Assembly: GCF_014058705.1 (NCBI RefSeq)
Contig: NZ_CP059692.1
Span: forward strand, 1,865,001 to 1,929,000
Direction: 5' to 3'
Source: Aureimonas mangrovi
GTDB lineage: Bacteria > Pseudomonadota > Alphaproteobacteria > Rhizobiales > Rhizobiaceae
Length of the DNA: 64,000 nt
Of this stretch, positions 1 through 64,000 are shown piece after piece. A program made the position numbers and the translations under genes. The first letter of the stretch is position 1; every line of letters begins with the position of its first letter. Below the pieces are notes generated by a model. That model did no database searches, had not been told where the DNA came from, and saw nothing but the letters and a program-made list of their open reading frames with translations.

Positions 1-104
1 TCGACATCGCTCTCCTCGACGACCTCGAAATACCCATAGTTCGGCTGAGAGAACGTCATCTCGGAGTGTGATGCGGCAGCAGCCTGTTCGACGCTTCGAT
101 TCAT
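1..104 (-). CDS. Hypothetical protein, 5' end only
   Basis: A reading frame starts with ATG at 102-104 and runs off the left edge; the visible residues begin MNRSVEQAAAASHSEM. The start overlaps the TGA of the upstream replication-initiator-like gene as ATGA, which implies translational coupling. No family can be recognised from 34 residues. Confidence 0.5.
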   Translation of the reverse strand, partial: MNRSVEQAAAASHSEMTFSQPNYGYFEVVEESDV

Positions 105-1897
105 CGCCTCGAGTTGTGCTGCAGATCGGCTTTCGCTCGATTGCGCTCCGCACGTACGGCCCGACGACGGGAGTTGTTCTCGTCGCGCTGTACCGATTTC
201 TTCGCTGCTCTCCATTCCTCTCGGCTTTCCGCCAACTGGCGAGCTTTCTCGGCTTCGATCTCGAGCGAACGCCGATAGTCAGCCATCCTGTCCTCAACGA
301 AACCCTGGGGCGGCGGTGACAGTTCGACGACGGCCGGCGCTCGCTTGCGCCGATGGCCCTCGAGGCGAGCTACACGCGTTTCAGACGCAAGGCGCTCGAT
401 GCGGGAGTAACGAAGCAGGCGTCGAGTGAACTCGTCCGTCAGGTCTGGATCCCACATCTCTTCTGTCACGAAGAGGAGGCACGCCCGGTCGACGCCGAAA
501 CTGTCGATCGCAGCGCGAAGGCCAGGACCGCGATATCGGCGCTCATTGAACCGGGCGGACAACGGGACGAGACCGCCCTTCCCTTCTAGGAAAAGCATCT
601 CGTCGATCGCAATATCGAACGCCGTCGAGAGGTCTATCAGTCCGGAAAGCTTCGGGCCGTAGAGTCCCCTGACTTTCGCCCATGTGCTGAGTTTGACACG
701 TAGCTCAGGAACGTCAGGACGGGCAACGAACAGCCGGTCATCGGACGTCAAATTATCTCGCCCGTCGTCCGTGATCCGTCTCGACCGGAGCCGGGAAAGG
801 TCCGGAAGCTGGGTCTCGATGCGGAAGATCACGCGGTCGAGGAAGGCGCCGTCGTCGCCTCTCCATTTCATCGAGATCGTGAACTCGCCGGCGCTCTCGG
901 CGAAGTCGCGAGATGCCGCTTTCAGAACGGCATTCTCGACCTGTCCTCGGATCGACCCCGTCTTCTGAAGGCGAAGGGAGGTTAATTCCGCGATCTCTTC
1001 GAAACCCATCGAGAGATCGATCGATCGGGGCTTCTTCGACCACCCGATCCGGTCGGTCAGGTGTCGGAAGAGGCAGATCGTCGGCGCGCCCTTGAAGGCC
1101 CGCATCCGCCCGAGATCGAGGTGGATCCACGGGACCCGTCGGACGCCGTCGTCGTAGGAAGACATACGGCGAGTGCGGTCCCGGCGGACGTAAAATCGAA
1201 GGTAGGGACAGAGATCGAACGCCAACACGCCGTTCGTGATCGCCCAACGACGAAGGGGCGTCAGCGTCAGTGGTGCATCTGAAGGCGCCAGATCGGCAGG
1301 AGTCGTGACGCGGATGGGATCGAGAGCGATCAGAGCTTTGTAATGAGGATGATCGAGGTAGCGTCGGGCGCTCTCCCCCATGCGATAGCGAGGAGCGCTG
1401 GCAGGAGCGCCACCTGTGCGTATGCCGGCTCGCTGCGGGAGAGCTGGGATACCCGCTCTAGATACTTCCGAGCGGCTTTCGGCGATTGGCTGGTCGTATC
1501 CGGGGCGAATTGGCGCCATTGTCTTCGCCCAAGCGCCCATTGGGACGCGGTCGAGAGCCATTTTCGTGCGCGTCAGGCGGTCGAGAGAAGCCTTCAGGTC
1601 TTTTTCGAGCGTCCCGAACGGAAGTAGACTGAGGACTGCCGAAACGGGAACGGAATGCAGTGGACGCCCTCCGCGGGGATCCGACTGACCGCACACGGCG
1701 ATCAGGATCTCGAGGGTAAGATGATCTCGGTTCGAGAGAGAGCGGAGAGATCCCGTCGGGCCGGTGTAACCGATGAAGCGCGCATTCTGGACGTACGATC
1801 GGGGACGGACGGTATGGATCATCGCGTCAGGCGCGATCACTGTCAGATCGAAGCGATCTGTCGCCGTGAAAAGTTCTGTCTGTCGTGCGTCGGTCAT
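101..1897 (-). CDS. Probable replication initiator (RepA-like)
   Basis: The product is about 598 residues from the ATG at 1895-1897 (MTDARQTELF); a longer frame opens 9 codons upstream. The central region (about residues 220-350) has the look of paired winged-helix domains of plasmid or phage initiators, but no diagnostic motif is certain. The C-terminal 90 residues are strongly basic and predicted coiled coil. The main support is context: directly upstream lies a 460-base gene-free region with two families of inverted and direct repeats, typical of an iteron origin. Downstream it is coupled by ATGA to the gene cut by the window edge. Inference, not a motif-level assignment; it could be another large DNA-binding protein. 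Confidence 0.5.
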   Translation of the reverse strand: MTDARQTELFTATDRFDLTVIAPDAMIHTVRPRSYVQNARFIGYTGPTGSLRSLSNRDHLTLEILIAVCGQSDPRGGRPLHSVPVSAVLSLLPFGTLEKDLKASLDRLTRTKMALDRVPMGAWAKTMAPIRPGYDQPIAESRSEVSRAGIPALPQRAGIRTGGAPASAPRYRMGESARRYLDHPHYKALIALDPIRVTTPADLAPSDAPLTLTPLRRWAITNGVLAFDLCPYLRFYVRRDRTRRMSSYDDGVRRVPWIHLDLGRMRAFKGAPTICLFRHLTDRIGWSKKPRSIDLSMGFEEIAELTSLRLQKTGSIRGQVENAVLKAASRDFAESAGEFTISMKWRGDDGAFLDRVIFRIETQLPDLSRLRSRRITDDGRDNLTSDDRLFVARPDVPELRVKLSTWAKVRGLYGPKLSGLIDLSTAFDIAIDEMLFLEGKGGLVPLSARFNERRYRGPGLRAAIDSFGVDRACLLFVTEEMWDPDLTDEFTRRLLRYSRIERLASETRVARLEGHRRKRAPAVVELSPPPQGFVEDRMADYRRSLEIEAEKARQLAESREEWRAAKKSVQRDENNSRRRAVRAERNRAKADLQHNSRR

Positions 1898-2019
1898 CGT
1901 GGAACCCCCTCGTCTCAAAACCATATGCTGAGATGGTCGGTAAGGCGGAAGAGCGATCCTCGATTATTTCCTACACTGGACGATCTGTAGGCCCTACCAT
2001 GCAAGGCGGTCAGAGCCTC

Positions 2020-2252
2020 TTAATAGTAAGAAAGCGCGGTCTCTGGGGCGGCCACTGAGCCAGCTTCTGACAGGTCGGGACGTGCCACGACCGATCGGCG
2101 GTAATTTTCTACAGAGCGGGCGCTGTAGACCAGAGAGGATCGGGCGGTCAGCGCCCCTTAATAGTAAGATAGTGATGCAGAAACGTCGGGAGATCGACCG
2201 TCCAGACGGTCTGGGACGTGTCCCGGGAGACGCCGCACTTCCTTACTATTAA
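2020..2252. repeat. Iteron family A, TTAATAGTAAG, three copies
   Basis: Copies at 2020-2030 and 2158-2168 on the plus strand and 2242-2252 on the minus strand are identical over 11 bases. Similarity extends outward: CCCCTTAATAGTAAG followed by an AAG(T/C)G-like tail. Two direct copies and one inverted copy, about 138 and 84 bases apart, suit binding by an initiator or repressor. Confidence 0.75.
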
Positions 2253-2265
2253 GGGGTCCGTCCAT

Positions 2266-2300
2266 TTTCTGAAACCACTGCGTATCAACCGTTTCAGAAA
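2266..2300. repeat. Inverted repeat TTTCTGAAAC / GTTTCAGAAA
   Basis: A perfect 10-bp inverted repeat, arms 2266-2275 and 2291-2300, with a 15-base spacer, lies between iteron 3 and the next gene. A related half-site, TTTTGAAACG, follows at about 2333. It could be an operator for the rightward transcript or part of the origin. Confidence 0.6.
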
Positions 2301-2396
2301 CGCCGCTGTAGGAAATAATTTGAAGCCGTCGCTTTTGAAACGCAGTAGCGACGACAGTGCGTCCGTCGCGATACGGTTCTGAGAACGGAGGTGCCC

Positions 2397-3292
2397 ATGT
2401 CACGTGGTTCAGTTCAGGTCCAAGGTCTCGACCAGCTCGCCAAGCGGTTCGACTTTCTCGGAGACGCCCTACCGCAGGCAATGCAGGCGGCCCTCGACGA
2501 CGTCGCAGAAGCGGCGGTGAAGGCCATGGCCACGAAATTCAACGGATCGATCGAAGGCGGACCGGCGCCGTTCACGAAGATCGTCCCGGGATCGAAGCGG
2601 TCGTCCGTTGTCACGTCCAAGCGCCGGAAAGGTGGAGACGGAGAACCGGAGGCATCCATTCGCTTCCAGCGGATTCAGTCGGCGTATCTGAAATTTCATC
2701 TCGACGACGACCGAGGTCGACGTGAGACCGAACGTGACGCCGGTGACGTCGGCGCTGCGTCCGCATACAACCTCACACCGATCCGCAAGAATCTGTCGAG
2801 ATGGCAGGGGATCAGTGTCAACGCTCAAGGCAACCTCCCCCGTGGCGCCGTTCGAAAACTCGTCAGGCGTTCGAGAACGAGCCAACAAGTTTTGAAGGAC
2901 AACGAGGATCGAAACAGGAGGGGAGTCGCCAAGAAGCTTGGCTTGCCTGAGGACGATCCTCAGGTCGCCGCGATCATGGCGACGAAGAAGATCAGGGGGA
3001 AGAAGCGCTCCCCCCGGCGGTCGAGACGATGCATTCTGGGGCGTCCCCCGTGGTCGTCCGGCGTCCAAAATCGGTTTCTGGCAGCGTCCGGTCGATTCAT
3101 CGTTCAAACTCATTTCGCTCGTTCACGCCCAACAGAAGACCAAATATCCGGCGTCAGGACGCCTGGAACGACGGGATCGAGAAGGCGATGACGCAGGGCG
3201 CCGACCTGGCGATGAAGAGGATCGGTCAGGCCGTGGAGAAAGCGGCAGGCAGTGGAGGTGGTGGCGACCTCCCGGCGTTCCTGCGGTCCTAG
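2397..3292 (+). pseudogene. HK97-gp10-like phage tail protein, two frameshifts
   Basis: A good GGAGG ribosome site at 2387-2391 precedes the ATG at 2397. The first 205 residues resemble phage gp10-like tail or head-tail proteins (a LDQLAKRFDFLGDAL-type helix, then basic segments). Near 3010 the homologous reading moves to another frame containing RDDAFWGVPRG, and near 3135 to a third containing DAWNDGIEKAMTQG, which ends at 3292. Joining the three frames gives a plausible 298-residue protein ending with the conserved FWG...WN.GIE.A pattern. The gene is therefore decayed by two indels. The family call rests on remembered motifs only. Confidence 0.55.
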
Positions 3293-3641
3293 AGGCCTCC
3301 AGACTGACCGTGGAGCGGTCGAAAACGAAAATGAATCGTCGGGGGACCCCATCGATATTCGTGGTTAGATGGAGGTTTGCGCCCCGGCGCTTGTCTGCAC
3401 TTATAGAGAAACTGGAATCAACTCCCCCGCTTCCCCGGGTTTTTCGCTCCCTCATTGCCTTCGTTCGCGCCGACCGACTGCGATAAGCTCGGAAATTTTT
3501 CGAGCTTCTACGGCCATTTAAACGGACGTTTTCTCTTCGGTTCGGCGTCCCGATGCGTCAACGAGCGGCTCTCTAACCGGGGGAATTCGCAGTATCGCAT
3601 CCTACTGAGCACCACCCGTACGACTGCCGTCATCAGGCACG
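3293..3641. other. Gene-free stretch with a short A+T-rich hairpin
   Basis: No convincing reading frame is seen in 349 bases. A hairpin with arms AAGCTCG (3485-3491) and CGAGCTT (3501-3507) has an A+T-rich loop, GAAATTTTT. It could be a weak terminator for the broken tail gene or regulatory DNA for the terminase-like gene; nothing else is evident. Confidence 0.4.
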
Positions 3642-3656
3642 GTGGATGGCGAGCGA

Positions 3657-4247
3657 ATGCCCCGGAAGAAACCCGCAGGAACCGAAGACCGATCGTCCCA
3701 CCTCGTCGGCATGACCCAGCTCGCCGAGATGATCGGCAAGGATCGCGGGACGCTGTCCGAATGGGTGAACAAAGGTTGCCCTGTTGTGAAGCAGGGATCT
3801 ACCGGCGCCCGGACACTCTTCGATCCCCGTGACGTGTTCGCCTGGCGTGAGCAATTCGCCCGTTCCGACGAGGCCCGGAAGTTCGCCCGTCGCGCCGAGG
3901 AAGCCGGCGAGAACCCGATGACGGTCGCGGAGCTGAACAAGCTCGAGGACATCAAGCTCAAGCGCCAGAAGCTCGCGATGACGGCGAAGATCCTGATCCA
4001 CCGGGACCCGCTCGGGATGGCGATCCGACAGGCGAACGGCCTCGGGCGTCAGACCATCATGTCCATCCCGGAGGAGCTCGTCAGGAAGGTTGGCGGAGCG
4101 GTCTCCCGCGAGAAGGCGCTGGAGATCAAGGACGTCGCTTGGGACCTATGCGCCGCCGGCCTTGAGTCGTGGGCGACCGAGGTCAACGAGGCGATGAGGA
4201 TCGCGGTCGAGCGGCTGATCTCCTTCGACGATGTCCGTCGCGAGTAA
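3657..4247 (+). CDS. Phage terminase small subunit-like (Nu1/DUF1441 type)
   Basis: About 196 residues from ATG 3657 (a GTG at 3642 is in frame). Residues 20-60 form a winged-helix/MerR-like DNA-binding module (MTQLAEMIGKDRGTLSEWV then GCPVV), followed by a charged helix with AELNKLEDIKLKRQKLAM and a long alpha-helical C-terminus, the order seen in lambda Nu1-type small terminases, which recognise the packaging site. No large terminase follows, so packaging is not complete here. It supports a phage or satellite ancestry for this part. A generic HTH regulator is the main alternative. Confidence 0.6.
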   Translation: MPRKKPAGTEDRSSHLVGMTQLAEMIGKDRGTLSEWVNKGCPVVKQGSTGARTLFDPRDVFAWREQFARSDEARKFARRAEEAGENPMTVAELNKLEDIKLKRQKLAMTAKILIHRDPLGMAIRQANGLGRQTIMSIPEELVRKVGGAVSREKALEIKDVAWDLCAAGLESWATEVNEAMRIAVERLISFDDVRRE

Positions 4248-4436
4248 GATCTTCCATCTCCGGTCGCAGCGCGTCTACCACGTGTTCGATCCGATCACGG
4301 GTTCGCCTCGCGGCGAGGTCCTGCTCGCTTCGGGTTTCCGTTGCACCGGAAACTGGCGGCAGATGTCCGCGACTACCAGAGTTCGGTGGTCGCCGTCTTG
4401 GCGATCGTCGTCGCGACCGCGCCGGGTAGCCTTTAG
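4231..4436 (+). pseudogene. Possible small frameshifted ORF after terminase-like gene
   Basis: An ATG at 4231 overlaps the preceding stop by 17 bases; its frame reads MSVASKIFHLRSQRVYHVFD for about 36 residues. Around 4338 a shift to the next frame would continue with a hydrophobic stretch SSVVAVLAIVVATAPG and stop at 4434-4436. The downstream continuation of the original frame is Arg/Ser-rich and antisense to a better gene, so is unlikely. Very tentative. Confidence 0.25.
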
Positions 4437-4729
4437 GATTTACGCTGCGACCTTCGCTTCCGGCCCGGCTTCCGCTCCGCGATCCCATCGACGCCGCGGA
4501 GAATACGGAGCGCGGTTGCCATCTCGGCGGCGCCTTCAGGCAGGCCATCAGTGTCCCCGGTTCGGATCCGATGCCAGAGCGCCGATAGGGCCTTCGCGTC
4601 ACCAGGGGTCATTTCCCGGACGCCCTGCGATTTCTTGCCGACCGCCGACCGGGACTGGCCTAAAACAACGACCGCGTCATCCAGCGAGAGGCCACAGGCC
4701 GCAAGGCAGTGAGCGAAGATCGTTTTCAT
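4433..4729 (-). CDS. Small HTH protein, candidate repressor
   Basis: 98 residues from ATG 4729. Residues 10-48 (GLSLDDAVVVLGQSRSAVGK, then a helix with MTPGDAKAL) look like an XRE/Cro-type helix-turn-helix, and the tail is very basic (RKPGRKRRSQRKS). It is divergent from the small gene at 4862, and the intervening DNA carries three matching palindromic sites, which fits an autoregulated immunity or copy-control switch. Its target and role are inferred from position only. Confidence 0.5.
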   Translation of the reverse strand: MKTIFAHCLAACGLSLDDAVVVLGQSRSAVGKKSQGVREMTPGDAKALSALWHRIRTGDTDGLPEGAAEMATALRILRGVDGIAERKPGRKRRSQRKS

Positions 4730-4745
4730 GAGCAGCCCTCGATCA

Positions 4746-4845
4746 TGTGCTTTCAATAGACACACATGTCGTTGGGAATCGCAAATGTCGAGCGCTACAG
4801 AAGTGCACTTGAAAAGCACATTTACTTGTGTACTTTGGATGCACA
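4746..4845. promoter_or_regulatory. Three 19-bp operators, TGTG-N11-CACA
   Basis: Sites at 4746-4764 (TGTGCTTTCAATAGACACA), 4802-4820 (minus strand TGTGCTTTTCAAGTGCACT) and 4827-4845 (TGTGTACTTTGGATGCACA) share spacing, end bases and a central CTTT. They lie between two divergent genes, one encoding an HTH-like protein. Three operators in an intergenic switch region recall temperate-phage control regions. Confidence 0.6.
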
Positions 4846-4861
4846 CAATCTAGGAGAAAAC

Positions 4862-5038
4862 GTGTTCACGCGCGTTCCCGACTTCTCGTTCACCGACGTC
4901 TCGTCGGATTTCTATGTGGACTGCTCTTACCTGCCGAAGACCGATGAGGCCGCGATCAAGCAGTACCTGATCCAATACAGATCCCCAGACGAAGCGGCGT
5001 CCGCCGATCGGCGGCATCGTGACGATCCATCGGGGTGA
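4862..5038 (+). CDS. Small hypothetical protein
   Basis: 58 residues starting at GTG 4862, chosen because AGGAG (4852-4856) sits 5 bases upstream; an open frame extends further upstream but would run through the operator region. Residues include FTDVSSDFYVDCSYLP. The gene overlaps the next small ORF and is the first rightward gene from the operator region. No family recognised. Confidence 0.5.
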   Translation: MFTRVPDFSFTDVSSDFYVDCSYLPKTDEAAIKQYLIQYRSPDEAASADRRHRDDPSG

Positions 5039-5108
5039 GAAGCGCCGGGACTACTCGGTGATCGGTCCGGAGATCGCCGAGGAGATCGTGCCGGACGAGG
5101 TCCGCTGA
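5019..5108 (+). CDS. Tiny hypothetical ORF
   Basis: A 29-residue frame from GTG 5019 (residues IHRGEKRRDYSVIGPE onward) overlaps the end of the preceding gene and ends TGATG into the next start. It may be a separate coupled peptide, or the true C-terminus of the preceding gene after a frameshift, since its composition is more natural than the RRHRDDPSG tail of that gene. Confidence 0.3.
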   Translation: MTIHRGEKRRDYSVIGPEIAEEIVPDEVR

Positions 5109-5290
5109 TGCACCGCTTCCGTGTCCAGTCGTCGTACGCCGACGACAAGATCATCGTCGCTTCCACGCCGGACGTGGCGATCCGGCACTACGCTCAGGCG
5201 CATCACCTGAACACCGGATCGCCAGCGCCTGCATCGGCGATCTACAAGGTGCATGGCGGGCAGCCCGGCGGGGAGCCGACGCTGCATTAA
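5108..5290 (+). CDS. Small hypothetical protein, 60 aa
   Basis: The ATG at 5108 overlaps the preceding stop as TGATG, indicating translational coupling. The sequence begins MHRFRVQSSYADDKIIVAST and has no recognised family. Third member of a run of small genes driven from the operator region near 4.8 kb. Confidence 0.45.
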   Translation: MHRFRVQSSYADDKIIVASTPDVAIRHYAQAHHLNTGSPAPASAIYKVHGGQPGGEPTLH

Positions 5291-5343
5291 GGCGCGCTAC
5301 GAGATGCCGATGAACAAAGGATCGCGATCCTACCTTCAGCCTC

Positions 5344-6159
5344 TCAGTTACTGTTGTAGCCCCAGTCACCTCTAGTGAGCAGGGCTTCCTTCCAAAACGA
5401 CTCGCGTTTGATAATCACCACGTCTTCTGTCCGGAAGGGCCAAGCCTCAAGCAGCGTGAGGCGGAAGTTTTCACGGGCATAGGCGACGGACTGGTCCTTA
5501 TCGAGTGGAATGAGCTGTTTGTTGAAGCCGTGGCCCGTTGCGACGTAAGAACCCCACCGCGACCAAATGCCGGTCTCTCCGTAGGCGGAGCCGACGTACT
5601 TCTTCCCGGTCTTTCGATCGACGATCAGGTAGACGCCTTTCATATTGGCGAGCGCCGTCTTCCAGTCCAGCCGCTGCCGCAGGACCAGCGTCTCGAGCAT
5701 CGCGAACTCAAGCGAGACGTTGTCGTATCCCGAGAACGTCTGCCCGGTATACCGCTCCTTCAAAACCTCAACGATCTCGATCTTGTCGATCTGGTTTTCC
5801 AACAGGAAGGACCGTCCGCGAGAGAGGTTGAGGGACACCTTCAGGCGCCCGACGAGAGGTTTCGCTTCGTCGAGCTCGCGGATGTCATAGGTGTGACCGT
5901 GTTCCGGGCGGCGGGTCAGGACCTCGAACGCTCCCCCGAACAGCCAGACGGCCCCTTCGGGATAGAAGTGAATTAGTGAAAGGATGTAGCGCCGGTTGAA
6001 GTCGTCCTTCGTGCCGCGCCAGGTATTCCAGCGCTGCCATTCCTCAGGGTCCCGTGCGTAGACATCCAGAGGGTTTTCGTCGCCATTCCACCGGGCGGCA
6101 TGTAGCTTGAACTGCGAGGCATCTGCGATGCCGAGGATGGTGCTAACATCGAAACCCAA
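5344..6159 (-). CDS. GIY-YIG nuclease family protein
   Basis: 271 residues from a TTG start at 6157-6159, supported by GGAGGA five bases upstream. Residues 171-200 carry the GIY-YIG core (GVYLIVDRKTGKKYVGSA followed by an arginine-containing IWSRW), and the C-terminus ESFWKEALLTR..GYN matches the conserved glutamate and Asn of the fold. The N-terminal 165 residues are a separate uncharacterised domain rich in aromatic residues. Members act as structure- or site-specific DNA endonucleases; in mobile elements they serve as homing or defence nucleases. The specific substrate is unknown. Confidence 0.8.
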   Translation of the reverse strand: MGFDVSTILGIADASQFKLHAARWNGDENPLDVYARDPEEWQRWNTWRGTKDDFNRRYILSLIHFYPEGAVWLFGGAFEVLTRRPEHGHTYDIRELDEAKPLVGRLKVSLNLSRGRSFLLENQIDKIEIVEVLKERYTGQTFSGYDNVSLEFAMLETLVLRQRLDWKTALANMKGVYLIVDRKTGKKYVGSAYGETGIWSRWGSYVATGHGFNKQLIPLDKDQSVAYARENFRLTLLEAWPFRTEDVVIIKRESFWKEALLTRGDWGYNSN

Positions 6160-6288
6160 CGATTCCTCCCATGAGCATCCACAATCAACGGTCTAGATCA
6201 CGATCACAATAGAGAATAAAATAGGAAAATCGTCTTCCTTCCCGGCACTTCCGATGCCATTCGCGCGTCGAACCTGGAGACGATTCCT

Positions 6289-6483
6289 ATGTCCGCCCTC
6301 GCCGACCGCACCATCGACCTCCCCCTCCACGATGATCTCGATGCCGCCGTGGAGGGCGCTGTCCGGACCTGCGGGCGCGATCCCCGCGTCGCCGTCAGGG
6401 CGCTGATCCTCGGGCAGCGCCCGCTCCTCGAGCAGCTCGCCGGCGCCGTATCTACAGGTTACGTGCGCGGCTCGATCCGGTGA
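6289..6483 (+). CDS. 64-aa conserved element protein, copy 1
   Basis: The sequence begins MSALADRTIDLPLHDDLDAA and is helical. A close homologue of identical length lies at 26726-26920, with nearly the same flanking leader, so it is a genuine gene under selection. Five bases downstream is the zinc-ribbon gene, an order kept in both copies, implying a joint function. Family unknown; the size and the DDLDAAVEGAVRTCGRDPR helix would suit a small regulator. Confidence 0.7.
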   Translation: MSALADRTIDLPLHDDLDAAVEGAVRTCGRDPRVAVRALILGQRPLLEQLAGAVSTGYVRGSIR

Positions 6484-6487
6484 CATC

Positions 6488-6796
6488 GTGGTTTCGACGC
6501 TCGGCGATCTGATCGACGACGGTGGGGGCCTTAACGCCTACTGCGCGAAGTGCGGACGGAGCCTCGACTGCGACGTCTACGATCTGACGATATGGCTCGG
6601 GCGTCGGCAGCGATACATCCGAACGCGGCTGCCGCTTCGCTGCCAACGCTGCGGGTCTGTAGAGATCCACTATACGGTCTCGGCGGAGACGCGTCCGTTG
6701 CCAGATGCCCGGAAGCTGGCGCCGACGAACTTCCGGTCGACGCGGACGGTGGGGGAGCGGACGGCGCTGGTGGTGGTGTTCCCTCGAAAACTTTAG
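6488..6796 (+). CDS. Zinc-ribbon protein, copy 1
   Basis: 102 residues from GTG 6488; the homologue at 26922-27233 uses ATG at the equivalent position. Two Cys pairs (YCAKCGRSLDCDVYDL and RCQRCGS, about residues 19-22 and 52-55) should bind one zinc ion. Between them is a basic, aromatic stretch typical of nucleic-acid-binding ribbons. It follows the 64-aa gene and probably forms an operon with it. Exact function unknown. Confidence 0.7.
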   Translation: MVSTLGDLIDDGGGLNAYCAKCGRSLDCDVYDLTIWLGRRQRYIRTRLPLRCQRCGSVEIHYTVSAETRPLPDARKLAPTNFRSTRTVGERTALVVVFPRKL

Positions 6797-6799
6797 CGG

Positions 6800-7435
6800 T
6801 CACCCCTTCCACCTCTCATGCCAGCCCCTCACCCTTGGCCTTTCGGCTTGGTCCATCAAGCTACGGATCCTTCCGTGCCACTTCCTCGTATCAAAGCCCG
6901 GCCAGGACGGATGCTGGATCCGTCCGTACAGGGACGTGCCGTCATCGAAGAAGAGGATGTCCCGGCTTGATTCGAGGATGCCGATCGTTGGAGCCAGATA
7001 GCGCCAAGTTTCCAGACCGCAGATGATGACGACGTGCGGCTCGAAACGGCGGCGGATTTCACGGAAGGGTTCTGCGCCGCGTCGGAACATCTCCTCGCTC
7101 GGGCGCCGTCTCGCTCCACCGTCCGCGAACGACCTCCCATCGACCAGCTCGCGAACGTAATTGTAGAAGACGACGGAGTGCCAGAACGCGGCACGGTCGG
7201 CAGCGGTCTGGTCGCGACGGGGTTCGCCGGTGACGATCTCCTGCACCTTTCCGAAGAACTGGTGCCGCTTCTTGAGCGCGAGGTAGTCGACAACTCCGGT
7301 CGTGAAGCCTTCCGGGGCTGTACCGGCCTCGCTCGGATCCTTCGAGTAGTGGGACTCGCCCACGATCATGAGCTGTCGTCCGCGAAGGGCGTTTTCCGGG
7401 TCGCCGTAGTCTCTTTCAAGCCAGGGTTCGAACAT
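6800..7435 (-). CDS. Uracil-DNA-glycosylase-superfamily-like protein
   Basis: 211 residues from ATG 7435 (GGAGA six bases upstream). The pattern RQLMIVGESHY near the N-terminus, FYNYV in the middle, HVVIICGLETWRYL and IQHPSWPGF near the C-terminus follows the order of UDG-fold signatures (active-site loop, aromatic pocket, HPS-type loop). The canonical catalytic Asp/Asn and the exact GESPG are changed, so it may be an inactive or specialised member that senses or removes modified bases. Present only in copy 1 of the duplicated module and co-directional with the SRAP gene 50 bases upstream, which also handles damaged DNA. Confidence 0.5.
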   Translation of the reverse strand: MFEPWLERDYGDPENALRGRQLMIVGESHYSKDPSEAGTAPEGFTTGVVDYLALKKRHQFFGKVQEIVTGEPRRDQTAADRAAFWHSVVFYNYVRELVDGRSFADGGARRRPSEEMFRRGAEPFREIRRRFEPHVVIICGLETWRYLAPTIGILESSRDILFFDDGTSLYGRIQHPSWPGFDTRKWHGRIRSLMDQAERPRVRGWHERWKG

Positions 7436-7486
7436 GGATTTCTCCAAAAGGTTGTCGTGGAGGAGCACCGTTCGACCACTCAGAAT

Positions 7487-8146
7487 CTACTCTTTTTCGC
7501 CGCCGTCCTGTTTCTCGCCCTTCGCGACGACCATCAACGTGCCGTCCGGGAGCGGCCTCTGAAGGGCCTTCGCCTCGCTCCAATCGGCCCGGAGCCAGAC
7601 GTAGATCTCGTCGGCGTCACGCAGGATCACGGGCATCGCCTTCGGATGAATCGCTCCGACCTCGGCGTTCGCGTCAGTCGTCTGGAAGCCGTAGAGGTCC
7701 GCCGTCACCTCGCCCTCGGCCTTCTTCCGGGTGCTCGTCCACGTCGTCCAGATTCCGGCGAAGAACGCGAGCGGACGGCTCTCGTCGAGCGCGAACCACG
7801 CCGGGACCTTCCTGCCCTCGACGGTGTCGTATTCCGAGAACGAGGTGAACGGGACGAGGCAGCGGTTCGCTGGCCCGAGCCATCGGCGCCAGTGCGGCGA
7901 CGTCGTGTTGCGGATGTTCGTGACGCCGCTGTCGACGGTGCGACCTTTCAGGACGAACTGCGGCGACGGCATTCCCCAACGCGCCATCGTCAGCTCACGC
8001 TCGCCCGTGACCGTCCGGACGATCGGCGCGCTCATGTCGGGGAAGATGCCCGGGAGCAGCGGCAGGTTGCCCGTCTTGTCGACCATGGAGCGAGTGGCCT
8101 CAAGGATCGCGGATTGGCCCTTGGTGTGGGAGTAGAGATTGCACAT
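7487..8146 (-). CDS. yedK: SRAP domain protein (YedK/HMCES type)
   Basis: 219 residues beginning MCNLYS, with the catalytic Cys at position 2 after Met removal. Other family residues are visible: N in TNIRNTTSP (about 76), E in FTSFSEYD (about 107) and H in AIHPKAMPVIL (about 165). YedK/HMCES proteins form a covalent thiazolidine crosslink with abasic sites in single-stranded DNA and protect replication forks. In mobile elements they often accompany phage or plasmid replication or defence genes. Paired here with the UDG-like gene downstream on the same strand, which could generate abasic sites. Confidence 0.9.
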   Translation of the reverse strand: MCNLYSHTKGQSAILEATRSMVDKTGNLPLLPGIFPDMSAPIVRTVTGERELTMARWGMPSPQFVLKGRTVDSGVTNIRNTTSPHWRRWLGPANRCLVPFTSFSEYDTVEGRKVPAWFALDESRPLAFFAGIWTTWTSTRKKAEGEVTADLYGFQTTDANAEVGAIHPKAMPVILRDADEIYVWLRADWSEAKALQRPLPDGTLMVVAKGEKQDGGEKE

Positions 8147-8166
8147 GCGGAAAGCCTACCGATCAA

Positions 8167-8262
8167 TCAGCTCGCGAACCACCTGCCCGCTGCGAACGCC
8201 GCCAGGCAGGCTGCAGTAAGGAGCGCCGTCGATATCCCTGCAGCGGCAATCGCACCATTCAA
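8167..8262 (-). CDS. Possible 31-aa membrane peptide
   Basis: A TTG at 8262 overlaps the stop of the next upstream ORF as TTGA. The product MNGAIAAAGISTALLTAACL... is one transmembrane helix ending RWFAS. Same strand as, and 20 bases ahead of, the SRAP gene. Short and without database support, but the overlap pattern with its neighbour argues for a coupled pair. Confidence 0.3.
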   Translation of the reverse strand: MNGAIAAAGISTALLTAACLAAFAAGRWFAS

Positions 8263-8396
8263 CTGTAGCTCGCTCCGGTATCCTCGCGAGCTCCATAACA
8301 AATCGCCTGGCCGATCATTCCTGCTGCTGCCGGGAACCACCAAAACTCGAGCGCCTGCGTCGTCATCCCGAGAATGCCGGAGAGCACTATGAGCAA
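8259..8396 (-). CDS. Possible 45-aa membrane peptide
   Basis: Frame from TTG 8396 (a GTG four codons in is an alternative) reads LIVLSGILGMTTQALEFWWF, then GMIGQAICYGARED. One hydrophobic helix. Its stop overlaps the start of the 31-aa ORF. The pair sits upstream of the SRAP and UDG-like genes and could be small membrane modulators or non-coding. Confidence 0.3.
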   Translation of the reverse strand: MLIVLSGILGMTTQALEFWWFPAAAGMIGQAICYGAREDTGASYS

Positions 8397-8452
8397 CGCA
8401 TTCTCACTGTGATTTTGACCTCGTCTTCACGCATGGCGTGTACCCTATCCAG

Positions 8453-9102
8453 ATGAACGATCGCCGTCGATCCTCCGGTTTCGCACGCAACGTCAGCCCG
8501 ATCATGGCCGCCAGACAGTCCCGCCCCTATCGTCCTCGCCGGCGCCGGTTCTGGACGTCCTATCGGCTTCTCCGGGACTTCGCGATCGCCGCGGGTCTCG
8601 GCTTCGGCATGCTCTGCTTCTCCCTGATCGAACGCGACGGACCAGGCTGGCTGCGAACCGCCGACGCCTGGGTGCGCGACTGGCAATACCGGACACCCGC
8701 CGTTCCGCATCGCGGTCCGTCACCCGCGTCTCGTCATCCACTCCGACCGCTCGCCACCTGCCTATCTGCTCCGGCTCCGTCCGCGTCACCTGCATCGTCG
8801 ATGGCGATACCGGCTGGCACGACGGCCAGAAATGGAGGCTCGTCGCGTCGTCCGGCGGTGTCGATGCCCCCGAGATCTCGCGTCCGGAATGCTCGGCGGA
8901 GCGCCAGGCAGGCGACAGGGCAACGCGGCGGCTCCAGGAGCCGATGTCGGGCGGCTACACGCTCTCCGGCGGCGACTACGACCGATACGACCGGCGACTG
9001 GTGGAGATCACGGTCGCGGACGGACGCGATGCCGGGAGCGTCCTCCTAGAAGAAGGACTGGCGCAGCCGTGGCCGAACTCCGGGAACCCATGGTGCCGGT
9101 AA
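8453..9102 (+). pseudogene. SNase-like thermonuclease, membrane-anchored, copy 1 (frameshift)
   Basis: The N-terminal frame from ATG 8453 gives a basic head and one transmembrane helix (IAAGLGFGMLCFSLI, about residues 45-60). The nuclease domain lies in a different frame (about 8715-9102): CIVDGDTGWHDGQKWRL, GVDAPEISRPEC, a DRYDRR segment and a terminal NPWCR. The homologue at 27809-28447 is a single intact frame with the same layout, so an indel near 8705-8720 has broken this copy. The family cleaves DNA or RNA using Arg-Glu-Arg residues, all present in the shifted frame. Confidence 0.7.
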
Positions 9103-9123
9103 CTTAAGCGCGGGAGCGGGGTG

Positions 9124-9153
9124 AAGCGAACGTTAGAAGAATAGCGTTCGCTT
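9124..9153. terminator. Conserved hairpin after SNase, copy 1
   Basis: Perfect 9-bp arms AAGCGAACG (9124-9132) and CGTTCGCTT (9145-9153) follow the SNase stop by 21 bases. The same arms occur at 29123-29152 after the second SNase gene region. There is no long T-run, so it may be a bidirectional terminator between convergent genes or a protein-binding site. Confidence 0.55.
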
Positions 9154-9294
9154 TCCATGCATCGTCCCGGATGTCGTCAACTGACAACATTTCCGGCTCT
9201 CCGGACGCAGGCGACGGCGAATGTTGTCACTCGACTACTCGATCGCGTTGAACTTCGGATCAGACTTTCCCGAAGGCCGAGGCGATCCGAAGTT

Positions 9295-10335
9295 TCACCC
9301 TGCCGGCTCCGGTTTTTCACCCGCATCGATCGCACGGATCGCCGCCGCGTTCGCGAACATCTGCTGCACGAGCTCATCGCGCTTCGCCCAGCGCCGTCGC
9401 TCTACTTCCTCCCGTTCGATCTCATCGAGCGCCGCATCCAGAGGGCCGATGGGAATGCCGTCCATCGTCAAAAACCCCTCCTCGACTTGGTATCCCGCCG
9501 GGATCGACCTCGGACGGCGCTGCGCGTCGATGACGAGCGCCTCGTCAAAGCCTTCGTGCTCCGCATCGACCGCCCCGGTGCCGAACCGCTTCCGCCAAGA
9601 GACATACCCTCTCGGATTGCAGATCACCCGAGTGTCGCCGATCGCGTAATCGAGCCGGTGATGCACGTGGCCGTGGATCCACATTTCGGGACGTCCCTTC
9701 AGGATGAGGTCTTCGAGGTCGCTTGCATAAGCCGCATCGAGCGGCTCCCGGACCGCGCCGGTCCTCAGTGACTTCGGGCTCGGAGCGTGGTGCGTCACGA
9801 CCACGGTCGGACCAGCGAACGGAACCGCAAGTGTCTGACGGATCGCCTCGCGATGGCGGAGGTGGATTGCCAGAAGATCGACGGGACGTGCCTGCGGTCG
9901 GTCATTTCCCGTGCCCTTCCGCAGATAGTGGAAATCATTCAACGCCGTCCTGGCGACTTGCATGGCGATCGTCGCGTCGCCGCCGACCGCGTAGTCGGTC
10001 CAGAGAGTCCCACCCACAAAGCGGATGCCTTCCACAAGGACGCTGTCGCCGTCGAGGAGATGGATGCCCGACGTCTGAAGCCGCTCCCGGAAACGAGGAA
10101 TTTCCCTATCGACCGATCCGCGCCAGAAATCGTGGTTCCCGGGGACGAACACGATCGGCTTTCCGAGCCTGTGATGTTGCGCTTCGAGCCAATCCCGCCC
10201 CATCGTGCTCATCTTCCCGGCTACGTCTCCAGCGACGACGACGATGTCAGCGTCGGTCTCGGGGATCTGCCAGTTGCCCAAATGCGTCCGTGAAAAATCG
10301 TCGTGGATGTCACTGAGGATGTGCAGCTTCGTCAT
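9295..10335 (-). CDS. Calcineurin-like metallophosphoesterase 1, copy 1
   Basis: 346 residues. The full metal-binding set is present: DIHDD (residues 9-13), GDVAG (about 36), GNHDFW (about 66), VVTHHAP (about 180) and GHVHH (about 223). A C-terminal extension of about 85 residues with IPAGYQVEEGFLTMDG and a charged helix is unusual and recurs, detached, at the end of the fused gene at 30215. Likely a phosphodiesterase or nuclease acting on DNA or nucleotides. Homologue at 29454-30218 lacks the extension. Confidence 0.85.
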   Translation of the reverse strand: MTKLHILSDIHDDFSRTHLGNWQIPETDADIVVVAGDVAGKMSTMGRDWLEAQHHRLGKPIVFVPGNHDFWRGSVDREIPRFRERLQTSGIHLLDGDSVLVEGIRFVGGTLWTDYAVGGDATIAMQVARTALNDFHYLRKGTGNDRPQARPVDLLAIHLRHREAIRQTLAVPFAGPTVVVTHHAPSPKSLRTGAVREPLDAAYASDLEDLILKGRPEMWIHGHVHHRLDYAIGDTRVICNPRGYVSWRKRFGTGAVDAEHEGFDEALVIDAQRRPRSIPAGYQVEEGFLTMDGIPIGPLDAALDEIEREEVERRRWAKRDELVQQMFANAAAIRAIDAGEKPEPAG

Positions 10336-10399
10336 GAAGACCTCCGTCCACCGCCATCATGGCGGGCAACGTGATCGTTGTCCGAGTGTGTGAAAGTAA

Positions 10400-10948
10400 C
10401 TAACGCCGGCGGCTGTTGGGGAGCGGAGCATCTTCCGGGCGGAGCGCTTCGAGCCTGCGCATGATTTCAGGCATCTGAATCGGCACGAAGCCAACGGCAT
10501 CGACGCCGACATCGAGGCTGTTGGGCATGCCCGGGCGGCTACCGTGAACGTGCCCAAATAGGTGGACCGCGCCCCGATGATAGCCGGGCCACTCAAGGAC
10601 GGGATAGTGGCACAAGAAGATGCGCTGCGAATCGACGGAGATCTCGGCCATCTGCTGAACCGAGGCCCAAGGTAGGTTGCGCGTCGGTTCCCCGTCGTGG
10701 TTGCCGACGATCAGGTGTTTGATGCCGTGGAGCTTGTGAAAATACGTCTCCGGGCCATTCTTGGATCGGTATGCGAAATCGCCCAGGTGCCAAACAGTGT
10801 CTTCGGGCCTGACAACGGAATTCCAACATGCCGTCATCGCTGCGTTCATTTCGTGAACGTCAGCGTATGGACGCCCAGACAGTTCGATAATTCGTTCGTG
10901 CCCGAAGTGCGTATCGGAAACGAAGAATGTCTTGCTCTTGCTCATCAT
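10400..10948 (-). CDS. Metallophosphoesterase 2 (short), copy 1
   Basis: 182 residues with a compact calcineurin fold: FFVSDTHFGHERII (about residues 8-21), HLGDFAY, VGNHDG, LCHYP and FGHVHGS. The DTHFGH pattern belongs to a phage and bacterial subgroup annotated as metallophosphatase or phosphoesterase. It lies 65 bases upstream of phosphoesterase 1 on the same strand, so the two are probably co-transcribed. Copy 2 of this gene (36192-36436) is truncated after the GNHD motif. Confidence 0.85.
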   Translation of the reverse strand: MMSKSKTFFVSDTHFGHERIIELSGRPYADVHEMNAAMTACWNSVVRPEDTVWHLGDFAYRSKNGPETYFHKLHGIKHLIVGNHDGEPTRNLPWASVQQMAEISVDSQRIFLCHYPVLEWPGYHRGAVHLFGHVHGSRPGMPNSLDVGVDAVGFVPIQMPEIMRRLEALRPEDAPLPNSRRR

Positions 10949-11007
10949 CGGCCTCCGTCGCCGTCAGATGCGGCGGGCCTGACGTTCGCCCGCCGGAATG
11001 AAAGTCA

Positions 11008-11069
11008 CTACTCGCGCCCGGACGTACCCCCAGCTTGACCGATTTGCTGCTCGACGCGGCGGTCGATCT
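11008..11069 (-). pseudogene. 3' end of small helical protein split by IS3-family insertion
   Basis: Reads IDRRVEQQIGQAGGTSGRE then stop, matching the C-terminus of the intact homologue at 36496-36678 (LDRRIEQQILQSGGS). The insertion sequence at 11070-12310 separates it from the 5' part at 12311-12445. Confidence 0.6.
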
Positions 11070-11106
11070 TGGACTTGTCGCATGAAAGTGGAGAGCGGTT
11101 TCGATG

Positions 11107-11964
11107 TTATGCGGCCTGCCTCTCGAATTGAAGCGGGCTGATGAAGTCGAGCGCCGAATGGCGCCGGACGGGATTGTAGAAGCCGTCGATGTAGCGGCCG
11201 ATTGCGGCGGTGGCCTGGGCGCGGCCCTGGAAGACGGTGCGCCAGACGAGTTCGGTTTTCAGCGTCTTGAAGAAGGTCTCGACCATGGCGTTATCAAAGC
11301 AGTTCCCCTTGCCCGACATTGAGATCCGTACGCCGTGTCGACGCAACTCGGCCTGATAGTCCATGGAGCAGTACTGGCTGCCGCGGTCGGCGTGGTGGAT
11401 CAGCCCCGCCGGCGGACGCCGCACGGCGATGGCTTGGCGTAGCGCCGACAGGGCCAGTTCCTTATGCAGGCGGTCACTGGTGGCCCAGCCGACAACGCGC
11501 CGGGCGAACAGATCGATCACGACGGCCAGATACAGCCAACCCTCTCGCGTCCAGACGTAGGAGATGTCCGCGCCCCATTTCTGGTTCGGCCCGGTTGCTG
11601 CAAAATCCTGATCCAACAGGTTCGGAGCGACTGGGAAGGCATGCAGGCTGTCGGTCGTGCGCCTGAACCTACGCTTCTGCCGCGCCTTCATCCCGTTCTC
11701 GCGCATCAGACGAGCAACGCGCCGGCGCCCGATCAACAGGCCTTTGTCGCGCAACTCGTGCACCATGCGCGGGCTGCCATAGGTCTCGTTCGATAGGGCA
11801 AAGGCCGAGCGAACATGCGCGAGCAGCATCAGGTCGGCACGCTGACGAAGACAGGCCGGGCGGTTCTGCCATGCGAAGTAACCGCTCGGGCTGACGTTGA
11901 GGACCTTGCACAGGCGCTGGACAGGGAACTCCTTCTTCGCCGCATCGATGAGACGGAACCTCAT
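11107..11964 (-). CDS. IS3-family transposase OrfB (DDE)
   Basis: 285 residues from ATG 11964, which overlaps the orfA stop as ATGA; a T-rich slippery run in the orfA end would give the usual OrfAB fusion by -1 frameshift. The DDE integrase core is intact: WGADISYVW, HHADRGSQYC and NCFDNAMVETFFKTLK. N-terminal HTH_21-like segment precedes it. Likely functional. Confidence 0.9.
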   Translation of the reverse strand: MRFRLIDAAKKEFPVQRLCKVLNVSPSGYFAWQNRPACLRQRADLMLLAHVRSAFALSNETYGSPRMVHELRDKGLLIGRRRVARLMRENGMKARQKRRFRRTTDSLHAFPVAPNLLDQDFAATGPNQKWGADISYVWTREGWLYLAVVIDLFARRVVGWATSDRLHKELALSALRQAIAVRRPPAGLIHHADRGSQYCSMDYQAELRRHGVRISMSGKGNCFDNAMVETFFKTLKTELVWRTVFQGRAQATAAIGRYIDGFYNPVRRHSALDFISPLQFERQAA

Positions 11965-12257
11965 CGACTTCCCTCTTTGGCGAAAAAAGTCGCGGCCCTC
12001 TTCAGGATCTCGCGCTCCTGGCGAAGGATCTCGTTCTCTCGCCGCAGCCGCTTCAGCTCGGCCGCCATGTCCTCCTGGCGCTCGGGAGGCGGCGCCTCCA
12101 GATCGCGCTCCCGACGCTTGTCGAGCCAACGGCGCAGCGTCGATAGCCCGATGCCAAGATCCTCGGAGATCTCACGTTGCGTGCGCCCGCTCGTCTCAAC
12201 CAGACGAACGGCCTCCGCCTCAAACTCCTTGCCGAACCGGCGCTGCGGCTTGCCCAT
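11961..12257 (-). CDS. IS3-family transposase OrfA
   Basis: 98 residues with the HTH_Tnp_1 domain (FGKEFEAEAVRLVETSGRTQ, then GIGLSTLRRWL) and a C-terminal leucine-zipper helix, the standard DNA-binding partner for OrfB. Overlaps orfB by four bases. Confidence 0.9.
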   Translation of the reverse strand: MGKPQRRFGKEFEAEAVRLVETSGRTQREISEDLGIGLSTLRRWLDKRRERDLEAPPPERQEDMAAELKRLRRENEILRQEREILKRAATFFAKEGSR

Positions 12258-12310
12258 GAAATGCTCCTCTTTCCGTCAGAAGAGCTCTCCACTTTCCCGG
12301 GACAAGTCCA

Positions 12311-12445
12311 TCTCATCTCGATCGCGAGGGCCGCAGCGGCGATCAGGGCTTCCAGTTTCCAGTCCGCGAAGTCCGGAAGATGGGTTTGCAAGCGCGGGCA
12401 CCGGTCACGCAAGCGGTCGAGGAAGGCGTCGACTTCAGAGTTCAC
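12311..12445 (-). pseudogene. 5' end of small helical protein, module copy 1
   Basis: From GTG 12445 (GGAGG five bases upstream) it reads FLDRLRDRCPRLQTHLPDF and DWKLEALIAAAALAIE, closely matching the product of 36496-36678. The insertion sequence removes the C-terminus; even after excision of the IS the frames differ by one base, so an extra indel is likely. Confidence 0.65.
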
Positions 12446-12464
12446 CGACGCCTCCAATGTTACG

Positions 12465-12505
12465 TATACGGACCCTTATCGGCCGTAGTGCTCCCTATAC
12501 GGACC
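12465..12505 (-). promoter_or_regulatory. TATACGGACC operator pair, copy 1
   Basis: Identical decamers at 12465-12474 and 12496-12505, 31 bases apart, lie between the RHH gene and the next gene. The equivalent interval in copy 2 has decamers at 37068-37077 and 37099-37108, again exactly 31 apart. Conserved spacing of about three helical turns argues for a dimer-of-dimers site, with the adjacent RHH protein as the obvious ligand. Confidence 0.55.
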
Positions 12506-12518
12506 ATCACGTTGTAGG

Positions 12519-12695
12519 CTAGATCCGCTTGAGCGCCATGGACATCGCGGCCAGGCCGATCGCCCGCCGCCCATCACGATCGAGCATCACCCACAACTCG
12601 ACGGCCTGGTGCACCAGTTCGATTGCCGGGGTTCTCTCCGCCGCCTCTATTTCAGTGAGGCGGCGGAGGACGTGCGGCTTGAACGAGACGATCAC
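12519..12695 (-). CDS. Ribbon-helix-helix-like small protein, copy 1
   Basis: 58 residues from GTG 12695, which overlaps the stop of the FtsH-like fragment as GTGA. Sequence begins MIVSFKPHVLRRLTEIEAAE; the beta-strand followed by two helices and the ELVHQAVELW helix suit an RHH DNA-binding dimer. The homologue at 37110-37301 has the same start overlap and the same downstream operators. Probable autoregulator of the module. Confidence 0.6.
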   Translation of the reverse strand: MIVSFKPHVLRRLTEIEAAERTPAIELVHQAVELWVMLDRDGRRAIGLAAMSMALKRI

Positions 12696-12808
12696 GACCG
12701 CACCTCAAGGCCTGACGCCTGCGCGAACTCAATCAACGCTCGCTTTCCGAGGACGCGCTTCTCCTTCGCGAGATCCGCAAGGGCTTCCACCGAGCCGCGA
12801 TGTTCGCC
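12692..12808 (-). pseudogene. C-terminal fragment of FtsH-like AAA+ protease, copy 1
   Basis: The last 38 codons read GEHRGSVEALADLAKEKRVL then a conserved ending GLEVRS, aligning with GEHRSAVEALAQIAAQKRVL at the end of the intact gene 37298-39352. Everything upstream is replaced by insertion-sequence remnants, so the left module lost about 650 residues of this gene. Confidence 0.75.
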
Positions 12809-13324
12809 TTTGAGCGCAATCGACGGTCAACGCCAAGCGAGTGTTGCGATCATGCAGCATCACGGTCTGACGCTCGAACGCCACACGGCCTCGCGGCCCG
12901 GTCGAACCCACGACGGCATCGTCATCGCTGCGCTCGAACATCCGCTGGTGCATGGACCATCTGGAGATCCACGCCCGCAACCGCGAGGTCGTGCGCATCC
13001 TTTTCATGCTGGGCGCCTGCGACCGGGAGGTCATTGCCTGGTCTGCCGTCGCCAATGCCGGCATCTCCGGCGAGATGGTTCGCGATCTTATGGTGACGGC
13101 CGTCGAACGTCGCTTCAGCACCACCAAGGTCCGGCACGCCGTCGAATGGCTATCGGACAACGGCAGCGCCTACATCGCCAGGGACACCACCGACACAGCC
13201 CGAGCCCTCGGCCTGACGCTGCTCTTCACGCCCGTCCGCAGCCCGGAGTCGAAAGGCATGTCGGAAGCCTTCGTCGAAACCCTGAGGCGGGACTATGCCC
13301 GCATCACCATTCTTTCCCGACGCC
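12809..13324 (+). mobile_element. IS2-like (IS3-family) remnant, orfB 3' part
   Basis: The plus strand encodes degraded IS2-type OrfB: HHGLTLERHTASRPGRTHDG in one frame, then after a shift near 12925 MDHLEIHARN, REVIAWS, WLSDNGSAYIA and SPESKGMSEAFVETLRRDYA. The copy is cut on the right by the next insertion sequence. A matching orfA remnant in the same orientation lies at about 23395-23728, on the other side of the catabolic block. Confidence 0.7.
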
Positions 13325-13354
13325 TGGCCTGCTGCCGGTTTTTCGGACACCGGG

Positions 13355-14214
13355 TTAGGCTAGCCTCGCTTTCTCCTCGAACTCCACGGGGCTCAGATAG
13401 CCCAGTGTCGAATGCCGTCGCCGAGGGTTGTAGAAGCGCTCGATGTAGTCGAACACGTCTGCCCTGGCGTTATCCCTCGTCCTGTAGACCTTGCGGGCGG
13501 TCCGTTCGGTCTTGAGCGACGAGAAGAAGCTCTCCATCGCAGCATCGACCCAGACGTTGCCCGACCGGCTCATCGAGCAGGTGATGCCGTGGTCGGCCAT
13601 CAGGCGCTGGAACTGCTCGCTGGTGTATTGGCTGCCTTGGTCGCTGTGGTGCAGCAGGCTGTCGGGCTTGCCTCTGCGCCAGATACCCATGATGAGGGCG
13701 TCGGTGACGAGTTGAGCTGTCATCTCGGCCTTCATTGCCCAGCCGACGACACGGCGAGAGAACAGATCAACGACGGCGGCAACGTAGAGCCAACCTTCAG
13801 CGGTCCAGATGTAGGTGAAGTCGGCGATCCACTTCTGGTTCGGGGCCGATGCATCGAAGGCGCGGTCGAGGAGGTTGTCCGATACTGCTGATCGCTCACC
13901 AGTGTCCTTCGGCAGCCCACGGCGGCGCGGCCGGGCACGCAGCCCGTTCTCCCGCATGAGCTGTTCGACGCGGGCAGACCGCAGGAAAGACCCTCGGCCA
14001 GTACGTCGTGCCAGACCCGCCGAGTGCCATAGGTGCGGTCGCTGCTCTTGAAGCTGCGATCGATCGCCGTCACCAGAACCTCATCTTGACGAGACCGGAC
14101 GCGGGGGCTGCGGTTGAGCCAGGCATGGAAGCCCGAACGGGAGACATCCAGCGCGTCGCATAGCCATGCCACCGGCCAGATGCCCCGGTGCCCCGCGATG
14201 AAAGCGAACCTCAT
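13355..14214 (-). pseudogene. IS3-family OrfB, frameshifted
   Basis: ATG 14214 overlaps the orfA stop. The N-terminal part (MRFAFIAGHRGIWPVAWLCD) ends in one frame near 13965 and the rest continues in another with QLMRENGLRARPRRRG, ADFTYIW, HHSDQGSQYTS and AAMESFFSSLKTE. All three acidic catalytic positions survive but the indel should inactivate the enzyme. Confidence 0.8.
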
Positions 14215-14507
14215 ATCGCTTCCCTCGCGAAGAAGGCTGCGGCCTTTTTTAGGATGTCGCGCTCCGCCTTCAGCTTCGAGACTTCCTTGCGCAGCCGGTC
14301 GATCTCCAACTGCTCCGGCTTCATCTGGCCGTGGCCCGGAAAGGCATGCTGCGGATCGGCAGCGAGCACCCGGATCCATTCGCGCAGCACATTCTCATGC
14401 AGATCCAGATCGCGAGCCGCCTGCGCCACCGCAACGCCCCGATCCTTGACCAGTCTTACCGCCTTCAGCTTGAACTCGCGGCTGAACTTCCTTCTTCCCA
14501 TTCCCAC
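14211..14507 (-). CDS. IS3-family transposase OrfA
   Basis: 98 residues: HTH_Tnp_1 (FSREFKLKAVRLVKDRGVAV) and a coiled-coil tail (RLRKEVSKLKAERDILKKAA). Intact, although its orfB partner is broken. Confidence 0.85.
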   Translation of the reverse strand: MGMGRRKFSREFKLKAVRLVKDRGVAVAQAARDLDLHENVLREWIRVLAADPQHAFPGHGQMKPEQLEIDRLRKEVSKLKAERDILKKAAAFFAREAI

Positions 14508-14610
14508 TCTCCAGTTCCGACAAACACCTTATCTCGGTGTCCACGAAACCAGCAGCAGGCCACCCGTCGTGTCCCGTTCACTGGGGACGCAAGCGTTGAT
14601 AGACAGAATC

Positions 14611-15600
14611 TTATGTGACGAGCACGATTTTGCCCACGTGACCTCCGGCTTCTAGCTCCGCATGCGCGCTCGAGGCGTCGCGCATTGGATGGGTAGACTG
14701 GATGACCGGACGGACCTTCCCGTCCTTAATCCAGGGCCAGACGATCTCGCGGAGATCCGTCGCGATCGCGCCCTTCTCGGCCGGCGTTTGCGGCCTGAGC
14801 GTACTTCCCGTGATCGTCTGGCGCCGTCGCACCACCTTCTCAAGGTCGACCATCGCCTGTCCGCCACCAAGGAAAGCGATGATGACGAGGCGTCCGCCGA
14901 CCGCGAGGCAAGACAGGTTGCGTTCCGTATAGTCGGCGCAGACGAGGTCAAGGATGACGTCGACGCCACGCCCCCCGGTTTCGTCGAGGATGCGCCGCGA
15001 GAAATCTTCCGACTTGTAGTCGATCGCGACATCCGCTCCAATCGAGCGGCAGGCATCCACCTTTCTCGCGCCGCCGGCCGTCGCGATGACCCGTGCGCCA
15101 TGCGCCTTCGCGAGCTGGATGGCCGTGGTCCCGATCCCGCTCGCACCCCCATGGACGAGGACCGTTTCCTTTGGAGCGAGACGTCCGATCCTGAAGAGGT
15201 TCGTCCAGACGGTGAAGAACGTCTCCGGAAGCGCCGCCGCCTCTATCATCGACAGCCCCGATGGAACCGACAGGACCTGCTCTTCGGGCGCCACGGCATA
15301 CTGTGCGTAGCCCCCGCCCGCCAGCAGGGCGCATACGCCCTCCCCGATCCGAGACCGGTCGACGCCCCGACCGACATCGACGATCGTTCCGGCAATTTCG
15401 AGCCCGATGATGTCCACTATGCCCGGCGGCGGCGGATAGTGCCCGAGCCTCTGACGCAGATCCGGACGGTTGACGCCAGCCGCCGCGACCTCGATCAGGA
15501 CCTCTCCGGGCGCGGGCGACGGTTTCGGACGATCTTCGAGGACGAGCACCTCCGGCCCTCCGGGACGCGTCGCCACGATCGCCTTCATCGTCTCGGTCAT
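14611..15600 (-). CDS. NAD(P)H quinone oxidoreductase, PIG3/zeta-crystallin type
   Basis: 329 residues of the medium-chain dehydrogenase fold without the zinc ligands of alcohol dehydrogenases. Visible features are the GroES-like start (AIVATRPGGPEVLVLEDRP), AAGVNRPDLRQR, the nucleotide motif VLVHGGASGIGTTAIQLAK (about residues 145-165) and IDYKSEDF. Such enzymes reduce quinones or enones with NADPH. It is the last gene of a nine-gene minus-strand block and may reduce an enoyl intermediate or deal with reactive by-products. Confidence 0.85.
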   Translation of the reverse strand: MTETMKAIVATRPGGPEVLVLEDRPKPSPAPGEVLIEVAAAGVNRPDLRQRLGHYPPPPGIVDIIGLEIAGTIVDVGRGVDRSRIGEGVCALLAGGGYAQYAVAPEEQVLSVPSGLSMIEAAALPETFFTVWTNLFRIGRLAPKETVLVHGGASGIGTTAIQLAKAHGARVIATAGGARKVDACRSIGADVAIDYKSEDFSRRILDETGGRGVDVILDLVCADYTERNLSCLAVGGRLVIIAFLGGGQAMVDLEKVVRRRQTITGSTLRPQTPAEKGAIATDLREIVWPWIKDGKVRPVIQSTHPMRDASSAHAELEAGGHVGKIVLVT

Positions 15601-15610
15601 CTTCTTCCTC

Positions 15611-16426
15611 TCAGTCGTAGGGTGATCGGTTCACGGTGTTCGACAGACCGCCGTCGACGACGAGCTCGGTGCCCGTGACGTAGGAGGCCTTGTCCGAAGC
15701 GAGGAAGACCGCGGCGCTCGCCACGTCGAAGGCGTCGGCCATGCGTCCGAGCGGCACCTGCAAGGCCCTTGCCTGCTTCATCTCCTCTAAGCTTCTCGTC
15801 CCGTAGGAGGACGCGAGCGTCTTCTCGATCCGGGGCGTGTCGACGAGGCCGGCGACGATCGTGTTGGCGCGGATCCCGTATCTGGCGTTCTCCGTCGCCA
15901 GAAGGCGCATGAAGTGGACCGCCGCGGCCTTCGTGGCACCGTAGGCAAGATGCGGAAAGCCCACGTCGCGAATGCCCGCGATGGAGGAGGTGGCGAGGAT
16001 CACCCCGCGACCTCGATCACGCATCGACGGCAACGCCGCCAGGCAGGCGACATGCAGCGACGTCAGGTTTGCGTCGGCGAAGCGTCTCCACTCGGCCGCG
16101 GTCGTCTCCATCGAGGGACCGGCCTTTCCGAGCCCGACGTTGCAATAGAGGATGTCGATGGAACCTCGCGTCCTAACGACGTCTTCGACGACGCTCTCGA
16201 TCGACGCGTCCGACATGACGTCGCACTCGACGGCGTCACCGGTGCCGCCGGCCTCGCGGATCAACCGGAGGGTCTCGTTCGCCGACTGGAGATCCCGGTC
16301 CGCGACGACGACGTGCGCACCCTCCTCGGCGTAGGCGAAGGAGATGGCCTTGCCGATCCCCCACCCCGGTCCGATCGATCCCCCGCCGAGGACAATCGCC
16401 GTCCTTCCCTCGAACTGCCTCGTCAC
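15611..16426 (-). CDS. Short-chain dehydrogenase/reductase
   Basis: 271 residues. The SDR hallmarks are present: a modified glycine-rich motif GGGSIGPGWGIGKA (about residues 13-27), D in VVVADRD for NAD preference, CNVGLG in place of NNAG, ATSSIAG with the catalytic Ser, and YGATKAA (Y-x-x-x-K). The overlap with the tctA-like gene (4 bases) places it in the same operon. It probably oxidises a hydroxy-acid or alcohol intermediate; substrate unknown. Confidence 0.85.
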   Translation of the reverse strand: MTRQFEGRTAIVLGGGSIGPGWGIGKAISFAYAEEGAHVVVADRDLQSANETLRLIREAGGTGDAVECDVMSDASIESVVEDVVRTRGSIDILYCNVGLGKAGPSMETTAAEWRRFADANLTSLHVACLAALPSMRDRGRGVILATSSIAGIRDVGFPHLAYGATKAAAVHFMRLLATENARYGIRANTIVAGLVDTPRIEKTLASSYGTRSLEEMKQARALQVPLGRMADAFDVASAAVFLASDKASYVTGTELVVDGGLSNTVNRSPYD

Positions 16427-17934
16427 GCCTCTTCCTCCACGAAGGCTTCCTTCCTACGTCGCCGTAGCGCCGGCAGCAGCATGGCCGCGAGCGTCAGGGC
16501 TAGGGCGACGAGGATCGTCAAGCTGATTGGGCGCTCGAGAAAGATCATCGGATCACCCCGGGACAGAAGCATCGCCCGGCGGACGTTCTCCTCGAGCATT
16601 GGCCCGAGGACAAAGCCGAGGAGCAGCGGTGCGGGTTCGCAGCCCAGCTTCATGAATAGGTAGCCGACGAGACCGAAGCCGATCATCACGAAGATGTCGA
16701 AGGCTGAATTGTTCAGGCTGTAGGCGCCGATCGCGCAGAACATGAGGATCGCGGGGAACAGGAAGTCGTACCTGATGCTGAGGAGCCTCACCCACACGCC
16801 GATCAGCGGAAGGTTGATGACGACCAGCATCAAGTTGCCGATCCACATTGACGCGATCAGTCCCCAGAAGAGGTTCGGCTGTTGCTGGAGCATCATCGGG
16901 CCCGGTTGGACGCCCTGGATGATGAATGCGCCGACGAGCAGCGCCATCACGGCGTTCGTCGGGAGGCCCAACGTCAGGAGCGGGATGAACGAGGTCTGGG
17001 CCGCGGCGTTGTTCGCGGACTCCGGACCCGCGACACCCTCCACCGCTCCCTTTCCGAATCGGGACGGGTCGGCGTTGACCTTCTTCTCGAGGCTGTAGGA
17101 GGCGAAGGAAGACAGGGTCGCGCCCCCGCCGGGCAGGACGCCGAGCAGGCTGCCGAGCCCGGTGCCGCGAAGCACGGCCGGCCAGGACCGATGAAAGTCG
17201 TCTCCCGTGGGCCACAGCCGCGAGATCTTCTCGACGGTCGCATGCAGGGTGCCGCGGTTCTCGAGGTTGCGGACGATCTCGGCGATGCCGAAGATGCCCA
17301 TCGCGAGCGGCACGAAATCGATCCCGTCGGCGAGCTCGATCATCCCGAAGGTGAAGCGGAACTGACCTGTCGTGATATCGACGCCGATCACGCCGATGGC
17401 GACGCCGAGCACGACCATCGCGATCGACTTGAGAACGGAGCCGCTGGCGAGGACCACAGAGACCAACAGGCCGAACAGGATGAGGGACGTGTACTCGGGC
17501 GACTGGAAGGACAGTGCGACCGAGGCCATCGGAGCAGCGAACGCGGCGAGAAACAGCGTCGCGATCGAACCGGCAAAGAGCGACCCGAGGGCGGCGATCG
17601 CCAGGGCGGAACCGGCCCTTCCCTGTCGCGCCATCTGGTGACCGTCGAGGACCGTGACGACGCTCGACGTCTCGCCCGGCAGGTTGAGCAGGATCGCCGT
17701 CGTCGAGCCGCCGTACTGCGCGCCGTAGTAGATGCCGGCGAGCATGATGACGGACGCTTCCACCGGCAACCCGAACGTCATCGGGAGCAGGAGCGCCATC
17801 GTCGCGGTCGGTCCGATCCCGGGAAGGACACCGATCAGCGTCCCGAGGAGCGCGCCGATGAAGGCGAAGAGGAGATTGGTGGGCTGGAAGGCGACGCCGA
17901 ATCCGAGCGCGATGTTGCTCCAGAGATCGATCAT
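16423..17934 (-). CDS. tctA: Tripartite tricarboxylate transporter, large membrane subunit TctA
   Basis: 503 residues from ATG 17934; longer upstream extension would overlay tctB. Multi-pass membrane protein with TctA signatures GALLGTLIGVLPGIGPTAT (about residues 25-43), GIYYGAQYGGSTTAILLNLPG and a second glycine-rich LLGVLPGGGATLSSF. It forms the secondary importer with TctB and uses substrate delivered by the TctC binding protein. The start overlaps the tctB stop by four bases. Confidence 0.95.
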   Translation of the reverse strand: MIDLWSNIALGFGVAFQPTNLLFAFIGALLGTLIGVLPGIGPTATMALLLPMTFGLPVEASVIMLAGIYYGAQYGGSTTAILLNLPGETSSVVTVLDGHQMARQGRAGSALAIAALGSLFAGSIATLFLAAFAAPMASVALSFQSPEYTSLILFGLLVSVVLASGSVLKSIAMVVLGVAIGVIGVDITTGQFRFTFGMIELADGIDFVPLAMGIFGIAEIVRNLENRGTLHATVEKISRLWPTGDDFHRSWPAVLRGTGLGSLLGVLPGGGATLSSFASYSLEKKVNADPSRFGKGAVEGVAGPESANNAAAQTSFIPLLTLGLPTNAVMALLVGAFIIQGVQPGPMMLQQQPNLFWGLIASMWIGNLMLVVINLPLIGVWVRLLSIRYDFLFPAILMFCAIGAYSLNNSAFDIFVMIGFGLVGYLFMKLGCEPAPLLLGFVLGPMLEENVRRAMLLSRGDPMIFLERPISLTILVALALTLAAMLLPALRRRRKEAFVEEEA

Positions 17935-18392
17935 CGCACGAACTCCGGCCAGGTCGGGACGAGCATGCCCAGCCCGTAGACGAAGATCGCCCAGGACAGG
18001 GCGGTAATGCAGGCGGCGAGGAGCAGTCGGGTCGCGAGACCCATCGACGTTCCCACGCTGGTCGAGACGAGGATCATGCCCATCGACGCGACGACAAAGC
18101 CCAGCCAGTCGATGGCGTAGGCGAAGAGAAGCACCGACCCGAGAATGACGAGAAGCGGCATGACCGCCCAGCCCTCGAGGCGCTCCGCATCGATGCCAGC
18201 GAGGATCGCTTTCGTGGCGATGACGAGCCCGAGGGCGAGAAGCAGGCCGAAGACGAGAGCGGGAAAGTAGCCCGGGCCCATCTGCTGGGCGGTCCCCATC
18301 GGATAGGAGAAGCTCCACCAGGCCCCCATGGCGCCGATGACGGAGAACAGGATCCCGGACGCGAGATCCTTCGTGGCGAGACGTAACTGCAT
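17931..18392 (-). CDS. tctB: Tripartite tricarboxylate transporter, small membrane subunit TctB
   Basis: 153 residues from ATG 18392 with four predicted transmembrane helices, including ILFSVIGAMGAWWSFSYPMG near the start. Small-subunit sequence is poorly conserved; the call is fixed by size, topology and its position between the tctC- and tctA-like genes. Confidence 0.9.
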   Translation of the reverse strand: MQLRLATKDLASGILFSVIGAMGAWWSFSYPMGTAQQMGPGYFPALVFGLLLALGLVIATKAILAGIDAERLEGWAVMPLLVILGSVLLFAYAIDWLGFVVASMGMILVSTSVGTSMGLATRLLLAACITALSWAIFVYGLGMLVPTWPEFVR

Positions 18393-18453
18393 TGATTTCC
18401 TCCCGGGAACGAACGTGCCGGACCGGACCTCCCTACGGACCGGCACGTGGCTA

Positions 18454-19449
18454 TTACTGCTTGGGAACGCCGGCCTCCTCGATGACCTGGCCCCACTTGG
18501 CGAGCTCTGCCGTCACGTGATCCGCGAGATCCTGCGGCGTGCCGCCCCCGGGTGTTCCGCCCCCGTCCCGCATGAACTCGATCATCGACGGCTTCTCGAG
18601 AATGCGGTTGGTCGCCTCGTTGACCGCCGTGATCACCTCCTGCGGCGTTCCCGAGGGTGCGAACAGCGCGAACCAGGACGCCGCCTCGAACCCCGAGAGA
18701 TCGACGACGGTCGAGGCTTCGGCGACCGTCGGAACGTCGGGCGCGGCCGGCGAACGCTCCGCCGAGGTCACGGCAAGCGCCCGCATGTTGCCGCTGCGCA
18801 CGTGCGGGTAGGCGGAGGGCATGTTGTCGAAGGTCACCTGCGTCTCGCCGGACATGACGGCCGTCACCGCCTGCGCGCTGCCTGGGAACGGGATGTGGGT
18901 CATCTCCGTGTCCGTCCTCGACTTGAACATCTCGCCCGAGAGATGCGTGGAGGCGCCGGTTCCGGAGGACGCGAAATTGAGTGCGCCGGGGTTCTCCCTC
19001 GCGTATTCGATCAGCTCGTCGAGCGTCGTCACCGGGAGGTCGTTGTTCACTACGACGAGGTTCGGGATGCTCTCGAGCATGACGATCGGCTCGAAGTCCT
19101 CGACCGCGTCGTACTGGAGCGTGGTGTAGAGGTTCGGGGCAATGCCGTGCGACGAGACCTGACCGAGGAAGAGCGTGTAGCCGTCCGGCCTCGCCTGTGC
19201 CGCCAGGGTGGTTCCAAGCGTCGCGCCCGCTCCAGGGCGGTTGTCGACGATAAAGGTCCGACCCAGCTCGCCCGTCAGCTCCTCGGCGACCTTGCGCGCC
19301 AGAATGTCGGTGGCGCCGCCCGCCGAATAGGGGACGATGATCGTGACATTGCGGGCCGGCCAGGCACCCTGAGCGAACGCGGAGCCGGTCATGACTGCGG
19401 TCGCGGCCAGGGCGGCGGCGACGGCGACGATCTTCAGACGAATGCGCAT
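18454..19449 (-). CDS. tctC: Tripartite tricarboxylate transporter substrate-binding protein (TctC/Bug)
   Basis: 331 residues with a signal peptide cleaved after AFAQ (about residue 27). Bug-family signatures: IIVPYSAGGATDILAR, FIVDNRPGAGATLGT and a periplasmic-binding fold. These proteins bind carboxylates in a Venus-flytrap pocket; PYSAGG and the NRPGA loop contact carboxyl groups. Sits 61 bases upstream of tctB in one transcription direction. Confidence 0.95.
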   Translation of the reverse strand: MRIRLKIVAVAAALAATAVMTGSAFAQGAWPARNVTIIVPYSAGGATDILARKVAEELTGELGRTFIVDNRPGAGATLGTTLAAQARPDGYTLFLGQVSSHGIAPNLYTTLQYDAVEDFEPIVMLESIPNLVVVNNDLPVTTLDELIEYARENPGALNFASSGTGASTHLSGEMFKSRTDTEMTHIPFPGSAQAVTAVMSGETQVTFDNMPSAYPHVRSGNMRALAVTSAERSPAAPDVPTVAEASTVVDLSGFEAASWFALFAPSGTPQEVITAVNEATNRILEKPSMIEFMRDGGGTPGGGTPQDLADHVTAELAKWGQVIEEAGVPKQ

Positions 19450-19478
19450 TTACTTCCTCCCTATTGCGTCTTTGAAAC

Positions 19479-20192
19479 CTATCCCGCCGCGCCGACGGTC
19501 ATGCCGCCGCAGACGTAGATGACCTGACCGGTCACGAAGCCCGCCCTCTCGGACGAGAGGAACGAGACCGCGTCCGCGACGTCGTCCGGCGTTCCCATGC
19601 GCCTGACGGGTATCGCGTCGACGACCGCCTTTGTCCTCGGATCCCCCGACGGGTTCACCTGGTCGAACAGGCTCGTCCTGATCGGACCGGGTCCGATGGC
19701 GTTCGCCGTGATCCCGAACCGACCGAGCTCGAGAGCCCAGGTCTTCGTCATCCCGTGCAGGCCGGCCTTGCTGGCCGCGTAGGCGGTCCTGAGTTCCTTG
19801 CCGAGCGCGACGCGACTGGAGACGTTGACAACCCTCCCCATGCCCGCCGCCCTCATCGTCGGCAGGACCGACTGGAGACAGATGACCGGGGCGACGACGT
19901 TGACTGCGTGAACCCTCGCCATGTCCGCTGGATCGGTCTCGTCGACCGCGGCGGGCAGGACGATCCCAGCGTTGTTGACGAGACGGGTGACCGGGAACGT
20001 CGATACGATCTCTCCCAGTCGTCTCCTCAGCCCATCGACCTCCGTCAGGTCCTGGTCGATGAACGAGACGAACGCGTCGTGCTCGGGCTCGACCCTGTCG
20101 AGGATCACGACACCGAGACCGTCCTCCGTCAGCCGGCGGGCGATCGCGGCTCCGATGTTCCGGCTACCGCCGGTGACGAGCGCGTACTCCAT
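19479..20192 (-). CDS. Short-chain dehydrogenase/reductase (FabG-like)
   Basis: 237 residues. TGGSRNIGAAIARRL (cofactor loop), NNAGIV, NVSSRVALG with catalytic Ser, and YAASKAGL with Tyr/Lys are all intact, and the C-terminus ends in the usual CGGMTVG. Acts on a hydroxyacyl or alcohol substrate. Located between the lyase and transporter genes of the block. Confidence 0.85.
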   Translation of the reverse strand: MEYALVTGGSRNIGAAIARRLTEDGLGVVILDRVEPEHDAFVSFIDQDLTEVDGLRRRLGEIVSTFPVTRLVNNAGIVLPAAVDETDPADMARVHAVNVVAPVICLQSVLPTMRAAGMGRVVNVSSRVALGKELRTAYAASKAGLHGMTKTWALELGRFGITANAIGPGPIRTSLFDQVNPSGDPRTKAVVDAIPVRRMGTPDDVADAVSFLSSERAGFVTGQVIYVCGGMTVGAAG

Positions 20193-20194
20193 CC

Positions 20195-20959
20195 CTACGC
20201 CTCGTAGGGGATCGTCTTGTCGACGAGATCCCAGATGAACCGGCCCGACGGGCGCTGCTGCTCCTCAGCGACGTGCGCGACGAGCCCTGCCGTCCGTCCG
20301 ATGACGCAGAAGCCCCGCATTAGCGCGACTGGAACGCTCATAGAACCGAGCAGCGCCGACGTCGCCCCGGTCGCGTTGATCGTCAGGTGCTTCCGCGCCC
20401 GCTCGTCGACGACCTCGGACAGGAGCCGGAGGGCGGCGACGTGCTCGCTGCCGATGTCGTTCTCCTCGCCGATCTGCAGGAGGCGGACCGATCTCGGGTC
20501 CTCCGGGAAGTGCAGGTGATGGCCGAAACCGGGAACGTGCGCCTTACGACTGCGGTGATCGTCCACGATGCCTTCCGCAATGACACGACGCTTCTCCTCC
20601 GGAGCCTCCAGGATCGTCGCCAGTATCCGGGAGTTGTTCTCCACGGTTCCGACGAACTGGCTTCCCACGGCCATGAGACCGGCGGCAACGGCGCCCTGCA
20701 GGTTCTCGGGAGCGCTCATGTAGACGGAACGCGTCGCGATGGCGCTCGGGGTCATCCCGTGTTCCATCATCGTGATGAGAATTGCGTTCATGACCCGGCG
20801 TTCCGCCGGCGATACGGCGCGTCCGAGGATGTGCTCCATCATGACAGTGGTGAAGTCGGGATCGCTGCCCGGCGCCAGGATGTCCTCGACGAGATTGCGC
20901 TCGCGGTAGAAGACCGCGTCCGGGCGATGATGGCTGAGGGCCGTCGTGGGGGTCTTCAA
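20195..20959 (-). CDS. Citryl-CoA lyase-like (citrate-synthase-fold) enzyme
   Basis: 254 residues, matching only the C-terminal half of citrate synthase and of bacterial citryl-CoA lyases. Active-site-like segments are MMEHGMTPSAIATR (first His), VPGFGHHLHFPEDPR (second His) and a following ligand-binding region. Proteins of this size often annotated as citryl-CoA lyase cleave or condense acyl-CoA with a keto acid. Stop-start overlap of four bases with the CoA ligase suggests ligase-then-lyase catalysis on the imported carboxylate. The actual substrate is not determinable. Confidence 0.75.
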   Translation of the reverse strand: MKTPTTALSHHRPDAVFYRERNLVEDILAPGSDPDFTTVMMEHILGRAVSPAERRVMNAILITMMEHGMTPSAIATRSVYMSAPENLQGAVAAGLMAVGSQFVGTVENNSRILATILEAPEEKRRVIAEGIVDDHRSRKAHVPGFGHHLHFPEDPRSVRLLQIGEENDIGSEHVAALRLLSEVVDERARKHLTINATGATSALLGSMSVPVALMRGFCVIGRTAGLVAHVAEEQQRPSGRFIWDLVDKTIPYEA

Positions 20960-22464
20960 GGGGCAGTCCTCCTCTTCAGATGATCCTCGACGAGATCCTG
21001 CTTCTGCAGCTTCCCGTAGGCGTTGCGCGGCAGCCGGTCGTAGACGATGACGCTCTTGGGCGTCTTCACCGAGCCGAGCCTCTCCTTCACGAACCGGACG
21101 ATCTCGTCGCCGTCCGCGCTTGCCCCGTCACGGAGCTGTACGGCCGCGTGGACGGCCTCTCCCCACTTGTCGTCGGGGACGCCGAAGACCGCGCAGTCGG
21201 CGACCGAGGGATGCTCCGCGACGACCGGCTCGACATCGATCGGATAGACGTTAAAGCCGCCCGTGATGATCACGTCCTTCGCCCGCCCCTTGATGAACAG
21301 GAAGCCCTCATCGTCGAAAGCCCCGAGATCCCCCGTGTGGAGCCAGCCGTCCACGATGGTTTCGGCGGTCTTCTCAGTCTGGTTCCAGTATCCCGTCATG
21401 ACGAGATCGCCGCGAATGACGATCTCGCCCTCCTCTCCCGGAGCGACGAGACCGCCTTCCGGATCCATGACCGCGACCCGCGTGAGGAACGTCTCGCGAC
21501 CGACGGACGCCCTCTTCTCCTCGCGGGCGAGATCCCGGGCGGAGATCATCGTGGCGATCTGCGGCGCCTCGGTCTGCCCGTAGGTCGAGGCGATGCAAGG
21601 GCCGAAGATCGACTGCGCTTCCTGGATCGCCTCGGAACGCATCGGCGCCGAGCCGTAGACGAGGTTGCGCAAGACCGGGTACTCGCTCCTGCGGGCCGCC
21701 CCGAGCTGCATCATCATGTAGATGACCGTGGGAGGCACGAAGGCGGTCGTGATGCCCTCGTCCTGGATCATCCGCAGGGTCTCTTCCGGACGCGGCTGAT
21801 CCGCGAGGACGATCGTGCCGCCGGTCGCGAGCGTCGGGAGGATGTAGGTCGAGGTCCCGTGCGTGATCGGCGCCGAGGCGAGATACCGGTCTCCACGGCG
21901 CATTCCCCACGACATGATCTGCGTCGCGACGCTCGCGTTCCAGGAGCGATAGGGCTGCATCACGCCCTTCGGAGCTCCGGTTGTCCCGCCGGTGAACTTG
22001 ATGGCCTGGGTCGCGTGCAGCGGGAGGAGATGCTCGATGGGCTTCCTGCCGAGACTGGCGCGGACGAGGCTGGACACGGATCCCGTTCCGGTCCCGCCGG
22101 CTCGCAGGATCTTCGCGGATGAGCCTTCCACCAGATGCGCGACGCTCTCGTCGACGACCACGATCGACATGCCCGTGAACTCGATGGACCGGAGCGTCTC
22201 GGCTTCCTTGTTCTTCGGATATAGCGGAACCCAGGTCTTTCCGGCGGCCAGCACGCCCAGCCAGCAGACGAGATGCTCGACGTGGTTCAAGCAGCAGATG
22301 CCGACGCGGGAGCCGGGCTCCGGATCGATGTCCTGCAGGGCCGCGGCGAACGCGGACGATCTCGCGAGAAGCCATCCGTAGGAAACGGCGCTGTCGCGAT
22401 GGATACAGGCGACGACGTCCGGCTCGAGGGCCGCCTGCCTGTGAAAGAGATCTATCGGCTGCAT
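20956..22464 (-). CDS. AMP-dependent acyl-CoA ligase
   Basis: 502 residues of the ANL superfamily. Core motifs: FTGGTTGAPKGV (about residue 160), YGSAPM, STYGQTEAP, WLHTGDLG and the C-terminal PRNAYGKLQK with the catalytic Lys. It activates a carboxylic acid with ATP and CoA. Its place directly after the regulator and before the citryl-CoA-lyase-like gene makes it the likely activating step of the pathway. Confidence 0.9.
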   Translation of the reverse strand: MQPIDLFHRQAALEPDVVACIHRDSAVSYGWLLARSSAFAAALQDIDPEPGSRVGICCLNHVEHLVCWLGVLAAGKTWVPLYPKNKEAETLRSIEFTGMSIVVVDESVAHLVEGSSAKILRAGGTGTGSVSSLVRASLGRKPIEHLLPLHATQAIKFTGGTTGAPKGVMQPYRSWNASVATQIMSWGMRRGDRYLASAPITHGTSTYILPTLATGGTIVLADQPRPEETLRMIQDEGITTAFVPPTVIYMMMQLGAARRSEYPVLRNLVYGSAPMRSEAIQEAQSIFGPCIASTYGQTEAPQIATMISARDLAREEKRASVGRETFLTRVAVMDPEGGLVAPGEEGEIVIRGDLVMTGYWNQTEKTAETIVDGWLHTGDLGAFDDEGFLFIKGRAKDVIITGGFNVYPIDVEPVVAEHPSVADCAVFGVPDDKWGEAVHAAVQLRDGASADGDEIVRFVKERLGSVKTPKSVIVYDRLPRNAYGKLQKQDLVEDHLKRRTAP

Positions 22465-22489
22465 TCTTCCTCCCTTGCCTCCGGTTTCG

Positions 22490-23302
22490 TCAGGTAGCCT
22501 GCGTCACAGCCTCCTCGATCGTGGCGACGATCCGCTTCATCCGCTCCGGCGTCATGCGGGCCTCGATCGCGGCGACGCTGATCGCCACGCCCGGAGATGC
22601 TCCACCCGTCCGAAGAGGCACTCCGAGACCCCACACGCCCTCGAGTATCCTGCCGTCGTTGATCGAGTAGCCGCGTTTCGCGGCGGCCTCGGCCATCTCG
22701 AGGACGACCTCCGGCGCCAGGCCGAAGGAGCCGTAACGCGCCTGGTTCGCGGAGACGATCCGCTCGCGTTCGCCCGCGTCGAGAGACGAGAGAAGCGCCA
22801 AAGAGCCGGCGCCGACGCCGAGCGGGCGAACGCTCCCTTCCTCGAGGGACATCGTCCTGATGTGATACCGGCCCGTCCTCGCCATGACGCAGATCGCGTC
22901 CGAGCGACGTCGGATCGACAGGAAGACCGTGTCCTCGACCTCCTCCGCAATTCGCTCGACGACGCCGCCGTAGCGACTTCTTTCCATCCGTCCGACGTCG
23001 ACCCTCCCGGCCATCCGGAGGATCTCCGGGCCGATCGAGTAGGTCTTGTCGGGAGCACCGATCAGGAAGCCGTCCTCGGCGAGCGTCCGCAGGAGACGAT
23101 GCGCGGTGGCGGTGTTGAGCTCGCAGGCACGGGCGACGTCGGTCAGCCGGACGCTGCTTCCCTCGGAGTCGGCGACCATCCGCAAGATGCCCAGCGCTCT
23201 CTTCAAACTTTGCGTTCCAGCCTGTTGCGCATCCTCCCTCATCGCTGGCCCTCCGAACACCCCACTCGACCCGACGGTCTCATCGATCTCATTGTTTGTC
23301 AA
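22490..23302 (-). CDS. IclR-family transcriptional regulator
   Basis: 270 residues. The N-terminal winged helix reads ALGILRMVADSEGSSVRLTD, ending TAHRLLRTLAEDGFL (about residues 30-80); the C-terminal IclR effector domain follows with VFLSIRRRSDAICV. First gene of the minus-strand catabolic block and only 25 bases ahead of the CoA ligase, so it is probably co-transcribed and responds to a pathway carboxylate. Confidence 0.9.
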   Translation of the reverse strand: MTNNEIDETVGSSGVFGGPAMREDAQQAGTQSLKRALGILRMVADSEGSSVRLTDVARACELNTATAHRLLRTLAEDGFLIGAPDKTYSIGPEILRMAGRVDVGRMERSRYGGVVERIAEEVEDTVFLSIRRRSDAICVMARTGRYHIRTMSLEEGSVRPLGVGAGSLALLSSLDAGERERIVSANQARYGSFGLAPEVVLEMAEAAAKRGYSINDGRILEGVWGLGVPLRTGGASPGVAISVAAIEARMTPERMKRIVATIEEAVTQAT

Positions 23303-23394
23303 ATTACGAAATCTGTTATCACAATATGAAAAATTGCTGATGACTTCTTCGGCTCTCGCTGCTGCTCGGGATCAATTGGAACACACCCCTTTTT

Positions 23395-23728
23395 GACCGG
23401 ACAGGTGGCATAGCCAATAAGGCATAGGCATCCGCCTATGAGTACGACTATGTCGAAAGCTCCTGACGGCCCGTTCTCGCGGGTCGAAGTGATCACCTCG
23501 GTGCAGCGCCGGCGCCGCTGGTCGACGGCTGAGAAGGTCCGGCTCGTCGAGGAGGCGATGCAGCCGGGCATGAGCGTGTCCTTCAAGGCGCGTCAGGCGG
23601 GCGTCTCACCCTCGCAGCTCTTCGCCTGGAAGCGCCGGATGCTGGAGGGCGGCCATGCTGCCGTCCAGACCGACGAGGACGTCGTCGGCTCGTCGAGGGT
23701 CCGTGATCTGGAGAAGCGCGTTCGCGCG
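23395..23728 (+). mobile_element. IS2-like (IS3-family) remnant with orfA
   Basis: Encodes an IS2-type OrfA from ATG 23438: SKAPDGPFSRVEVITSVQRR, RRWSTAEKVRLVEEA and GVSPSQLFAWKRRM, cut short after about 95 residues by the IS21-family insertion beginning at 23729. The left end is near 23395 but its terminal repeat is not certain. Same family and orientation as the orfB remnant at 12809-13324. Confidence 0.7.
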
Positions 23729-24745
23729 TGTGTAGGGCGGTGACAAAGCAGGCCATTAGAGCGCCGTCATGATGGCGAGCACGTCGGAGTAAAATCCGGC
23801 CAGTGGTTAGGCTGTTTTCCTTTGGGGGCGGCCGGGATGTTTGCCGTGGAAGTCTACGCCGCCGTTCGGCATTTCGTGATGATCGAGAAGAACAGCCAGC
23901 GCGATGCGGCGCGTGTGTTCGGGTTGAGCCGAGAGACGATCTCGAAGATGTGCCGGTTCTCGGCTCCACCGGGCTACACGCGGGTGAAGCCGGTGGCCAA
24001 GCCGAAGCTGGGGGGGCGCTTCTGCCAGTGATCGAGGCGATCCTGGAGGCGGACGGGTCGGCGCCGGTCAAGCAGCGTCACACGGCCAAGCGGATCTTCG
24101 AGCGGTTGCGCGACGAGCACGGCTATGCCGGCGGCCTGACGGTGGTGAAGGATCACGTGCGGATTGCCCGGGGGCGTCTGCGCGAGACCTTCGTTCCGCT
24201 GGCGCATCCGCCGGGGCATGCCCAGGTGGACTTCGGCGAGGCCATGGGCGTGATCGGCGGGGTCCGGCAGAAGATCCACTTCTTCTGCATGGACGTGCCG
24301 CAGTCGGACGCGCCGTTCGTGAAGGCCTATCCGAAGGAGACGACGGAGGCCTTTCTCGACGGGCACGTGTCGGCCTTTGCCTTCTTCGGCGGCGTGCCGC
24401 TGTCGATCCTCTACGACAACACGAAGATCGCGGCGGAGAAGATCTGCGGCGATGGCAAGCGGGAACGCACGAGGGCCTTTACCGAACTCCAGAGCCATTA
24501 CCTGTTCCGGGATCGCTTCGGACGCCCCGGCAAGGGGAACGACAAGGGCAAGGTCGAGGGGCTGGTGAAGTATGCCCGGTCGAACTTCATGACGCCGATC
24601 CCGCAGGCGGCCAGCTTCGCAGATCTGAACGCCATGCTGGAGGATCGCTGCCGACAACGGCAGGGCGAGATCGCCGGACGCCACGGCGAGACGATCGCAG
24701 AGCGCCTCGTCGCCGATCCTGCCGCCTTCCGGGAGGGTATCCAGT
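23729..24745 (+). mobile_element. IS21-family remnant with broken istA
   Basis: The left end TGTGTAGGGCGG resembles IS21 termini. The istA reading starts at 23838 (MFAVEVYAAVRHF, HTH with RDAARVFGLSRETIS), shifts frame at a G-run near 24011 and continues with APKQRHTAKRIFERL-type sequence, QVDFGEAMGVIGG, LYDNTKIA and GRPGKGNDKGKVEG. The C-terminus and the whole istB gene are missing; homology fades near 24745. Confidence 0.8.
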
Positions 24746-24767
24746 TTCGACAGCGGTTCACTGACGA

Positions 24768-25466
24768 TCAGAATAGAGATCCTTGAACCTCACCCTGCTG
24801 ACGAGCATTGCTGACTGGTCGCCGGTCGATCAGCTGCAGGAACGCATCGCGGGATAGCGTTTCGGAGCCAAGCAAGCCTCGTCGACGAAGGGAGACGTAG
24901 AGTGCCGCGGAATAGGCCTGGCAGTTGATCGACTTCTCCGGGTTGAACTCGATGTCCGTGAACGCATCAAACGCCATTAGCTCGTCCCCCAACTGTCGGC
25001 TTTGCCCCATAGCCGAGACATAGAGCCAGTCGTAGAACGCAGTCTGGGGATCGATAGCCCAGTCGACACCCGCAAGTCTAAAGGCAGTTAAGCGACCCGA
25101 TGATCGCAGGCGCTCGTCGCGCTTCGCGTCTCTCGGACCAGCCGTATACAGGTCGGTGAATGGGCCACCTTTCTGAAAAACCTTGCTGCCCTGGAATGCG
25201 CATTCGACGATCATCGCCGGATGACTTCCTACGGCGACCGCGAGATTAAACGCGCTTGCGGCAACGCCGTAGGGAACGCTCGACTTACTTGAGATCTCAA
25301 GCGCATTCTCGACGCCGAGCTGCTCGCGAGCCGACGCGTGTAGCGAAGCAATCGACTTCTGCTTCTGGCTGATCGAGAGACCAGGATACCACTGGAAATC
25401 CGCAACTCTTGTCAGCACCAGCGAGGGCCCTGTGAAGCGGGGGATATACACGGGGCGCTGTGCCAT
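24768..25466 (-). CDS. NADAR-type antitoxin of DarT1 family
   Basis: 232 residues. The order of segments (DFQWYPGLSISQKQKSI, ECAFQGSKVFQKGGPFTDLY, AFYDWLY, FTDIEFNPEKSINCQAYSAA) matches what I recall of DarT1-associated NADAR antitoxins, enzymes that remove ADP-ribose from modified DNA. It begins nine bases after the DarT-like gene ends, so toxin precedes antitoxin in one operon. The NADAR assignment is from family memory; a search would confirm it quickly. Confidence 0.75.
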   Translation of the reverse strand: MAQRPVYIPRFTGPSLVLTRVADFQWYPGLSISQKQKSIASLHASAREQLGVENALEISSKSSVPYGVAASAFNLAVAVGSHPAMIVECAFQGSKVFQKGGPFTDLYTAGPRDAKRDERLRSSGRLTAFRLAGVDWAIDPQTAFYDWLYVSAMGQSRQLGDELMAFDAFTDIEFNPEKSINCQAYSAALYVSLRRRGLLGSETLSRDAFLQLIDRRPVSNARQQGEVQGSLF

Positions 25467-25475
25467 TCGCTGCTC

Positions 25476-26585
25476 TCAGCTTTTTGCTTCACGCACGTAC
25501 GACCGGGCAGCGAAGACGCCTTTCCTCGGGTGGCCTATCTCCGTCTTCTCATCTTCGACATAGCCAGCCATGAAGTAGCCGTTGGTGTCAGGGAACACGA
25601 CCTTATTTATATACTCCGGGGATATCGGCTCGAGGAACATGACCTCCGCCTGCGGGTCGGTTGGATCGCAGCTATGAAGATTCTGCTCATCGCGAGATGG
25701 AAGGCCCTCAATGGAGGAGAACATGGCCTCGAACGCGGTCAGCGACTGGAGGTCGTCGATATTCAGGAGCCTCATTCGATGGTCTGCAGCATTTCGGGGG
25801 AAGAAGGCACAGCTCTTGGTCCAGAGTAAGGAGGGCGAAAGAAGCAACACGACCCACTCACTGCCCTTCTGAGCCTCACGGTATTTGTAGAACATTCGAT
25901 GGTTTGGATGTGAGATAGAGACCGAAATTCCGTCTCGTCCGTCGATGCGTTGCAGATCGTTCCTGATCGCTTGGATCGACCAATTCTCGATTTGGCTTAC
26001 CGGTAGCAGCCCGTGCTCCATTATCGATCGCAGATTCTCGAAGCGGGTAAAATGCACAAGTTGCTCGATTTCTCGGGCATACGACACGAACATGATCCCG
26101 GACTTCGACCCAAGTTGGCTCGCCTTCGGGAGCCAATCATCGTATAGATTTGATTTGGCCGACGACTTAAGTACTGTGGATTGGCTTGCAGTTTTAATTC
26201 TAATTCCACCTGTCTCGAATACAACAGACTCGACAGGTGGCTCTTTCTTTGGGTCGAGGCCCTGCCTTTCAGCTAAAGGCGTGGCAAGCGATCGTATTTC
26301 AGAATGCTCTGAGCTACTGCGCTTTAATTTGTTGCTCGACGTTTTGCGTGCTTCCGATCCAGACTTCTCGGGAGGTGCGAGCGCCGAATATGTGCCCCAG
26401 ATGACTACCAACTGCAGGATGACGAGCGGAGGCCAGAAGAGGTTGAAGACCGTGAACCCTGTCCAGACAACGGCAACGAGAGCGAGGTGCGTGGGAGCAG
26501 CAAGACGCGTAACGACTAGGCTGATCGCGATGAATGCCTGGTACGCGAGAATCTCCACGACACTCTCCCTGATTGAAAATCGCAT
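25476..26585 (-). CDS. darT: DarT-like DNA ADP-ribosyltransferase with N-terminal membrane segment
   Basis: 369 residues. Residues 170-330 show DarT-type ART features: LVHFTRFENLRSIMEHGLL, SVSISHPNHRMFYKYR and QAEVMFLEPISPEYI, whose glutamate would be catalytic. DarT enzymes attach ADP-ribose to bases in single-stranded DNA, blocking phage or host replication. Unusually, residues 8-70 form two or three transmembrane helices followed by a 100-residue low-complexity linker, so the toxin would sit on the inner membrane. Partner antitoxin lies immediately downstream. Confidence 0.75.
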   Translation of the reverse strand: MRFSIRESVVEILAYQAFIAISLVVTRLAAPTHLALVAVVWTGFTVFNLFWPPLVILQLVVIWGTYSALAPPEKSGSEARKTSSNKLKRSSSEHSEIRSLATPLAERQGLDPKKEPPVESVVFETGGIRIKTASQSTVLKSSAKSNLYDDWLPKASQLGSKSGIMFVSYAREIEQLVHFTRFENLRSIMEHGLLPVSQIENWSIQAIRNDLQRIDGRDGISVSISHPNHRMFYKYREAQKGSEWVVLLLSPSLLWTKSCAFFPRNAADHRMRLLNIDDLQSLTAFEAMFSSIEGLPSRDEQNLHSCDPTDPQAEVMFLEPISPEYINKVVFPDTNGYFMAGYVEDEKTEIGHPRKGVFAARSYVREAKS

Positions 26586-26725
26586 ACGGAAAAGACGTCA
26601 GAGCGGCAAGCGTCGTGATCGTTGGACGCTTCATCCACTTGCCATTCTACGAACAAACGAGGAACATCGTCTTCCCTACCGACGTTTCCGGTGGCATCCT
26701 ACTCGGAACCAAGGAGATGATTCCC

Positions 26726-26920
26726 ATGTCCGCCCTCACGGATCGCATCATCGGCCTCCCCCTTCGTGACGACCTCGACGCCGCCGTGGACGACGCCGTG
26801 AAGACCTGCGGTGGCGATCCCCGCGTTGCCGTTCGGGCGCTGATCTTCGGGCAGCGGCAGCTCATGGAGCAGCTCGCAGGCGCCGTCTCTACAGGCTATG
26901 TGCGCGGGTCGATATGGTGA
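26726..26920 (+). CDS. 64-aa conserved element protein, copy 2
   Basis: Same length and nearly the same sequence as the protein at 6289-6483 (MSALTDRIIGLPLRDDLDAA here). The leader is also shared: TCGTCTTCC followed by a TTCCG(A/G)TG(C/G)CAT-like stretch 40-60 bases ahead, marking the start of the duplicated module. Unknown function. Confidence 0.7.
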   Translation: MSALTDRIIGLPLRDDLDAAVDDAVKTCGGDPRVAVRALIFGQRQLMEQLAGAVSTGYVRGSIW

Positions 26921-26921
26921 G

Positions 26922-27233
26922 ATGGTTTCGACGCTCGGAGACCTTATCGACGACGGGGGCGGGCTGAACGCCTACTGCTCGAAGTGTGGGCGAAGCCTGG
27001 AATGCGACGTCTACGATCTAGTTGTCTGGCTCGGCCGGCGGCAGCGGTACATCCGGACGCGCCTGCCGCTCCGGTGTCAGCGGTGCGGATCGGCCGAGAT
27101 CCACTATACGGTGTCGGCGGAGACCCGGCCCCTACCAGACGCGAGAAAGCTCAAACCGACAAACTTCAGGTCGACGCGGTCGGAGGATGAGCGAAAGGCG
27201 CTGATGGTGATTTTTCCGCGGCGGCGGGACTAG
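26922..27233 (+). CDS. Zinc-ribbon protein, copy 2
   Basis: 103 residues with CSKCGRSLECDVYDL and RCQRCGS Cys pairs, about 85 percent identical by eye to 6488-6796. The ATG overlaps the preceding gene's end region closely (1-base gap), supporting an operon with the 64-aa gene. Likely nucleic-acid binding. Confidence 0.7.
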   Translation: MVSTLGDLIDDGGGLNAYCSKCGRSLECDVYDLVVWLGRRQRYIRTRLPLRCQRCGSAEIHYTVSAETRPLPDARKLKPTNFRSTRSEDERKALMVIFPRRRD

Positions 27234-27373
27234 AAGTAGAGCCCGGAGAAGAAGCCGGTGACGATGACGCCGATTCCCAGCGCGACGTAGAGGGCGTCGT
27301 TCATCGCGAGCTGGAAGAGAAGCGTGTTCTCTTCTCGTTGGCGTCGAATCCATCGATCGAGGGTCGCGATCAC
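27230..27373 (-). CDS. 47-aa single-helix membrane protein
   Basis: From GTG 27373, overlapping the stop of the DUF4236 gene as TAGTG. The sequence has an amphipathic head (LDRWIRRQREEN) and one transmembrane helix (LYVALGIGVIVTGFFSGLYF). Its stop overlaps the convergent zinc-ribbon gene. Size, charge layout and coupling support a real small protein. Confidence 0.5.
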   Translation of the reverse strand: MIATLDRWIRRQREENTLLFQLAMNDALYVALGIGVIVTGFFSGLYF

Positions 27374-27693
27374 TAGCTGCTCACAAGTGCTAGGATCCCA
27401 ATGACGACGAACGCAACTGCCTGGAACGCGAACTTCAACACGTAGAAGGGGATCATGATCCAGAAGAGGAGAAATCGACCAAGACCGGACCCGGATCCCT
27501 TCGAGGAATGCGCGCTCAATCCCGTACCCCTCGCAGCGATCGTGGTGCCTCGTTTGCTGTTGGCCGTGAGCCCAAGTCCGGTCTTGTTCGTCGTGCCGAC
27601 GGACCAGGAGTGTGAGAGGCCATTCTGCTCACAATGAGAGACATTGAGCCTGACAGGCCCACTGCCGACTCTCTTTCGAAAACGCGTCTTCAT
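27373..27693 (-). CDS. DUF4236-like protein with membrane tail
   Basis: 106 residues from ATG 27693. The N-terminal half fits DUF4236: FRKRV..GPVRLNVS, then HSWSVGT, GTTIAARGTGLSAH. The C-terminus is hydrophobic (LLFWIMIPFYVLKFAFQAVA) with one or two transmembrane helices. Sits between zinc-ribbon and SNase genes in copy 2, the slot used by the UDG-like/SRAP genes in copy 1. Function unknown. Confidence 0.7.
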   Translation of the reverse strand: MKTRFRKRVGSGPVRLNVSHCEQNGLSHSWSVGTTNKTGLGLTANSKRGTTIAARGTGLSAHSSKGSGSGLGRFLLFWIMIPFYVLKFAFQAVAFVVIGILALVSS

Positions 27694-27808
27694 GAGTCTC
27701 CACCTTCCCCAAGGCGAGCACACGTTATCCGAGAATGCGTCGAAGTATAGTGAGATTCTAGCGAGCTGGCGGGCGCTTTCGTTCATCTCTCGCGTGTAGG
27801 CTATTGGA

Positions 27809-28447
27809 ATGTCATCGCCTTGGTCCACCCGCTCTCCTCGCCATCGCGCCTCCAGCTTTGGACGCAACGTCCAGTCGATCCGAGCCGCCCGTCAGGCTCG
27901 TCATGAGCGCCCTGCCCCGCGCCGGCGCCCGCCCTTCCTTGGCTTCCTCGCGCTCGCGATGCTCGGGGCCTTCGCTGTGCCGATCGCGATCCAGTCGACC
28001 GGGCTCGTCAACATCGTCGCGATCCCCGGGTTCGGGATTTCGGCGCAGCTCGGCGCCCAGGTTGCCGACCGTCCCGTCGCTCGTCACATCCCGCTCTGCT
28101 CCGGGGGCAACCGAGCCGAACGCCGGCTCACCTGCATCGTCGACGGCGACACAGGCTGGGAGAACGGCGTGAAGTGGCGCCTGACGTCTCGCTCGGGCGG
28201 CGTCGACGCGCCTGAGATTTCGAAGCCGGAATGCCAGGCCGAGCGGACCGCCGGCGAGAGGGCGACGAGGCGGTTGCAGACACTCATGGGCGGCGACTAT
28301 GAGCTGGTGGTAGAGGGCTCGGATCGGTACGGTCGGCAGCTCGTCGTCGTCGAGCTCGCCGATGGGCGGGATGCGGGCGCCGTGCTGATCGACGAGGGGG
28401 GGCTGGCTCAGGAGTGGCCGAACTCAAGAAACCCGTGGTGCTCATGA
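27809..28447 (+). CDS. SNase-like thermonuclease, membrane-anchored, copy 2
   Basis: 212 residues. A basic head (about 35 residues), one transmembrane helix (FLALAMLGAFAVPIAI), then the nuclease domain: CIVDGDTGWENGVKWRL, GVDAPEISKPEC, DRYGRQLVVV and a C-terminal NPWCS. Catalytic Arg-Glu-Arg positions are visible in WRL, DAPE and GRQ. The domain would face the periplasm, suitable for degrading incoming DNA. Stop overlaps the next gene's start as ATGA. Confidence 0.85.
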   Translation: MSSPWSTRSPRHRASSFGRNVQSIRAARQARHERPAPRRRPPFLGFLALAMLGAFAVPIAIQSTGLVNIVAIPGFGISAQLGAQVADRPVARHIPLCSGGNRAERRLTCIVDGDTGWENGVKWRLTSRSGGVDAPEISKPECQAERTAGERATRRLQTLMGGDYELVVEGSDRYGRQLVVVELADGRDAGAVLIDEGGLAQEWPNSRNPWCS

Positions 28448-29001
28448 AATTGATCTCGACCTGCGCGCTTTTCTTCATGTCTCTTGCTACGCCGGGCTAC
28501 GCTTCGGGCGTCGATTGGCAAAACGCCAAGAATGTTCCTTTCGAGGTTCAAAGCGATATCGAGATCGCTCGGAATCACACCGGTAGTCCGGCCGCAGCAT
28601 TTAATCTCGTCTGTAGCGTGAAAGGCAGCCTCCACTTCGTGCTTCTCACACGCCTTCCGGTTCCGGAAGAAGTCCGCGACATAGTTAAAATCAACCGCGT
28701 GGAGGAAGCTTCCATCTTTATTGGCCCAGGTTCGGACAGGCAGGTAAAAGTGCGGGCAGAGGTAGTCGCGAAGGGGCGGGATAGAGAGCTTTCTATTAGC
28801 GACTGGTTTTTTGGGGTAGACGACCCGGATACGATCGTTACCGCCGAACTTACATCGGAACAGATTGCTGATTCGGAAACTTGGTTCGATAGCTCACCGC
28901 TTGGAAGAGTGTCCGTCGTCGGACTCTTTGAGACGGCAGTGAGTATGGTCGCAGTGACCGACAGTAGCTCAATCCGGGCGATGCGGCAGAACTGCGTATA
29001 G
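28444..29001 (+). CDS. Secreted hypothetical protein
   Basis: 185 residues from ATG 28444, coupled by ATGA to the SNase gene. An N-terminal signal peptide (MKLISTCALFFMSLATPGYA) is followed by a beta-rich region with two cysteines, without a recognised domain. Coupling implies it works with the exported nuclease, perhaps as an inhibitor or partner. Absent from copy 1. Base composition is lower in G+C than its neighbours. Confidence 0.65.
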   Translation: MKLISTCALFFMSLATPGYASGVDWQNAKNVPFEVQSDIEIARNHTGSPAAAFNLVCSVKGSLHFVLLTRLPVPEEVRDIVKINRVEEASIFIGPGSDRQVKVRAEVVAKGRDRELSISDWFFGVDDPDTIVTAELTSEQIADSETWFDSSPLGRVSVVGLFETAVSMVAVTDSSSIRAMRQNCV

Positions 29002-29122
29002 CTTCGCACGGCGGCGATCCGTTGCCGAGCGTGGTCTATTACACGGTCTACGAAGAGGGGTCCGAGGGATACCCGGTTTCGCGGGCGGTTCACTGATCGT
29101 CACGATGACATAAGGGGCCTCG

Positions 29123-29152
29123 AAGCGAACGATATCGCAATAGCGTTCGCTT
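29123..29152. terminator. Conserved hairpin after SNase block, copy 2
   Basis: Arms AAGCGAACG (29123-29131) and CGTTCGCTT (29144-29152) match the hairpin at 9124-9153 and the following TTCC is also kept. It separates convergent genes here as in copy 1. Confidence 0.55.
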
Positions 29153-29233
29153 TCCGATCATCAGCTTGACGTGTCGCCAGGTAGCGACATCCCGGCGTTT
29201 TGGGCGTCAGAACCGGCAGATGTCGGTACCTGA

Positions 29234-29452
29234 CTACACGCTCTCGCCCTTGATCCTCTCGACCCAGTCGCCGCCGTCGTGCCCTTCGCCGACGAGCTTC
29301 CTGATCCGTTCGACGGCGTCCTTCGCGTCAGCGTGGCCGTCTCGCCAGGGGTTATAGACGTCTTCCGGACCGACACCGGCATCCGGGATCGTCCGATCGA
29401 GGCCCTTGCGAGCGATCTGACGGCGGAGCCTAGGGTCGGGTTCGAGAGCCAT
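29234..29452 (-). CDS. Small hypothetical protein, about 72 aa
   Basis: From an internal Met (MALEPDPRLRRQIARKGLDR) just beyond the phosphoesterase stop. Charged, ends DGGDWVERIKGESV. A longer frame overlaps the phosphoesterase gene. It has no counterpart at the same place in copy 1. Coding status moderate. Confidence 0.45.
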   Translation of the reverse strand: MALEPDPRLRRQIARKGLDRTIPDAGVGPEDVYNPWRDGHADAKDAVERIRKLVGEGHDGGDWVERIKGESV

Positions 29453-29453
29453 C

Positions 29454-30218
29454 TTACACCTCGACGACAAGCGCCGGATCGAAGCTGCGGTTCTCGACGT
29501 CGTTTCGAGAATAGTAGCCCCGCGGATTGCAGATCACCCGCGTCTCACCGATCACGTAGTCGCTCGGATCGTGCATGTGGCCGTGGATCCAGAGGGACGG
29601 CTGGCGCTCCTCGATCATCCAGTCCAGCTCGCTCGCGAACGCCGGCGTTAGGGGATCGCCCTTGAATCGGTCGTGTACGCTTCGATCCGACGGCGCGTGA
29701 TGTGTCACGACCACACTCGGCCCGTCGAATGGATTCGAGAGCGCGATGTCGATAAACTGAAGGCTCTCGATGTGGCGGTTTCGGAGCTCCTCCGGGGTCA
29801 ATGCTTGGCCGTCGAAACCGATGATTGTCCGGTGATCGAGCATGCCGAGACGGGCGCTCTTCATTCTCGTCTCGGGCCAGTCGTAGAGCGAATAGTCCGT
29901 CCACAAGGTCGCGCCGACGAAGCGGACGCCGCCGACCACGACGCAGGCGTTCTCGAGGAAGTGGACGTGCGGACTAATCCGCATGTCCTGAGCTTCACCG
30001 AGCGAGCTGTCGATCTGGCGTCCGTAAAATTCGTGATTCCCGGCGACCAGGATCGTCGGCTTCCCGAACTGAGCCGCCCACGCGACCGAGCGACTGGGCG
30101 GCGACCAGATATCGCCGGCCAGGACCGCGATGTCTGCGTCGTCCGGCATGACGAATTCCGGGCGCCGGGGCTCGTGACGGTTTTCCAGATGGAGGTCGCT
30201 GAGGATCCATAATTTCAT
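29454..30218 (-). CDS. Metallophosphoesterase 1, copy 2
   Basis: 254 residues: ILSDLHLENRH, LAGDIWSPP, VAGNHEFYG, VVTHHAPSDRSV and IHGHMHDPSDYV give the complete metal site. It shares GETRVICNPRGYYSRN with copy 1 (GDTRVICNPRGYVSW) but stops at VVEV, lacking the 85-residue tail found in copy 1. The start overlaps the end of the fused gene upstream by four bases. Confidence 0.85.
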   Translation of the reverse strand: MKLWILSDLHLENRHEPRRPEFVMPDDADIAVLAGDIWSPPSRSVAWAAQFGKPTILVAGNHEFYGRQIDSSLGEAQDMRISPHVHFLENACVVVGGVRFVGATLWTDYSLYDWPETRMKSARLGMLDHRTIIGFDGQALTPEELRNRHIESLQFIDIALSNPFDGPSVVVTHHAPSDRSVHDRFKGDPLTPAFASELDWMIEERQPSLWIHGHMHDPSDYVIGETRVICNPRGYYSRNDVENRSFDPALVVEV

Positions 30219-30888
30219 CGATCAGGCTCTTCGCCGTCGAGATCGTCCGGCGACCGAGCGGCAAGGATCATCCGCATCTCTTCGTCCGTCAGATCGCCGA
30301 CCATCCGAGATACGCGACCGTTCGCTCGGATCTGCTCGGCCAGCTGTCGCTCACGCTCCGCATCCTCGCGTTCGAGCTCGTCGAGTGCTTCGTCGAGGCG
30401 ACCGATCGGGATGCCATTCTGCGTCAGATAGCCTTCCTCGACCTCGAACCCGGCAGGGATCGGACGCAGACGGCGAACGACCTCGACAACAAGCTCTGGA
30501 TCGAACGCCGCGACTTCGATCTCGGGCGAACGAGAGTTCATGTGATAGCCCACGTAACCTCGCGGATTGCACAGGATGCGCGTCTCAACGGCTTTCACGA
30601 ACCGGAGAACCGCAACGACCGAATCGAATACGAAACGCGCTTCCGCCTGCCGCAGAAGCGCGTTGTCGTGTGCGAGCGTCCAGTTGTTTCGGACGTCGTT
30701 GAACCGGTCGAACAGGGCGATCGAGTTCCGGACTATCTGCCGCGCCATCTCATGCGTCGGCATCTCCTCATCGAGAGCCCTCCGGTACTTGCCGACGCGG
30801 CTATGAAGTGGCTCGTCGCGGGTCCAGTCGATGCCACGCTGGTCGAGCAGATGCCCGAACTTCTTCATGCAGTATGTGTGCAGATGGC
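30215..30888 (-). pseudogene. Abi_C-like domain fused to phosphoesterase tail (3' part, split by IS5)
   Basis: Residues of the Abi_C type (PLHSRVGKYRRALDEE, FNDVRNNWTLAHDNALL, VLRFVKAVE) run straight into ETRILCNPRGYVGY and IPAGFEVEEGYLTQNG, which are phosphoesterase C-terminal sequences as in 9295-10335. So this gene is a natural chimera of an abortive-infection-type protein and the tail of a third phosphoesterase. Its 5' part is at 31741-32190 across an IS5-family insertion. A truncated product from ATG 30868 is possible. Confidence 0.7.
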
Positions 30889-30892
30889 CTAG

Positions 30893-31736
30893 GTAGGGGA
30901 CTCACTCAACCCATTGAGTTACAGCGGCGACGAGGGCGATGGCGGCGAGGTAGGTCTCGGAAAGACGGTCGTAGCGCGTAGCGATACGCCTCCAGTTCTT
31001 GAGCCTACCGAACATTCGCTCGATGACGTTGCGTCGGCGGTAGGCCAACCGATCGAGCGGATAGACGACGGCTCGGCTGCCTCGACCGGGGATGACGGGC
31101 TTGGTGCCGCGCCGCTGAAGTCGATCCCGGAAGTGGTCGGCATCATAGGCCTTATCGGCGACAACCCGTTTGGGCGGCGGGACAGCCTCGATCAGCGGCG
31201 CGGCCATGGTGATGTCGGCGATGTTGCCGGGCGTCAGGGCGAGGGCTCGGATCCGGCCGCGATCATCGGCCAGGCAATGGATCTTGGTGGTGCGCCCGCC
31301 CCGCGAGACACCGATAGCCTGCGTCCACTCCCCCCTTTTCCGCCGCTGGCGGCGCGGTGCGCCTTGACGATCGAGCTGTCGAGCAGGAGTTCATTTGGCA
31401 CCGTTCCGGCCGCCGCCATCCGGGCGAAGATGCGCTGCCAGATGCCACGCCCGGCCCAGCGTCGATAGCGGTTGTAGACGGTCTTGGCGGGACCGTATTC
31501 GGCCGGAACGTCGCGCCAGCGCCCGCCGGTCTTCAACATATGCAAGATGCCGGAGATCACCCGCCGATCATCGACCCGCGGCTTGCCCGGCTGGTTCTTC
31601 GGCAGGTGCGGCTCAAGCGCGTTCCAAGCCTTCTCCGATAGCCAGAACAGATCGCTCATCGCTTCCCTCCAAACCTTCAAACTCAAAGGCGGACGGAATC
31701 AGCCAAACTTGGCAATATCTTAGATGGGTCCCCTAC
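30893..31736 (-). mobile_element. IS5-family (IS427-like) insertion sequence, 844 bp
   Basis: Terminal repeats GTAGGGGAC(T/C)C at 30893 and inverted at 31736, flanked by a perfect 4-bp target duplication CTAG (30889-30892, 31737-31740). Contains a two-frame transposase. It splits an Abi_C-type gene; removing the IS plus one CTAG restores the reading frame exactly, so the insertion is recent. Confidence 0.95.
30902..31659 (-). CDS. IS5/IS427-type transposase, two overlapping frames
   Basis: The first frame starts at ATG 31659 (MSDLFWLSEKAWNALEPHLP, DUF4096-like) and carries VDDRRVISGILHMLKTGGRW and DSSIVKAHRAA. The catalytic rest (VADKAYDADHFRDRL, RNVIERMFGRLKNWRRIATR) lies in the other frame to 30902. 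An A/G-rich slippery run near 31335-31345 allows the programmed frameshift usual for this group. Probably active. Confidence 0.9.
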
Positions 31737-31740
31737 CTAG

Positions 31741-32190
31741 GGCGACGGCAGGCTTGTCTGCCTGGATGTCGCGCTGGATCGCCCCGACGAGCTCATCCAG
31801 CGTCTCGTTGGGCTGAAAGCGGTCGATACCTTCCGTCGAGGCGATCGGCGCGGTCGTCTCGATGCGGACCAGGAGATCGAAGAGCTTCCTTCGCGTCTCC
31901 GCCGTCGCCGATGCGTCCTCATACGGAGACTGCCGCATGCCCTCTCGATATTCCCACATCCTACGGACGACGCGCACGACCGTCGCCGCATCCTCGACCT
32001 CGATGAAGGCGCGCATGTGCTTCGCCTTGGAGGAGCCGTTGAAAGCGTAGGACTCCTGGAAGATCTGGATACTGAACTCGTCCTCGAAGAATTCTGCCAT
32101 CGTCCGATCGCTGAAGTCGAGCACGTAGCCCAACCCCATCTGCAGGGCGTCGTCGATGATACGCTTCTCCCAGTGCTTCAGCTGGACCAT
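31741..32190 (-). pseudogene. Abortive-infection-family protein, 5' part (split by IS5)
   Basis: About 149 codons from ATG 32190: a helical N-terminal domain (MVQLKHWEKRIIDDALQMGL, FEDEFSIQIFQESYAF) ending TLDELVGAIQRDIQADKPAV, the linker typical before Abi_C domains. The reading resumes beyond the insertion with GHLHTYCMKKFGHLL. The start follows the stop of the 307-aa gene without a gap. As read here it would be truncated with six IS-derived residues. Confidence 0.75.
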
Positions 32191-33114
32191 CTACTCGTTG
32201 TCGAACATGTCCGGTGCCGATCCCTCGGCGGCACGGATCACTCCATAGACTTTCAGGATCTCGACCTTCTCCTCCGTCACCTCGCCCTTTTGGTCGTACC
32301 GATAGGTGTACCGGGCGCGGACCCGCAGCGCGTCGCCAGGCAGGACGAGCACCTCGTGCTTGCGGAATTTCTCCAGCCACTCGAGGTCGCGGATCGACGC
32401 CGAGATCGGATGCTTCCGATGGCGGAAACCCCATTGAGCGTCGCCGAGGAGGTCCGGCTTCCTCACGACAAAGACGATGTCGAGGTCGTTCGACAGTTCC
32501 TCCGTCCGCTCCGGCGGCAGATGCTCGGACGGAAGCCAGCGCTTTGAGACGTCGACCCGATACTCATCCTCGCCGAGGACGATCGTCAGGCCCTCCCCCG
32601 GACGGAAGCGTTCCTTCGTCCGCTGCACTTGGTCTAGCGACTGCGCAAGCCGGGACGGCAGGATCGGCGGGTAGTCCGGAAGATGCCGGACGTCCGTCTC
32701 CTCCGCAAGCTTCCTGATCTGCTTCGCAAGATCCTCGACGCCGGCGTCCTCGCCGTCCTCGATCGGACGGTCTAGCCATTCGAGCGCGAGGTATTTCGCG
32801 CTCACAAGGTAGATCCCGAGCTGCTTCTTCCAGTCGAGCGTCTTCAGCGCCTCGTCGTCGAGTGACTTCAAGAAGTTTCTCAGAAAAACCCGTAGGCTGC
32901 TCTTCCGGACGTCTTCCAGGATCAGCGACGTCTCGATCCGGCTGTCGACCGACGACAGGAGTACGCGGTCGAGCCCCTCGAACGCGGCGATCAACTCGGA
33001 GGCGATCGTGAAGACCCGGGCTGCCGACCCATCCTCGACGAAGTCGATCTTGATCTCTAGGTCGCGATCGGGCTCGGGTGGCTCCTCAAGGACGGTGACG
33101 ACTATCTCAGACAT
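32191..33114 (-). CDS. Hypothetical protein, 307 aa, defence operon
   Basis: A soluble acidic protein beginning MSEIVVTVLEEPPEPDRDLE, with a region LRVFLRNFLKSLDDEALKTL and several beta-strand segments. I do not recognise its family. It lies between the methyltransferase-nuclease gene (6-base gap) and the Abi_C-type gene (0-base gap), so the three are an operon and should act together. It may be a specificity, sensor or coupling subunit. Confidence 0.7.
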   Translation of the reverse strand: MSEIVVTVLEEPPEPDRDLEIKIDFVEDGSAARVFTIASELIAAFEGLDRVLLSSVDSRIETSLILEDVRKSSLRVFLRNFLKSLDDEALKTLDWKKQLGIYLVSAKYLALEWLDRPIEDGEDAGVEDLAKQIRKLAEETDVRHLPDYPPILPSRLAQSLDQVQRTKERFRPGEGLTIVLGEDEYRVDVSKRWLPSEHLPPERTEELSNDLDIVFVVRKPDLLGDAQWGFRHRKHPISASIRDLEWLEKFRKHEVLVLPGDALRVRARYTYRYDQKGEVTEEKVEILKVYGVIRAAEGSAPDMFDNE

Positions 33115-33120
33115 GAATCG

Positions 33121-34833
33121 TCATAGGAGCAGACCCTGCCGATCCATCGACCGGTCCTCGTTCGCCGCTTTCCTGAACGCGGACGTATCCAGCCAGGGAA
33201 GGTGCGGCTTCTTGCCTTCGAAAAGGTCCTCGATGGTCAGGATCTGGAGCTTCTGAAATTTGCCGTACGGAGTCTCGTAAAAACCAGCCTTGATGGCCTC
33301 GGTCACCATCGGCTTCGTCGGCGGAGTGATCGAGAGCAAGATTCCTACCTTGGCTTTCTCCCGATCGACGACATGCCCAAGTTCTCGGATCATCGCGACG
33401 CTTATGTTCGCTCCGCCCTTTACTGACACGATCGCCTTCTCGGTCTTCCTGCCGTCCGGCTTGAAGTAGATGATGCCGTCGATGCCGCTGTCCGCGCCCT
33501 TCTTCCTCCCTCCCCATGGTACGGCGCTGACGAGGGAAACGGCCCACCACTGGAACTGGTATTTGTCGACCGCTGCCAGCTCTTGCGCGCCCGCGAGGTC
33601 CTTAGGGGTTCCATGAACCTCATACCGGATGCCGGGGAAGGCGTCGGAAAGTCGCTTCTCGATGAGTGAGATGGCAAGGTGGGTGATGTCGATCCCGATC
33701 CAGCGCCTCTCGAGTTTCTGCGCGGCATGTACGGCCGTGCCGCATCCGCAGAACGGGTCTAGGACGACATCGCCAGGCTTCGATGAAGCCATCAATATCC
33801 GCTCGAGCAAACCCAAGGGCTTCTGTGTCGGGTAGCCTAGGCGCTCGCCTTCCTTCGAACCCATCCAGCGGACGTCATCGTCGATGCCCTTGTCCGTACC
33901 GTAGGCGGTGCCCTCGGTGTACGGTTGGTAGGCCCAGATGTCGGACAGGTACTGCCCGTCCTCCTCCGTGATGTATCTCTGATACCTTGGCCACTCGTCG
34001 CCCTCGGCGATCGTAATGATCCCCATCTCTAGGAGTTTGTCGAACTTCTCATGCTGGTTCAGGCCTTCGAACTGATCTTCGATTCCGTCGAGGAGCTTCG
34101 ATGGCAGCGCCCAATGTCGCCCCTTCGCAGTCGGATCGAACCCATTCCAAGGCTTCCCGGAGATACCGTTGCGGGTCTCCGAACCCGTGAGGATGTTCCC
34201 CGAGTAATTTGTCCGGTACCGACCGTTTTCCTCGACGAAAGCCTTCTCGACATGTCCCTTCATGTACGGCCGCGTATTGCGATAAAAGCGCGTAGCCTTA
34301 GTTTTTGTATAGAACAGTATGACGTCGTGGATCGGGCCGAATCGCTTTGTGGAATTGTGAGAGCCAGTGCGACGCCATATGATCTCGTTGCGGAACATCC
34401 GCGGACCGAAGGCCGCATCCAGCAGGATCTTGAGGTAGTGGCTGGCGGTTGGGTCGCAGTGCAGGTAGAGCGACCCGGTATTCTTCAGTACCCGGTGCAG
34501 CTCGAGCATCCGGACGGCCATCATCGTGAGATAGGCCATCATATCGTTCTCGCCGAGGAAGGATCGCATCGCTCGCAACATCTCGGCAACAGCCGAATTG
34601 CCAGACTGCATCACCTCGTCGAAGGCGAGTTCGGCTTCATCCGTCCAGTTCCAGGTGTCTTCGAACGCCTCGATCTGCGCCTGACTCTCCTGCCCTTCGG
34701 GACTCTTGAAAAGGACGTTGTAGTTCGCCGCGGAATTGAATGGGGGATCAAGGTAGATGAGATCGACGCTCTCATCAGCGATGCTCTCGCGCAGGACGAC
34801 GAGATTGTCGCCGTAGAATAGTTGATTCGTCAT
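33121..34833 (-). CDS. DNA adenine methyltransferase fused to Mrr-like nuclease
   Basis: About 570 residues from ATG 34833 (an earlier in-frame start lies at 34869). Motif IV LDPPFNSAANY precedes motif I DPFCGCGTAVHAA (about residue 360), the beta-class order for N6-adenine or N4-cytosine methylation. After residue 420 comes a restriction-endonuclease-like domain: GGRKKGADSGIDGI and AIVSVKGG, a D...xVK variant of the PD-(D/E)xK site as in Mrr-type enzymes. Such one-chain modification and cleavage enzymes act as Type IIG/III-like or methyl-sensing defence. Promoter-proximal gene of a three-gene operon. Confidence 0.8.
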   Translation of the reverse strand: MTNQLFYGDNLVVLRESIADESVDLIYLDPPFNSAANYNVLFKSPEGQESQAQIEAFEDTWNWTDEAELAFDEVMQSGNSAVAEMLRAMRSFLGENDMMAYLTMMAVRMLELHRVLKNTGSLYLHCDPTASHYLKILLDAAFGPRMFRNEIIWRRTGSHNSTKRFGPIHDVILFYTKTKATRFYRNTRPYMKGHVEKAFVEENGRYRTNYSGNILTGSETRNGISGKPWNGFDPTAKGRHWALPSKLLDGIEDQFEGLNQHEKFDKLLEMGIITIAEGDEWPRYQRYITEEDGQYLSDIWAYQPYTEGTAYGTDKGIDDDVRWMGSKEGERLGYPTQKPLGLLERILMASSKPGDVVLDPFCGCGTAVHAAQKLERRWIGIDITHLAISLIEKRLSDAFPGIRYEVHGTPKDLAGAQELAAVDKYQFQWWAVSLVSAVPWGGRKKGADSGIDGIIYFKPDGRKTEKAIVSVKGGANISVAMIRELGHVVDREKAKVGILLSITPPTKPMVTEAIKAGFYETPYGKFQKLQILTIEDLFEGKKPHLPWLDTSAFRKAANEDRSMDRQGLLL

Positions 34834-34960
34834 GCTTCCCCCACCGTACTCGGCGAAGCTAGCATTCAACCTTCAGGGGTGTCACCCAACCTGGATCACC
34901 AAAAACGAGGCTCCTCCGCAGAGGCAGCCTACTAGCAGGGTGATTGGTGTAACGAAGCCA

Positions 34961-35329
34961 TCACACATCTCCGATCACCCTGCCCTGCGCCCGTCCGCCT
35001 TCCCAGAGCCGCACGTCAGAAATCTCACCCTCGACGACGAGGCGTCCGCGATCGTCTTTTGAGTGAGAGAGGCGGACGTCGCCGAACGCCCACTCGCGGA
35101 CAAGGCCCTCTCGCGGAAGGATCCGGACAACAGCTCGCTGCAGCGAAAGCGCTTCCCGGAACGCAGGCGACGGGGACGGGACGACGGCGCGCAGGCGCCC
35201 CTTCATGATGGCGACTTCAACTGCTCCGGTCCGCACCCGGCTTGTGGGAGACGAGCGGGCGGACAGTGCGATATCCGCGACGAGAGGAACGAGCTCGTCG
35301 GCGATGATGGGTCGGAGGCGGAGTGCCAT
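34961..35329 (-). CDS. Hypothetical protein, 122 aa
   Basis: Begins MALRLRPIIADELVPLVADI. Its ATG overlaps the exonuclease-like stop as TAATG, so the pair is translationally coupled. Rich in Arg and Val with several beta-strands; no recognised domain. Possibly an accessory factor for the exonuclease. Confidence 0.6.
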   Translation of the reverse strand: MALRLRPIIADELVPLVADIALSARSSPTSRVRTGAVEVAIMKGRLRAVVPSPSPAFREALSLQRAVVRILPREGLVREWAFGDVRLSHSKDDRGRLVVEGEISDVRLWEGGRAQGRVIGDV

Positions 35330-36180
35330 TACGCCGCTCTCCCTGTTGAAGTGACGCCGAGAAGAAAGCTCGGGATGACACGACCCTGTCCGTCCTTTGC
35401 GAGCCCCTTCTTCGCGACGACGGCCTGCATAACCTCATCTTCGGCTTCCTGGGTTGCGAGGACAATGCCCTCGCTCTCGTCGTCGGGTGCCTCCTCTCCG
35501 GTCAGGCGGCACCAGATGCGGCGACAGCACTCCACGTCGTCCGCGTTGTAGATCCGTACGTCTTCGTACCGTCCGGCCTCCCAAAGCGCGGCGACCTTGC
35601 TCCCGTCGATGTCGCCCTTGCCCTTCAGCCCGAGGATCCTCGCCAGGCGATCCTGACTGATGAACCCGCCCTTCGGCCCGCACCACATCAACATGGTGTC
35701 CTGGAGATCATCCGCTTTCCACGGCGCTGCATGGACCGGCCACCAGGACGGAGGCGCGATGCCGAGGACAATGGCCCTGCGCCAGAGGAACAGCACGTCA
35801 AACGAGCTGATGCAGTGGCCGACCAGCGTCGGGGACACCCGGCTGTCCGCCCGCAGCCGTTCGAGTTCGCCGAAGAAGCCTTCGATCAACGCACGCTCGA
35901 TTGCCTGATCGTAGCCGTTCTTCCCGGCACTGGTCGCGGCGACAACCGGTCCGTCTCCAATGGCCCAGGCTATGCTCGCGACCAGACCGTAGCCACCGTC
36001 GAGGGCCGTCTTCGCCACCGCCTCGGCGACGGCGCCGGGACGCTCCTCGTCGACCCACTTCTGAATCGTCTCGGGCTTCTTCATCGTCGCCGGCGGGCGA
36101 ACGGAAGCCGCGACCTCGGCGATGACGTCCGGTTCCGCCGTGGGGAGCGTCTCGATGTCGAAGAAGCAGATGTCGGCGGG
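35329..36180 (-). pseudogene. PolB-like 3'-5' exonuclease, 5' end fused into phosphoesterase remnant
   Basis: The exonuclease frame contains the DEDD motif I ICFFDIETLPT at about 36150, then VGHCISSFDVLFLWRRA, LGLKGKGDIDGSKV and IYNADDV, all typical of predicted PolB-family 3'-5' exonucleases. The first in-frame ATG (36084) is downstream of the DIET motif. The expected start codon is replaced by ATC because the DNA joins the phosphoesterase 2 remnant at a shared ATCACGACG-like sequence. Without an upstream start the product lacks its first catalytic Asp and Glu. Confidence 0.65.
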
Positions 36181-36191
36181 GATCGTCGTGA

Positions 36192-36436
36192 TTGCCGATG
36201 ACGAGGTGTTTGGTCCCGTTGAGACGCTTGAAGTAGCTCTCGGGCCCGGCTTTCGTGCGGTACGCGAAGTCGCCGAGATGGTAGACGGTATCCTCGGGGC
36301 GGACGACCGAGTTCCAGCACGCGATCAGGGCTGCGTCCATCTCGCCGACGTTCGCGTAGGGCCTGGCGCTCAGATTGATGACGCCTTCATGCCCGAAGTG
36401 CGTGTCCGCAACGAAAAATGTCCGCGCCTTGCTCAT
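36192..36436 (-). pseudogene. Metallophosphoesterase 2, copy 2, truncated
   Basis: From ATG 36436 the sequence matches the protein at 10400-10948 (FFVADTHFGHEGVINLSARP, HLGDFAYRTKAG, VIGNHD) but homology stops right after GNHD, where the DNA continues as the exonuclease gene in another frame. About 100 C-terminal residues with the remaining His ligands are lost. Confidence 0.75.
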
Positions 36437-36495
36437 GTCGGCCTCCGTCGCCGTCGTCTGTCCGGCAGGTGCAGGATCGCCCGACAGTATGAAAG

Positions 36496-36678
36496 TCACG
36501 ATCCTCCGGACTGAAGGATCTGCTGCTCGATACGGCGGTCCAACTCGGCGTCGATCGCCGTCACTGCCGCCGCGAGGACGGCTTCGATCTCCCACGCTGC
36601 GAAGCCGACGAGGTGGGTCCGCAGGCGCGGGCAGCGCTCCCGCAGGCGGACGAGGAAACGGTCGGTCTCGTCACTCAT
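36496..36678 (-). CDS. Small helical protein, copy 2 (intact)
   Basis: 60 residues: MSDETDRFLVRLRERCPRLR, then WEIEAVLAAAVTAID and LDRRIEQQILQSGGS. It overlaps the stop of the upstream gene by eight bases. The copy in the left module (12311-12445 plus 11008-11069) is split by an insertion sequence. Function unknown; conserved between modules. Confidence 0.65.
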   Translation of the reverse strand: MSDETDRFLVRLRERCPRLRTHLVGFAAWEIEAVLAAAVTAIDAELDRRIEQQILQSGGS

Positions 36679-37048
36679 GGTCCGCTCTCCACAGCAGCCG
36701 CCCATCGATTTCGTATACCCAGCCCGGACCGGCAGCCCGCGCCGTCGCGACGAGGAGCCGCTTCAGGTTCAGCGTGTCGACGTTGTCCGAGATGACGACC
36801 GGACACGGACCCGGGCACCCGGCGCGAACCCAGTCCCGAAGCTCGATCTCCCTTGCAGACGGCCAGGCGGCCCCGTCGTGGGCGTCGGCGATTTCGGCCG
36901 GAAGGCGGGCGAGCGCGACCCGCGGATTGGCGCCGTAGAACCGCTTCCAGGCCGCTTTGTCGGTCGGCTCGACTCCTAGATCGTGCTCGACGAGGGCAGC
37001 GTAATAAGCCCTCCGAGCGGCGAGCCAGCTTTCCAGTGTCTCGATCAA
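36671..37048 (-). CDS. Hypothetical protein, 125 aa
   Basis: Begins MIETLESWLAARRAYYAALV; mixed helical N-terminus and a C-terminal beta region with two Cys in GCPGPCPVV. First gene after the RHH operator pair in copy 2; absent from copy 1. No recognised family. Confidence 0.55.
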   Translation of the reverse strand: MIETLESWLAARRAYYAALVEHDLGVEPTDKAAWKRFYGANPRVALARLPAEIADAHDGAAWPSAREIELRDWVRAGCPGPCPVVISDNVDTLNLKRLLVATARAAGPGWVYEIDGRLLWRADHE

Positions 37049-37067
37049 TGGCCCGATCCATGTAGCG

Positions 37068-37108
37068 TATACGTACCTTTATCGCCCGTAATGGTGCATA
37101 TACGGACC
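37068..37108 (-). promoter_or_regulatory. TATACGGACC operator pair, copy 2
   Basis: TATACGTACC at 37068-37077 and TATACGGACC at 37099-37108, 31 bases apart, match copy 1 in sequence and spacing while the DNA between them has diverged. They lie directly upstream of the 125-aa gene and downstream of the RHH gene. Confidence 0.55.
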
Positions 37109-37109
37109 A

Positions 37110-37301
37110 TCACGTCCCCGCCGGCCTGATCTGCTTGAGCGCCATCGACATCGCCGCCAGTCCGATCGCCCGCCGTCCGTCGCGGTCGAGCATCGTCCAG
37201 AGCTCCACGGCTTGGTGGACGAGTTCGGTCTGAGGGATGCCCTCCGCCGCCTCGATTTCGACGAGGCGACGGCGGACGTCCGGCTTGAAGGTGAGGATCA
37301 C
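37110..37301 (-). CDS. Ribbon-helix-helix-like small protein, copy 2
   Basis: 63 residues from GTG 37301 (MILTFKPDVRRRLVEIEAAE), overlapping the FtsH-like stop as GTGA. Same fold pattern as 12519-12695, with the LVHQAVELWTMLDRDGRRAI segment conserved. Likely binds the operator pair just downstream. Confidence 0.65.
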   Translation of the reverse strand: MILTFKPDVRRRLVEIEAAEGIPQTELVHQAVELWTMLDRDGRRAIGLAAMSMALKQIRPAGT

Positions 37302-39352
37302 GACCGCACCTCGAAGCCCTGCTCTGCGGCGAAATCGAGGAGCGCACGCTTCCCTAGGACGCGCTTCTGCGCCGCGATCTGAGCGAGCGCTTCGACCGCA
37401 CTCCGGTGCTCTCCGATCAGTCGGAGGGTACGACCGTACAGATCCCGAAGCCGGCTCTCGACCTCCTGCGTCGACACGTGCTCGTCAGACGTCAGCCGTC
37501 CACCAAGGCCGACGTGCCCGACGATCTGGCCGACGAGACGCGTCACTTCTTGAAGATCGCCGATCGCTCCCGCGGAAGGCTCGCCGAGAAGCACATCTTC
37601 TGCCGCCCGGCCCGCGAGCAAGATCATGACTTTCCGTTCGAGATCGCCAAGCCGACCGCAGCCGCCGATATTGATCCCGCGCACGGAGCCGCCCAACCCC
37701 TCGTGTGAGACAATTGACAAAGAATCGATCGACACGCCCGATGCGAACGCGGCCACGGCATGCCCCGCCTCATGGACGCAGACCAGCCGCACCGTCTCCG
37801 CCGACCTCGTCTCCTCCGGGATCGCGATCGACAGGAGATCGTCCGCCACGATCTCACGCCCTGCCCGCCGAGCCGCCCGGCGCGCCTCTCTGGCGATCCG
37901 GCTCACGTCGGCGCCAGACGTCGTCCCCGCGAGGACCGTCGCCGCCGTCTCGAACGCCTCCGCAGACCCACCCGGAAGATGGTGCGCGAAGATTCGAGCC
38001 AATGCGGCCTCGTCCGGCAAGCCGATCTCGAAACGACGGTCGAGGCGGCCTGAACGCAGAAGCGCGGGGTCGATCTTCGAGGGTTCGTTGCACGCGGCGA
38101 GCACGACGAGGCCTTCCCGACGCGTGGTACCGTCGAGGTGCTCCAGGAGCGACGTGATCACGGCGGACCACCAGCCGTCCGCGTCGCCACGCTGACCGCG
38201 GGTTCCGACCGTGTCGAGCTCGTCGATGAAGAGAATCGCCGGCGCCGCTGCGAGCGCGTCTTCGAAACGACGCCTGATTCCCTTGATGACGTAGCCTAAG
38301 TGGCCGTCGCCCTGAGACTGCCAGTCCGCATAGCTGGTCGCGATGAACGGCAGGCCGGACGACGCTGCCAGCGCCGACGCGAACAGGGTCTTCCCGGTTC
38401 CGGGAGGGCCTGAAAGCAGGCAGCCGGCATCGACATCCGACCACGGCAGCCTGCCATCGCGGTAGTCGTGAAGATCGCGGACGAGGTCAGCGCCCCACGC
38501 CGCGGCAGCACCGTAGCCGTGAAGATCCGTCAGCGTCGGCGACGTCGGACGCAGGATCGGCGTTGCGGCGTGACGGCGCCGACGATCCGTTTCCGATTCC
38601 GGCTGCTTCTCTGTCTCTACCTTCTTCTCACCGGACTTCCTCTCGCGCTCGTCGCGGTCCGCCTGAGCGAGCCGCCCGAGCATCTCGAACGCGTGCGATC
38701 CCGAAGCTGCACGCTGGCAGATGAGCTCGATCGCATTCGGGTGGACGTCGAGGACATCGATCTCGTCCGGCCAGGCGCCAGCGTCGGGGAACTGGCGTCG
38801 GATCGCAGCTGCAAGCATCTCGCCGGTCGGATGCAGATTCAGCTCGAGATCCGCGAGCGCAGGGATCACGTGATTTAGCGTCTCTTTAGGCAGCAGCGGG
38901 ACGATCACGTGCGCCTCTCGGAGCGAGCTCACGACGAGGTCGATCTCAAGGCCGGCGCCGCGGTAGTGTTTCTCCGCGAAGGCCATCCCGTGTCCGATTT
39001 CGAGCCCCGCGTCGGCGCGGAGGTCACCGATCACGGCGCGCAGGGCCTCGCCTATGGGCTGGACCCACGCGGTCCGGGGAATGCGTGCGACGAGACACAT
39101 GCGATGCCCGGCAACCAAGCGATCGCGCAAGTCGGCGGGGATTGCGTCCCGAAGCAAAATGAAAGGCGCGTACGCCGACGGCGAGAGACCTTCGACGCGC
39201 TGATCCGCCAGCCTACGCGCGTTGGAGGCGTCGTCCACATCCTCGTCCTCGGGCTCGAGGTCGGTACGGAAATCAGGAACGTCGTCGCGAAGCGGGAGCC
39301 CCTTGCCGACGCTGCGAATAGAACGGAGTCCGGGTGTGTTGGCGGTCGCCAT
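37298..39352 (-). CDS. FtsH-like AAA+ ATPase with M41 zinc protease domain
   Basis: 684 residues from ATG 39352. An N-terminal 290-residue region without evident transmembrane helices replaces the usual FtsH membrane anchor. AAA+ core: LLSGPPGTGKTLFASAL (about 314), ILFIDELDTVGTRGQ (about 372) and an Arg-rich second region of homology with SGRLDRRFEI. The protease has HEAGH (about 525). So it is a soluble FtsH/AAA-M41 relative, plausible for degrading specific host or element proteins. A C-terminal stub of the other copy survives at 12692-12808. Confidence 0.85.
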   Translation of the reverse strand: MATANTPGLRSIRSVGKGLPLRDDVPDFRTDLEPEDEDVDDASNARRLADQRVEGLSPSAYAPFILLRDAIPADLRDRLVAGHRMCLVARIPRTAWVQPIGEALRAVIGDLRADAGLEIGHGMAFAEKHYRGAGLEIDLVVSSLREAHVIVPLLPKETLNHVIPALADLELNLHPTGEMLAAAIRRQFPDAGAWPDEIDVLDVHPNAIELICQRAASGSHAFEMLGRLAQADRDERERKSGEKKVETEKQPESETDRRRRHAATPILRPTSPTLTDLHGYGAAAAWGADLVRDLHDYRDGRLPWSDVDAGCLLSGPPGTGKTLFASALAASSGLPFIATSYADWQSQGDGHLGYVIKGIRRRFEDALAAAPAILFIDELDTVGTRGQRGDADGWWSAVITSLLEHLDGTTRREGLVVLAACNEPSKIDPALLRSGRLDRRFEIGLPDEAALARIFAHHLPGGSAEAFETAATVLAGTTSGADVSRIAREARRAARRAGREIVADDLLSIAIPEETRSAETVRLVCVHEAGHAVAAFASGVSIDSLSIVSHEGLGGSVRGINIGGCGRLGDLERKVMILLAGRAAEDVLLGEPSAGAIGDLQEVTRLVGQIVGHVGLGGRLTSDEHVSTQEVESRLRDLYGRTLRLIGEHRSAVEALAQIAAQKRVLGKRALLDFAAEQGFEVRS

Positions 39353-39440
39353 GCGATTGTCCTCCATCGACAGATCTGCCCGGCGGCCTCATCGCCATCG
39401 GGAATTCGCAACCTAAGCGAGGCGCGTCAGAAATCCATTA

Positions 39441-39452
39441 ATTTCCGGAAAT
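39441..39452. promoter_or_regulatory. Palindrome ATTTCCGGAAAT upstream of protease gene
   Basis: A perfect 12-bp palindrome in an A+T-rich patch (39430-39460) about 90 bases ahead of the FtsH-like start and just beyond the stop of the upstream gene. The AATTT/ATTAA surroundings suit a promoter with operator. Confidence 0.4.
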
Positions 39453-39479
39453 CAATTTGAACCGTCGTTGGGAAATCCT

Positions 39480-39797
39480 TCAAAACGGCTCGTGGTGCTC
39501 GCCGTCGTCAATGACAGAAGCGCGATCGACGAGGGCTTGCCGCAGGATCAAAGGATGGAGCCCTGCTGCTTCGGCCTCCGCGATCGCCTTCCGAATAGCT
39601 GCGTCGAACTGCCGACGCGGCTCAACCTGATCTTCGAGCTTCTGAAGGAGCTTTGGTGGCGTCCGGGAGTACCCGCTGATTAACCGATCTGCGGATCGAC
39701 GCGGGACACCGAGCAGCACGGAAACATGCTTCCCGGTATCCACCGGGAAGAGCGCCGTCATCACATCGCCGGGTCGGGGGTCGTTCTCGTCAGTCAT
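39480..39797 (-). CDS. Small HTH-like protein near integrase
   Basis: 105 residues from ATG 39797 (MTDENDPRPGDVMTALFPVD). The segment HVSVLLGVPRRSADRLISGY resembles a helix-turn-helix, followed by charged helices. Located between integrase and protease genes on the same strand, where an excisionase or element regulator is commonly found, but it is not strongly basic. Function unproven. Confidence 0.45.
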   Translation of the reverse strand: MTDENDPRPGDVMTALFPVDTGKHVSVLLGVPRRSADRLISGYSRTPPKLLQKLEDQVEPRRQFDAAIRKAIAEAEAAGLHPLILRQALVDRASVIDDGEHHEPF

Positions 39798-39871
39798 GCT
39801 GCAGGCCTTCCTCGCCCTCAATCGGTCGGCGGGAACATGACGGCGGGCGCAGCCCGGTGCAACCGCGATCG

Positions 39872-41092
39872 TCACGCCGCCTTCTTCAGAGCCGTCCTCG
39901 TGGCCAGTGCATCCGCCCACGTCCGCAGAATCGCGTGCTTCCTCTTCATGTCCGCGTGGAAATCGTAGTGCGCGAGAGTGACATCATCGCCCGCGCCTTC
40001 GGTATGGTCGAGAATAAGCTTCACGTCCGCCGTCGTGAACCCCTTTCCGCGGACCACAGAGGACAGGCCGCGCCGTAGATCGTGCGGAGAGAAACCTACG
40101 CCGAGATCACCCAGCGCGTGGGTCAGCGTGTATTCGGAGAGATGGCCGTCGCCGGCGATCGGAAATAGGAAGCCCTCCCCTACCCGGTCAACAATGGACC
40201 AGACCTCGCGAGGCAGCGGGATCGCGTGCTCGCGTCCGGCCTTCATCCGGGACGCGGGGATCGTCCAGACGAGGTACTGCCCCTTCCGGATGAAGTCCTC
40301 CCTTCGCGCCGTCGAGATCGTCAATCTCCGCTGAGCCGTGAACACGAGGAGCGTCACCGCGTCGGCGATCGTCGCAGACAACTCGTCCCGGCGGGCAAGC
40401 AACCCCTTCACCTGTGCCGGCGTCGGGATGCGAGGCGCTCGCCTTTCGACCGGCTTCCCTTCCGGTGGCTTCAGGCCGACGAGCATCCCTCTCGTCGCGC
40501 CCGTCTTCCGGATCCGATGATCCTGCGTCGCCCACGACCACATGGCGCTCAAAACATGACCGGTCTTCTCGGCGTTTCGAACCTTCCCGCTCTTCGCCAT
40601 CTCGGCGATCGTCTCCGCGAAGTCCTCACGCTGCAGACGGTCCATGTGCTTGGTCATCAGCATAGCCAGGGACGGCTGCATGAGCGTCTGGCGATAGTCC
40701 GAGTAGGTTTTCGGGCGCCTGTGCTCCTCGATCCAGGCGAGGTAGTCCGCTCGGACGTGGGCCAGCGTGGGTTTTATCGATGGCGCCGTCAGCTGATCGT
40801 CGATGCCGAGTTCGACCCGGCGCCGGGCGACCCACTCGACGTCCGGCGTCCCCGACCTCCGGATGAGATCGACCGCCTCCGCCGCGAGCATGCGGGCCTG
40901 ATCGGCGGTGAGGTCGCGATGCGTCCCGAAGTCTAAGAGCTTATCGCGTCCCTCGCGCTGCATCCGGAGCGACCAGAGACCCAGCCCTCCACGCGTCCTG
41001 AAGACGAGGCCTTTCTGGGTGTCCGCGATCCTATGGCGACCCGGCGTCCGCAGCGCCTTCTCAACGATGGCCTTCGTGATCCGCTCTGGCAA
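39872..41092 (-). CDS. int: Tyrosine recombinase (integrase)
   Basis: 406 residues. The N-terminal DUF4102-like arm-binding domain (HRIADTQKGLVFRTRGGLGL) is followed by the core-binding and catalytic domains: first Arg region TAQRRLTISTARREDF, box II SPHDLRRGLSS with H-x-x-R, and the nucleophile in LAHYDFH. It is of the P4/prophage type that integrates at tRNA 3' ends, and it lies 140 bases from the tRNA-Pro fragment. All catalytic residues present, so excision may still be possible if the left att site survives. Confidence 0.9.
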   Translation of the reverse strand: MPERITKAIVEKALRTPGRHRIADTQKGLVFRTRGGLGLWSLRMQREGRDKLLDFGTHRDLTADQARMLAAEAVDLIRRSGTPDVEWVARRRVELGIDDQLTAPSIKPTLAHVRADYLAWIEEHRRPKTYSDYRQTLMQPSLAMLMTKHMDRLQREDFAETIAEMAKSGKVRNAEKTGHVLSAMWSWATQDHRIRKTGATRGMLVGLKPPEGKPVERRAPRIPTPAQVKGLLARRDELSATIADAVTLLVFTAQRRLTISTARREDFIRKGQYLVWTIPASRMKAGREHAIPLPREVWSIVDRVGEGFLFPIAGDGHLSEYTLTHALGDLGVGFSPHDLRRGLSSVVRGKGFTTADVKLILDHTEGAGDDVTLAHYDFHADMKRKHAILRTWADALATRTALKKAA

Positions 41093-41230
41093 TTTCTGAC
41101 CCTGCCCTGACCCTGATTTGCGTCAGAGGCACCAGAAAGTGGATTTCCCTTCGGATCAAGCCGAATCCCTACCGGACAGGCGATTGCGATCTACCGCGGT
41201 TAATGCCGGAAGAAATTCCGAAAGGAGATT

Positions 41231-41280
41231 CCTGAATGGGGTTCAGGGGGTCGGAGGTTCGAATCCTCTCGCTCCGACCA
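41231..41280 (+). other. attachment site: 3' fragment of tRNA-Pro(GGG)
   Basis: Contains the anticodon arm (CCTGA, loop ATGGGGT with anticodon GGG at 41238-41240, TCAGG), the variable loop, the T-arm GGAGG-TTCGAAT-CCTCT, the acceptor 3' strand CGCTCCG, discriminator A and CCA. The D-arm and 5' acceptor strand are absent; upstream DNA (41200-41230) does not pair. This is the duplicated core left at the distal end of a tRNA-integrated element. Confidence 0.85.
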
Positions 41281-41466
41281 GAAATATCCCGACCTTAACA
41301 GGGCGTTAGGTAGGTGGCGCTTCGCGCGTTGCACGGCCTTTGGCACTAGCGGTTACGGAACGGTGACAGGTCGGTCGATTGCTGCTGCGGTTTTGGTCGG
41401 TCCAGCGACGCCGGCAAGAGTGCGAGTTCGGGCCCATTTCTGCGCGGGTGTAGCAACCACCGCGCA

Positions 41467-41703
41467 TCACGTCGCCTCCTCTTCCCGCTCCGCCAGCCAA
41501 GCTCGCTCTTCTTCTTCGGTCACCCCAACCATCTGTTGGCGCGCAAAGGCTTCTACGAAGGGCGGCCGCGATAGGTACGTAGCGCCATGACAAGGAAGAG
41601 CGCGCATCCGGGCTTCCATCTCATCAGCCATTCGGAGAGCTTCGCCCCGCCTCACGCACCGCCGAAATTCATCCAGATCGAACGACTGATATTGCAGCGG
41701 CAT
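41467..41703 (-). CDS. Hypothetical protein, 78 aa
   Basis: Begins MPLQYQSFDLDEFRRCVRRG; acidic and helical, ending AWLAEREEEAT. First chromosomal gene after the integration site. No recognised family and no clear ribosome site; moderate coding evidence only. Confidence 0.4.
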   Translation of the reverse strand: MPLQYQSFDLDEFRRCVRRGEALRMADEMEARMRALPCHGATYLSRPPFVEAFARQQMVGVTEEEERAWLAEREEEAT

Positions 41704-41925
41704 CGGTGGTGATCATCGGCGCCCGTCCGCGGCGGCGATCGACACAGACGCGCCTCAGCGCGAAACCGCGCTGGCTCCGAGATCCCATTTGAGAAGATCA
41801 AGCGCTCTCTTGATCGAAATTGCGTAGTCCTCGCGTTTGTTCGCTGCTGAATTGGAAGCCGGGCGACGGCTGGATGACCGGCGCATCATGAGAACAGGCC
41901 ACCTGACGCAGGACCCGTAGCTCCC

Positions 41926-42444
41926 ATGACGAAGGCAACGGTCTCCGACCCAGCCCAGAGCGCTCGCGACTACCGCCTGGTTCCCTCTCGTCCGCTCGTC
42001 GGCAACTTCCAGGAGGACTTCTTCCTGTGGTGGTTCGCGTTCAATCAGGTGCCCGACCTGCCCGAGGAACTGATCGACGGACGGGCTCACGTCCTCCAGG
42101 ACGGGTTCTGGAATTTCCCGCTCTATGATGAGGACGCGCTCTCGGAGCGCGACGCGCGGTCTACGAGGATGCTGACAACAGGATCGATAGCATCCGCGGC
42201 GGCAACGTATGGTACAGGGCCCACGCCCAGGACCTCGACGATCAGCGGACCTATCCTGAGCGCCCGACCGTGCCCGCCCTCGGGATCGGCGGACTCGGAA
42301 ACGGCCTCCTCGTCGAGTTCATGGAACAGCGCTTCACCGAACTGCAACTCGAGCATCTCCCGGAAGCGCTATGTCGCCGAGGGAGCGCCGGAAGACGTCA
42401 CGCGGTTCCTCGGCGACTTCCTCCGATCCGGTCACGGTCGATAG
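41926..42444 (+). pseudogene. Alpha/beta hydrolase (epoxide hydrolase-like), frameshifted C-terminal part
   Basis: One frame reads FFLWWFAFNQVPDLPEELID, typical of the cap region of haloalkane-dehalogenase/epoxide-hydrolase proteins. The next gives YRAHAQDLDDQRTYPERPTV and PALGIGGLG, the post-cap motif; the first frame then resumes with APEDVTRFLGDFL at the end. The catalytic nucleophile region is missing upstream. A decayed gene with at least two indels. Confidence 0.55.
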
Positions 42445-42501
42445 ATGAGGCTCCGCCGCTCTCGGCGCTCCGCGTTCGCGGCACGGTCGTTCGGCGGGAG
42501 G

Positions 42502-43437
42502 TTACGTCGCAGCCGTTGGTGGTCGGGCGCCGGATCCGTTCGACAACGAACGCACGACGTCGAAGAGGATCGACCGGAGCCATTTGTGGGCTGGGTCATG
42601 ACGATATCGAACATGCCAGGCCAATTCGACCGGGAAGGTCCCGAAATCAATCGGCGCCGGGAGAACCTTGAGCCGTGGATCCCCCCGAAGATGTCGGCAG
42701 ATCTGAAGCGGGAGCGTGGCGCAGTAGTCGGTGACGGAGATCATCTCCGGCACGGTCAGGAAATGGGTAACCGAAACGGCGACCTCGCGCTTCAGATTCT
42801 GCTTTTTCAACGTCTGAAACAAGCCGGCCCTAATTCGTCCAGGCGGAAGGACATTGACGTGCTTCAAGCTCTCGTACTGGTCTCGGGTGATCTCGTCACC
42901 GACTTGGGGGTGATCCTTGCGCACGACGCATGCCAGCCCTTCGTCCATCAGGTGCTGCACGACGAGATTACTGGGGGGGTCAACGATCCGGCCGAGCACC
43001 ATGGCCGTCGTCCCCGAGGTTACGCCGGTTTCGGCGAGGTCGTTCCCGAACGGCGTCATGCGAAGTTTGATACCAGGCGCCCGTTCGCGGAGAGTCGCGA
43101 CGAGCGCGGGCATCAGCACAAGTTCGGCGTAGGCGTTCGGCGCGATCTCGAACAGGCGCTCGGCGCTGGCCGGCTGGAACTCCTGCTGGCGCACGATCAC
43201 GTCATCCAGCTGCGCCAATGCGGCGGCGATCGAGGGCGCGATCTCCTCGGCCAGCTGGGTGGGCTTCATGCCGTATCGCTCCCGTATGAACAGTGGGTCG
43301 CGAAACAGGTCGCGCAGACGGTTGAGGGAGTTCGAGAGGGCGGGCTGCGTGATCCCTAGCCGAAGGGCGGCACGTGTCACGCTCCTTTCCTCCATCAAGG
43401 CCATGAAAACGGGAAGAAGATTGAGATCGTACCGCAT
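42502..43437 (-). CDS. LysR-family transcriptional regulator
   Basis: 311 residues from ATG 43437 (MRYDLNLLPVFMALMEERSV). N-terminal winged helix with AALRLGITQPALSNSLNRLR, then a periplasmic-binding-like effector domain. Divergent from the DJ-1 type gene at 43599, so it probably regulates that gene and the following stress cluster. The interval 43438-43598 should contain its operator. Confidence 0.9.
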   Translation of the reverse strand: MRYDLNLLPVFMALMEERSVTRAALRLGITQPALSNSLNRLRDLFRDPLFIRERYGMKPTQLAEEIAPSIAAALAQLDDVIVRQQEFQPASAERLFEIAPNAYAELVLMPALVATLRERAPGIKLRMTPFGNDLAETGVTSGTTAMVLGRIVDPPSNLVVQHLMDEGLACVVRKDHPQVGDEITRDQYESLKHVNVLPPGRIRAGLFQTLKKQNLKREVAVSVTHFLTVPEMISVTDYCATLPLQICRHLRGDPRLKVLPAPIDFGTFPVELAWHVRYRHDPAHKWLRSILFDVVRSLSNGSGARPPTAAT

Positions 43438-43598
43438 CGATATATTTCTGTGAGAAATATCCAAAATAAAAGAGATAAATTTCCTCCATAACTGGCGGGA
43501 CCATATGTTGGGCTCGTCCAGAAGACAAATGCGACCGACCGAAGCGATCTGCTCTAGCCGCGACTCACGGGAGCGCGGCATTACCCGGGGATAAGACG

Positions 43599-44297
43599 AT
43601 GAAAGTTCTGATGGTACTGACGTCCCACGACACGTTGGGCGACACCGGCAAGAAGACCGGATTCTGGCTCGAGGAGCTCGCGGCTCCGTACTATGTTTTC
43701 AAGGAAGCAGGGTACGAGATCACGCTTGCCTCGCCGAAGGGCGGTCAGCCGCCCCTGGACCCCAAGAGCAACGAACCGAGCTTCCAGACGGACGAGACGC
43801 GCCGCTTCGAGGCGGATGCCGAAGCGACCGAACTCCTCTCCAACACCGCCAAGCTTGCGGACGTCGACCCGGCCGATTTCGATACGGTCTTCTACCCCGG
43901 CGGTCATGGTCCGCTTTGGGATCTGGCCGAGAGCCGGGTGTCCGTGGACCTCATCGAGAGCTTTGTCGCCGCCGACAAGCCCATCGCTCTGGTGTGCCAC
44001 GCGCCAGGAGTGCTGCGGGACGTGAAGGCGGCCGACGGCCGCCCGTTCGTGGAGGGCAGGAAGGTAACGGGCTTCACCAACAGCGAGGAAGAGGCTGTCG
44101 GCCTGACCAAAGTCGTGCCGTTCCTCGTTGAAGACGTCCTGAAGGACAAGGGCGGCGTGTGGTCGAGTGGCCCCGACTGGAGCTCCTATCTCGTCCAGGA
44201 CGGGCTTCTCATCACCGGCCAGAACCCGGGGTCGTCCGCTGCAGCCGCTCAGGCTCTTGTGGCCACGATCGCCGAGGCGCAGTCGAAGGTCGCCTGA
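43599..44297 (+). CDS. DJ-1/PfpI family protein (type 1 glutamine-amidotransferase-like)
   Basis: 232 residues: MKVLMVLTSHDTLGDTGKKT, a glutamate in FWLEELAAPYYVF, FYPGGHGPLWDL and the nucleophile elbow ALVCHAPGV with the reactive Cys. Matches the Hsp31/YhbO-like subgroup that acts as glyoxalase III, deglycase or holdase. First gene after LysR, consistent with electrophile or oxidative stress response. Confidence 0.9.
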   Translation: MKVLMVLTSHDTLGDTGKKTGFWLEELAAPYYVFKEAGYEITLASPKGGQPPLDPKSNEPSFQTDETRRFEADAEATELLSNTAKLADVDPADFDTVFYPGGHGPLWDLAESRVSVDLIESFVAADKPIALVCHAPGVLRDVKAADGRPFVEGRKVTGFTNSEEEAVGLTKVVPFLVEDVLKDKGGVWSSGPDWSSYLVQDGLLITGQNPGSSAAAAQALVATIAEAQSKVA

Positions 44298-44364
44298 GCA
44301 AGCCAGCATCGTGGGGTGCCGCCGGCTTATGTCCGCGGCACCTCCAGCCTGATCGGATCATGCC

Positions 44365-44784
44365 ATGACGAATTCAAGCCCGGTTCTCTCCCTCGCTCAG
44401 GCTCGCAGGATGATCGAAAGGTCCGTTGCTGCGGCCGACGCCATGAATGTCGCCTGCTCGATCGCGATCACGGGGCCAACAGGGCACTTGTTGTTCTTCG
44501 TTCGTCAAGATGCGGCGATGACGGGCTCGGCCGAGCTTGCAGTCAACAAGGCGTATACCGCTCAGCTCTTCAATAACAGAACTGACGCGCTTGGCGTGTT
44601 GTCTCAGCCAGGCGCGGAGCTGTTCGGGATCCAACACTCCCACGGCGGCAGGATCGTCGTCTTCGGAGGGGGCATTCCCATCAGGTTGCACGGCCAGGCA
44701 ATCGGCGGGATCGGCGTCAGTGGCGGTACCGTGGCCGAGGATGTCGCGATCGCGGAAGCCGGCGTGTTCGACGATCAGACTTGA
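44365..44784 (+). CDS. GlcG/HbpS-family heme-binding-like protein
   Basis: 139 residues: [35 protein letters not shown] and IGGIGVSGG, matching the GlcG/HbpS (DUF336) fold found with glycolate oxidase and redox sensors. Cytoplasmic; proposed roles are heme or corrinoid binding and stress sensing. Between DJ-1 and an esterase. Confidence 0.85.
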
Positions 44785-44926
44785 CTGGATGGTTGGGTAC
44801 AATGGGGCCCACCTGTTCGCACCGGCATCGCCTGTCGCGAGACTGCCCGTCTCCCAGCCTGCCTTGCGATCTCTCCTTGTCTCCCCCGCGGCGCGTATCG
44901 CACCGCAAGCGAAAGGAAACTCTGTC

Positions 44927-45754
44927 ATGACGACCATCACCACCAAGGACGGTACGAACATCTTCTACAAGGATTGGGGACCGCGTGACGGTCAGCCGAT
45001 CGTCTTCGCGCATGGCTGGCCGCTGTCGTCCGATGCATGGGACGCGCAGATGCTTTTTTTCGGCACGCAGGGGTACCGGGTCATCGCTCATGATCGTCGC
45101 GGCCACGGTCGTTCCGATCAGCCTTGGGACGGCAACCACATGGATCAGTACGCCGACGACCTCGCCGAGCTGATCGAGGCGTTGGATCTGCGGAACGCCG
45201 TACTGATCGGCCACTCGACCGGTGGCGGCGAGGTCGCCCGCTACATAGGGCGTCATGGCTCGGACCGGATCGCCCGGGTGGTCCTCGTCGGGGCGGTCCC
45301 TCCGCTGATGCTGAAGACCGACGCGAACCCGGAAGGGACGCCGATCGACGCCTTTGACGGCATCCGCGCGGGAGTGGCGTCCAATCGCTCGCAGTTTTAC
45401 TACGACCTCACGATCCCCTTCTACGGCTTCAACCGCGACGGTGTGGAGACCAATGAAGGCTTCCGCGAGAGCTTCCGCCTGCAGGGTCTCGCCGGTGGCA
45501 TCAAGGGGCAGTACGATTGTGTCCACGAGTTCTCCGAGGTCGATTATACCGACGATCTGAAGGCGATCGACAAGCCTACGCTGGTCATTCACGGATCCGA
45601 TGATCAGATCGTGCCCATCAAGGCCTCGGCGGAACTCGCCATCAAGCTTCTAAGCAACGGTGAACTGAAGGTTTACGAGGGCAGCGGCCACGGCCTTGCC
45701 CAGCTGGAGGCCGATCGCTTCAATGCGGATGTCCTGACCTTCATCAAGGCATGA
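44927..45754 (+). CDS. Alpha/beta hydrolase, non-heme chloroperoxidase/arylesterase type
   Basis: 275 residues from ATG 44927 (GAAAGGAAA ahead). Triad positions: nucleophile in [12 protein letters not shown] (Ser about 98), Asp in GSDDQIVP and His in [24 protein letters not shown] and [11 protein letters not shown] match cofactor-free haloperoxidase/esterase proteins. Upstream in-frame codons overlap glcG and are not expected to be translated. Confidence 0.9.
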
Positions 45755-45760
45755 CCAGCA

Positions 45761-45795
45761 GGTGTGTGCAGGAGGTTTTAACCGCTGCACACACC
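45761..45795 (+). terminator. Hairpin after hydrolase
   Basis: Perfect 11-bp arms GGTGTGTGCAG (45761-45771) and CTGCACACACC (45785-45795) begin seven bases after the hydrolase stop; no long T-run follows. Likely ends transcription before the next gene 180 bases on. Confidence 0.55.
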
Positions 45796-45976
45796 ACGCT
45801 CCCGTCGCAGAACACGTCAGTGGTTGATGCCGCCAGGTCTGAACCTGAGCAACCCGGCTGAGACCGCTTGGGAACCGCCTGTTGCCGGTTTCGCTCCGTC
45901 GCGCCGCCGAGCATGAAGCACGTTTCTTCGAAATCCCGTCCATCGAATCCAGAAATCAAACCTGAGGAGCAACCAC

Positions 45977-46642
45977 ATGAACGTTTTCATCATCGGGATC
46001 GCCGGCGGCGTCGGCCGCCGTGTCGCCGAACAACTGTTGGCGCAGGGGGACCAGATTGGCGGGCTCGTTCGGAGTTCCGCCAAAGGCGAAGCTCTGGCTC
46101 GCTTGGGCGTATCCACCACACCGGGCGATCTGGTCGCGATGTCGGTCGAAGAGCTGGCGGATGCGCTCCGGGGCGCCAATGCAATCGTTTTCACCGCCGG
46201 CGCTGGCGGGAGGGATGGACCCGAGGCGACTGACCAGGTCGACGGCGATGGTCCAGCGAAGCTCGCCGCCGCGGCCAAGCTTGCGGGCGTACGCCGTTTC
46301 GTCCTCGTTTCGGTGTTCCCTGAAGCCTGGCGCGAACGCCGGATGAACGAGGATTTCGAGCATTACATGGTCGCAAAGAAGCACGCTGAGAGCCAGCTGG
46401 TGCTGACCGACCTCGACTGGGTGATCGTGCGCCCGTCCGCACTCACGAACGAGCCGGGTACTGGCCGAGTTGATCTAGGCCTCGCCAAGAAACACGAGGA
46501 GATCACGCGTGACGACGTCGCCGCGACTGTCGTCGAAGTTCTGCGCCAGCCCGACGTGAACCGCGTCATCCTGGAGGTGACTGCTGGTTCGACCCCCATT
46601 GCGGAAGCCGTCGCAGCGATGAAAGCCTATCGCGCCTCCTAG
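45977..46642 (+). CDS. NAD(P)-binding NmrA/SDR-a5-like protein
   Basis: 221 residues: MNVFIIGIAGGVGRRVAEQL (dinucleotide motif), VRSSAKGEAL, RRFVLVSV and DLDWVIVRPSALTNE. Atypical SDR without the catalytic YxxxK, as in NmrA-like redox sensors and flavin reductases. Part of the stress cluster. Confidence 0.85.
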   Translation: MNVFIIGIAGGVGRRVAEQLLAQGDQIGGLVRSSAKGEALARLGVSTTPGDLVAMSVEELADALRGANAIVFTAGAGGRDGPEATDQVDGDGPAKLAAAAKLAGVRRFVLVSVFPEAWRERRMNEDFEHYMVAKKHAESQLVLTDLDWVIVRPSALTNEPGTGRVDLGLAKKHEEITRDDVAATVVEVLRQPDVNRVILEVTAGSTPIAEAVAAMKAYRAS

Positions 46643-46716
46643 ACGAGTGTCGCGAGACGCTCGGGCCTTATTCTCTATCCGGTCCGTGACGGGCTTTCGC
46701 TGGGAGGAACGCGTCA

Positions 46717-47667
46717 ATGTCGCGCGACATTCTCGATACCCATCCAGGCTTCGCCAAGGTCTTTCAGCCGGGCCGTTTGACGCTTGGCTTCATGATGCCG
46801 CTGGCGCGGCTGGAAAACGGCGTGCCGGACATGACAGGACAGCTGGAGCTCGCCTCGCGTGTCGACGAACTCGGCTTCGCGGCGCTTTGGGCACGTGACG
46901 TGCCGTTCTTCGATCCGAGCTTCGGAGATGCCGGACAGGTCTACGATCCATGGGTCTGGCTTGGCATGCTCGCTGCGCGGACGCGGTGGATCACCCTTGC
47001 GACCGCCGGCATCGTCCTGCCGCTGCGCCATCCGTTTCATACTGCAAAGGCAGCCTTCACCCTCGATGCCGTCTCGAACGGCCGCTTCCTCCTGGGCGGA
47101 GCTTCGGGCGACCGCCCGAGCGAGTTTCCGGGGTTCGGAAAGGATCACCAAACGCGCGGTGCGAACTATCGTGAAGCAGTCGAGACCATCCGAGGCGTTG
47201 CTGCGAGCTTTCCTGACATTTCCGGATCTTTTGGAAAGGTGGCGGGGCTCGACATGCTTCCGAAGCCCAGGTTCGGAAGATTGCCCATGGTGGCGGTCGG
47301 TAGCGCGCAGCAAAGCGTCCAGTGGATCGCGGAACATATGGACGGCTGGATGACCTATCCGCGTGATCCGGCCGACCAACGCAAGCGACTGGACCTGTGG
47401 AGCATCGCTCTCGCCGAACGGGCTTCCGGCGCTTTCAAGCCATTCGGACAGCCGCTTTTCATAGATCTAGCGGAGGATGCGGACGCTCCGCCAACGCCGA
47501 TCTTTCTCGGATTCCGATTGGGAAGCAATGCCCTGGTGGATCACTTGAAATCGCTGGAGTCGCTCGGCGTGAGCCATGTCGCGCTGCAACTCCTGTTCAA
47601 TCGGCGACCACCACACGATACCATCGAGGAACTGGCCTCGGAGGTCCTTCCGCTGTTCCCATCTTGA
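46717..47667 (+). CDS. LLM-class flavin-dependent oxidoreductase
   Basis: 316 residues. Luciferase-like monooxygenase pattern: LASRVDELGFAALWARDVPF, TRWITLATAGIVLPLRHPFH and FLLGGASGDRPSEFPGFG. Uses reduced FMN and oxygen to oxidise small organic compounds. In a run of redox genes downstream of LysR. Confidence 0.85.
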   Translation: MSRDILDTHPGFAKVFQPGRLTLGFMMPLARLENGVPDMTGQLELASRVDELGFAALWARDVPFFDPSFGDAGQVYDPWVWLGMLAARTRWITLATAGIVLPLRHPFHTAKAAFTLDAVSNGRFLLGGASGDRPSEFPGFGKDHQTRGANYREAVETIRGVAASFPDISGSFGKVAGLDMLPKPRFGRLPMVAVGSAQQSVQWIAEHMDGWMTYPRDPADQRKRLDLWSIALAERASGAFKPFGQPLFIDLAEDADAPPTPIFLGFRLGSNALVDHLKSLESLGVSHVALQLLFNRRPPHDTIEELASEVLPLFPS

Positions 47668-47766
47668 ATGGCTAGAAAGCACCTTGAAGACACCATCCTT
47701 CGGACGGTTCAGATCTCCCTGTTGCGATGCGTCCGACAGTTCTTTCTCACAAGAGGAGGTTGCGGC

Positions 47767-48516
47767 ATGCCTGCCTTTTTCGTTCATGGTGCCCCGGACA
47801 CCCATCACGTTTGGGATCCTATCCGGGATCATCTTCACGACCACGACAGTGTGGCCGTCGATCTGCCCGGCTTCGGTTGCAGCGTACCGCCCGGTTTCGA
47901 GGCGACGAAGGAGGCTTATGTAACTTGGCTGATCGCGCGGATTGCGGAGATCGGGGAGCCGGTCGACATCGTCGGGCATGATTGGGGATGTGTGCTGTCG
48001 TTGCGCGTCGCCTCGCTGCGTCCCGACCTGATCCGGAGCTGGGCGGCTGGTGATGGGCCGCTCAATGCTGACTATGTGTGGCATCCACTTGCCAAGATAT
48101 TCCAGACGCCCGGGCTGGGGGAGGAGTATATCCGGAACTTCAGTCCCTCGCAGTTTGAGAAGGCTCTGCTCGATGACGGCGTGCCAGCGTCCATCGCTTC
48201 GCAAGTTCCGATGCGGGTTGATGCCGTGATGGGGGAATGCCTCCTCAAGCTCTAAAGGTCGGCGGTGACGGTCGGTGCCGATTGGCAGCCAGGGTTGGCG
48301 AATGTGCGGGCGCCGGGCCTCGTCATCTGGGGCAAACACGACAAGAGCGTTCCGGTCGAAAATGCGGATATCCTGGGCCGGGACACCGGTGCGCGCCAAG
48401 TCATGAAGCTTGACGCTGGCCATTGGTGGCCAGTCCAGAGGCCGGCTGAAGTCGCGGCGGCGCTCGTCGCGCATTGGGAAGCTGCCGAAAGGCAAGCGGT
48501 ACCAACGGATAGGTGA
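47767..48516 (+). pseudogene. Alpha/beta hydrolase interrupted by an in-frame stop
   Basis: MPAFFVHGAPDTHHVWDPIR opens a hydrolase with nucleophile region VGHDWGCVLSL (Asp nucleophile) and continues to ECLLKL, where TAA (48253-48255) stops it. The same frame goes on RSAVTVGADWQPGL, APGLVIWGKHDKSVPV and DAGHWWPVQRP, supplying the missing Asp and His, to 48516. A single-base change (for example TAC or TAT to TAA) explains it. Otherwise the gene is intact. Confidence 0.8.
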
Positions 48517-48769
48517 GCCGAGATTCGATCACGCTTGGATAGCAACAGGCTCGGTCGCGTAAGGCTCAAGTCTTGTCCACTGAAACTCGGTGACAGGTCC
48601 AAAAGCCAGACGATCTGATGACGCGGCCGACCCTGTTGCGCGAAGCCTCCTTGAACCGATAATCCCAAGAGGATGTTGCATCGAAGTGAGGTAAGGTCCC
48701 GGTGATTTATAGTGAAGGTCTTGCGATGCACGTGATCCCGCTTCCTCCCATCGAACGTGGAGTCCTTCC

Positions 48770-50170
48770 ATGAAGGCGCGCAGCTTCGACGCGATCGTGG
48801 TCGGCGCAGGACAGGCAGGTCCATCGCTGGCGGTGCGGCTTGCGCAGGCCGGGCGCACCGTCGCGATTGTGGAGCGTCACCTTGTCGGCGGCACGTGCGT
48901 CAACACAGGCTGCATGCCGACGAAGACATTGGTTGCCAGCGCGAGAGCCGCGCACGTCGCGCGCCAAGCGGCCGATTACGGCATCCGCCTGGCCGGGCCG
49001 ATCGAGGTCGACATGCGATCGGTCAGAGACCGCGCTGCGCAGGTGTCGCAAAAGGCGCGGAACGGGAACGAGGGCTGGTTAGGGGCGACCGAGGGCGTGA
49101 CATTGATCCGCGGTCACGCAACTTTCGAAAGTTCTCACACGCTCCGGGTCGGCGGCGAGTTGCTGACGGCGCCGCTGATCTTCCTGAATGTCGGAGGTCG
49201 AGCCGTGGTGCCGAACCTCCCGGGCATTCGGGACATCTCCGTGATGACCAACACGGACATCGTGAGCCTGGACTCCTTGCCGCGTCACCTCGCCGTGGTC
49301 GGGGGCAGCTACATCGGACTGGAATTCGCACAGATGTATCGGCGCTTCGGCTCCGCGGTGACGGTGATCGAGCGCGGTCCCCGCCTGATCTCTCGCGAGG
49401 ACGAGGACATCTCGGAGGCGATGCGGGAGATGCTCGAGGCAGAGGGTATCGCGATCAGGACGAACGCGGAATGCATCGCCTTCGCTCCTCACCCCAACGG
49501 AGCTTCGATTCAGGTGTCCGGTACGAGCGGTGCCCACGAAATCGTTGCCAGCGACATCCTGATTGCCGTTGGTCGGCAGCCCAACACCGATGATCTTGGG
49601 CTCGTCCTGGCCGGGGTGGATATGGACGAGCGGGGGTACATCAAAGTCGGCGAGGATTTGCAGACGAACGTGCCAGGCGTCTACGCGCTCGGGGACTGCA
49701 ACGGGCGCGGAGCGTTCACTCACACCAGCTACAACGACTACGAGATCGTGGCGGCGAACGTCCTGGACGGCGAGACCCGCCGGGTGAGCGACCGGGTCCC
49801 GGCGTACGCGCTCTACACGGACCCACCGCTCGGGCGGGTCGGCATGACGGAGCGGGAAGCGCGCGCGACGGGCCGCCCGCTGCTCATCGCAAAGCGTCCG
49901 ATGACGCGTGTCGGCCGAGCGGTCGAGAAGGGCGAGACCACAGGTTTCATGAAGGCCCTTGCCGACGCCGAGACGAAGCGCCTCCTCGGCGCGGCGATCT
50001 TTGGCGTTGAAGGCGACGAAGCAATCCACAGCATCCTTCTGGCGATGAACGCTGACTTGCCGTGCACGGCCATACAACGCGCGGTACCGGTTCATCCGAC
50101 AGTGTCCGAACTTATCCCCACCCTCCTCGGTGACCTGGTTCCAATAGAACAATTCGATGGTGAGCATTGA
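48770..50170 (+). CDS. FAD-dependent pyridine nucleotide-disulfide oxidoreductase
   Basis: 466 residues of the mercuric-reductase/lipoamide-dehydrogenase family: FDAIVVGAGQAGPSLAVRLA (FAD), redox pair GGTCVNTGCMPTKT, GGSYIGLEFAQMYRRFG (NAD(P)H) and ALGDCNGRGAFTHTSYND, ending in the dimerisation domain. No N-terminal heavy-metal domain and no C-terminal Cys pair, so it is not a mercuric reductase. Probably protects against electrophiles or oxidants. Confidence 0.85.
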   Translation: MKARSFDAIVVGAGQAGPSLAVRLAQAGRTVAIVERHLVGGTCVNTGCMPTKTLVASARAAHVARQAADYGIRLAGPIEVDMRSVRDRAAQVSQKARNGNEGWLGATEGVTLIRGHATFESSHTLRVGGELLTAPLIFLNVGGRAVVPNLPGIRDISVMTNTDIVSLDSLPRHLAVVGGSYIGLEFAQMYRRFGSAVTVIERGPRLISREDEDISEAMREMLEAEGIAIRTNAECIAFAPHPNGASIQVSGTSGAHEIVASDILIAVGRQPNTDDLGLVLAGVDMDERGYIKVGEDLQTNVPGVYALGDCNGRGAFTHTSYNDYEIVAANVLDGETRRVSDRVPAYALYTDPPLGRVGMTEREARATGRPLLIAKRPMTRVGRAVEKGETTGFMKALADAETKRLLGAAIFGVEGDEAIHSILLAMNADLPCTAIQRAVPVHPTVSELIPTLLGDLVPIEQFDGEH

Positions 50171-50304
50171 AGACAGCTCCCGCGCATAGCCCTGAGGATC
50201 GTGTCATGCGGCGAGCGTGCCGCGGCCGACTGGCGGATCTGACTGTAGAGATAACCTCCATGCCCTCGGTCGCGACTTGTGCCGACGATCGGCCCCCGTG
50301 CTCG

Positions 50305-51078
50305 TCATGCGCCCCAGATGGCGCGATAGAGCAAGAGGATTGAGGTCGCCAGAAGCATCCACTCGACGAGTTGGAAGAAGGCCTTCTCCTCCAGCCGGCG
50401 CGTGATCCACGCACCGGCGAAGGTCGCGGCGATGGCGGCGGGCAGGAGAACGAGCGTGGCGAAGAGCGAGCGCTCGACCGAAATCTGCCCAAGCTCCCAG
50501 AAGAAGAAGAGCTTCATCCAGTTCACCGCGGCAAACAGGATCGTCGATGTGCCGGCGAACACCATCTTCGCCAGCCGCTGGGGCAGCACGTAGAACTGAA
50601 AGGGCGGCGCTCCGGCGTTCGCCACGAAGCTGGTGATGCCCAACAGCACGCCCCAGAAGAGCCCGCGAGGCACGTCGGCCGGGCGCGGTGGAAGCACATG
50701 GCGGCGCTTCCATGCCGCGTCGATGCAGAAGAGAATACCGATGACGCCGATCGCCCCCGTCAGAGCGCGCTCCGGCACGATCGAAACCGTCGCCCATGCG
50801 ATCGCCACGCCGACGAAGGCTGCCGGAACGAGGATGGCAAGGTTCCGCGCACTGAACTGGTGGCGGTAGAGATAGACCCCGACGACGTCGCTCGCGATGT
50901 AGATCGGCAGAATGAGCGATGCGGCAGCTAGCGGCGGCATCGCAAAGACCAGCAGCGGGACGCTCAGCATGCCGACAATCGGAAGCCCGCCCTTGGAAAG
51001 ACCGACCAGGATCGACGCCGCGACTGCAAGTGCGGCAGCGAGCGGCGAGTTCATCAGGCCGAACGGGGAAATGTCCAT
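50305..51078 (-). CDS. TauE/SafE-family sulfite or anion permease
   Basis: 257 residues, about eight transmembrane helices. GLSKGGLPIVGMLSVPLLVF and LLGITSFVANAGAPPFQFYV are the two glycine/proline-rich repeats of the family. Exports sulfite or organosulfonates or acts as a general permease. Divergent from the MarR operon. Confidence 0.9.
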   Translation of the reverse strand: MDISPFGLMNSPLAAALAVAASILVGLSKGGLPIVGMLSVPLLVFAMPPLAAASLILPIYIASDVVGVYLYRHQFSARNLAILVPAAFVGVAIAWATVSIVPERALTGAIGVIGILFCIDAAWKRRHVLPPRPADVPRGLFWGVLLGITSFVANAGAPPFQFYVLPQRLAKMVFAGTSTILFAAVNWMKLFFFWELGQISVERSLFATLVLLPAAIAATFAGAWITRRLEEKAFFQLVEWMLLATSILLLYRAIWGA

Positions 51079-51306
51079 GAAGGTGCGTAGCGCCGTGATC
51101 TGGAAGCCTTCGCATTCCTAGCAGCATTCGGTGCGAACCGATGCGCGGATCCATCGACAGCGGCACGCGCGCGACCGTCGGCCAGTAGCTCATTTTCCGT
51201 GCGATCGCAGCCGCCGGTATGGAGGAGCCCTGCCCCGCAACATCGGAATACCGCACCGTAGGTGGGATGTCTTGCTTATCATTAGTGCACTATCTATATC
51301 GTGGTC

Positions 51307-51762
51307 ATGCACGATGACGACGCCCTACTCCGCGCCCGGTATACCGAGGCGCTGGTCCGCACCGGCCGAAAGCTGCGCACGAGCTTCAACGCACGCGTCG
51401 TCGCGCACGGGCTGACCTATCCGCGTGCGCGCGCGCTCCTCGTCCTCGAGCGTGAAGGGCAGTTGACGCAGAGCGATCTGGCCGCCGAACTCGAACTCGA
51501 AGGGCCGACGGTCGTGCGCCTTCTCGACGGGATGGAAAAGCTCGACCTGATCGAGCGGAAGGCCGTGCAGGGGGACAGACGCGCCAAGCATATCGCCCTG
51601 ACCGACCATGGCCGGCATCAGGCGAGCGTGGTCGCAGAGATCTCGCTCGAACTGCGCAATGAAATTCTGGAGGGGACGAGCGCCTCGGACCTGGAAGCTG
51701 GCCTGCGCATTCTCGAGCGTATCGGCCGCGCTATAGGCGAGGAGACGCGCCATGGCGACTGA
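51307..51762 (+). CDS. MarR-family transcriptional regulator
   Basis: 151 residues from ATG 51307. Winged helix with ALLVLEREGQLTQSDLAAEL and VRLLDGMEKLDLIERK. The stop overlaps the start of the MFS gene, so it controls the efflux operon in which it lies. Short A+T-rich TTAGTGCACTATC upstream (51280-51294) suits an operator. Confidence 0.9.
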   Translation: MHDDDALLRARYTEALVRTGRKLRTSFNARVVAHGLTYPRARALLVLEREGQLTQSDLAAELELEGPTVVRLLDGMEKLDLIERKAVQGDRRAKHIALTDHGRHQASVVAEISLELRNEILEGTSASDLEAGLRILERIGRAIGEETRHGD

Positions 51763-53422
51763 ACGCCTCAGCGCGGCGGAGGCTTTGCCCACCCCCGCAG
51801 CGAACAGGCGTCGCCGGGGAGAGCCGATGCCCGCCCCCGCGCCTTACGTGCGCAAGCACCCCGCGATGGCCGCGCTCTACATGGCGACGGCGACCGTGAT
51901 CTCCATGACGCAGGGTCTGGGGCTCAACCTCGTCTCGGCCAATCTCTACCAGCTTCAGGGACCGCTTGGCGCGACCACAAACGAGACCGTGTGGCTGATG
52001 GCCGCGTATCTCGCGCCCAACGTCAGCCTGACACTGCTCCTGACGAAGGTGCGCGCTCAGTTCGGCCTGCGCAATTTCGCCGAGGTGACGATCCTCGCCT
52101 TCCTGGGCGTGAGCCTCATGCATCTTTTCGTCGACGATCTGCGCTCTGCTCTGGTGGCGCGCTTCTTCGCGGGCGTCGCGGCGTCGCCGGTCTCCTCGCT
52201 GGCCTTCCTCTACATGCTGGAATCGTTTCCACCGGAGAAGAAGCTGAATATCGGCCTGAGTCTGGCGCTGACCAACATCTCCATCGCGATGCCGATTGCG
52301 CGGCTCATCTCCCCGACGCTGCTCGATCTGCATGGCTGGAGCGGGCTTTTCATGGTGGAGACGGCGCTCGCGATGATCAGCCTTTGCGCGATCTACTGCC
52401 TGCCGCTCAACTCGCCGCCGAAGACGCCGGTGATCGAGCGGACCGACCTTGTCAGCTATGGGTTCGTGGCCCTCGGGCTCGGCTCCATCGCCATCGCGGT
52501 GACCGTCGGCCCGTTCTATTGGTGGTTTGAGCACGCGTGGATCGGCGGATTATTGGCGTTCGGCATTGCCAGCCTCACCGCTGCTGTGGTCATCGAACTG
52601 AACCGTGAGAATCCGCTCCTGGACATCCGCTGGATCACGTCGAAGGAGATCGTGCATTTCGCCGGCACGCTGCTTCTCTTTCGCCTGATCCTGTCCGAAC
52701 AGACGAGCGGCGCCAGTGGCTTCTTCCAGGTTCTCGGCCTGCAGAACCAGCAAATGACCACGATGTACGTCATCATGATCGCAAGCGCGATCACGGCCGG
52801 CCTCGTCTGCGCCGTCGTGCTGAAGCCGGGGCGCGAGCCGTACATCCACATCGTCGCGCTTTCGCTGCTGATCGCCGGCTCGTTCATGGACGCGGGCGCC
52901 ACGAACCTCACCCGGCCAGAGCAGATGTATCTCAGCCAGGCGCTGATCGCGATGGCGGGTGTCCTCTTCCTGCCGCCGGCGCTCGCCATCGGCTTCGTCT
53001 CGGCCATGAAACGCGGGATGAACTACATCCTGTCCTTTCTCATCGTGTTTCTGACGACGCAGAGCCTCGGTGGCGCGATCGGCTCGGCACTCTTCCGCTC
53101 GTTCGTGACGGTGCGCGAGAAATTTCACTCGAACCAGATCGTCGAAAACATCGTGACGTCCGATCCGGTGGTCGCGGCGCGCGTCCAGCAGCTCGGCGGA
53201 ACCTACAGCCATGTGCTGACCGACCCGGCGCTGCGCCAAGCGGAGGCATTGCAGCAGCTCGCCACCACGGCGACGCGCGAGGCGAACGTCCTCGCCTACA
53301 ACGACGCCTTCTTCCTCATCGGATGTCTGGCGAGCTTCGGGCTCGCCTGTCTCCTTGTGCATCTCCTTTACAATCACCTGCGTGACGGGCGCGCGGCTGC
53401 TCGTCAGCCTGCCGACGCATGA
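51752..53422 (+). CDS. DHA2-family MFS efflux pump (EmrB-like)
   Basis: 556 residues, about fourteen transmembrane helices; VWLMAAYLAPNVSLTLLLTK corresponds to the DHA2 helix-2 region, and FASVAASPVSSLAFLYML-like sequence follows. Expected to work with the HlyD-type gene, coupled by ATGA, and an outer membrane channel to expel toxic compounds. Confidence 0.9.
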   Translation: MATERLSAAEALPTPAANRRRRGEPMPAPAPYVRKHPAMAALYMATATVISMTQGLGLNLVSANLYQLQGPLGATTNETVWLMAAYLAPNVSLTLLLTKVRAQFGLRNFAEVTILAFLGVSLMHLFVDDLRSALVARFFAGVAASPVSSLAFLYMLESFPPEKKLNIGLSLALTNISIAMPIARLISPTLLDLHGWSGLFMVETALAMISLCAIYCLPLNSPPKTPVIERTDLVSYGFVALGLGSIAIAVTVGPFYWWFEHAWIGGLLAFGIASLTAAVVIELNRENPLLDIRWITSKEIVHFAGTLLLFRLILSEQTSGASGFFQVLGLQNQQMTTMYVIMIASAITAGLVCAVVLKPGREPYIHIVALSLLIAGSFMDAGATNLTRPEQMYLSQALIAMAGVLFLPPALAIGFVSAMKRGMNYILSFLIVFLTTQSLGGAIGSALFRSFVTVREKFHSNQIVENIVTSDPVVAARVQQLGGTYSHVLTDPALRQAEALQQLATTATREANVLAYNDAFFLIGCLASFGLACLLVHLLYNHLRDGRAAARQPADA

Positions 53423-54513
53423 CCGATCGACGAGTGTTCCCCATGTCCAAGGCCTTCCGTTCACTATCCTCGTATGTCGCGCTTCTCGTCGGCTTCATCG
53501 GCGTTCTGTTCGTGCTTTACGCCTGGCACCTCCCGCCATTCTCGTCGAGTATCGAGATCACCGAGGACGCTTATGTGCGCGGGCAGGTAACGATCATCGC
53601 GCCGCAGCTCGCCGGCTATCTCGCCGAAGTGCCGGTCCAGGACTATCAGGCCGTCGAGGAAGGCCAGCTGGTCGCCAGGATCGACGACCGGATCTTCGTC
53701 CAGCGGCTAGCACAGGCCCGTGCCACGCTCGCGGCGCAGACGGCGTCGCTGGACAACTCCCAGCAGCAGCGTGCGGCGAGCGAAGCGCGGGTCGCCGTCG
53801 CGCAAGCGGCGATCGAAAGCGCCGAGGCCGCCTTCCGGGCCGCGCAGTCCAACTTCCAGCGCATCCAGCGGCTCGCCGACGATGGTTATACGCCGAGCAG
53901 CGAGCTCGATACGGCCCGCCAGCAGAACGATCAGGCGCACGCCTCCCTCGATCAGTCGCGCGCCTCGCTCGAGGTCGCTCGTCAGGACCTTCAGACGGTC
54001 ATCGTCCAGCGCGGGTCGCTCGAGGCCGCCGTCAAGGGCGCCGAGGCCGCCGTGCAACTCGCGCAGATCGATCTCGACAACACACGGATCGTCGCGCCGC
54101 GCGCCGGCCACCTCGGTGAGGTCGGCGCGCGCGTCGGCCAGTATGTGCAGGCCGGCTCACAGCTCACCAGCGTCGTGCCGGACGCCAACTGGGTGACGGC
54201 GAACTTCAAGGAGACGCAGCTCGCCGGAATGCGTGTGGGCCAGCCGGTCACCTTCACGGTGGACGCGCTCGGCCACCGCACCCTCACCGGCCGTATCGAG
54301 CGCTTCGCCCCTGCTACCGGCTCCGAGTTCGCAGTGCTGCGACCCGACAACGCGACCGGCAACTTCACCAAGGTCGCCCAGCGCGTTCCCGTGCGCATCG
54401 CGATCGACCCGGATCAGGATGGCGCCGAGCTTCTCGCGCCGGGCCTGTCCGTCGTGGTGAGCGTCGACACTGCGGCCAGTGACGCCGAGGCGTCGACGCG
54501 CGCCGAGCGCTGA
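53419..54513 (+). CDS. HlyD/EmrA-type membrane fusion protein
   Basis: 364 residues: an N-terminal anchor helix (LVGFIGVLFVLYAWHLPPF), a biotinyl-like half IEITEDAYVRGQVTIIAPQL, a long alpha-hairpin with coiled coils (residues about 100-200) and the second half IVAPRAGHLGEVGARVGQYV. Bridges the EmrB-like pump to the outer membrane. Confidence 0.9.
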   Translation: MTDRRVFPMSKAFRSLSSYVALLVGFIGVLFVLYAWHLPPFSSSIEITEDAYVRGQVTIIAPQLAGYLAEVPVQDYQAVEEGQLVARIDDRIFVQRLAQARATLAAQTASLDNSQQQRAASEARVAVAQAAIESAEAAFRAAQSNFQRIQRLADDGYTPSSELDTARQQNDQAHASLDQSRASLEVARQDLQTVIVQRGSLEAAVKGAEAAVQLAQIDLDNTRIVAPRAGHLGEVGARVGQYVQAGSQLTSVVPDANWVTANFKETQLAGMRVGQPVTFTVDALGHRTLTGRIERFAPATGSEFAVLRPDNATGNFTKVAQRVPVRIAIDPDQDGAELLAPGLSVVVSVDTAASDAEASTRAER

Positions 54514-54534
54514 CGGCCGCCGCCATCCGCCGCG

Positions 54535-55881
54535 TCAAAGCGACGCGACGCGCGCCTCTCGCCATTTCACCGCAAAGGTCGTGCCCCGGCCAGGCGCCGA
54601 GCGCACTTCGATGAAGCCGCCGTGGTCCGACACGATGTCGTTGGCCATGCTGAGGCCGAGCCCGGCACCCGAGCCGTGTGGATTGATGCGATAGAACGGC
54701 TCGAAGATTCGCGCCTGCTTGTCCGGCGCGATTCCCTGCCCTTGATCCGTAACGAGTACGGAGCCTTCCGACGAGACCCGAACCGTGATCTCTCCGCAGC
54801 GCCCACCATACTGGATGGCGTTGCGCAGTAGGTTGCCGAAGGCGCGTTCCAACGCGTCGACCTCTCCCTCGATGACCTGCTGGCGCGGATCGGGCTCGAA
54901 GGAGATGTCGTAACCCTCGGAGATCGCGAAGGGGGCGAGGTCGGCCACCACCGTGGAGACAAGTCCGTTCAGCTCCACACGGCTGCGACGCGGCGGTTGC
55001 TGGCGGTACTTCTCGATGTCGAGAAGCTGGTTCGTGATGGCGGTGAGGCGCTTCACGCCGCTCTGCAGATGCGTCTTCTCGGGGCTCGGCGGCAGGGTGT
55101 CGATCCGCACCTGGAGGATCGCGATCGGCGTGCGCAACTCGTGCGCCGCGTTGACGAAGAACCGCTCGGTCGTTTCGAAGCCGTTGTCGAGCCGACGCAG
55201 TGCCATGTTGATCCCGTTGACGACCGGGAGCACTTCGCGCGGCAAGCCCGCCTCGTCGACCGCCCCTCCCCGTGCTTCGAAATCGATCCGGTCCAGGCGC
55301 GCGTTCAGGTCGTTGAGGGATCGCAGAGACCGCCGCGTCACCCAGGGCACGCCGAGAAGGGTTATCGTGGCAAGGATAAGCGCCGGCACGGCGACGGCGA
55401 CAGAGCCGATCCACAAGAGGAGCCCATGCTGGGACATCGACACCCCGCCGGCGAAGATCGTCGCCTCCCCAGCGGGCGTTTCCAGGCGCTCCGAACGTGC
55501 CAGCGCACCGGGGTCGCCGATATAGCCGTGCATCTCGACCGTACGGAACTGGCGCAGGAACTCCCTGTTCGCGATAATTCCCTCCGGTACGTCGCCGTGA
55601 GAGACGATGGTTCCATCGTCGAACTCGGCCAGGAGCCAGAAAGTTGGCCACTCTGCCATCGTCTTCTCGAGGCTCTCGCTCGGGGCAAGCCGGGGCTCCC
55701 CCTCTGCGGACGGCTGGATCGAATCGGCAACCTCCTGCGACAGCCAGATCGAGGGGACCGCACGCTCCGGCGAGACGGCCGAGGCCAAATAGATGACAAG
55801 CGCGGCCGAGGCCGCGATCGCGCAGGCCTGCAGGACGATGAAACCGAGCGTGAAGCGCCAGCGAAGCGAGGAGCTCTTCAT
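54535..55881 (-). CDS. Sensor histidine kinase
   Basis: 448 residues from ATG 55881. Two transmembrane helices (about 12-32 and 165-190) frame a periplasmic sensor of about 130 residues. Kinase boxes: FVNAAHELRTPIAIL (phospho-His), AFGNLLRNAIQYG, VTDQGQGIAPD and GAGLGLSMAND. One base after the response regulator gene. Faces the EmrAB operon tail to tail. Confidence 0.95.
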   Translation of the reverse strand: MKSSSLRWRFTLGFIVLQACAIAASAALVIYLASAVSPERAVPSIWLSQEVADSIQPSAEGEPRLAPSESLEKTMAEWPTFWLLAEFDDGTIVSHGDVPEGIIANREFLRQFRTVEMHGYIGDPGALARSERLETPAGEATIFAGGVSMSQHGLLLWIGSVAVAVPALILATITLLGVPWVTRRSLRSLNDLNARLDRIDFEARGGAVDEAGLPREVLPVVNGINMALRRLDNGFETTERFFVNAAHELRTPIAILQVRIDTLPPSPEKTHLQSGVKRLTAITNQLLDIEKYRQQPPRRSRVELNGLVSTVVADLAPFAISEGYDISFEPDPRQQVIEGEVDALERAFGNLLRNAIQYGGRCGEITVRVSSEGSVLVTDQGQGIAPDKQARIFEPFYRINPHGSGAGLGLSMANDIVSDHGGFIEVRSAPGRGTTFAVKWREARVASL

Positions 55882-55882
55882 G

Positions 55883-56557
55883 TCACGCGGTCTCGTGGAG
55901 GAAGTAGCCGATGCCGCGCACATTCCTGATCACGACGCTGGAGCCTGCATCCGTCAGTTTACGGCGCAGGCGCGACATGTTCGCTTCAAGAGAGTTCGAC
56001 TGGATTTCGTCATCGAAGGAATAGACGCTGTCTTCCAGCGCAGAGCGCAGCACGGTGCGGCCACGGTTGCGCAGCAGCGTCTCCAGGATGAGAAGCTCCC
56101 GCCGGGCGAGGACAAGCCGCTCGCCTTCCACGCTGACATCGCGAGAGACGCGGTCATAGGAGATGTTGCCGGCGACCACGATGCGCGCAGGCGCTTCGGG
56201 CGCCCGTCTCAGGACGGCCGTCATCCGGGCCAGCAACTCGTCGATCTCGAACGGCTTCGGCAGGTAGTCGTCCGCGCCGTCGTTGAGGCCGGAAATCTTC
56301 TCGCGCGTCGAGCCCATCGCGGAGACGATGATGGCGCGTGTCGTCTTGCCCCGCGCTCGCAAGTCGGCAATCAGCGCGCTGCCGTCACCGTCGGGCAACT
56401 GCCGATCTATGAGAAGAATGTCGTAGGTGGCGAGCGCGACGGCCTCTCTTGCGGTCTCTAGATCGATCACGACGTCGAGGACCACGTCGTGCCGCAGGAG
56501 CGCTGCGCGCAGCGCGTCCGCCATTTCGACATCGTCTTCCACGAGCAGCACTCTCAT
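55883..56557 (-). CDS. OmpR-family response regulator
   Basis: 224 residues: MRVLLVEDDVEMADALRAAL with the acidic pocket, phospho-Asp in ILLIDRQLPDGDG, VSAMGSTREKI and PKPFEIDELLARM, then a winged helix. Partner of the adjacent kinase. Confidence 0.95.
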   Translation of the reverse strand: MRVLLVEDDVEMADALRAALLRHDVVLDVVIDLETAREAVALATYDILLIDRQLPDGDGSALIADLRARGKTTRAIIVSAMGSTREKISGLNDGADDYLPKPFEIDELLARMTAVLRRAPEAPARIVVAGNISYDRVSRDVSVEGERLVLARRELLILETLLRNRGRTVLRSALEDSVYSFDDEIQSNSLEANMSRLRRKLTDAGSSVVIRNVRGIGYFLHETA

Positions 56558-56651
56558 TCGTTCGCACTCCTTCTCGGCGAGGCGACCAATGGAAGGCAGG
56601 GCTTACAGGAGAATTACGCGATGAGGTCCGCTAGTTCGTCTTCAAACGAAA

Positions 56652-56672
56652 ACGGCGGCCAGAGGCCGCCGT
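56652..56672 (-). terminator. Rho-independent terminator of the ialB-like gene
   Basis: Arms ACGGCGGCC and GGCCGCCGT with a 3-base loop lie 26 bases beyond the stop. On the minus strand the hairpin is followed by TTTTCGTTTG, the expected T-rich tail. Confidence 0.8.
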
Positions 56673-56697
56673 CAGCATCCGTCAAGCTTCGCGCCCA

Positions 56698-57336
56698 TTA
56701 CTCGGCGGGCGTTTCGCCTCCCTGGAGCGCCTCGTTCTGCGCATCCTGGAAGCGCTGGCGGCGCGCCTCGGCCTGGTTCTGGAGCGCCTCGTTCAACTGC
56801 TGCTGACGCGCTTCAAGTTCCGGTTGCTCGCGCGCGGGGCCATCGAAGGCCTGCGTAAAGCCGCTCAGCGTGATCTCGATCGGGTTCGGCTGGCGCTGGA
56901 AGTTGGTGGACGTGACCCGCATCGTGCCGCCCCGCTTCATCGATTCGACGAGCTGGTCGGAAAGCTCGACCTCCGCAATGCAGCGGTCCGGGAAGCAGAC
57001 CGAATAGTTCAGCGTCTGCGCAGCGTTCTGGTCGATCTGCATCTGGACGCCGGCAGGGATGACGCGTCCCGTCGGCACCACCGCCTGCAGGATACGCTGG
57101 TTCACGCTTCCGGAAACGTCGATGAGGTTCACCGCCGTGATCAGCTGACGCGTGTCGGCGATGAGCGTGTACTGCGTGTTGCAGATCGTGTTGTCGCCCT
57201 GCGGGGCGCAGACCTTGAACCACTCTGCGGGGAGCTGCTGTGCCTGCGCGCCGCCGGCCGGAAGGCCGATCGCGGCGAGAGCCAGGAACCCGCTAGCCAG
57301 AACGGAACGATCGATCATGTGCGAACGGAATTTCAC
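56698..57336 (-). CDS. Invasion-associated locus B (IalB) family protein
   Basis: 212 residues from GTG 57336 (ATG 57318 is an alternative). Signal peptide to GGAQAQ, then the IalB domain with WFKVCAPQGDNTICNTQYTL and CFPDRCIAEVELSD, whose four Cys probably form disulfides. The C-terminal tail is a Gln/Glu-rich coiled coil. Periplasmic; in Bartonella the family is linked to erythrocyte invasion, but it is widespread in Hyphomicrobiales. Confidence 0.85.
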   Translation of the reverse strand: MKFRSHMIDRSVLASGFLALAAIGLPAGGAQAQQLPAEWFKVCAPQGDNTICNTQYTLIADTRQLITAVNLIDVSGSVNQRILQAVVPTGRVIPAGVQMQIDQNAAQTLNYSVCFPDRCIAEVELSDQLVESMKRGGTMRVTSTNFQRQPNPIEITLSGFTQAFDGPAREQPELEARQQQLNEALQNQAEARRQRFQDAQNEALQGGETPAE

Positions 57337-57528
57337 GGGTCTCGGATCCTCTCGAAGCTTCACAAGGAGGTGTTTGCCCTCCCTTAGCGACGTTGGCCGT
57401 GCTTAGCAAATACGGCCGTTTGAAGGCCTCCAGCCTCGCGCGAGCCTGCCCCGGCATGGGTGGCAAAGCCTTTGAGTTCCGGTAGGTTCGGGCACGTTCC
57501 GCCGACGCCTGATGGAGCCTTTCCGCCG

Positions 57529-59370
57529 ATGCGGCCCACCCTCTTTTCGCGCCCGCGCGCCCTCGCCGCGGCCCTCGCCTTCGCCGCCTTCGCAAGCGCC
57601 GGCACCGGTGCATTCGCCCAGCCCCAGCATGCCATCGCCATGCATGGCGAGCCGAAGCTCGCAGCAGGCTTCGAGCATTTCCCCTTCGTGAACCCGCAGG
57701 CGCCACAGGACGGCGCGCTCGTCTACGGCGTGGCGGGAGATTTCGACAATCTGAACCCCGTCATCGTGCAGGGCGCGGCGACGACCGCACGCGGCATCTT
57801 CTTCGACCCCGAGTTCGGCAATCTCGTCTTCGAGCCCCTGATGTTCCGCTCGCCCGACGAACCCTTCACGCTCTATGGACTGGTAGCGGAGAGCGTGGAG
57901 ACGGACGAGGAGCGGACCTTCGTCGAGTTCCAGCTCAATCCCGCCGCGCGCTTCTCCGACGGCAGGCCGGTACGGCCCGAAGACGTGATCTTCACCACCG
58001 AGATGATGAAACGCCCGGGTATCGTGCGCCCGCACTATACGGCATGGCTCTCGCGCGTGGACCGCATCGAGAAGGTGGGCGAGCATGGGGTCCGCTTCAC
58101 CTTCGGCGACGCGGCCGATCGTGAATTGCCGCTGCTGCTCGCCGGGCTGCCGGTTCTGCCCGAGCACGACCACGATCCGGAGACGTTCGGCCGCTCGACC
58201 CTTCGCCCGCTCGTCGGCTCCGGCCCCTACCTGATCGACCGCGTCGAGCCCGGTTCGCGCGTCGTCTACCGTCGCAACCCGGATTACTGGGGCCGCGACC
58301 TGCCGGTGAAGCAGGGGCTCGACAACTACGCGCAGATCACGGTCGAGTATTTCCGCGACGTCAACGCGATGTTCGAGGGCTTCAAGGGCGGGCTCTTCCA
58401 CATCTATCAGGAGCGCAATCCGACGCAGTGGCTGACCGCCTACGACTTCCCCGCGGTGGAACGCGGCGACGTCATCAAGGAGACGTTCGAGACTGGACGT
58501 CCGGCGAATGTCACGGCCTTTTTCTTCAACACGCGCAGGCCGGTGTTCGCGGACCGTAACGTGCGCCGGGCGATCGCCAGCCTCTACGATTTCGAATGGG
58601 CGAACGCCAATCTGCATCGCGGCGCCTATACGCGCACGGCGGGGTTCTTCGACAATTCCGAGCTCTCCTCGGTCGGGCGTCCCGCAAGCGCCGCCGAGCG
58701 CGAGTTTCTGGCGCAGTTTCCCGCGGCGGTGGAACCCGAAGCGATGGAGGGTAAGCTGACACCGCCTGTCAGCGATGGCTCTGGCGGTGATCGTATGATT
58801 TTGCGTGCTGCGCTTACACAGCTTCAGGAGGCCGGCTATTCGATCCAGGGCGGCACTCTCGCGGATGCCGACGGGCGCCCGTTGCGCTTCGAGATCCTCG
58901 TGCAGACGAGCGAGCAGCAGCGCACGGCGCAAGCCTTCGCGCGCACGCTGTCTCGCATCGGGATCGTCGCCGATATCCGGCTCGTCGACGATTCGCAGTA
59001 CCAGCAGCGCCGAATGGCCTTCGACTACGACATGATCCTTTCCCAGCTCACGGGCACGCTCTCGCCAGGCGCTGAGCAGGTCAATCGATGGGGATCGGCC
59101 TCGCGCGACTCGCAGGGCTCCTTCAACTTCGCGGGGGCCGCCGATCCCGCCATCGACGCGGCGCTGGACCGCATAGTGCGTGCCCGCTCACAGGAAGATT
59201 TCGAGGATGCGGTGCGCTCCTACGATCGGATTCTGATCTCGGGCGCCTATGTCGTGCCGCTTTACCACATCGCGGAGCAGTGGCTGGCGCGCTGGCGCTT
59301 CATCCAGCATCCCGACACGACACCCCTCACCGGCTATTACCTGCCGGCCTTCTGGCGCGAGCCGCAGTAG
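57529..59370 (+). CDS. Extracellular solute-binding protein, family 5 (YejA-like)
   Basis: 613 residues from ATG 57529 with a signal peptide ending AGTGAFAQ. SBP_bac_5 features: YGVAGDFDNLNPVIVQGAA, FVEFQLNPAARFSDGRPVRP and VVYRRNPDYWGRDLPV. The GEPKLAAGFEHFPFVNPQAP start and large size match YejA-type oligopeptide or microcin C importers. The permease and ATPase genes are not adjacent. Confidence 0.85.
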   Translation: MRPTLFSRPRALAAALAFAAFASAGTGAFAQPQHAIAMHGEPKLAAGFEHFPFVNPQAPQDGALVYGVAGDFDNLNPVIVQGAATTARGIFFDPEFGNLVFEPLMFRSPDEPFTLYGLVAESVETDEERTFVEFQLNPAARFSDGRPVRPEDVIFTTEMMKRPGIVRPHYTAWLSRVDRIEKVGEHGVRFTFGDAADRELPLLLAGLPVLPEHDHDPETFGRSTLRPLVGSGPYLIDRVEPGSRVVYRRNPDYWGRDLPVKQGLDNYAQITVEYFRDVNAMFEGFKGGLFHIYQERNPTQWLTAYDFPAVERGDVIKETFETGRPANVTAFFFNTRRPVFADRNVRRAIASLYDFEWANANLHRGAYTRTAGFFDNSELSSVGRPASAAEREFLAQFPAAVEPEAMEGKLTPPVSDGSGGDRMILRAALTQLQEAGYSIQGGTLADADGRPLRFEILVQTSEQQRTAQAFARTLSRIGIVADIRLVDDSQYQQRRMAFDYDMILSQLTGTLSPGAEQVNRWGSASRDSQGSFNFAGAADPAIDAALDRIVRARSQEDFEDAVRSYDRILISGAYVVPLYHIAEQWLARWRFIQHPDTTPLTGYYLPAFWREPQ

Positions 59371-60005
59371 AGGTCCACGATCCCGCGCCATTCGGCTTCG
59401 TGCGAGCCTTCGTGGTTCGCCATGCCTGCGCGCGTGAGGACGCCCTTCGGCTTGCAGAAGCTGTAGATCTTCTCGCGCCGCTGGTTCTCGCGCCACGTGA
59501 CGTTAAAGGCCCAGTAGCGCGGAAAGAATTCCATTTCGGCATAGGGCAGATGGTCGTGAACCCACCACGCCATCTTTCGCCAGTCCCCCTCCCCCTGGAA
59601 CCTGTCCCAGAAACTCGGCACGACGACGCAGGCCGTGGCGCCCATGTTGCCATGCTCGTCGCGCCGGTCCCAGATGTGCCCGGCATAGTTGCTCTCGTTC
59701 CGCGCGCAGTTGTAGCCGGCCTTGCCCGCCTTCTGCTGCTCGTTTCCGAAGATGTTCACTTCCGAAGAGCGGAAGGACGAGCGCACCGCGATGCGTCCGA
59801 AGGCATCCTGCAGCGGCTCGAGGATGTTCTCACAGAGCTGACGGCCCGCGGCGATCGCAAGCTCCGGGTCGTCCGGGACGTTCTGGAGCCCGTGAATGGC
59901 GGCGATCTCCGAGAACAGAAAATCGCGCATGAAGAAGGATTTCGATAGCCTCGTTCGGCCGAACTCTGTCAACGTCTGAACGGAGGCAGGCCGGTTTCGG
60001 GTCAT
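59337..60005 (-). CDS. Conserved protein, peptidase M15-like
   Basis: 222 residues: TLTEFGRTRLSKSFFMRDFL, FGRIAVRSSFRSSEVN, SNYAGHIWDRRD and MAWWVHDHLPYAEMEFFP. The R.S.FRS, H..D and H..H..E layout recalls the zinc site of D-Ala-D-Ala carboxypeptidases (M15) and is common in Hyphomicrobiales beside mfd. Enzyme activity is inferred only. Confidence 0.6.
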   Translation of the reverse strand: MTRNRPASVQTLTEFGRTRLSKSFFMRDFLFSEIAAIHGLQNVPDDPELAIAAGRQLCENILEPLQDAFGRIAVRSSFRSSEVNIFGNEQQKAGKAGYNCARNESNYAGHIWDRRDEHGNMGATACVVVPSFWDRFQGEGDWRKMAWWVHDHLPYAEMEFFPRYWAFNVTWRENQRREKIYSFCKPKGVLTRAGMANHEGSHEAEWRGIVDLYCGSRQKAGR

Positions 60006-60009
60006 GAGA

Positions 60010-63000
60010 TCAAGCCGCTTTCTTCTCCGTCTCGTCCGCGAAGCGCGCGAGCTGCGTGGCGATCGTCGCCGCCCCGTTCAGGCGCTTCTCAGGCGTGCCC
60101 CAGTCGCGCATGAGGACGATGGACTGGTCCGGCCGGATTTTCGCCGCCGCGCCCTGCTCGCCGATATAGCGCACGAGCGCACCCGGATTGGCAAAGGTCT
60201 TCTCGCGGAACTGGACGACGAGGCCCTTGGGTCCGGCGTCCAGCTTCTCGATATTGGCGCGTCGGCAGAGCGCCTTGATGAAGACGACCTTGAGCAGATG
60301 CTCGACTTCCTGCGGCATTGGCCCGAAGCGGTCGATGAGCTCGGCACCGAAAGCGTCGATCTCGCGCGCATCCTCGAGGTCGGCGAGCCGGCGATAGAGC
60401 GTCATGCGAAGCTGGAGGTCGGGCACGTAACCTTCGGGGATCATCACGGCGGTGCCGAGCGTGATCTGAGGCGACCATGCGCCGTTCGTCTCCCCCTCGG
60501 TGCCCTTCATCTCGGCGACCGCCTCCTCCAGCATCTGCTGGTATAGCTCGAAGCCGACTTCCTTGACGTGGCCGGACTGTTCCTCGCCGAGGATGTTGCC
60601 GGCACCGCGCTGGTCGAGGTCGTGGCTCGCGAGCTGGAAGCCGGCACCCAGCGTGTCGAGCGACTGGAGAACCTTCAAACGCCGGTCGGCGCCTGCCGTC
60701 GGCGTCTTGTTGGCCGGAATGGTCATCAGCGCGTAGGCGCGCTGCTTGGACCGGCCGACGCGGCCGCGAAGCTGGTAGAGCTGCGCGAGCCCGAACATGT
60801 CCGCCCGATGGACGATCATCGTGTTGGCGGACGGGATGTCGAGGCCCGATTCCACGATCGTCGTCGAAAGCAACACGTCGTACTGGCCCTCGTAGAAGGC
60901 GTTCATGATGTCATCGAGCTCGCCTGCGGCCATCTGGCCGTGTGCGATGGCCACCTTCAGCTCAGGCACCTGATCGTCGAGGAAGTCCTTCACGCCTGCG
61001 AGGTCCGAGAGGCGCGGCGCGACGTAGAAGCTCTGGCCACCGCGATAGCGCTCACGCAGCAGCGTCTCGCGCACCACCAGCGGGTCGAAAGGGGCGACGA
61101 AGGTGCGCACGGCCATGCGGTCCACCGGCGCGGTGGTGATGAGCGACAGTTCACGCACGCCGGTGAGCGCCAATTGCAGCGTGCGCGGGATAGGCGTGGC
61201 CGAAAGCGTCAGAACATGGATGTCCGACTTCAGCTCCTTCAGCCGCTCCTTGTGCTTGACGCCGAAATGCTGCTCCTCGTCGATGATCAGGAGGCCGAGG
61301 TTCTTGAAGTCGATCGACTTGCCAAGGAGCGCGTGCGTGCCGACGACGATGTCGACCTGCCCTTCCTTCAGGCCCTTCTTGGTCGCCGCCAGCTCCTTGC
61401 CCGTCACGAGGCGGGAGGCCTGCGCGAGATTCAGCGGCAGCCCGCGGAAGCGCTCCGAAAAGGTCTTGAAGTGCTGGCGCGCAAGCAGTGTCGTGGGCAC
61501 GACGACGGCCACCTGAAGCCCGTTCATCGCCGCGATGAAGGCGGCGCGCAGCGCGACCTCCGTCTTTCCGAAGCCGACGTCGCCGCAGACCAGCCGGTCC
61601 ATCGGCTTGCCTTCGGCCAGATCATCCGTGACGGCGTCGATGGCGTTCTGCTGGTCCTCGGTCTCTTCGTAGGGAAAGCGGGCCTGGAACTCGCCCCACA
61701 GCCCTTCTGGCGGCAGGAGCTTGGGCGCCGTTCGCATTTCGCGCTCGGCGGCGATGCGGATCAACTCGCCCGCCATGTCGAGCAGGCGCTTCTTCAGCTT
61801 GGCCTTGCGTGCCTGCCAGGCGCCGCCGCCCAGCTTGTCGAGCATCGCTTCCGAGCCTTCGCCGCCGTAGCGTGACAGGAGCTCGATGTTCTCGACCGGC
61901 AGGAACAACCGGTCGCCGCCGGCATAGGCAAGCTCCAAGCAGTCATGCGGCGCGCCCATCGCCTCGATGGTCTTGAGGCCGACGAAGCGGGCGATGCCGT
62001 GATCGACGTGGACGACGACATCGCCCTCGTCGAGGCCCGAGACCTCGGAGATGAAATCCGCACCTCGCCGTTTGCGCCGGCCTCGCCGCACGAGGCGATC
62101 GCCAAGGATGTCCTGCTCGCCGACGACCGCGATGCGATCGGTGACGAAGCCCGACTCGATGCCAAGGACGGCGGTAGCGACTGTGTTGCGCCCCGCTTCC
62201 AGCGCCTGTTTCAGGCTGTCGACATCCTTGATGTTGCCGAGGCCGTGCTCCTCGACGACCTGCCGCAGTCGGTCGCGCGAGCCCTCCGTCCATGCCGCGA
62301 GAACGACCTGCCGACCGCCCGCGCGCAGCGACGAGATGTGGTCCACTGCCGCCTTGAACACGTTGACGTCGCCCGCCTGCCGCTCGGCGGCGAAGTTGCG
62401 CCCTTTGGAGACGTCGAGATTAACGGTCTCGACGGTGCCGCCGGCATCCGTCAGTGCGTAGGCTGAGAGGCGGATGGGGTCGGCGACCGCGAGGTGCCCT
62501 GCGAGTTCCTCGGCCGAGAGGTAGAGCTGGTCAGGGCTGAGCGGGTTGTAGGGTACGGCGTCGGCGCTGGCGGCGGCCGTCGAGCGGCGCCGGGCCTCGT
62601 AATAGTCCTCCACAAGCTTGCGCCGCTCGCCCACGGCCTCGTCGACGAGATGGTCGAGCACGACCGGGAAACCCGCGACGTGATCGAACAGCGTTTCCAC
62701 GTTCTCGTAGAAGAGCGGCAGCCAGTGCTCCATGCCGGGGAAGCGGCGCCCTTCGGAGACCGAGACATAAAGCCCATCGCCCCGCGACGGCGCGCCGAAT
62801 AGCTTCACATAGTTGGTGCGGAAACGACTGATCGTCTGCTCGGTCAGCGTCACTTCCGAAACGGGCGCGAGCTCGAAGCTCTTGCGCTGGCCGGTGGTGC
62901 GCTGTGTCGCAGGATCGAAGGCGCGGATCGATTCCAGCGTATCGCCGAAGAAGTCGAGCCGGATCGGCTCCTCCTCACCCGGCGCGAAGAGATCCAGGAT

Positions 63001-63516
63001 GCCGCCGCGCACGGCGTATTCGCCGCGCTCGCGCACCGTCGTCACACGCTCGAAACCGCCGCGCGACAGGACGTTGACGATGTGATCCATCGCGATGCGG
63101 CCGCTGGCCTTGGCGTGGATCGTCTCCTCCGCCAGCACTTTTGCCGGCGGCATCTTCTGCAGCATAGCGTTGGCGGTCGTCAGGATCACCGCGCGATGCG
63201 GTTCGGTGCGCAACGCATGAATTGCGGAGAGGGCCGAAAGGCGGCGCGCCGCCGCCTCGCTCGACGGGCCAACACGGTCATAGGGCAGGCAGTCCCAGGC
63301 CGGCAGCGACAGGATCGGCAGATCGGGTGCGACGAAGCGCAGCGCGTCTTCCAGTTCGCCCATGCGGTTGCCGTCCCGCATGACGAAGACGATCGGCTTC
63401 TTGCCGCCGCGCTCGCGTGCGATCTCCGCGAGGAGAAACGCCTCGTAGCCCTCGACGACATTGCCGACGCGCAGCGAGCCGCCGCGAGACAGCACTTTCT
63501 TCAGATCCGCACTCAC
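60010..63516 (-). CDS. mfd: Transcription-repair coupling factor Mfd
   Basis: 1168 residues, the usual length. GTG 63516 was chosen because it overlaps the sdhE stop as GTGA and gives a normal N-terminus (SADLKKVLSRGGSLRVGN). Domain order: UvrB-like N-terminus, RNA-polymerase-interaction domain (GDVVVHVDHGIARFVGL, about residue 500), SF2 helicase with GDVGFGKTEVALRA (about 645) and IIDEEQHFG (about 743), RecG-like TRG motif LRGRVGRSKQ, and the C-terminal UvrA-binding domain. Removes stalled RNA polymerase and recruits UvrA. Confidence 0.97.
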   Translation of the reverse strand: MSADLKKVLSRGGSLRVGNVVEGYEAFLLAEIARERGGKKPIVFVMRDGNRMGELEDALRFVAPDLPILSLPAWDCLPYDRVGPSSEAAARRLSALSAIHALRTEPHRAVILTTANAMLQKMPPAKVLAEETIHAKASGRIAMDHIVNVLSRGGFERVTTVRERGEYAVRGGILDLFAPGEEEPIRLDFFGDTLESIRAFDPATQRTTGQRKSFELAPVSEVTLTEQTISRFRTNYVKLFGAPSRGDGLYVSVSEGRRFPGMEHWLPLFYENVETLFDHVAGFPVVLDHLVDEAVGERRKLVEDYYEARRRSTAAASADAVPYNPLSPDQLYLSAEELAGHLAVADPIRLSAYALTDAGGTVETVNLDVSKGRNFAAERQAGDVNVFKAAVDHISSLRAGGRQVVLAAWTEGSRDRLRQVVEEHGLGNIKDVDSLKQALEAGRNTVATAVLGIESGFVTDRIAVVGEQDILGDRLVRRGRRKRRGADFISEVSGLDEGDVVVHVDHGIARFVGLKTIEAMGAPHDCLELAYAGGDRLFLPVENIELLSRYGGEGSEAMLDKLGGGAWQARKAKLKKRLLDMAGELIRIAAEREMRTAPKLLPPEGLWGEFQARFPYEETEDQQNAIDAVTDDLAEGKPMDRLVCGDVGFGKTEVALRAAFIAAMNGLQVAVVVPTTLLARQHFKTFSERFRGLPLNLAQASRLVTGKELAATKKGLKEGQVDIVVGTHALLGKSIDFKNLGLLIIDEEQHFGVKHKERLKELKSDIHVLTLSATPIPRTLQLALTGVRELSLITTAPVDRMAVRTFVAPFDPLVVRETLLRERYRGGQSFYVAPRLSDLAGVKDFLDDQVPELKVAIAHGQMAAGELDDIMNAFYEGQYDVLLSTTIVESGLDIPSANTMIVHRADMFGLAQLYQLRGRVGRSKQRAYALMTIPANKTPTAGADRRLKVLQSLDTLGAGFQLASHDLDQRGAGNILGEEQSGHVKEVGFELYQQMLEEAVAEMKGTEGETNGAWSPQITLGTAVMIPEGYVPDLQLRMTLYRRLADLEDAREIDAFGAELIDRFGPMPQEVEHLLKVVFIKALCRRANIEKLDAGPKGLVVQFREKTFANPGALVRYIGEQGAAAKIRPDQSIVLMRDWGTPEKRLNGAATIATQLARFADETEKKAA

Positions 63517-63809
63517 GAGCCGCTCTCCGCCTCGCCCGCATGGAACGCCTTCACCTGCCGAAAGACGGGCGTGTCGTAATTGGCGGGCGTTTCCTCGGCG
63601 CCGATCATCCAGGCGAAGAGATCGCGATCCTGCGCCTCCATCAGAAGCTCGTAGTCGGTCAGGTCCTCGTCGCTCAGCGTGCCGATCCGCGCATCCGCGA
63701 AGCGTCCGAGCACGAGATCCATCTCCCGCGTGCCTCGATGCCACGAATGGTAGAGCGCCTTGCGGCGCCGCACGTCGAGATCGATGGAGGAGCGCGTCAT
63801 TCCGCTCAT
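63513..63809 (-). CDS. sdhE: FAD assembly factor SdhE
   Basis: 98 residues with the family signature WHRGTREMDLVLGRF (RGxxE) and the acidic LTDYELLMEAQDRDLFAW region. Promotes covalent flavinylation of succinate dehydrogenase. The mfd-sdhE-recG order is typical of Hyphomicrobiales. Confidence 0.95.
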   Translation of the reverse strand: MSGMTRSSIDLDVRRRKALYHSWHRGTREMDLVLGRFADARIGTLSDEDLTDYELLMEAQDRDLFAWMIGAEETPANYDTPVFRQVKAFHAGEAESGS

Positions 63810-63973
63810 GCTGTTCCCCTGAGGCCGGCCGCTTCGTCAGCGACAGAACGCGCGGGGGCCGCTTTTCAAGCGGCCGCACCTCGCGGCAATGTCCGTTCGT
63901 CGCACCGATATAGTTGGCCGGTCACGCCCTGTCAGCCTTGCCAGCGCAGGGCGAGACGATAAAGGTCGCGGCC

Positions 63974-64000
63974 ATGCGCCCCTCCGTCCTCGATCCGCTC
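63974..64000 (+). CDS. recG: ATP-dependent DNA helicase RecG, first codons only
   Basis: ATG 63974 gives MRPSVLDPL, the usual N-terminus of Hyphomicrobiales RecG, divergent from sdhE. Runs off the right edge. The call depends on this short match plus gene order. Confidence 0.7.

Follow-up and report, generated by a model that had tools for sequence, protein, structure and literature searches.

Two adjacent genes at positions 24768-26585 of a 64,000-nucleotide stretch of the Aureimonas mangrovi genome (contig NZ_CP059692.1, forward-strand positions 1,865,001 to 1,929,000; hereafter the window) encode what, judged by protein family and catalytic residues, is a DarT1-NADAR (DarTG1) toxin-antitoxin system, whose toxin carries in front of its enzyme domain a predicted three-helix membrane module that we also found on two nucleases and a helicase. 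DarTG1 systems are known, and so is DNA defence at the membrane; what appears from sequence comparison to be new here is the predicted tether on a DarT1 and its sharing by three types of enzyme. The features are collected in Table 1.

Table 1. Features of the DarT1-NADAR pair and of the element around it, in window coordinates.
Feature	Position	Strand	Evidence or remark
DarT1-type toxin	25476..26585	-	369 aa from ATG; PF14487, 8baq, Foldseek
NADAR antitoxin	24768..25466	-	232 aa; PF22397, 8bat, conserved E88, K95, K115, D171
Predicted three-helix transmembrane module (residues 10-70)	26376..26558	-	alignment, AlphaFold2 helices, charge pattern
Flexible linker (about residues 71-165)	26091..26375	-	pLDDT
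DarT1 ADP-ribosyltransferase domain	25491..26090	-	residue matches to E. coli C7 DarT1, model
AGGGAG Shine-Dalgarno-like site (putative role)	26565..26570	-	6 nt upstream of GTG
Tyrosine integrase of element	39872..41092	-	PF13356, PF00589
50-bp direct repeat of tRNA-Pro(GGG) 3' part	41231..41280	+	apparent element end

The toxin matched the Pfam DarT family (PF14487) at 56.3 bits over residues 178-333 (cut-off, 22.5 bits), the only other Pfam match being a sub-threshold DUF7002, and its nearest solved structure by sequence was the E. coli C7 DarT1 (8baq; phmmer E 1.4e-36). Comparison of an AlphaFold2 model of the toxin (9 sequences; mean pLDDT 70.7) with 8baq by Foldseek gave an E-value of 4.4e-19, an rmsd of 2.1 and a TM-score by target length of 0.87. 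The neighbouring protein, whose gene lies 9 bp away, scored 279.4 bits against PF22397 ("DarT1-associated NADAR antitoxin"), and its nearest solved structure by sequence was the Geobacter lovleyi NADAR (8bat; E 1e-80). PADLOC called the toxin DarT at 25 bits, NCBIfam gave no useful match for either protein, and a genome search returned one DarT. In the available part of Schuller et al. (PMC11543638), residues H17, F18, T19, S26, R52, D54, M71, F72, N104 and E152 of the E. coli C7 enzyme are given as essential or NAD-contacting. All ten are kept in the window toxin, in which H178, F179, T180, R213, D215, M231, F232, N265 and E314 are equivalents of these catalytic or NAD-contacting positions, and M33, a backbone contact, is replaced by leucine (E. 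coli C7 numbering was carried over through L045, which comes from IMG/VR and is nearly identical to 8baq). The original prediction, of a DarT-type toxin with catalytic glutamate and arginine (here E314 and R213) next to a NADAR-type antitoxin, was thus borne out. Its ADP-ribosyltransferase fold, catalytic residues and adjacent NADAR, which keeps E88, K95, K115 and D171, make the pair resemble DarTG1 of E. coli C7 (PMC11543638); the E. coli C7 crystal is a 208-residue chain and L045 has no transmembrane segment, whereas the window toxin adds the predicted module and linker. DarTG2 (DarT2-DarG) shares the DarT fold but has a macrodomain DarG antitoxin where the window neighbour is a NADAR, and the window toxin residues match the guanine-specific DarT1. 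The true start of the toxin is probably the GTG at 26558, giving 360 aa, since it follows the AGGGAG site and aligns with the Roseovarius ATG, agreeing more closely with the start positions of related proteins than does the ATG at 26585. Around the pair, neither sigma-70-like promoters nor terminators rose above shuffled sequence.

The hydrophobic N-terminus and long disordered linker, both part of the original prediction, reappeared in the AlphaFold2 model, which placed helices at residues 5-29, 31-49 and 53-69 (pLDDT 63-93 over the block) and fell below a pLDDT of 50 over linker residues 73-145; the helical block also aligned with ten related N-termini. Linkers range from 95 to 319 residues in eight of the tethered DarT1s, a frame-broken one being left out, and were 27% identical in the single pair measured. 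Loop 1 (residues 27-34, with boundaries set to take in the invariant R27) is net positive in 11 of 11 module sequences, R27 being its sole charge in three of them, and loop 2 (residues 51-53) has no positive charge in any of the 11. The N-terminal tails are short and mostly uncharged, that of the window toxin having two arginines in the ATG-start version. Positively charged loops face the cytoplasmic side of a membrane (the positive-inside rule), and the loop charges therefore suggest an N-out/C-in orientation with the enzyme in the cytoplasm under the membrane; membrane insertion itself is suggested by the predicted helices and the charges. A simple hydropathy scan found two segments in 10 of the 11 modules and three in one, so the module may consist of two helices and not three.

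Twelve proteins were found to have the module: nine DarT1s, two REase_MTES_1575/DUF559 nucleases and one UvrD/Rep helicase. The DarT1s are those of the window, Tianweitania populi (same contig as G585), a Rhizobium leguminosarum plasmid, a Novosphingobium sp. MBES04 plasmid, Roseovarius gaetbuli, Sphingobium fuliginis and the genomes G1474, G1393 and G1314, and the nucleases are those of a Salipiger plasmid and of genome G1544. When the toxin was compared with plasmid records by tblastn, 26 records matched; the R. leguminosarum record alone covered both the N-terminus and the enzyme, and the Salipiger record matched at the N-terminus only, inside a DUF559 protein. Four members were found by the module alone: G1474, G1393 and G1314 (blind; E 4e-19 to 6e-16), which all turned out to be DarT1s, and G1544 (E 7e-21), which turned out to be a nuclease. 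Pfam had no match for the N-terminal 159 residues (best E 2.4). Taken as sequences, these proteins suggest a new family, which we propose here, defined by a shared three-helix anchor and a C-terminal DNA-acting enzyme. The module nucleases lie at L020 4986-5957 (+) and L077 6612-7343 (+), the latter being shorter at its C-terminus. The helicase fusion (phrog_1967; L032 5013-6905 (+)) lies on an IMG/VR contig whose opposite strand has, about 1 kb away, a tail-type gene and a weakly holin-like one (E 1.9e-4).

Within the module, seven positions (in window numbering Q16, R27, W41, L54, Q58, L59 and W63) do not vary in 11 of 11 aligned sequences, a signature that was derived from these same 11 sequences and so describes the set without being an independent test of it; L57 is present in 10 of 11. 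The G1544 module, the twelfth and outside this alignment, keeps all seven positions by eye. Against composition-preserving shuffles (300 per comparison), the nuclease and helicase modules scored above every shuffle in all 20 comparisons with the other modules (z 9 to 26), which cover 19 distinct pairs; together with the seven invariant positions, this indicates more than a chance hydrophobic stretch. The window module is 53% identical to that of the helicase and 57% identical to its best DarT1 match. In both window comparisons (n = 2) identity is higher over the anchor than over the enzyme (57% vs 45% and 50% vs 39%) and linkers are variable, which supports a role for the tether; against it, identity is lower over the anchor than over the enzyme in G1474/G1314 (48% vs 66%) and in G1474/R. 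leguminosarum (44% vs 61%). The two nuclease proteins are 70% identical over the module and 63% over the nuclease, and their modules differ at 23, 8 and 43 nucleotides in codon positions 1, 2 and 3, respectively; nucleotide differences in the window comparisons are also mostly at third positions. This bias points to selection on the module at the protein level. On a tree, the anchor labels required 3 changes (0 of 500 shuffles were as low) and a one-clade topology for the anchored DarT1s had an AU p of 0.194; the anchor may have arisen on DarT1 once or more than once.

A NADAR gene adjoins 8 of the 9 tethered DarT1s. On the Novosphingobium plasmid (L022 4900-6585 (+)), a break in the DarT1 reading frame separates the linker from the enzyme, and the NADAR is open over its full length. 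In G1393 (DarT1 at L060 5620-7044 (+)), no PF22397 NADAR was found within 13 kb around the toxin nor elsewhere in the genome assembly. Such a gap might be anticipated if toxicity is held in check by the tether itself, or it could reflect lower activity, because the G1393 enzyme has glutamate at the catalytic position D54, the other checked catalytic residues being intact. PF22397 likewise had no match in the plasmid record of the nuclease or on the helicase contig.

A search led by the antitoxin bore on the question whether homologues share the transmembrane extension, a check proposed with the original prediction. It returned 18 cellular loci (our own included) and 8 IMG/VR loci, with 16 recognisable DarT-like partners; 2 of the 16, those of the window and Tianweitania, have the module, and the remainder include module-free DarT1s and short divergent DarTs. 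Some relatives thus share the extension, and most NADAR-led partners lack it.

The pair is carried in an apparent 48.8-kb element integrated at a tRNA-Pro gene, a reading that rests on the 50-bp tRNA-Pro repeat at both ends and on the integrase that adjoins the window copy. The other copy is part of the intact tRNA gene (genome positions 1857391-1857440), 48.8 kb away and 7.6 kb before the window. Defence-like cargo at window positions 29454-39367 includes a PDC-S10 metallophosphatase (a candidate defence protein), an Abi_C protein, a PDC-S42 protein, a methyltransferase-Mrr fusion and an FtsH-type AAA-M41 peptidase with an IetA-like ATPase. Elsewhere, the neighbours of the R. leguminosarum pair include genes for a TIR protein, a recombinase and a methyltransferase, and those of the Sphingobium pair include RES-Xre and Fic genes. 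At window positions 23803-24786 (+), a transposase-like frame (rve, below cut-off) overlaps the 3' end of the NADAR gene by 19 bp, and the NADAR C-terminus still matches its relatives despite this overlap.

What the anchor does is a separate matter, and the reading that we favour, to which we give about equal credence for and against, is that it places a single-stranded-DNA guanine ADP-ribosyltransferase where DNA enters the cell and off the nucleoid, with the NADAR erasing self-inflicted damage. DarT1 is stated to act on guanine in single-stranded DNA in the available part of PMC11125620. Under the favoured reading, the tether would hold the enzyme in a sub-membrane layer, within reach of DNA in single-stranded form at its point of entry or close to it, whose guanines would be ADP-ribosylated: conjugative or transforming strands, single-stranded phage genomes and phage DNA starting replication. 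The nucleoid would be largely spared by the tethered enzyme, and the NADAR, presumably soluble, would strip adducts that land on host DNA. Most tailed phages inject double-stranded DNA, and a SNIPE-like attack on injected phage DNA would thus be chemically awkward for an enzyme that needs single strands; given this specificity, the targets just listed are to be expected above injected duplex. Also counted against the mechanism is that tethered DarT1s are a minority, as the 2 of 16 NADAR-led partners indicate, that DarTG systems have been reported to protect against phage in accounts whose available parts make no mention of an anchor, and that neither a sensor nor any additional required gene was found.

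The closest precedent is SNIPE, which is described in the available part of PMC13190303 as a membrane-anchored, cytoplasmic nuclease whose form without the transmembrane segment is highly toxic and whose anchored form cuts phage DNA during injection, telling phage from host DNA by location. By that account, SNIPE has an N-terminal membrane segment, a periplasmic N-terminus and a cytoplasmic DNA-damaging domain, an arrangement that in the window toxin is predicted only. It differs in having one transmembrane helix, a DUF4041 domain and a GIY-YIG nuclease, with no antitoxin mentioned there; Pfam found neither DUF4041 nor GIY-YIG in the window toxin. SNIPE is at most an analogue of the pair. Kiwa and Zorya, likewise membrane-located and acting on DNA at phage entry sites according to the available part of PMC12904381, differ as multi-protein systems, and PADLOC matched neither of them to the window toxin or antitoxin. 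By analogy, the SNIPE precedent and the recurrence of this anchor on nuclease and helicase proteins strengthen the suggestion, put forward in the original prediction, that the tether could be aimed at incoming DNA. A wider proposal, which we make tentatively and consider somewhat doubtful, is that a portable three-helix module turns unrelated DNA-acting enzymes into membrane-stationed weapons that separate foreign from own DNA by place, acting on DNA as it crosses the inner membrane. The enzymes so stationed may be a guanine ADP-ribosyltransferase, a restriction-type nuclease and a UvrD helicase, with single-stranded conjugative or transforming DNA as an especial target.

The same anchor could instead work as a safety catch, by which the toxin is stored inactive or away from DNA and freed on infection or stress, for example by proteolysis of the linker. 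The long, low-confidence and variable linker, the FtsH-type peptidase within the same element and the tethered DarT1 of G1393 in an assembly without a PF22397 antitoxin would all suit such a device; a helicase with the same anchor, however, would not obviously need storage, and we think this use of the anchor unlikely. We are also inclined to doubt, to a similar degree, that the anchor serves in sensing or docking, with the invariant Q16, R27, W41, Q58 and W63 binding a membrane partner or responding to membrane damage and so activating the enzyme, the candidate partners being secretion, conjugation or phage-entry machinery and the activation being as in Kiwa or Zorya. A simple hydrophobic anchor would not seem to call for as many as seven invariant positions in 11 of 11 modules, and Kiwa and Zorya, in the available part of PMC12904381, couple membrane sensing to DNA-acting effectors; yet no partner or oligomer was found, and helix packing alone could account for the conservation.

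Two further explanations seem to us highly improbable. Were the hydrophobic N-terminus an export or translocation segment that delivers the toxin to neighbouring cells, the NADAR would be an immunity protein, and the pair does have an effector-immunity layout, reminiscent of Vorin, an ADP-ribosyltransferase toxin with an immunity partner that is likely type VI-deployed according to the available part of PMC7764402. The loop charges nevertheless put the enzyme in the cytoplasm, the same segment is present on a UvrD helicase, and no secretion-system family was found among the 20 window proteins scanned. That the extension is incidental, through a mis-called start or a neutral fusion, and the pair a plain DarTG1 is scarcely to be expected when 12 proteins have the module, with protein-level constraint and with probable starts at similar places beside the first helix, even though extension-free DarT1-NADAR pairs are common among the loci found and one tethered toxin gene is frame-broken.

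If the tether is indeed an aiming device, location-based discrimination of self from non-self would be a modular strategy, and, since DarT1 acts on single-stranded DNA, a barrier to conjugation, natural transformation and phage is predicted. Reversible DNA ADP-ribosylation on a predicted tether would be a chemistry different from that of SNIPE, with an eraser added. In the available text of openly licensed PMC papers (PMC11543638, PMC11125620, PMC13190303, PMC12904381, PMC9503650, PMC13092281, PMC11833690, PMC7764402 and PMC9967889), no membrane-anchored DarT is described, and the same literature returned no paper for DUF559 with a transmembrane segment and defence.

The module also offers a sequence handle for finding more tethered effectors. 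Among genomes of the window's family it was found in 2 of 346, with further counts of 1 of 385 in its class (a chance match removed), 1 of 219 of the Sphingobium family, 4 of 218 of the Roseovarius family and 3 of 209 of the order of G1314, in samples that overlap and include the seeds, other orders being sampled only. A scan of genome contigs with one strict pattern returned 3 loci, all DarT1. A module match in G921 (E 3.9e-4) was rejected by eye as a polytopic membrane protein without the signature, and a Cupriavidus plasmid gave a weak module match (E 0.7). Neither the full toxin (E limit 1e-5) nor the module of the helicase (E limit 1) matched any phage record. IMG/VR gave no match to the full toxin, and scans of it with module alignments returned the helicase contig only, or nothing. 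On another IMG/VR contig (L047 2995-4566 (+)), a NADAR lies within a 523-residue frame and is perhaps part of a fusion.
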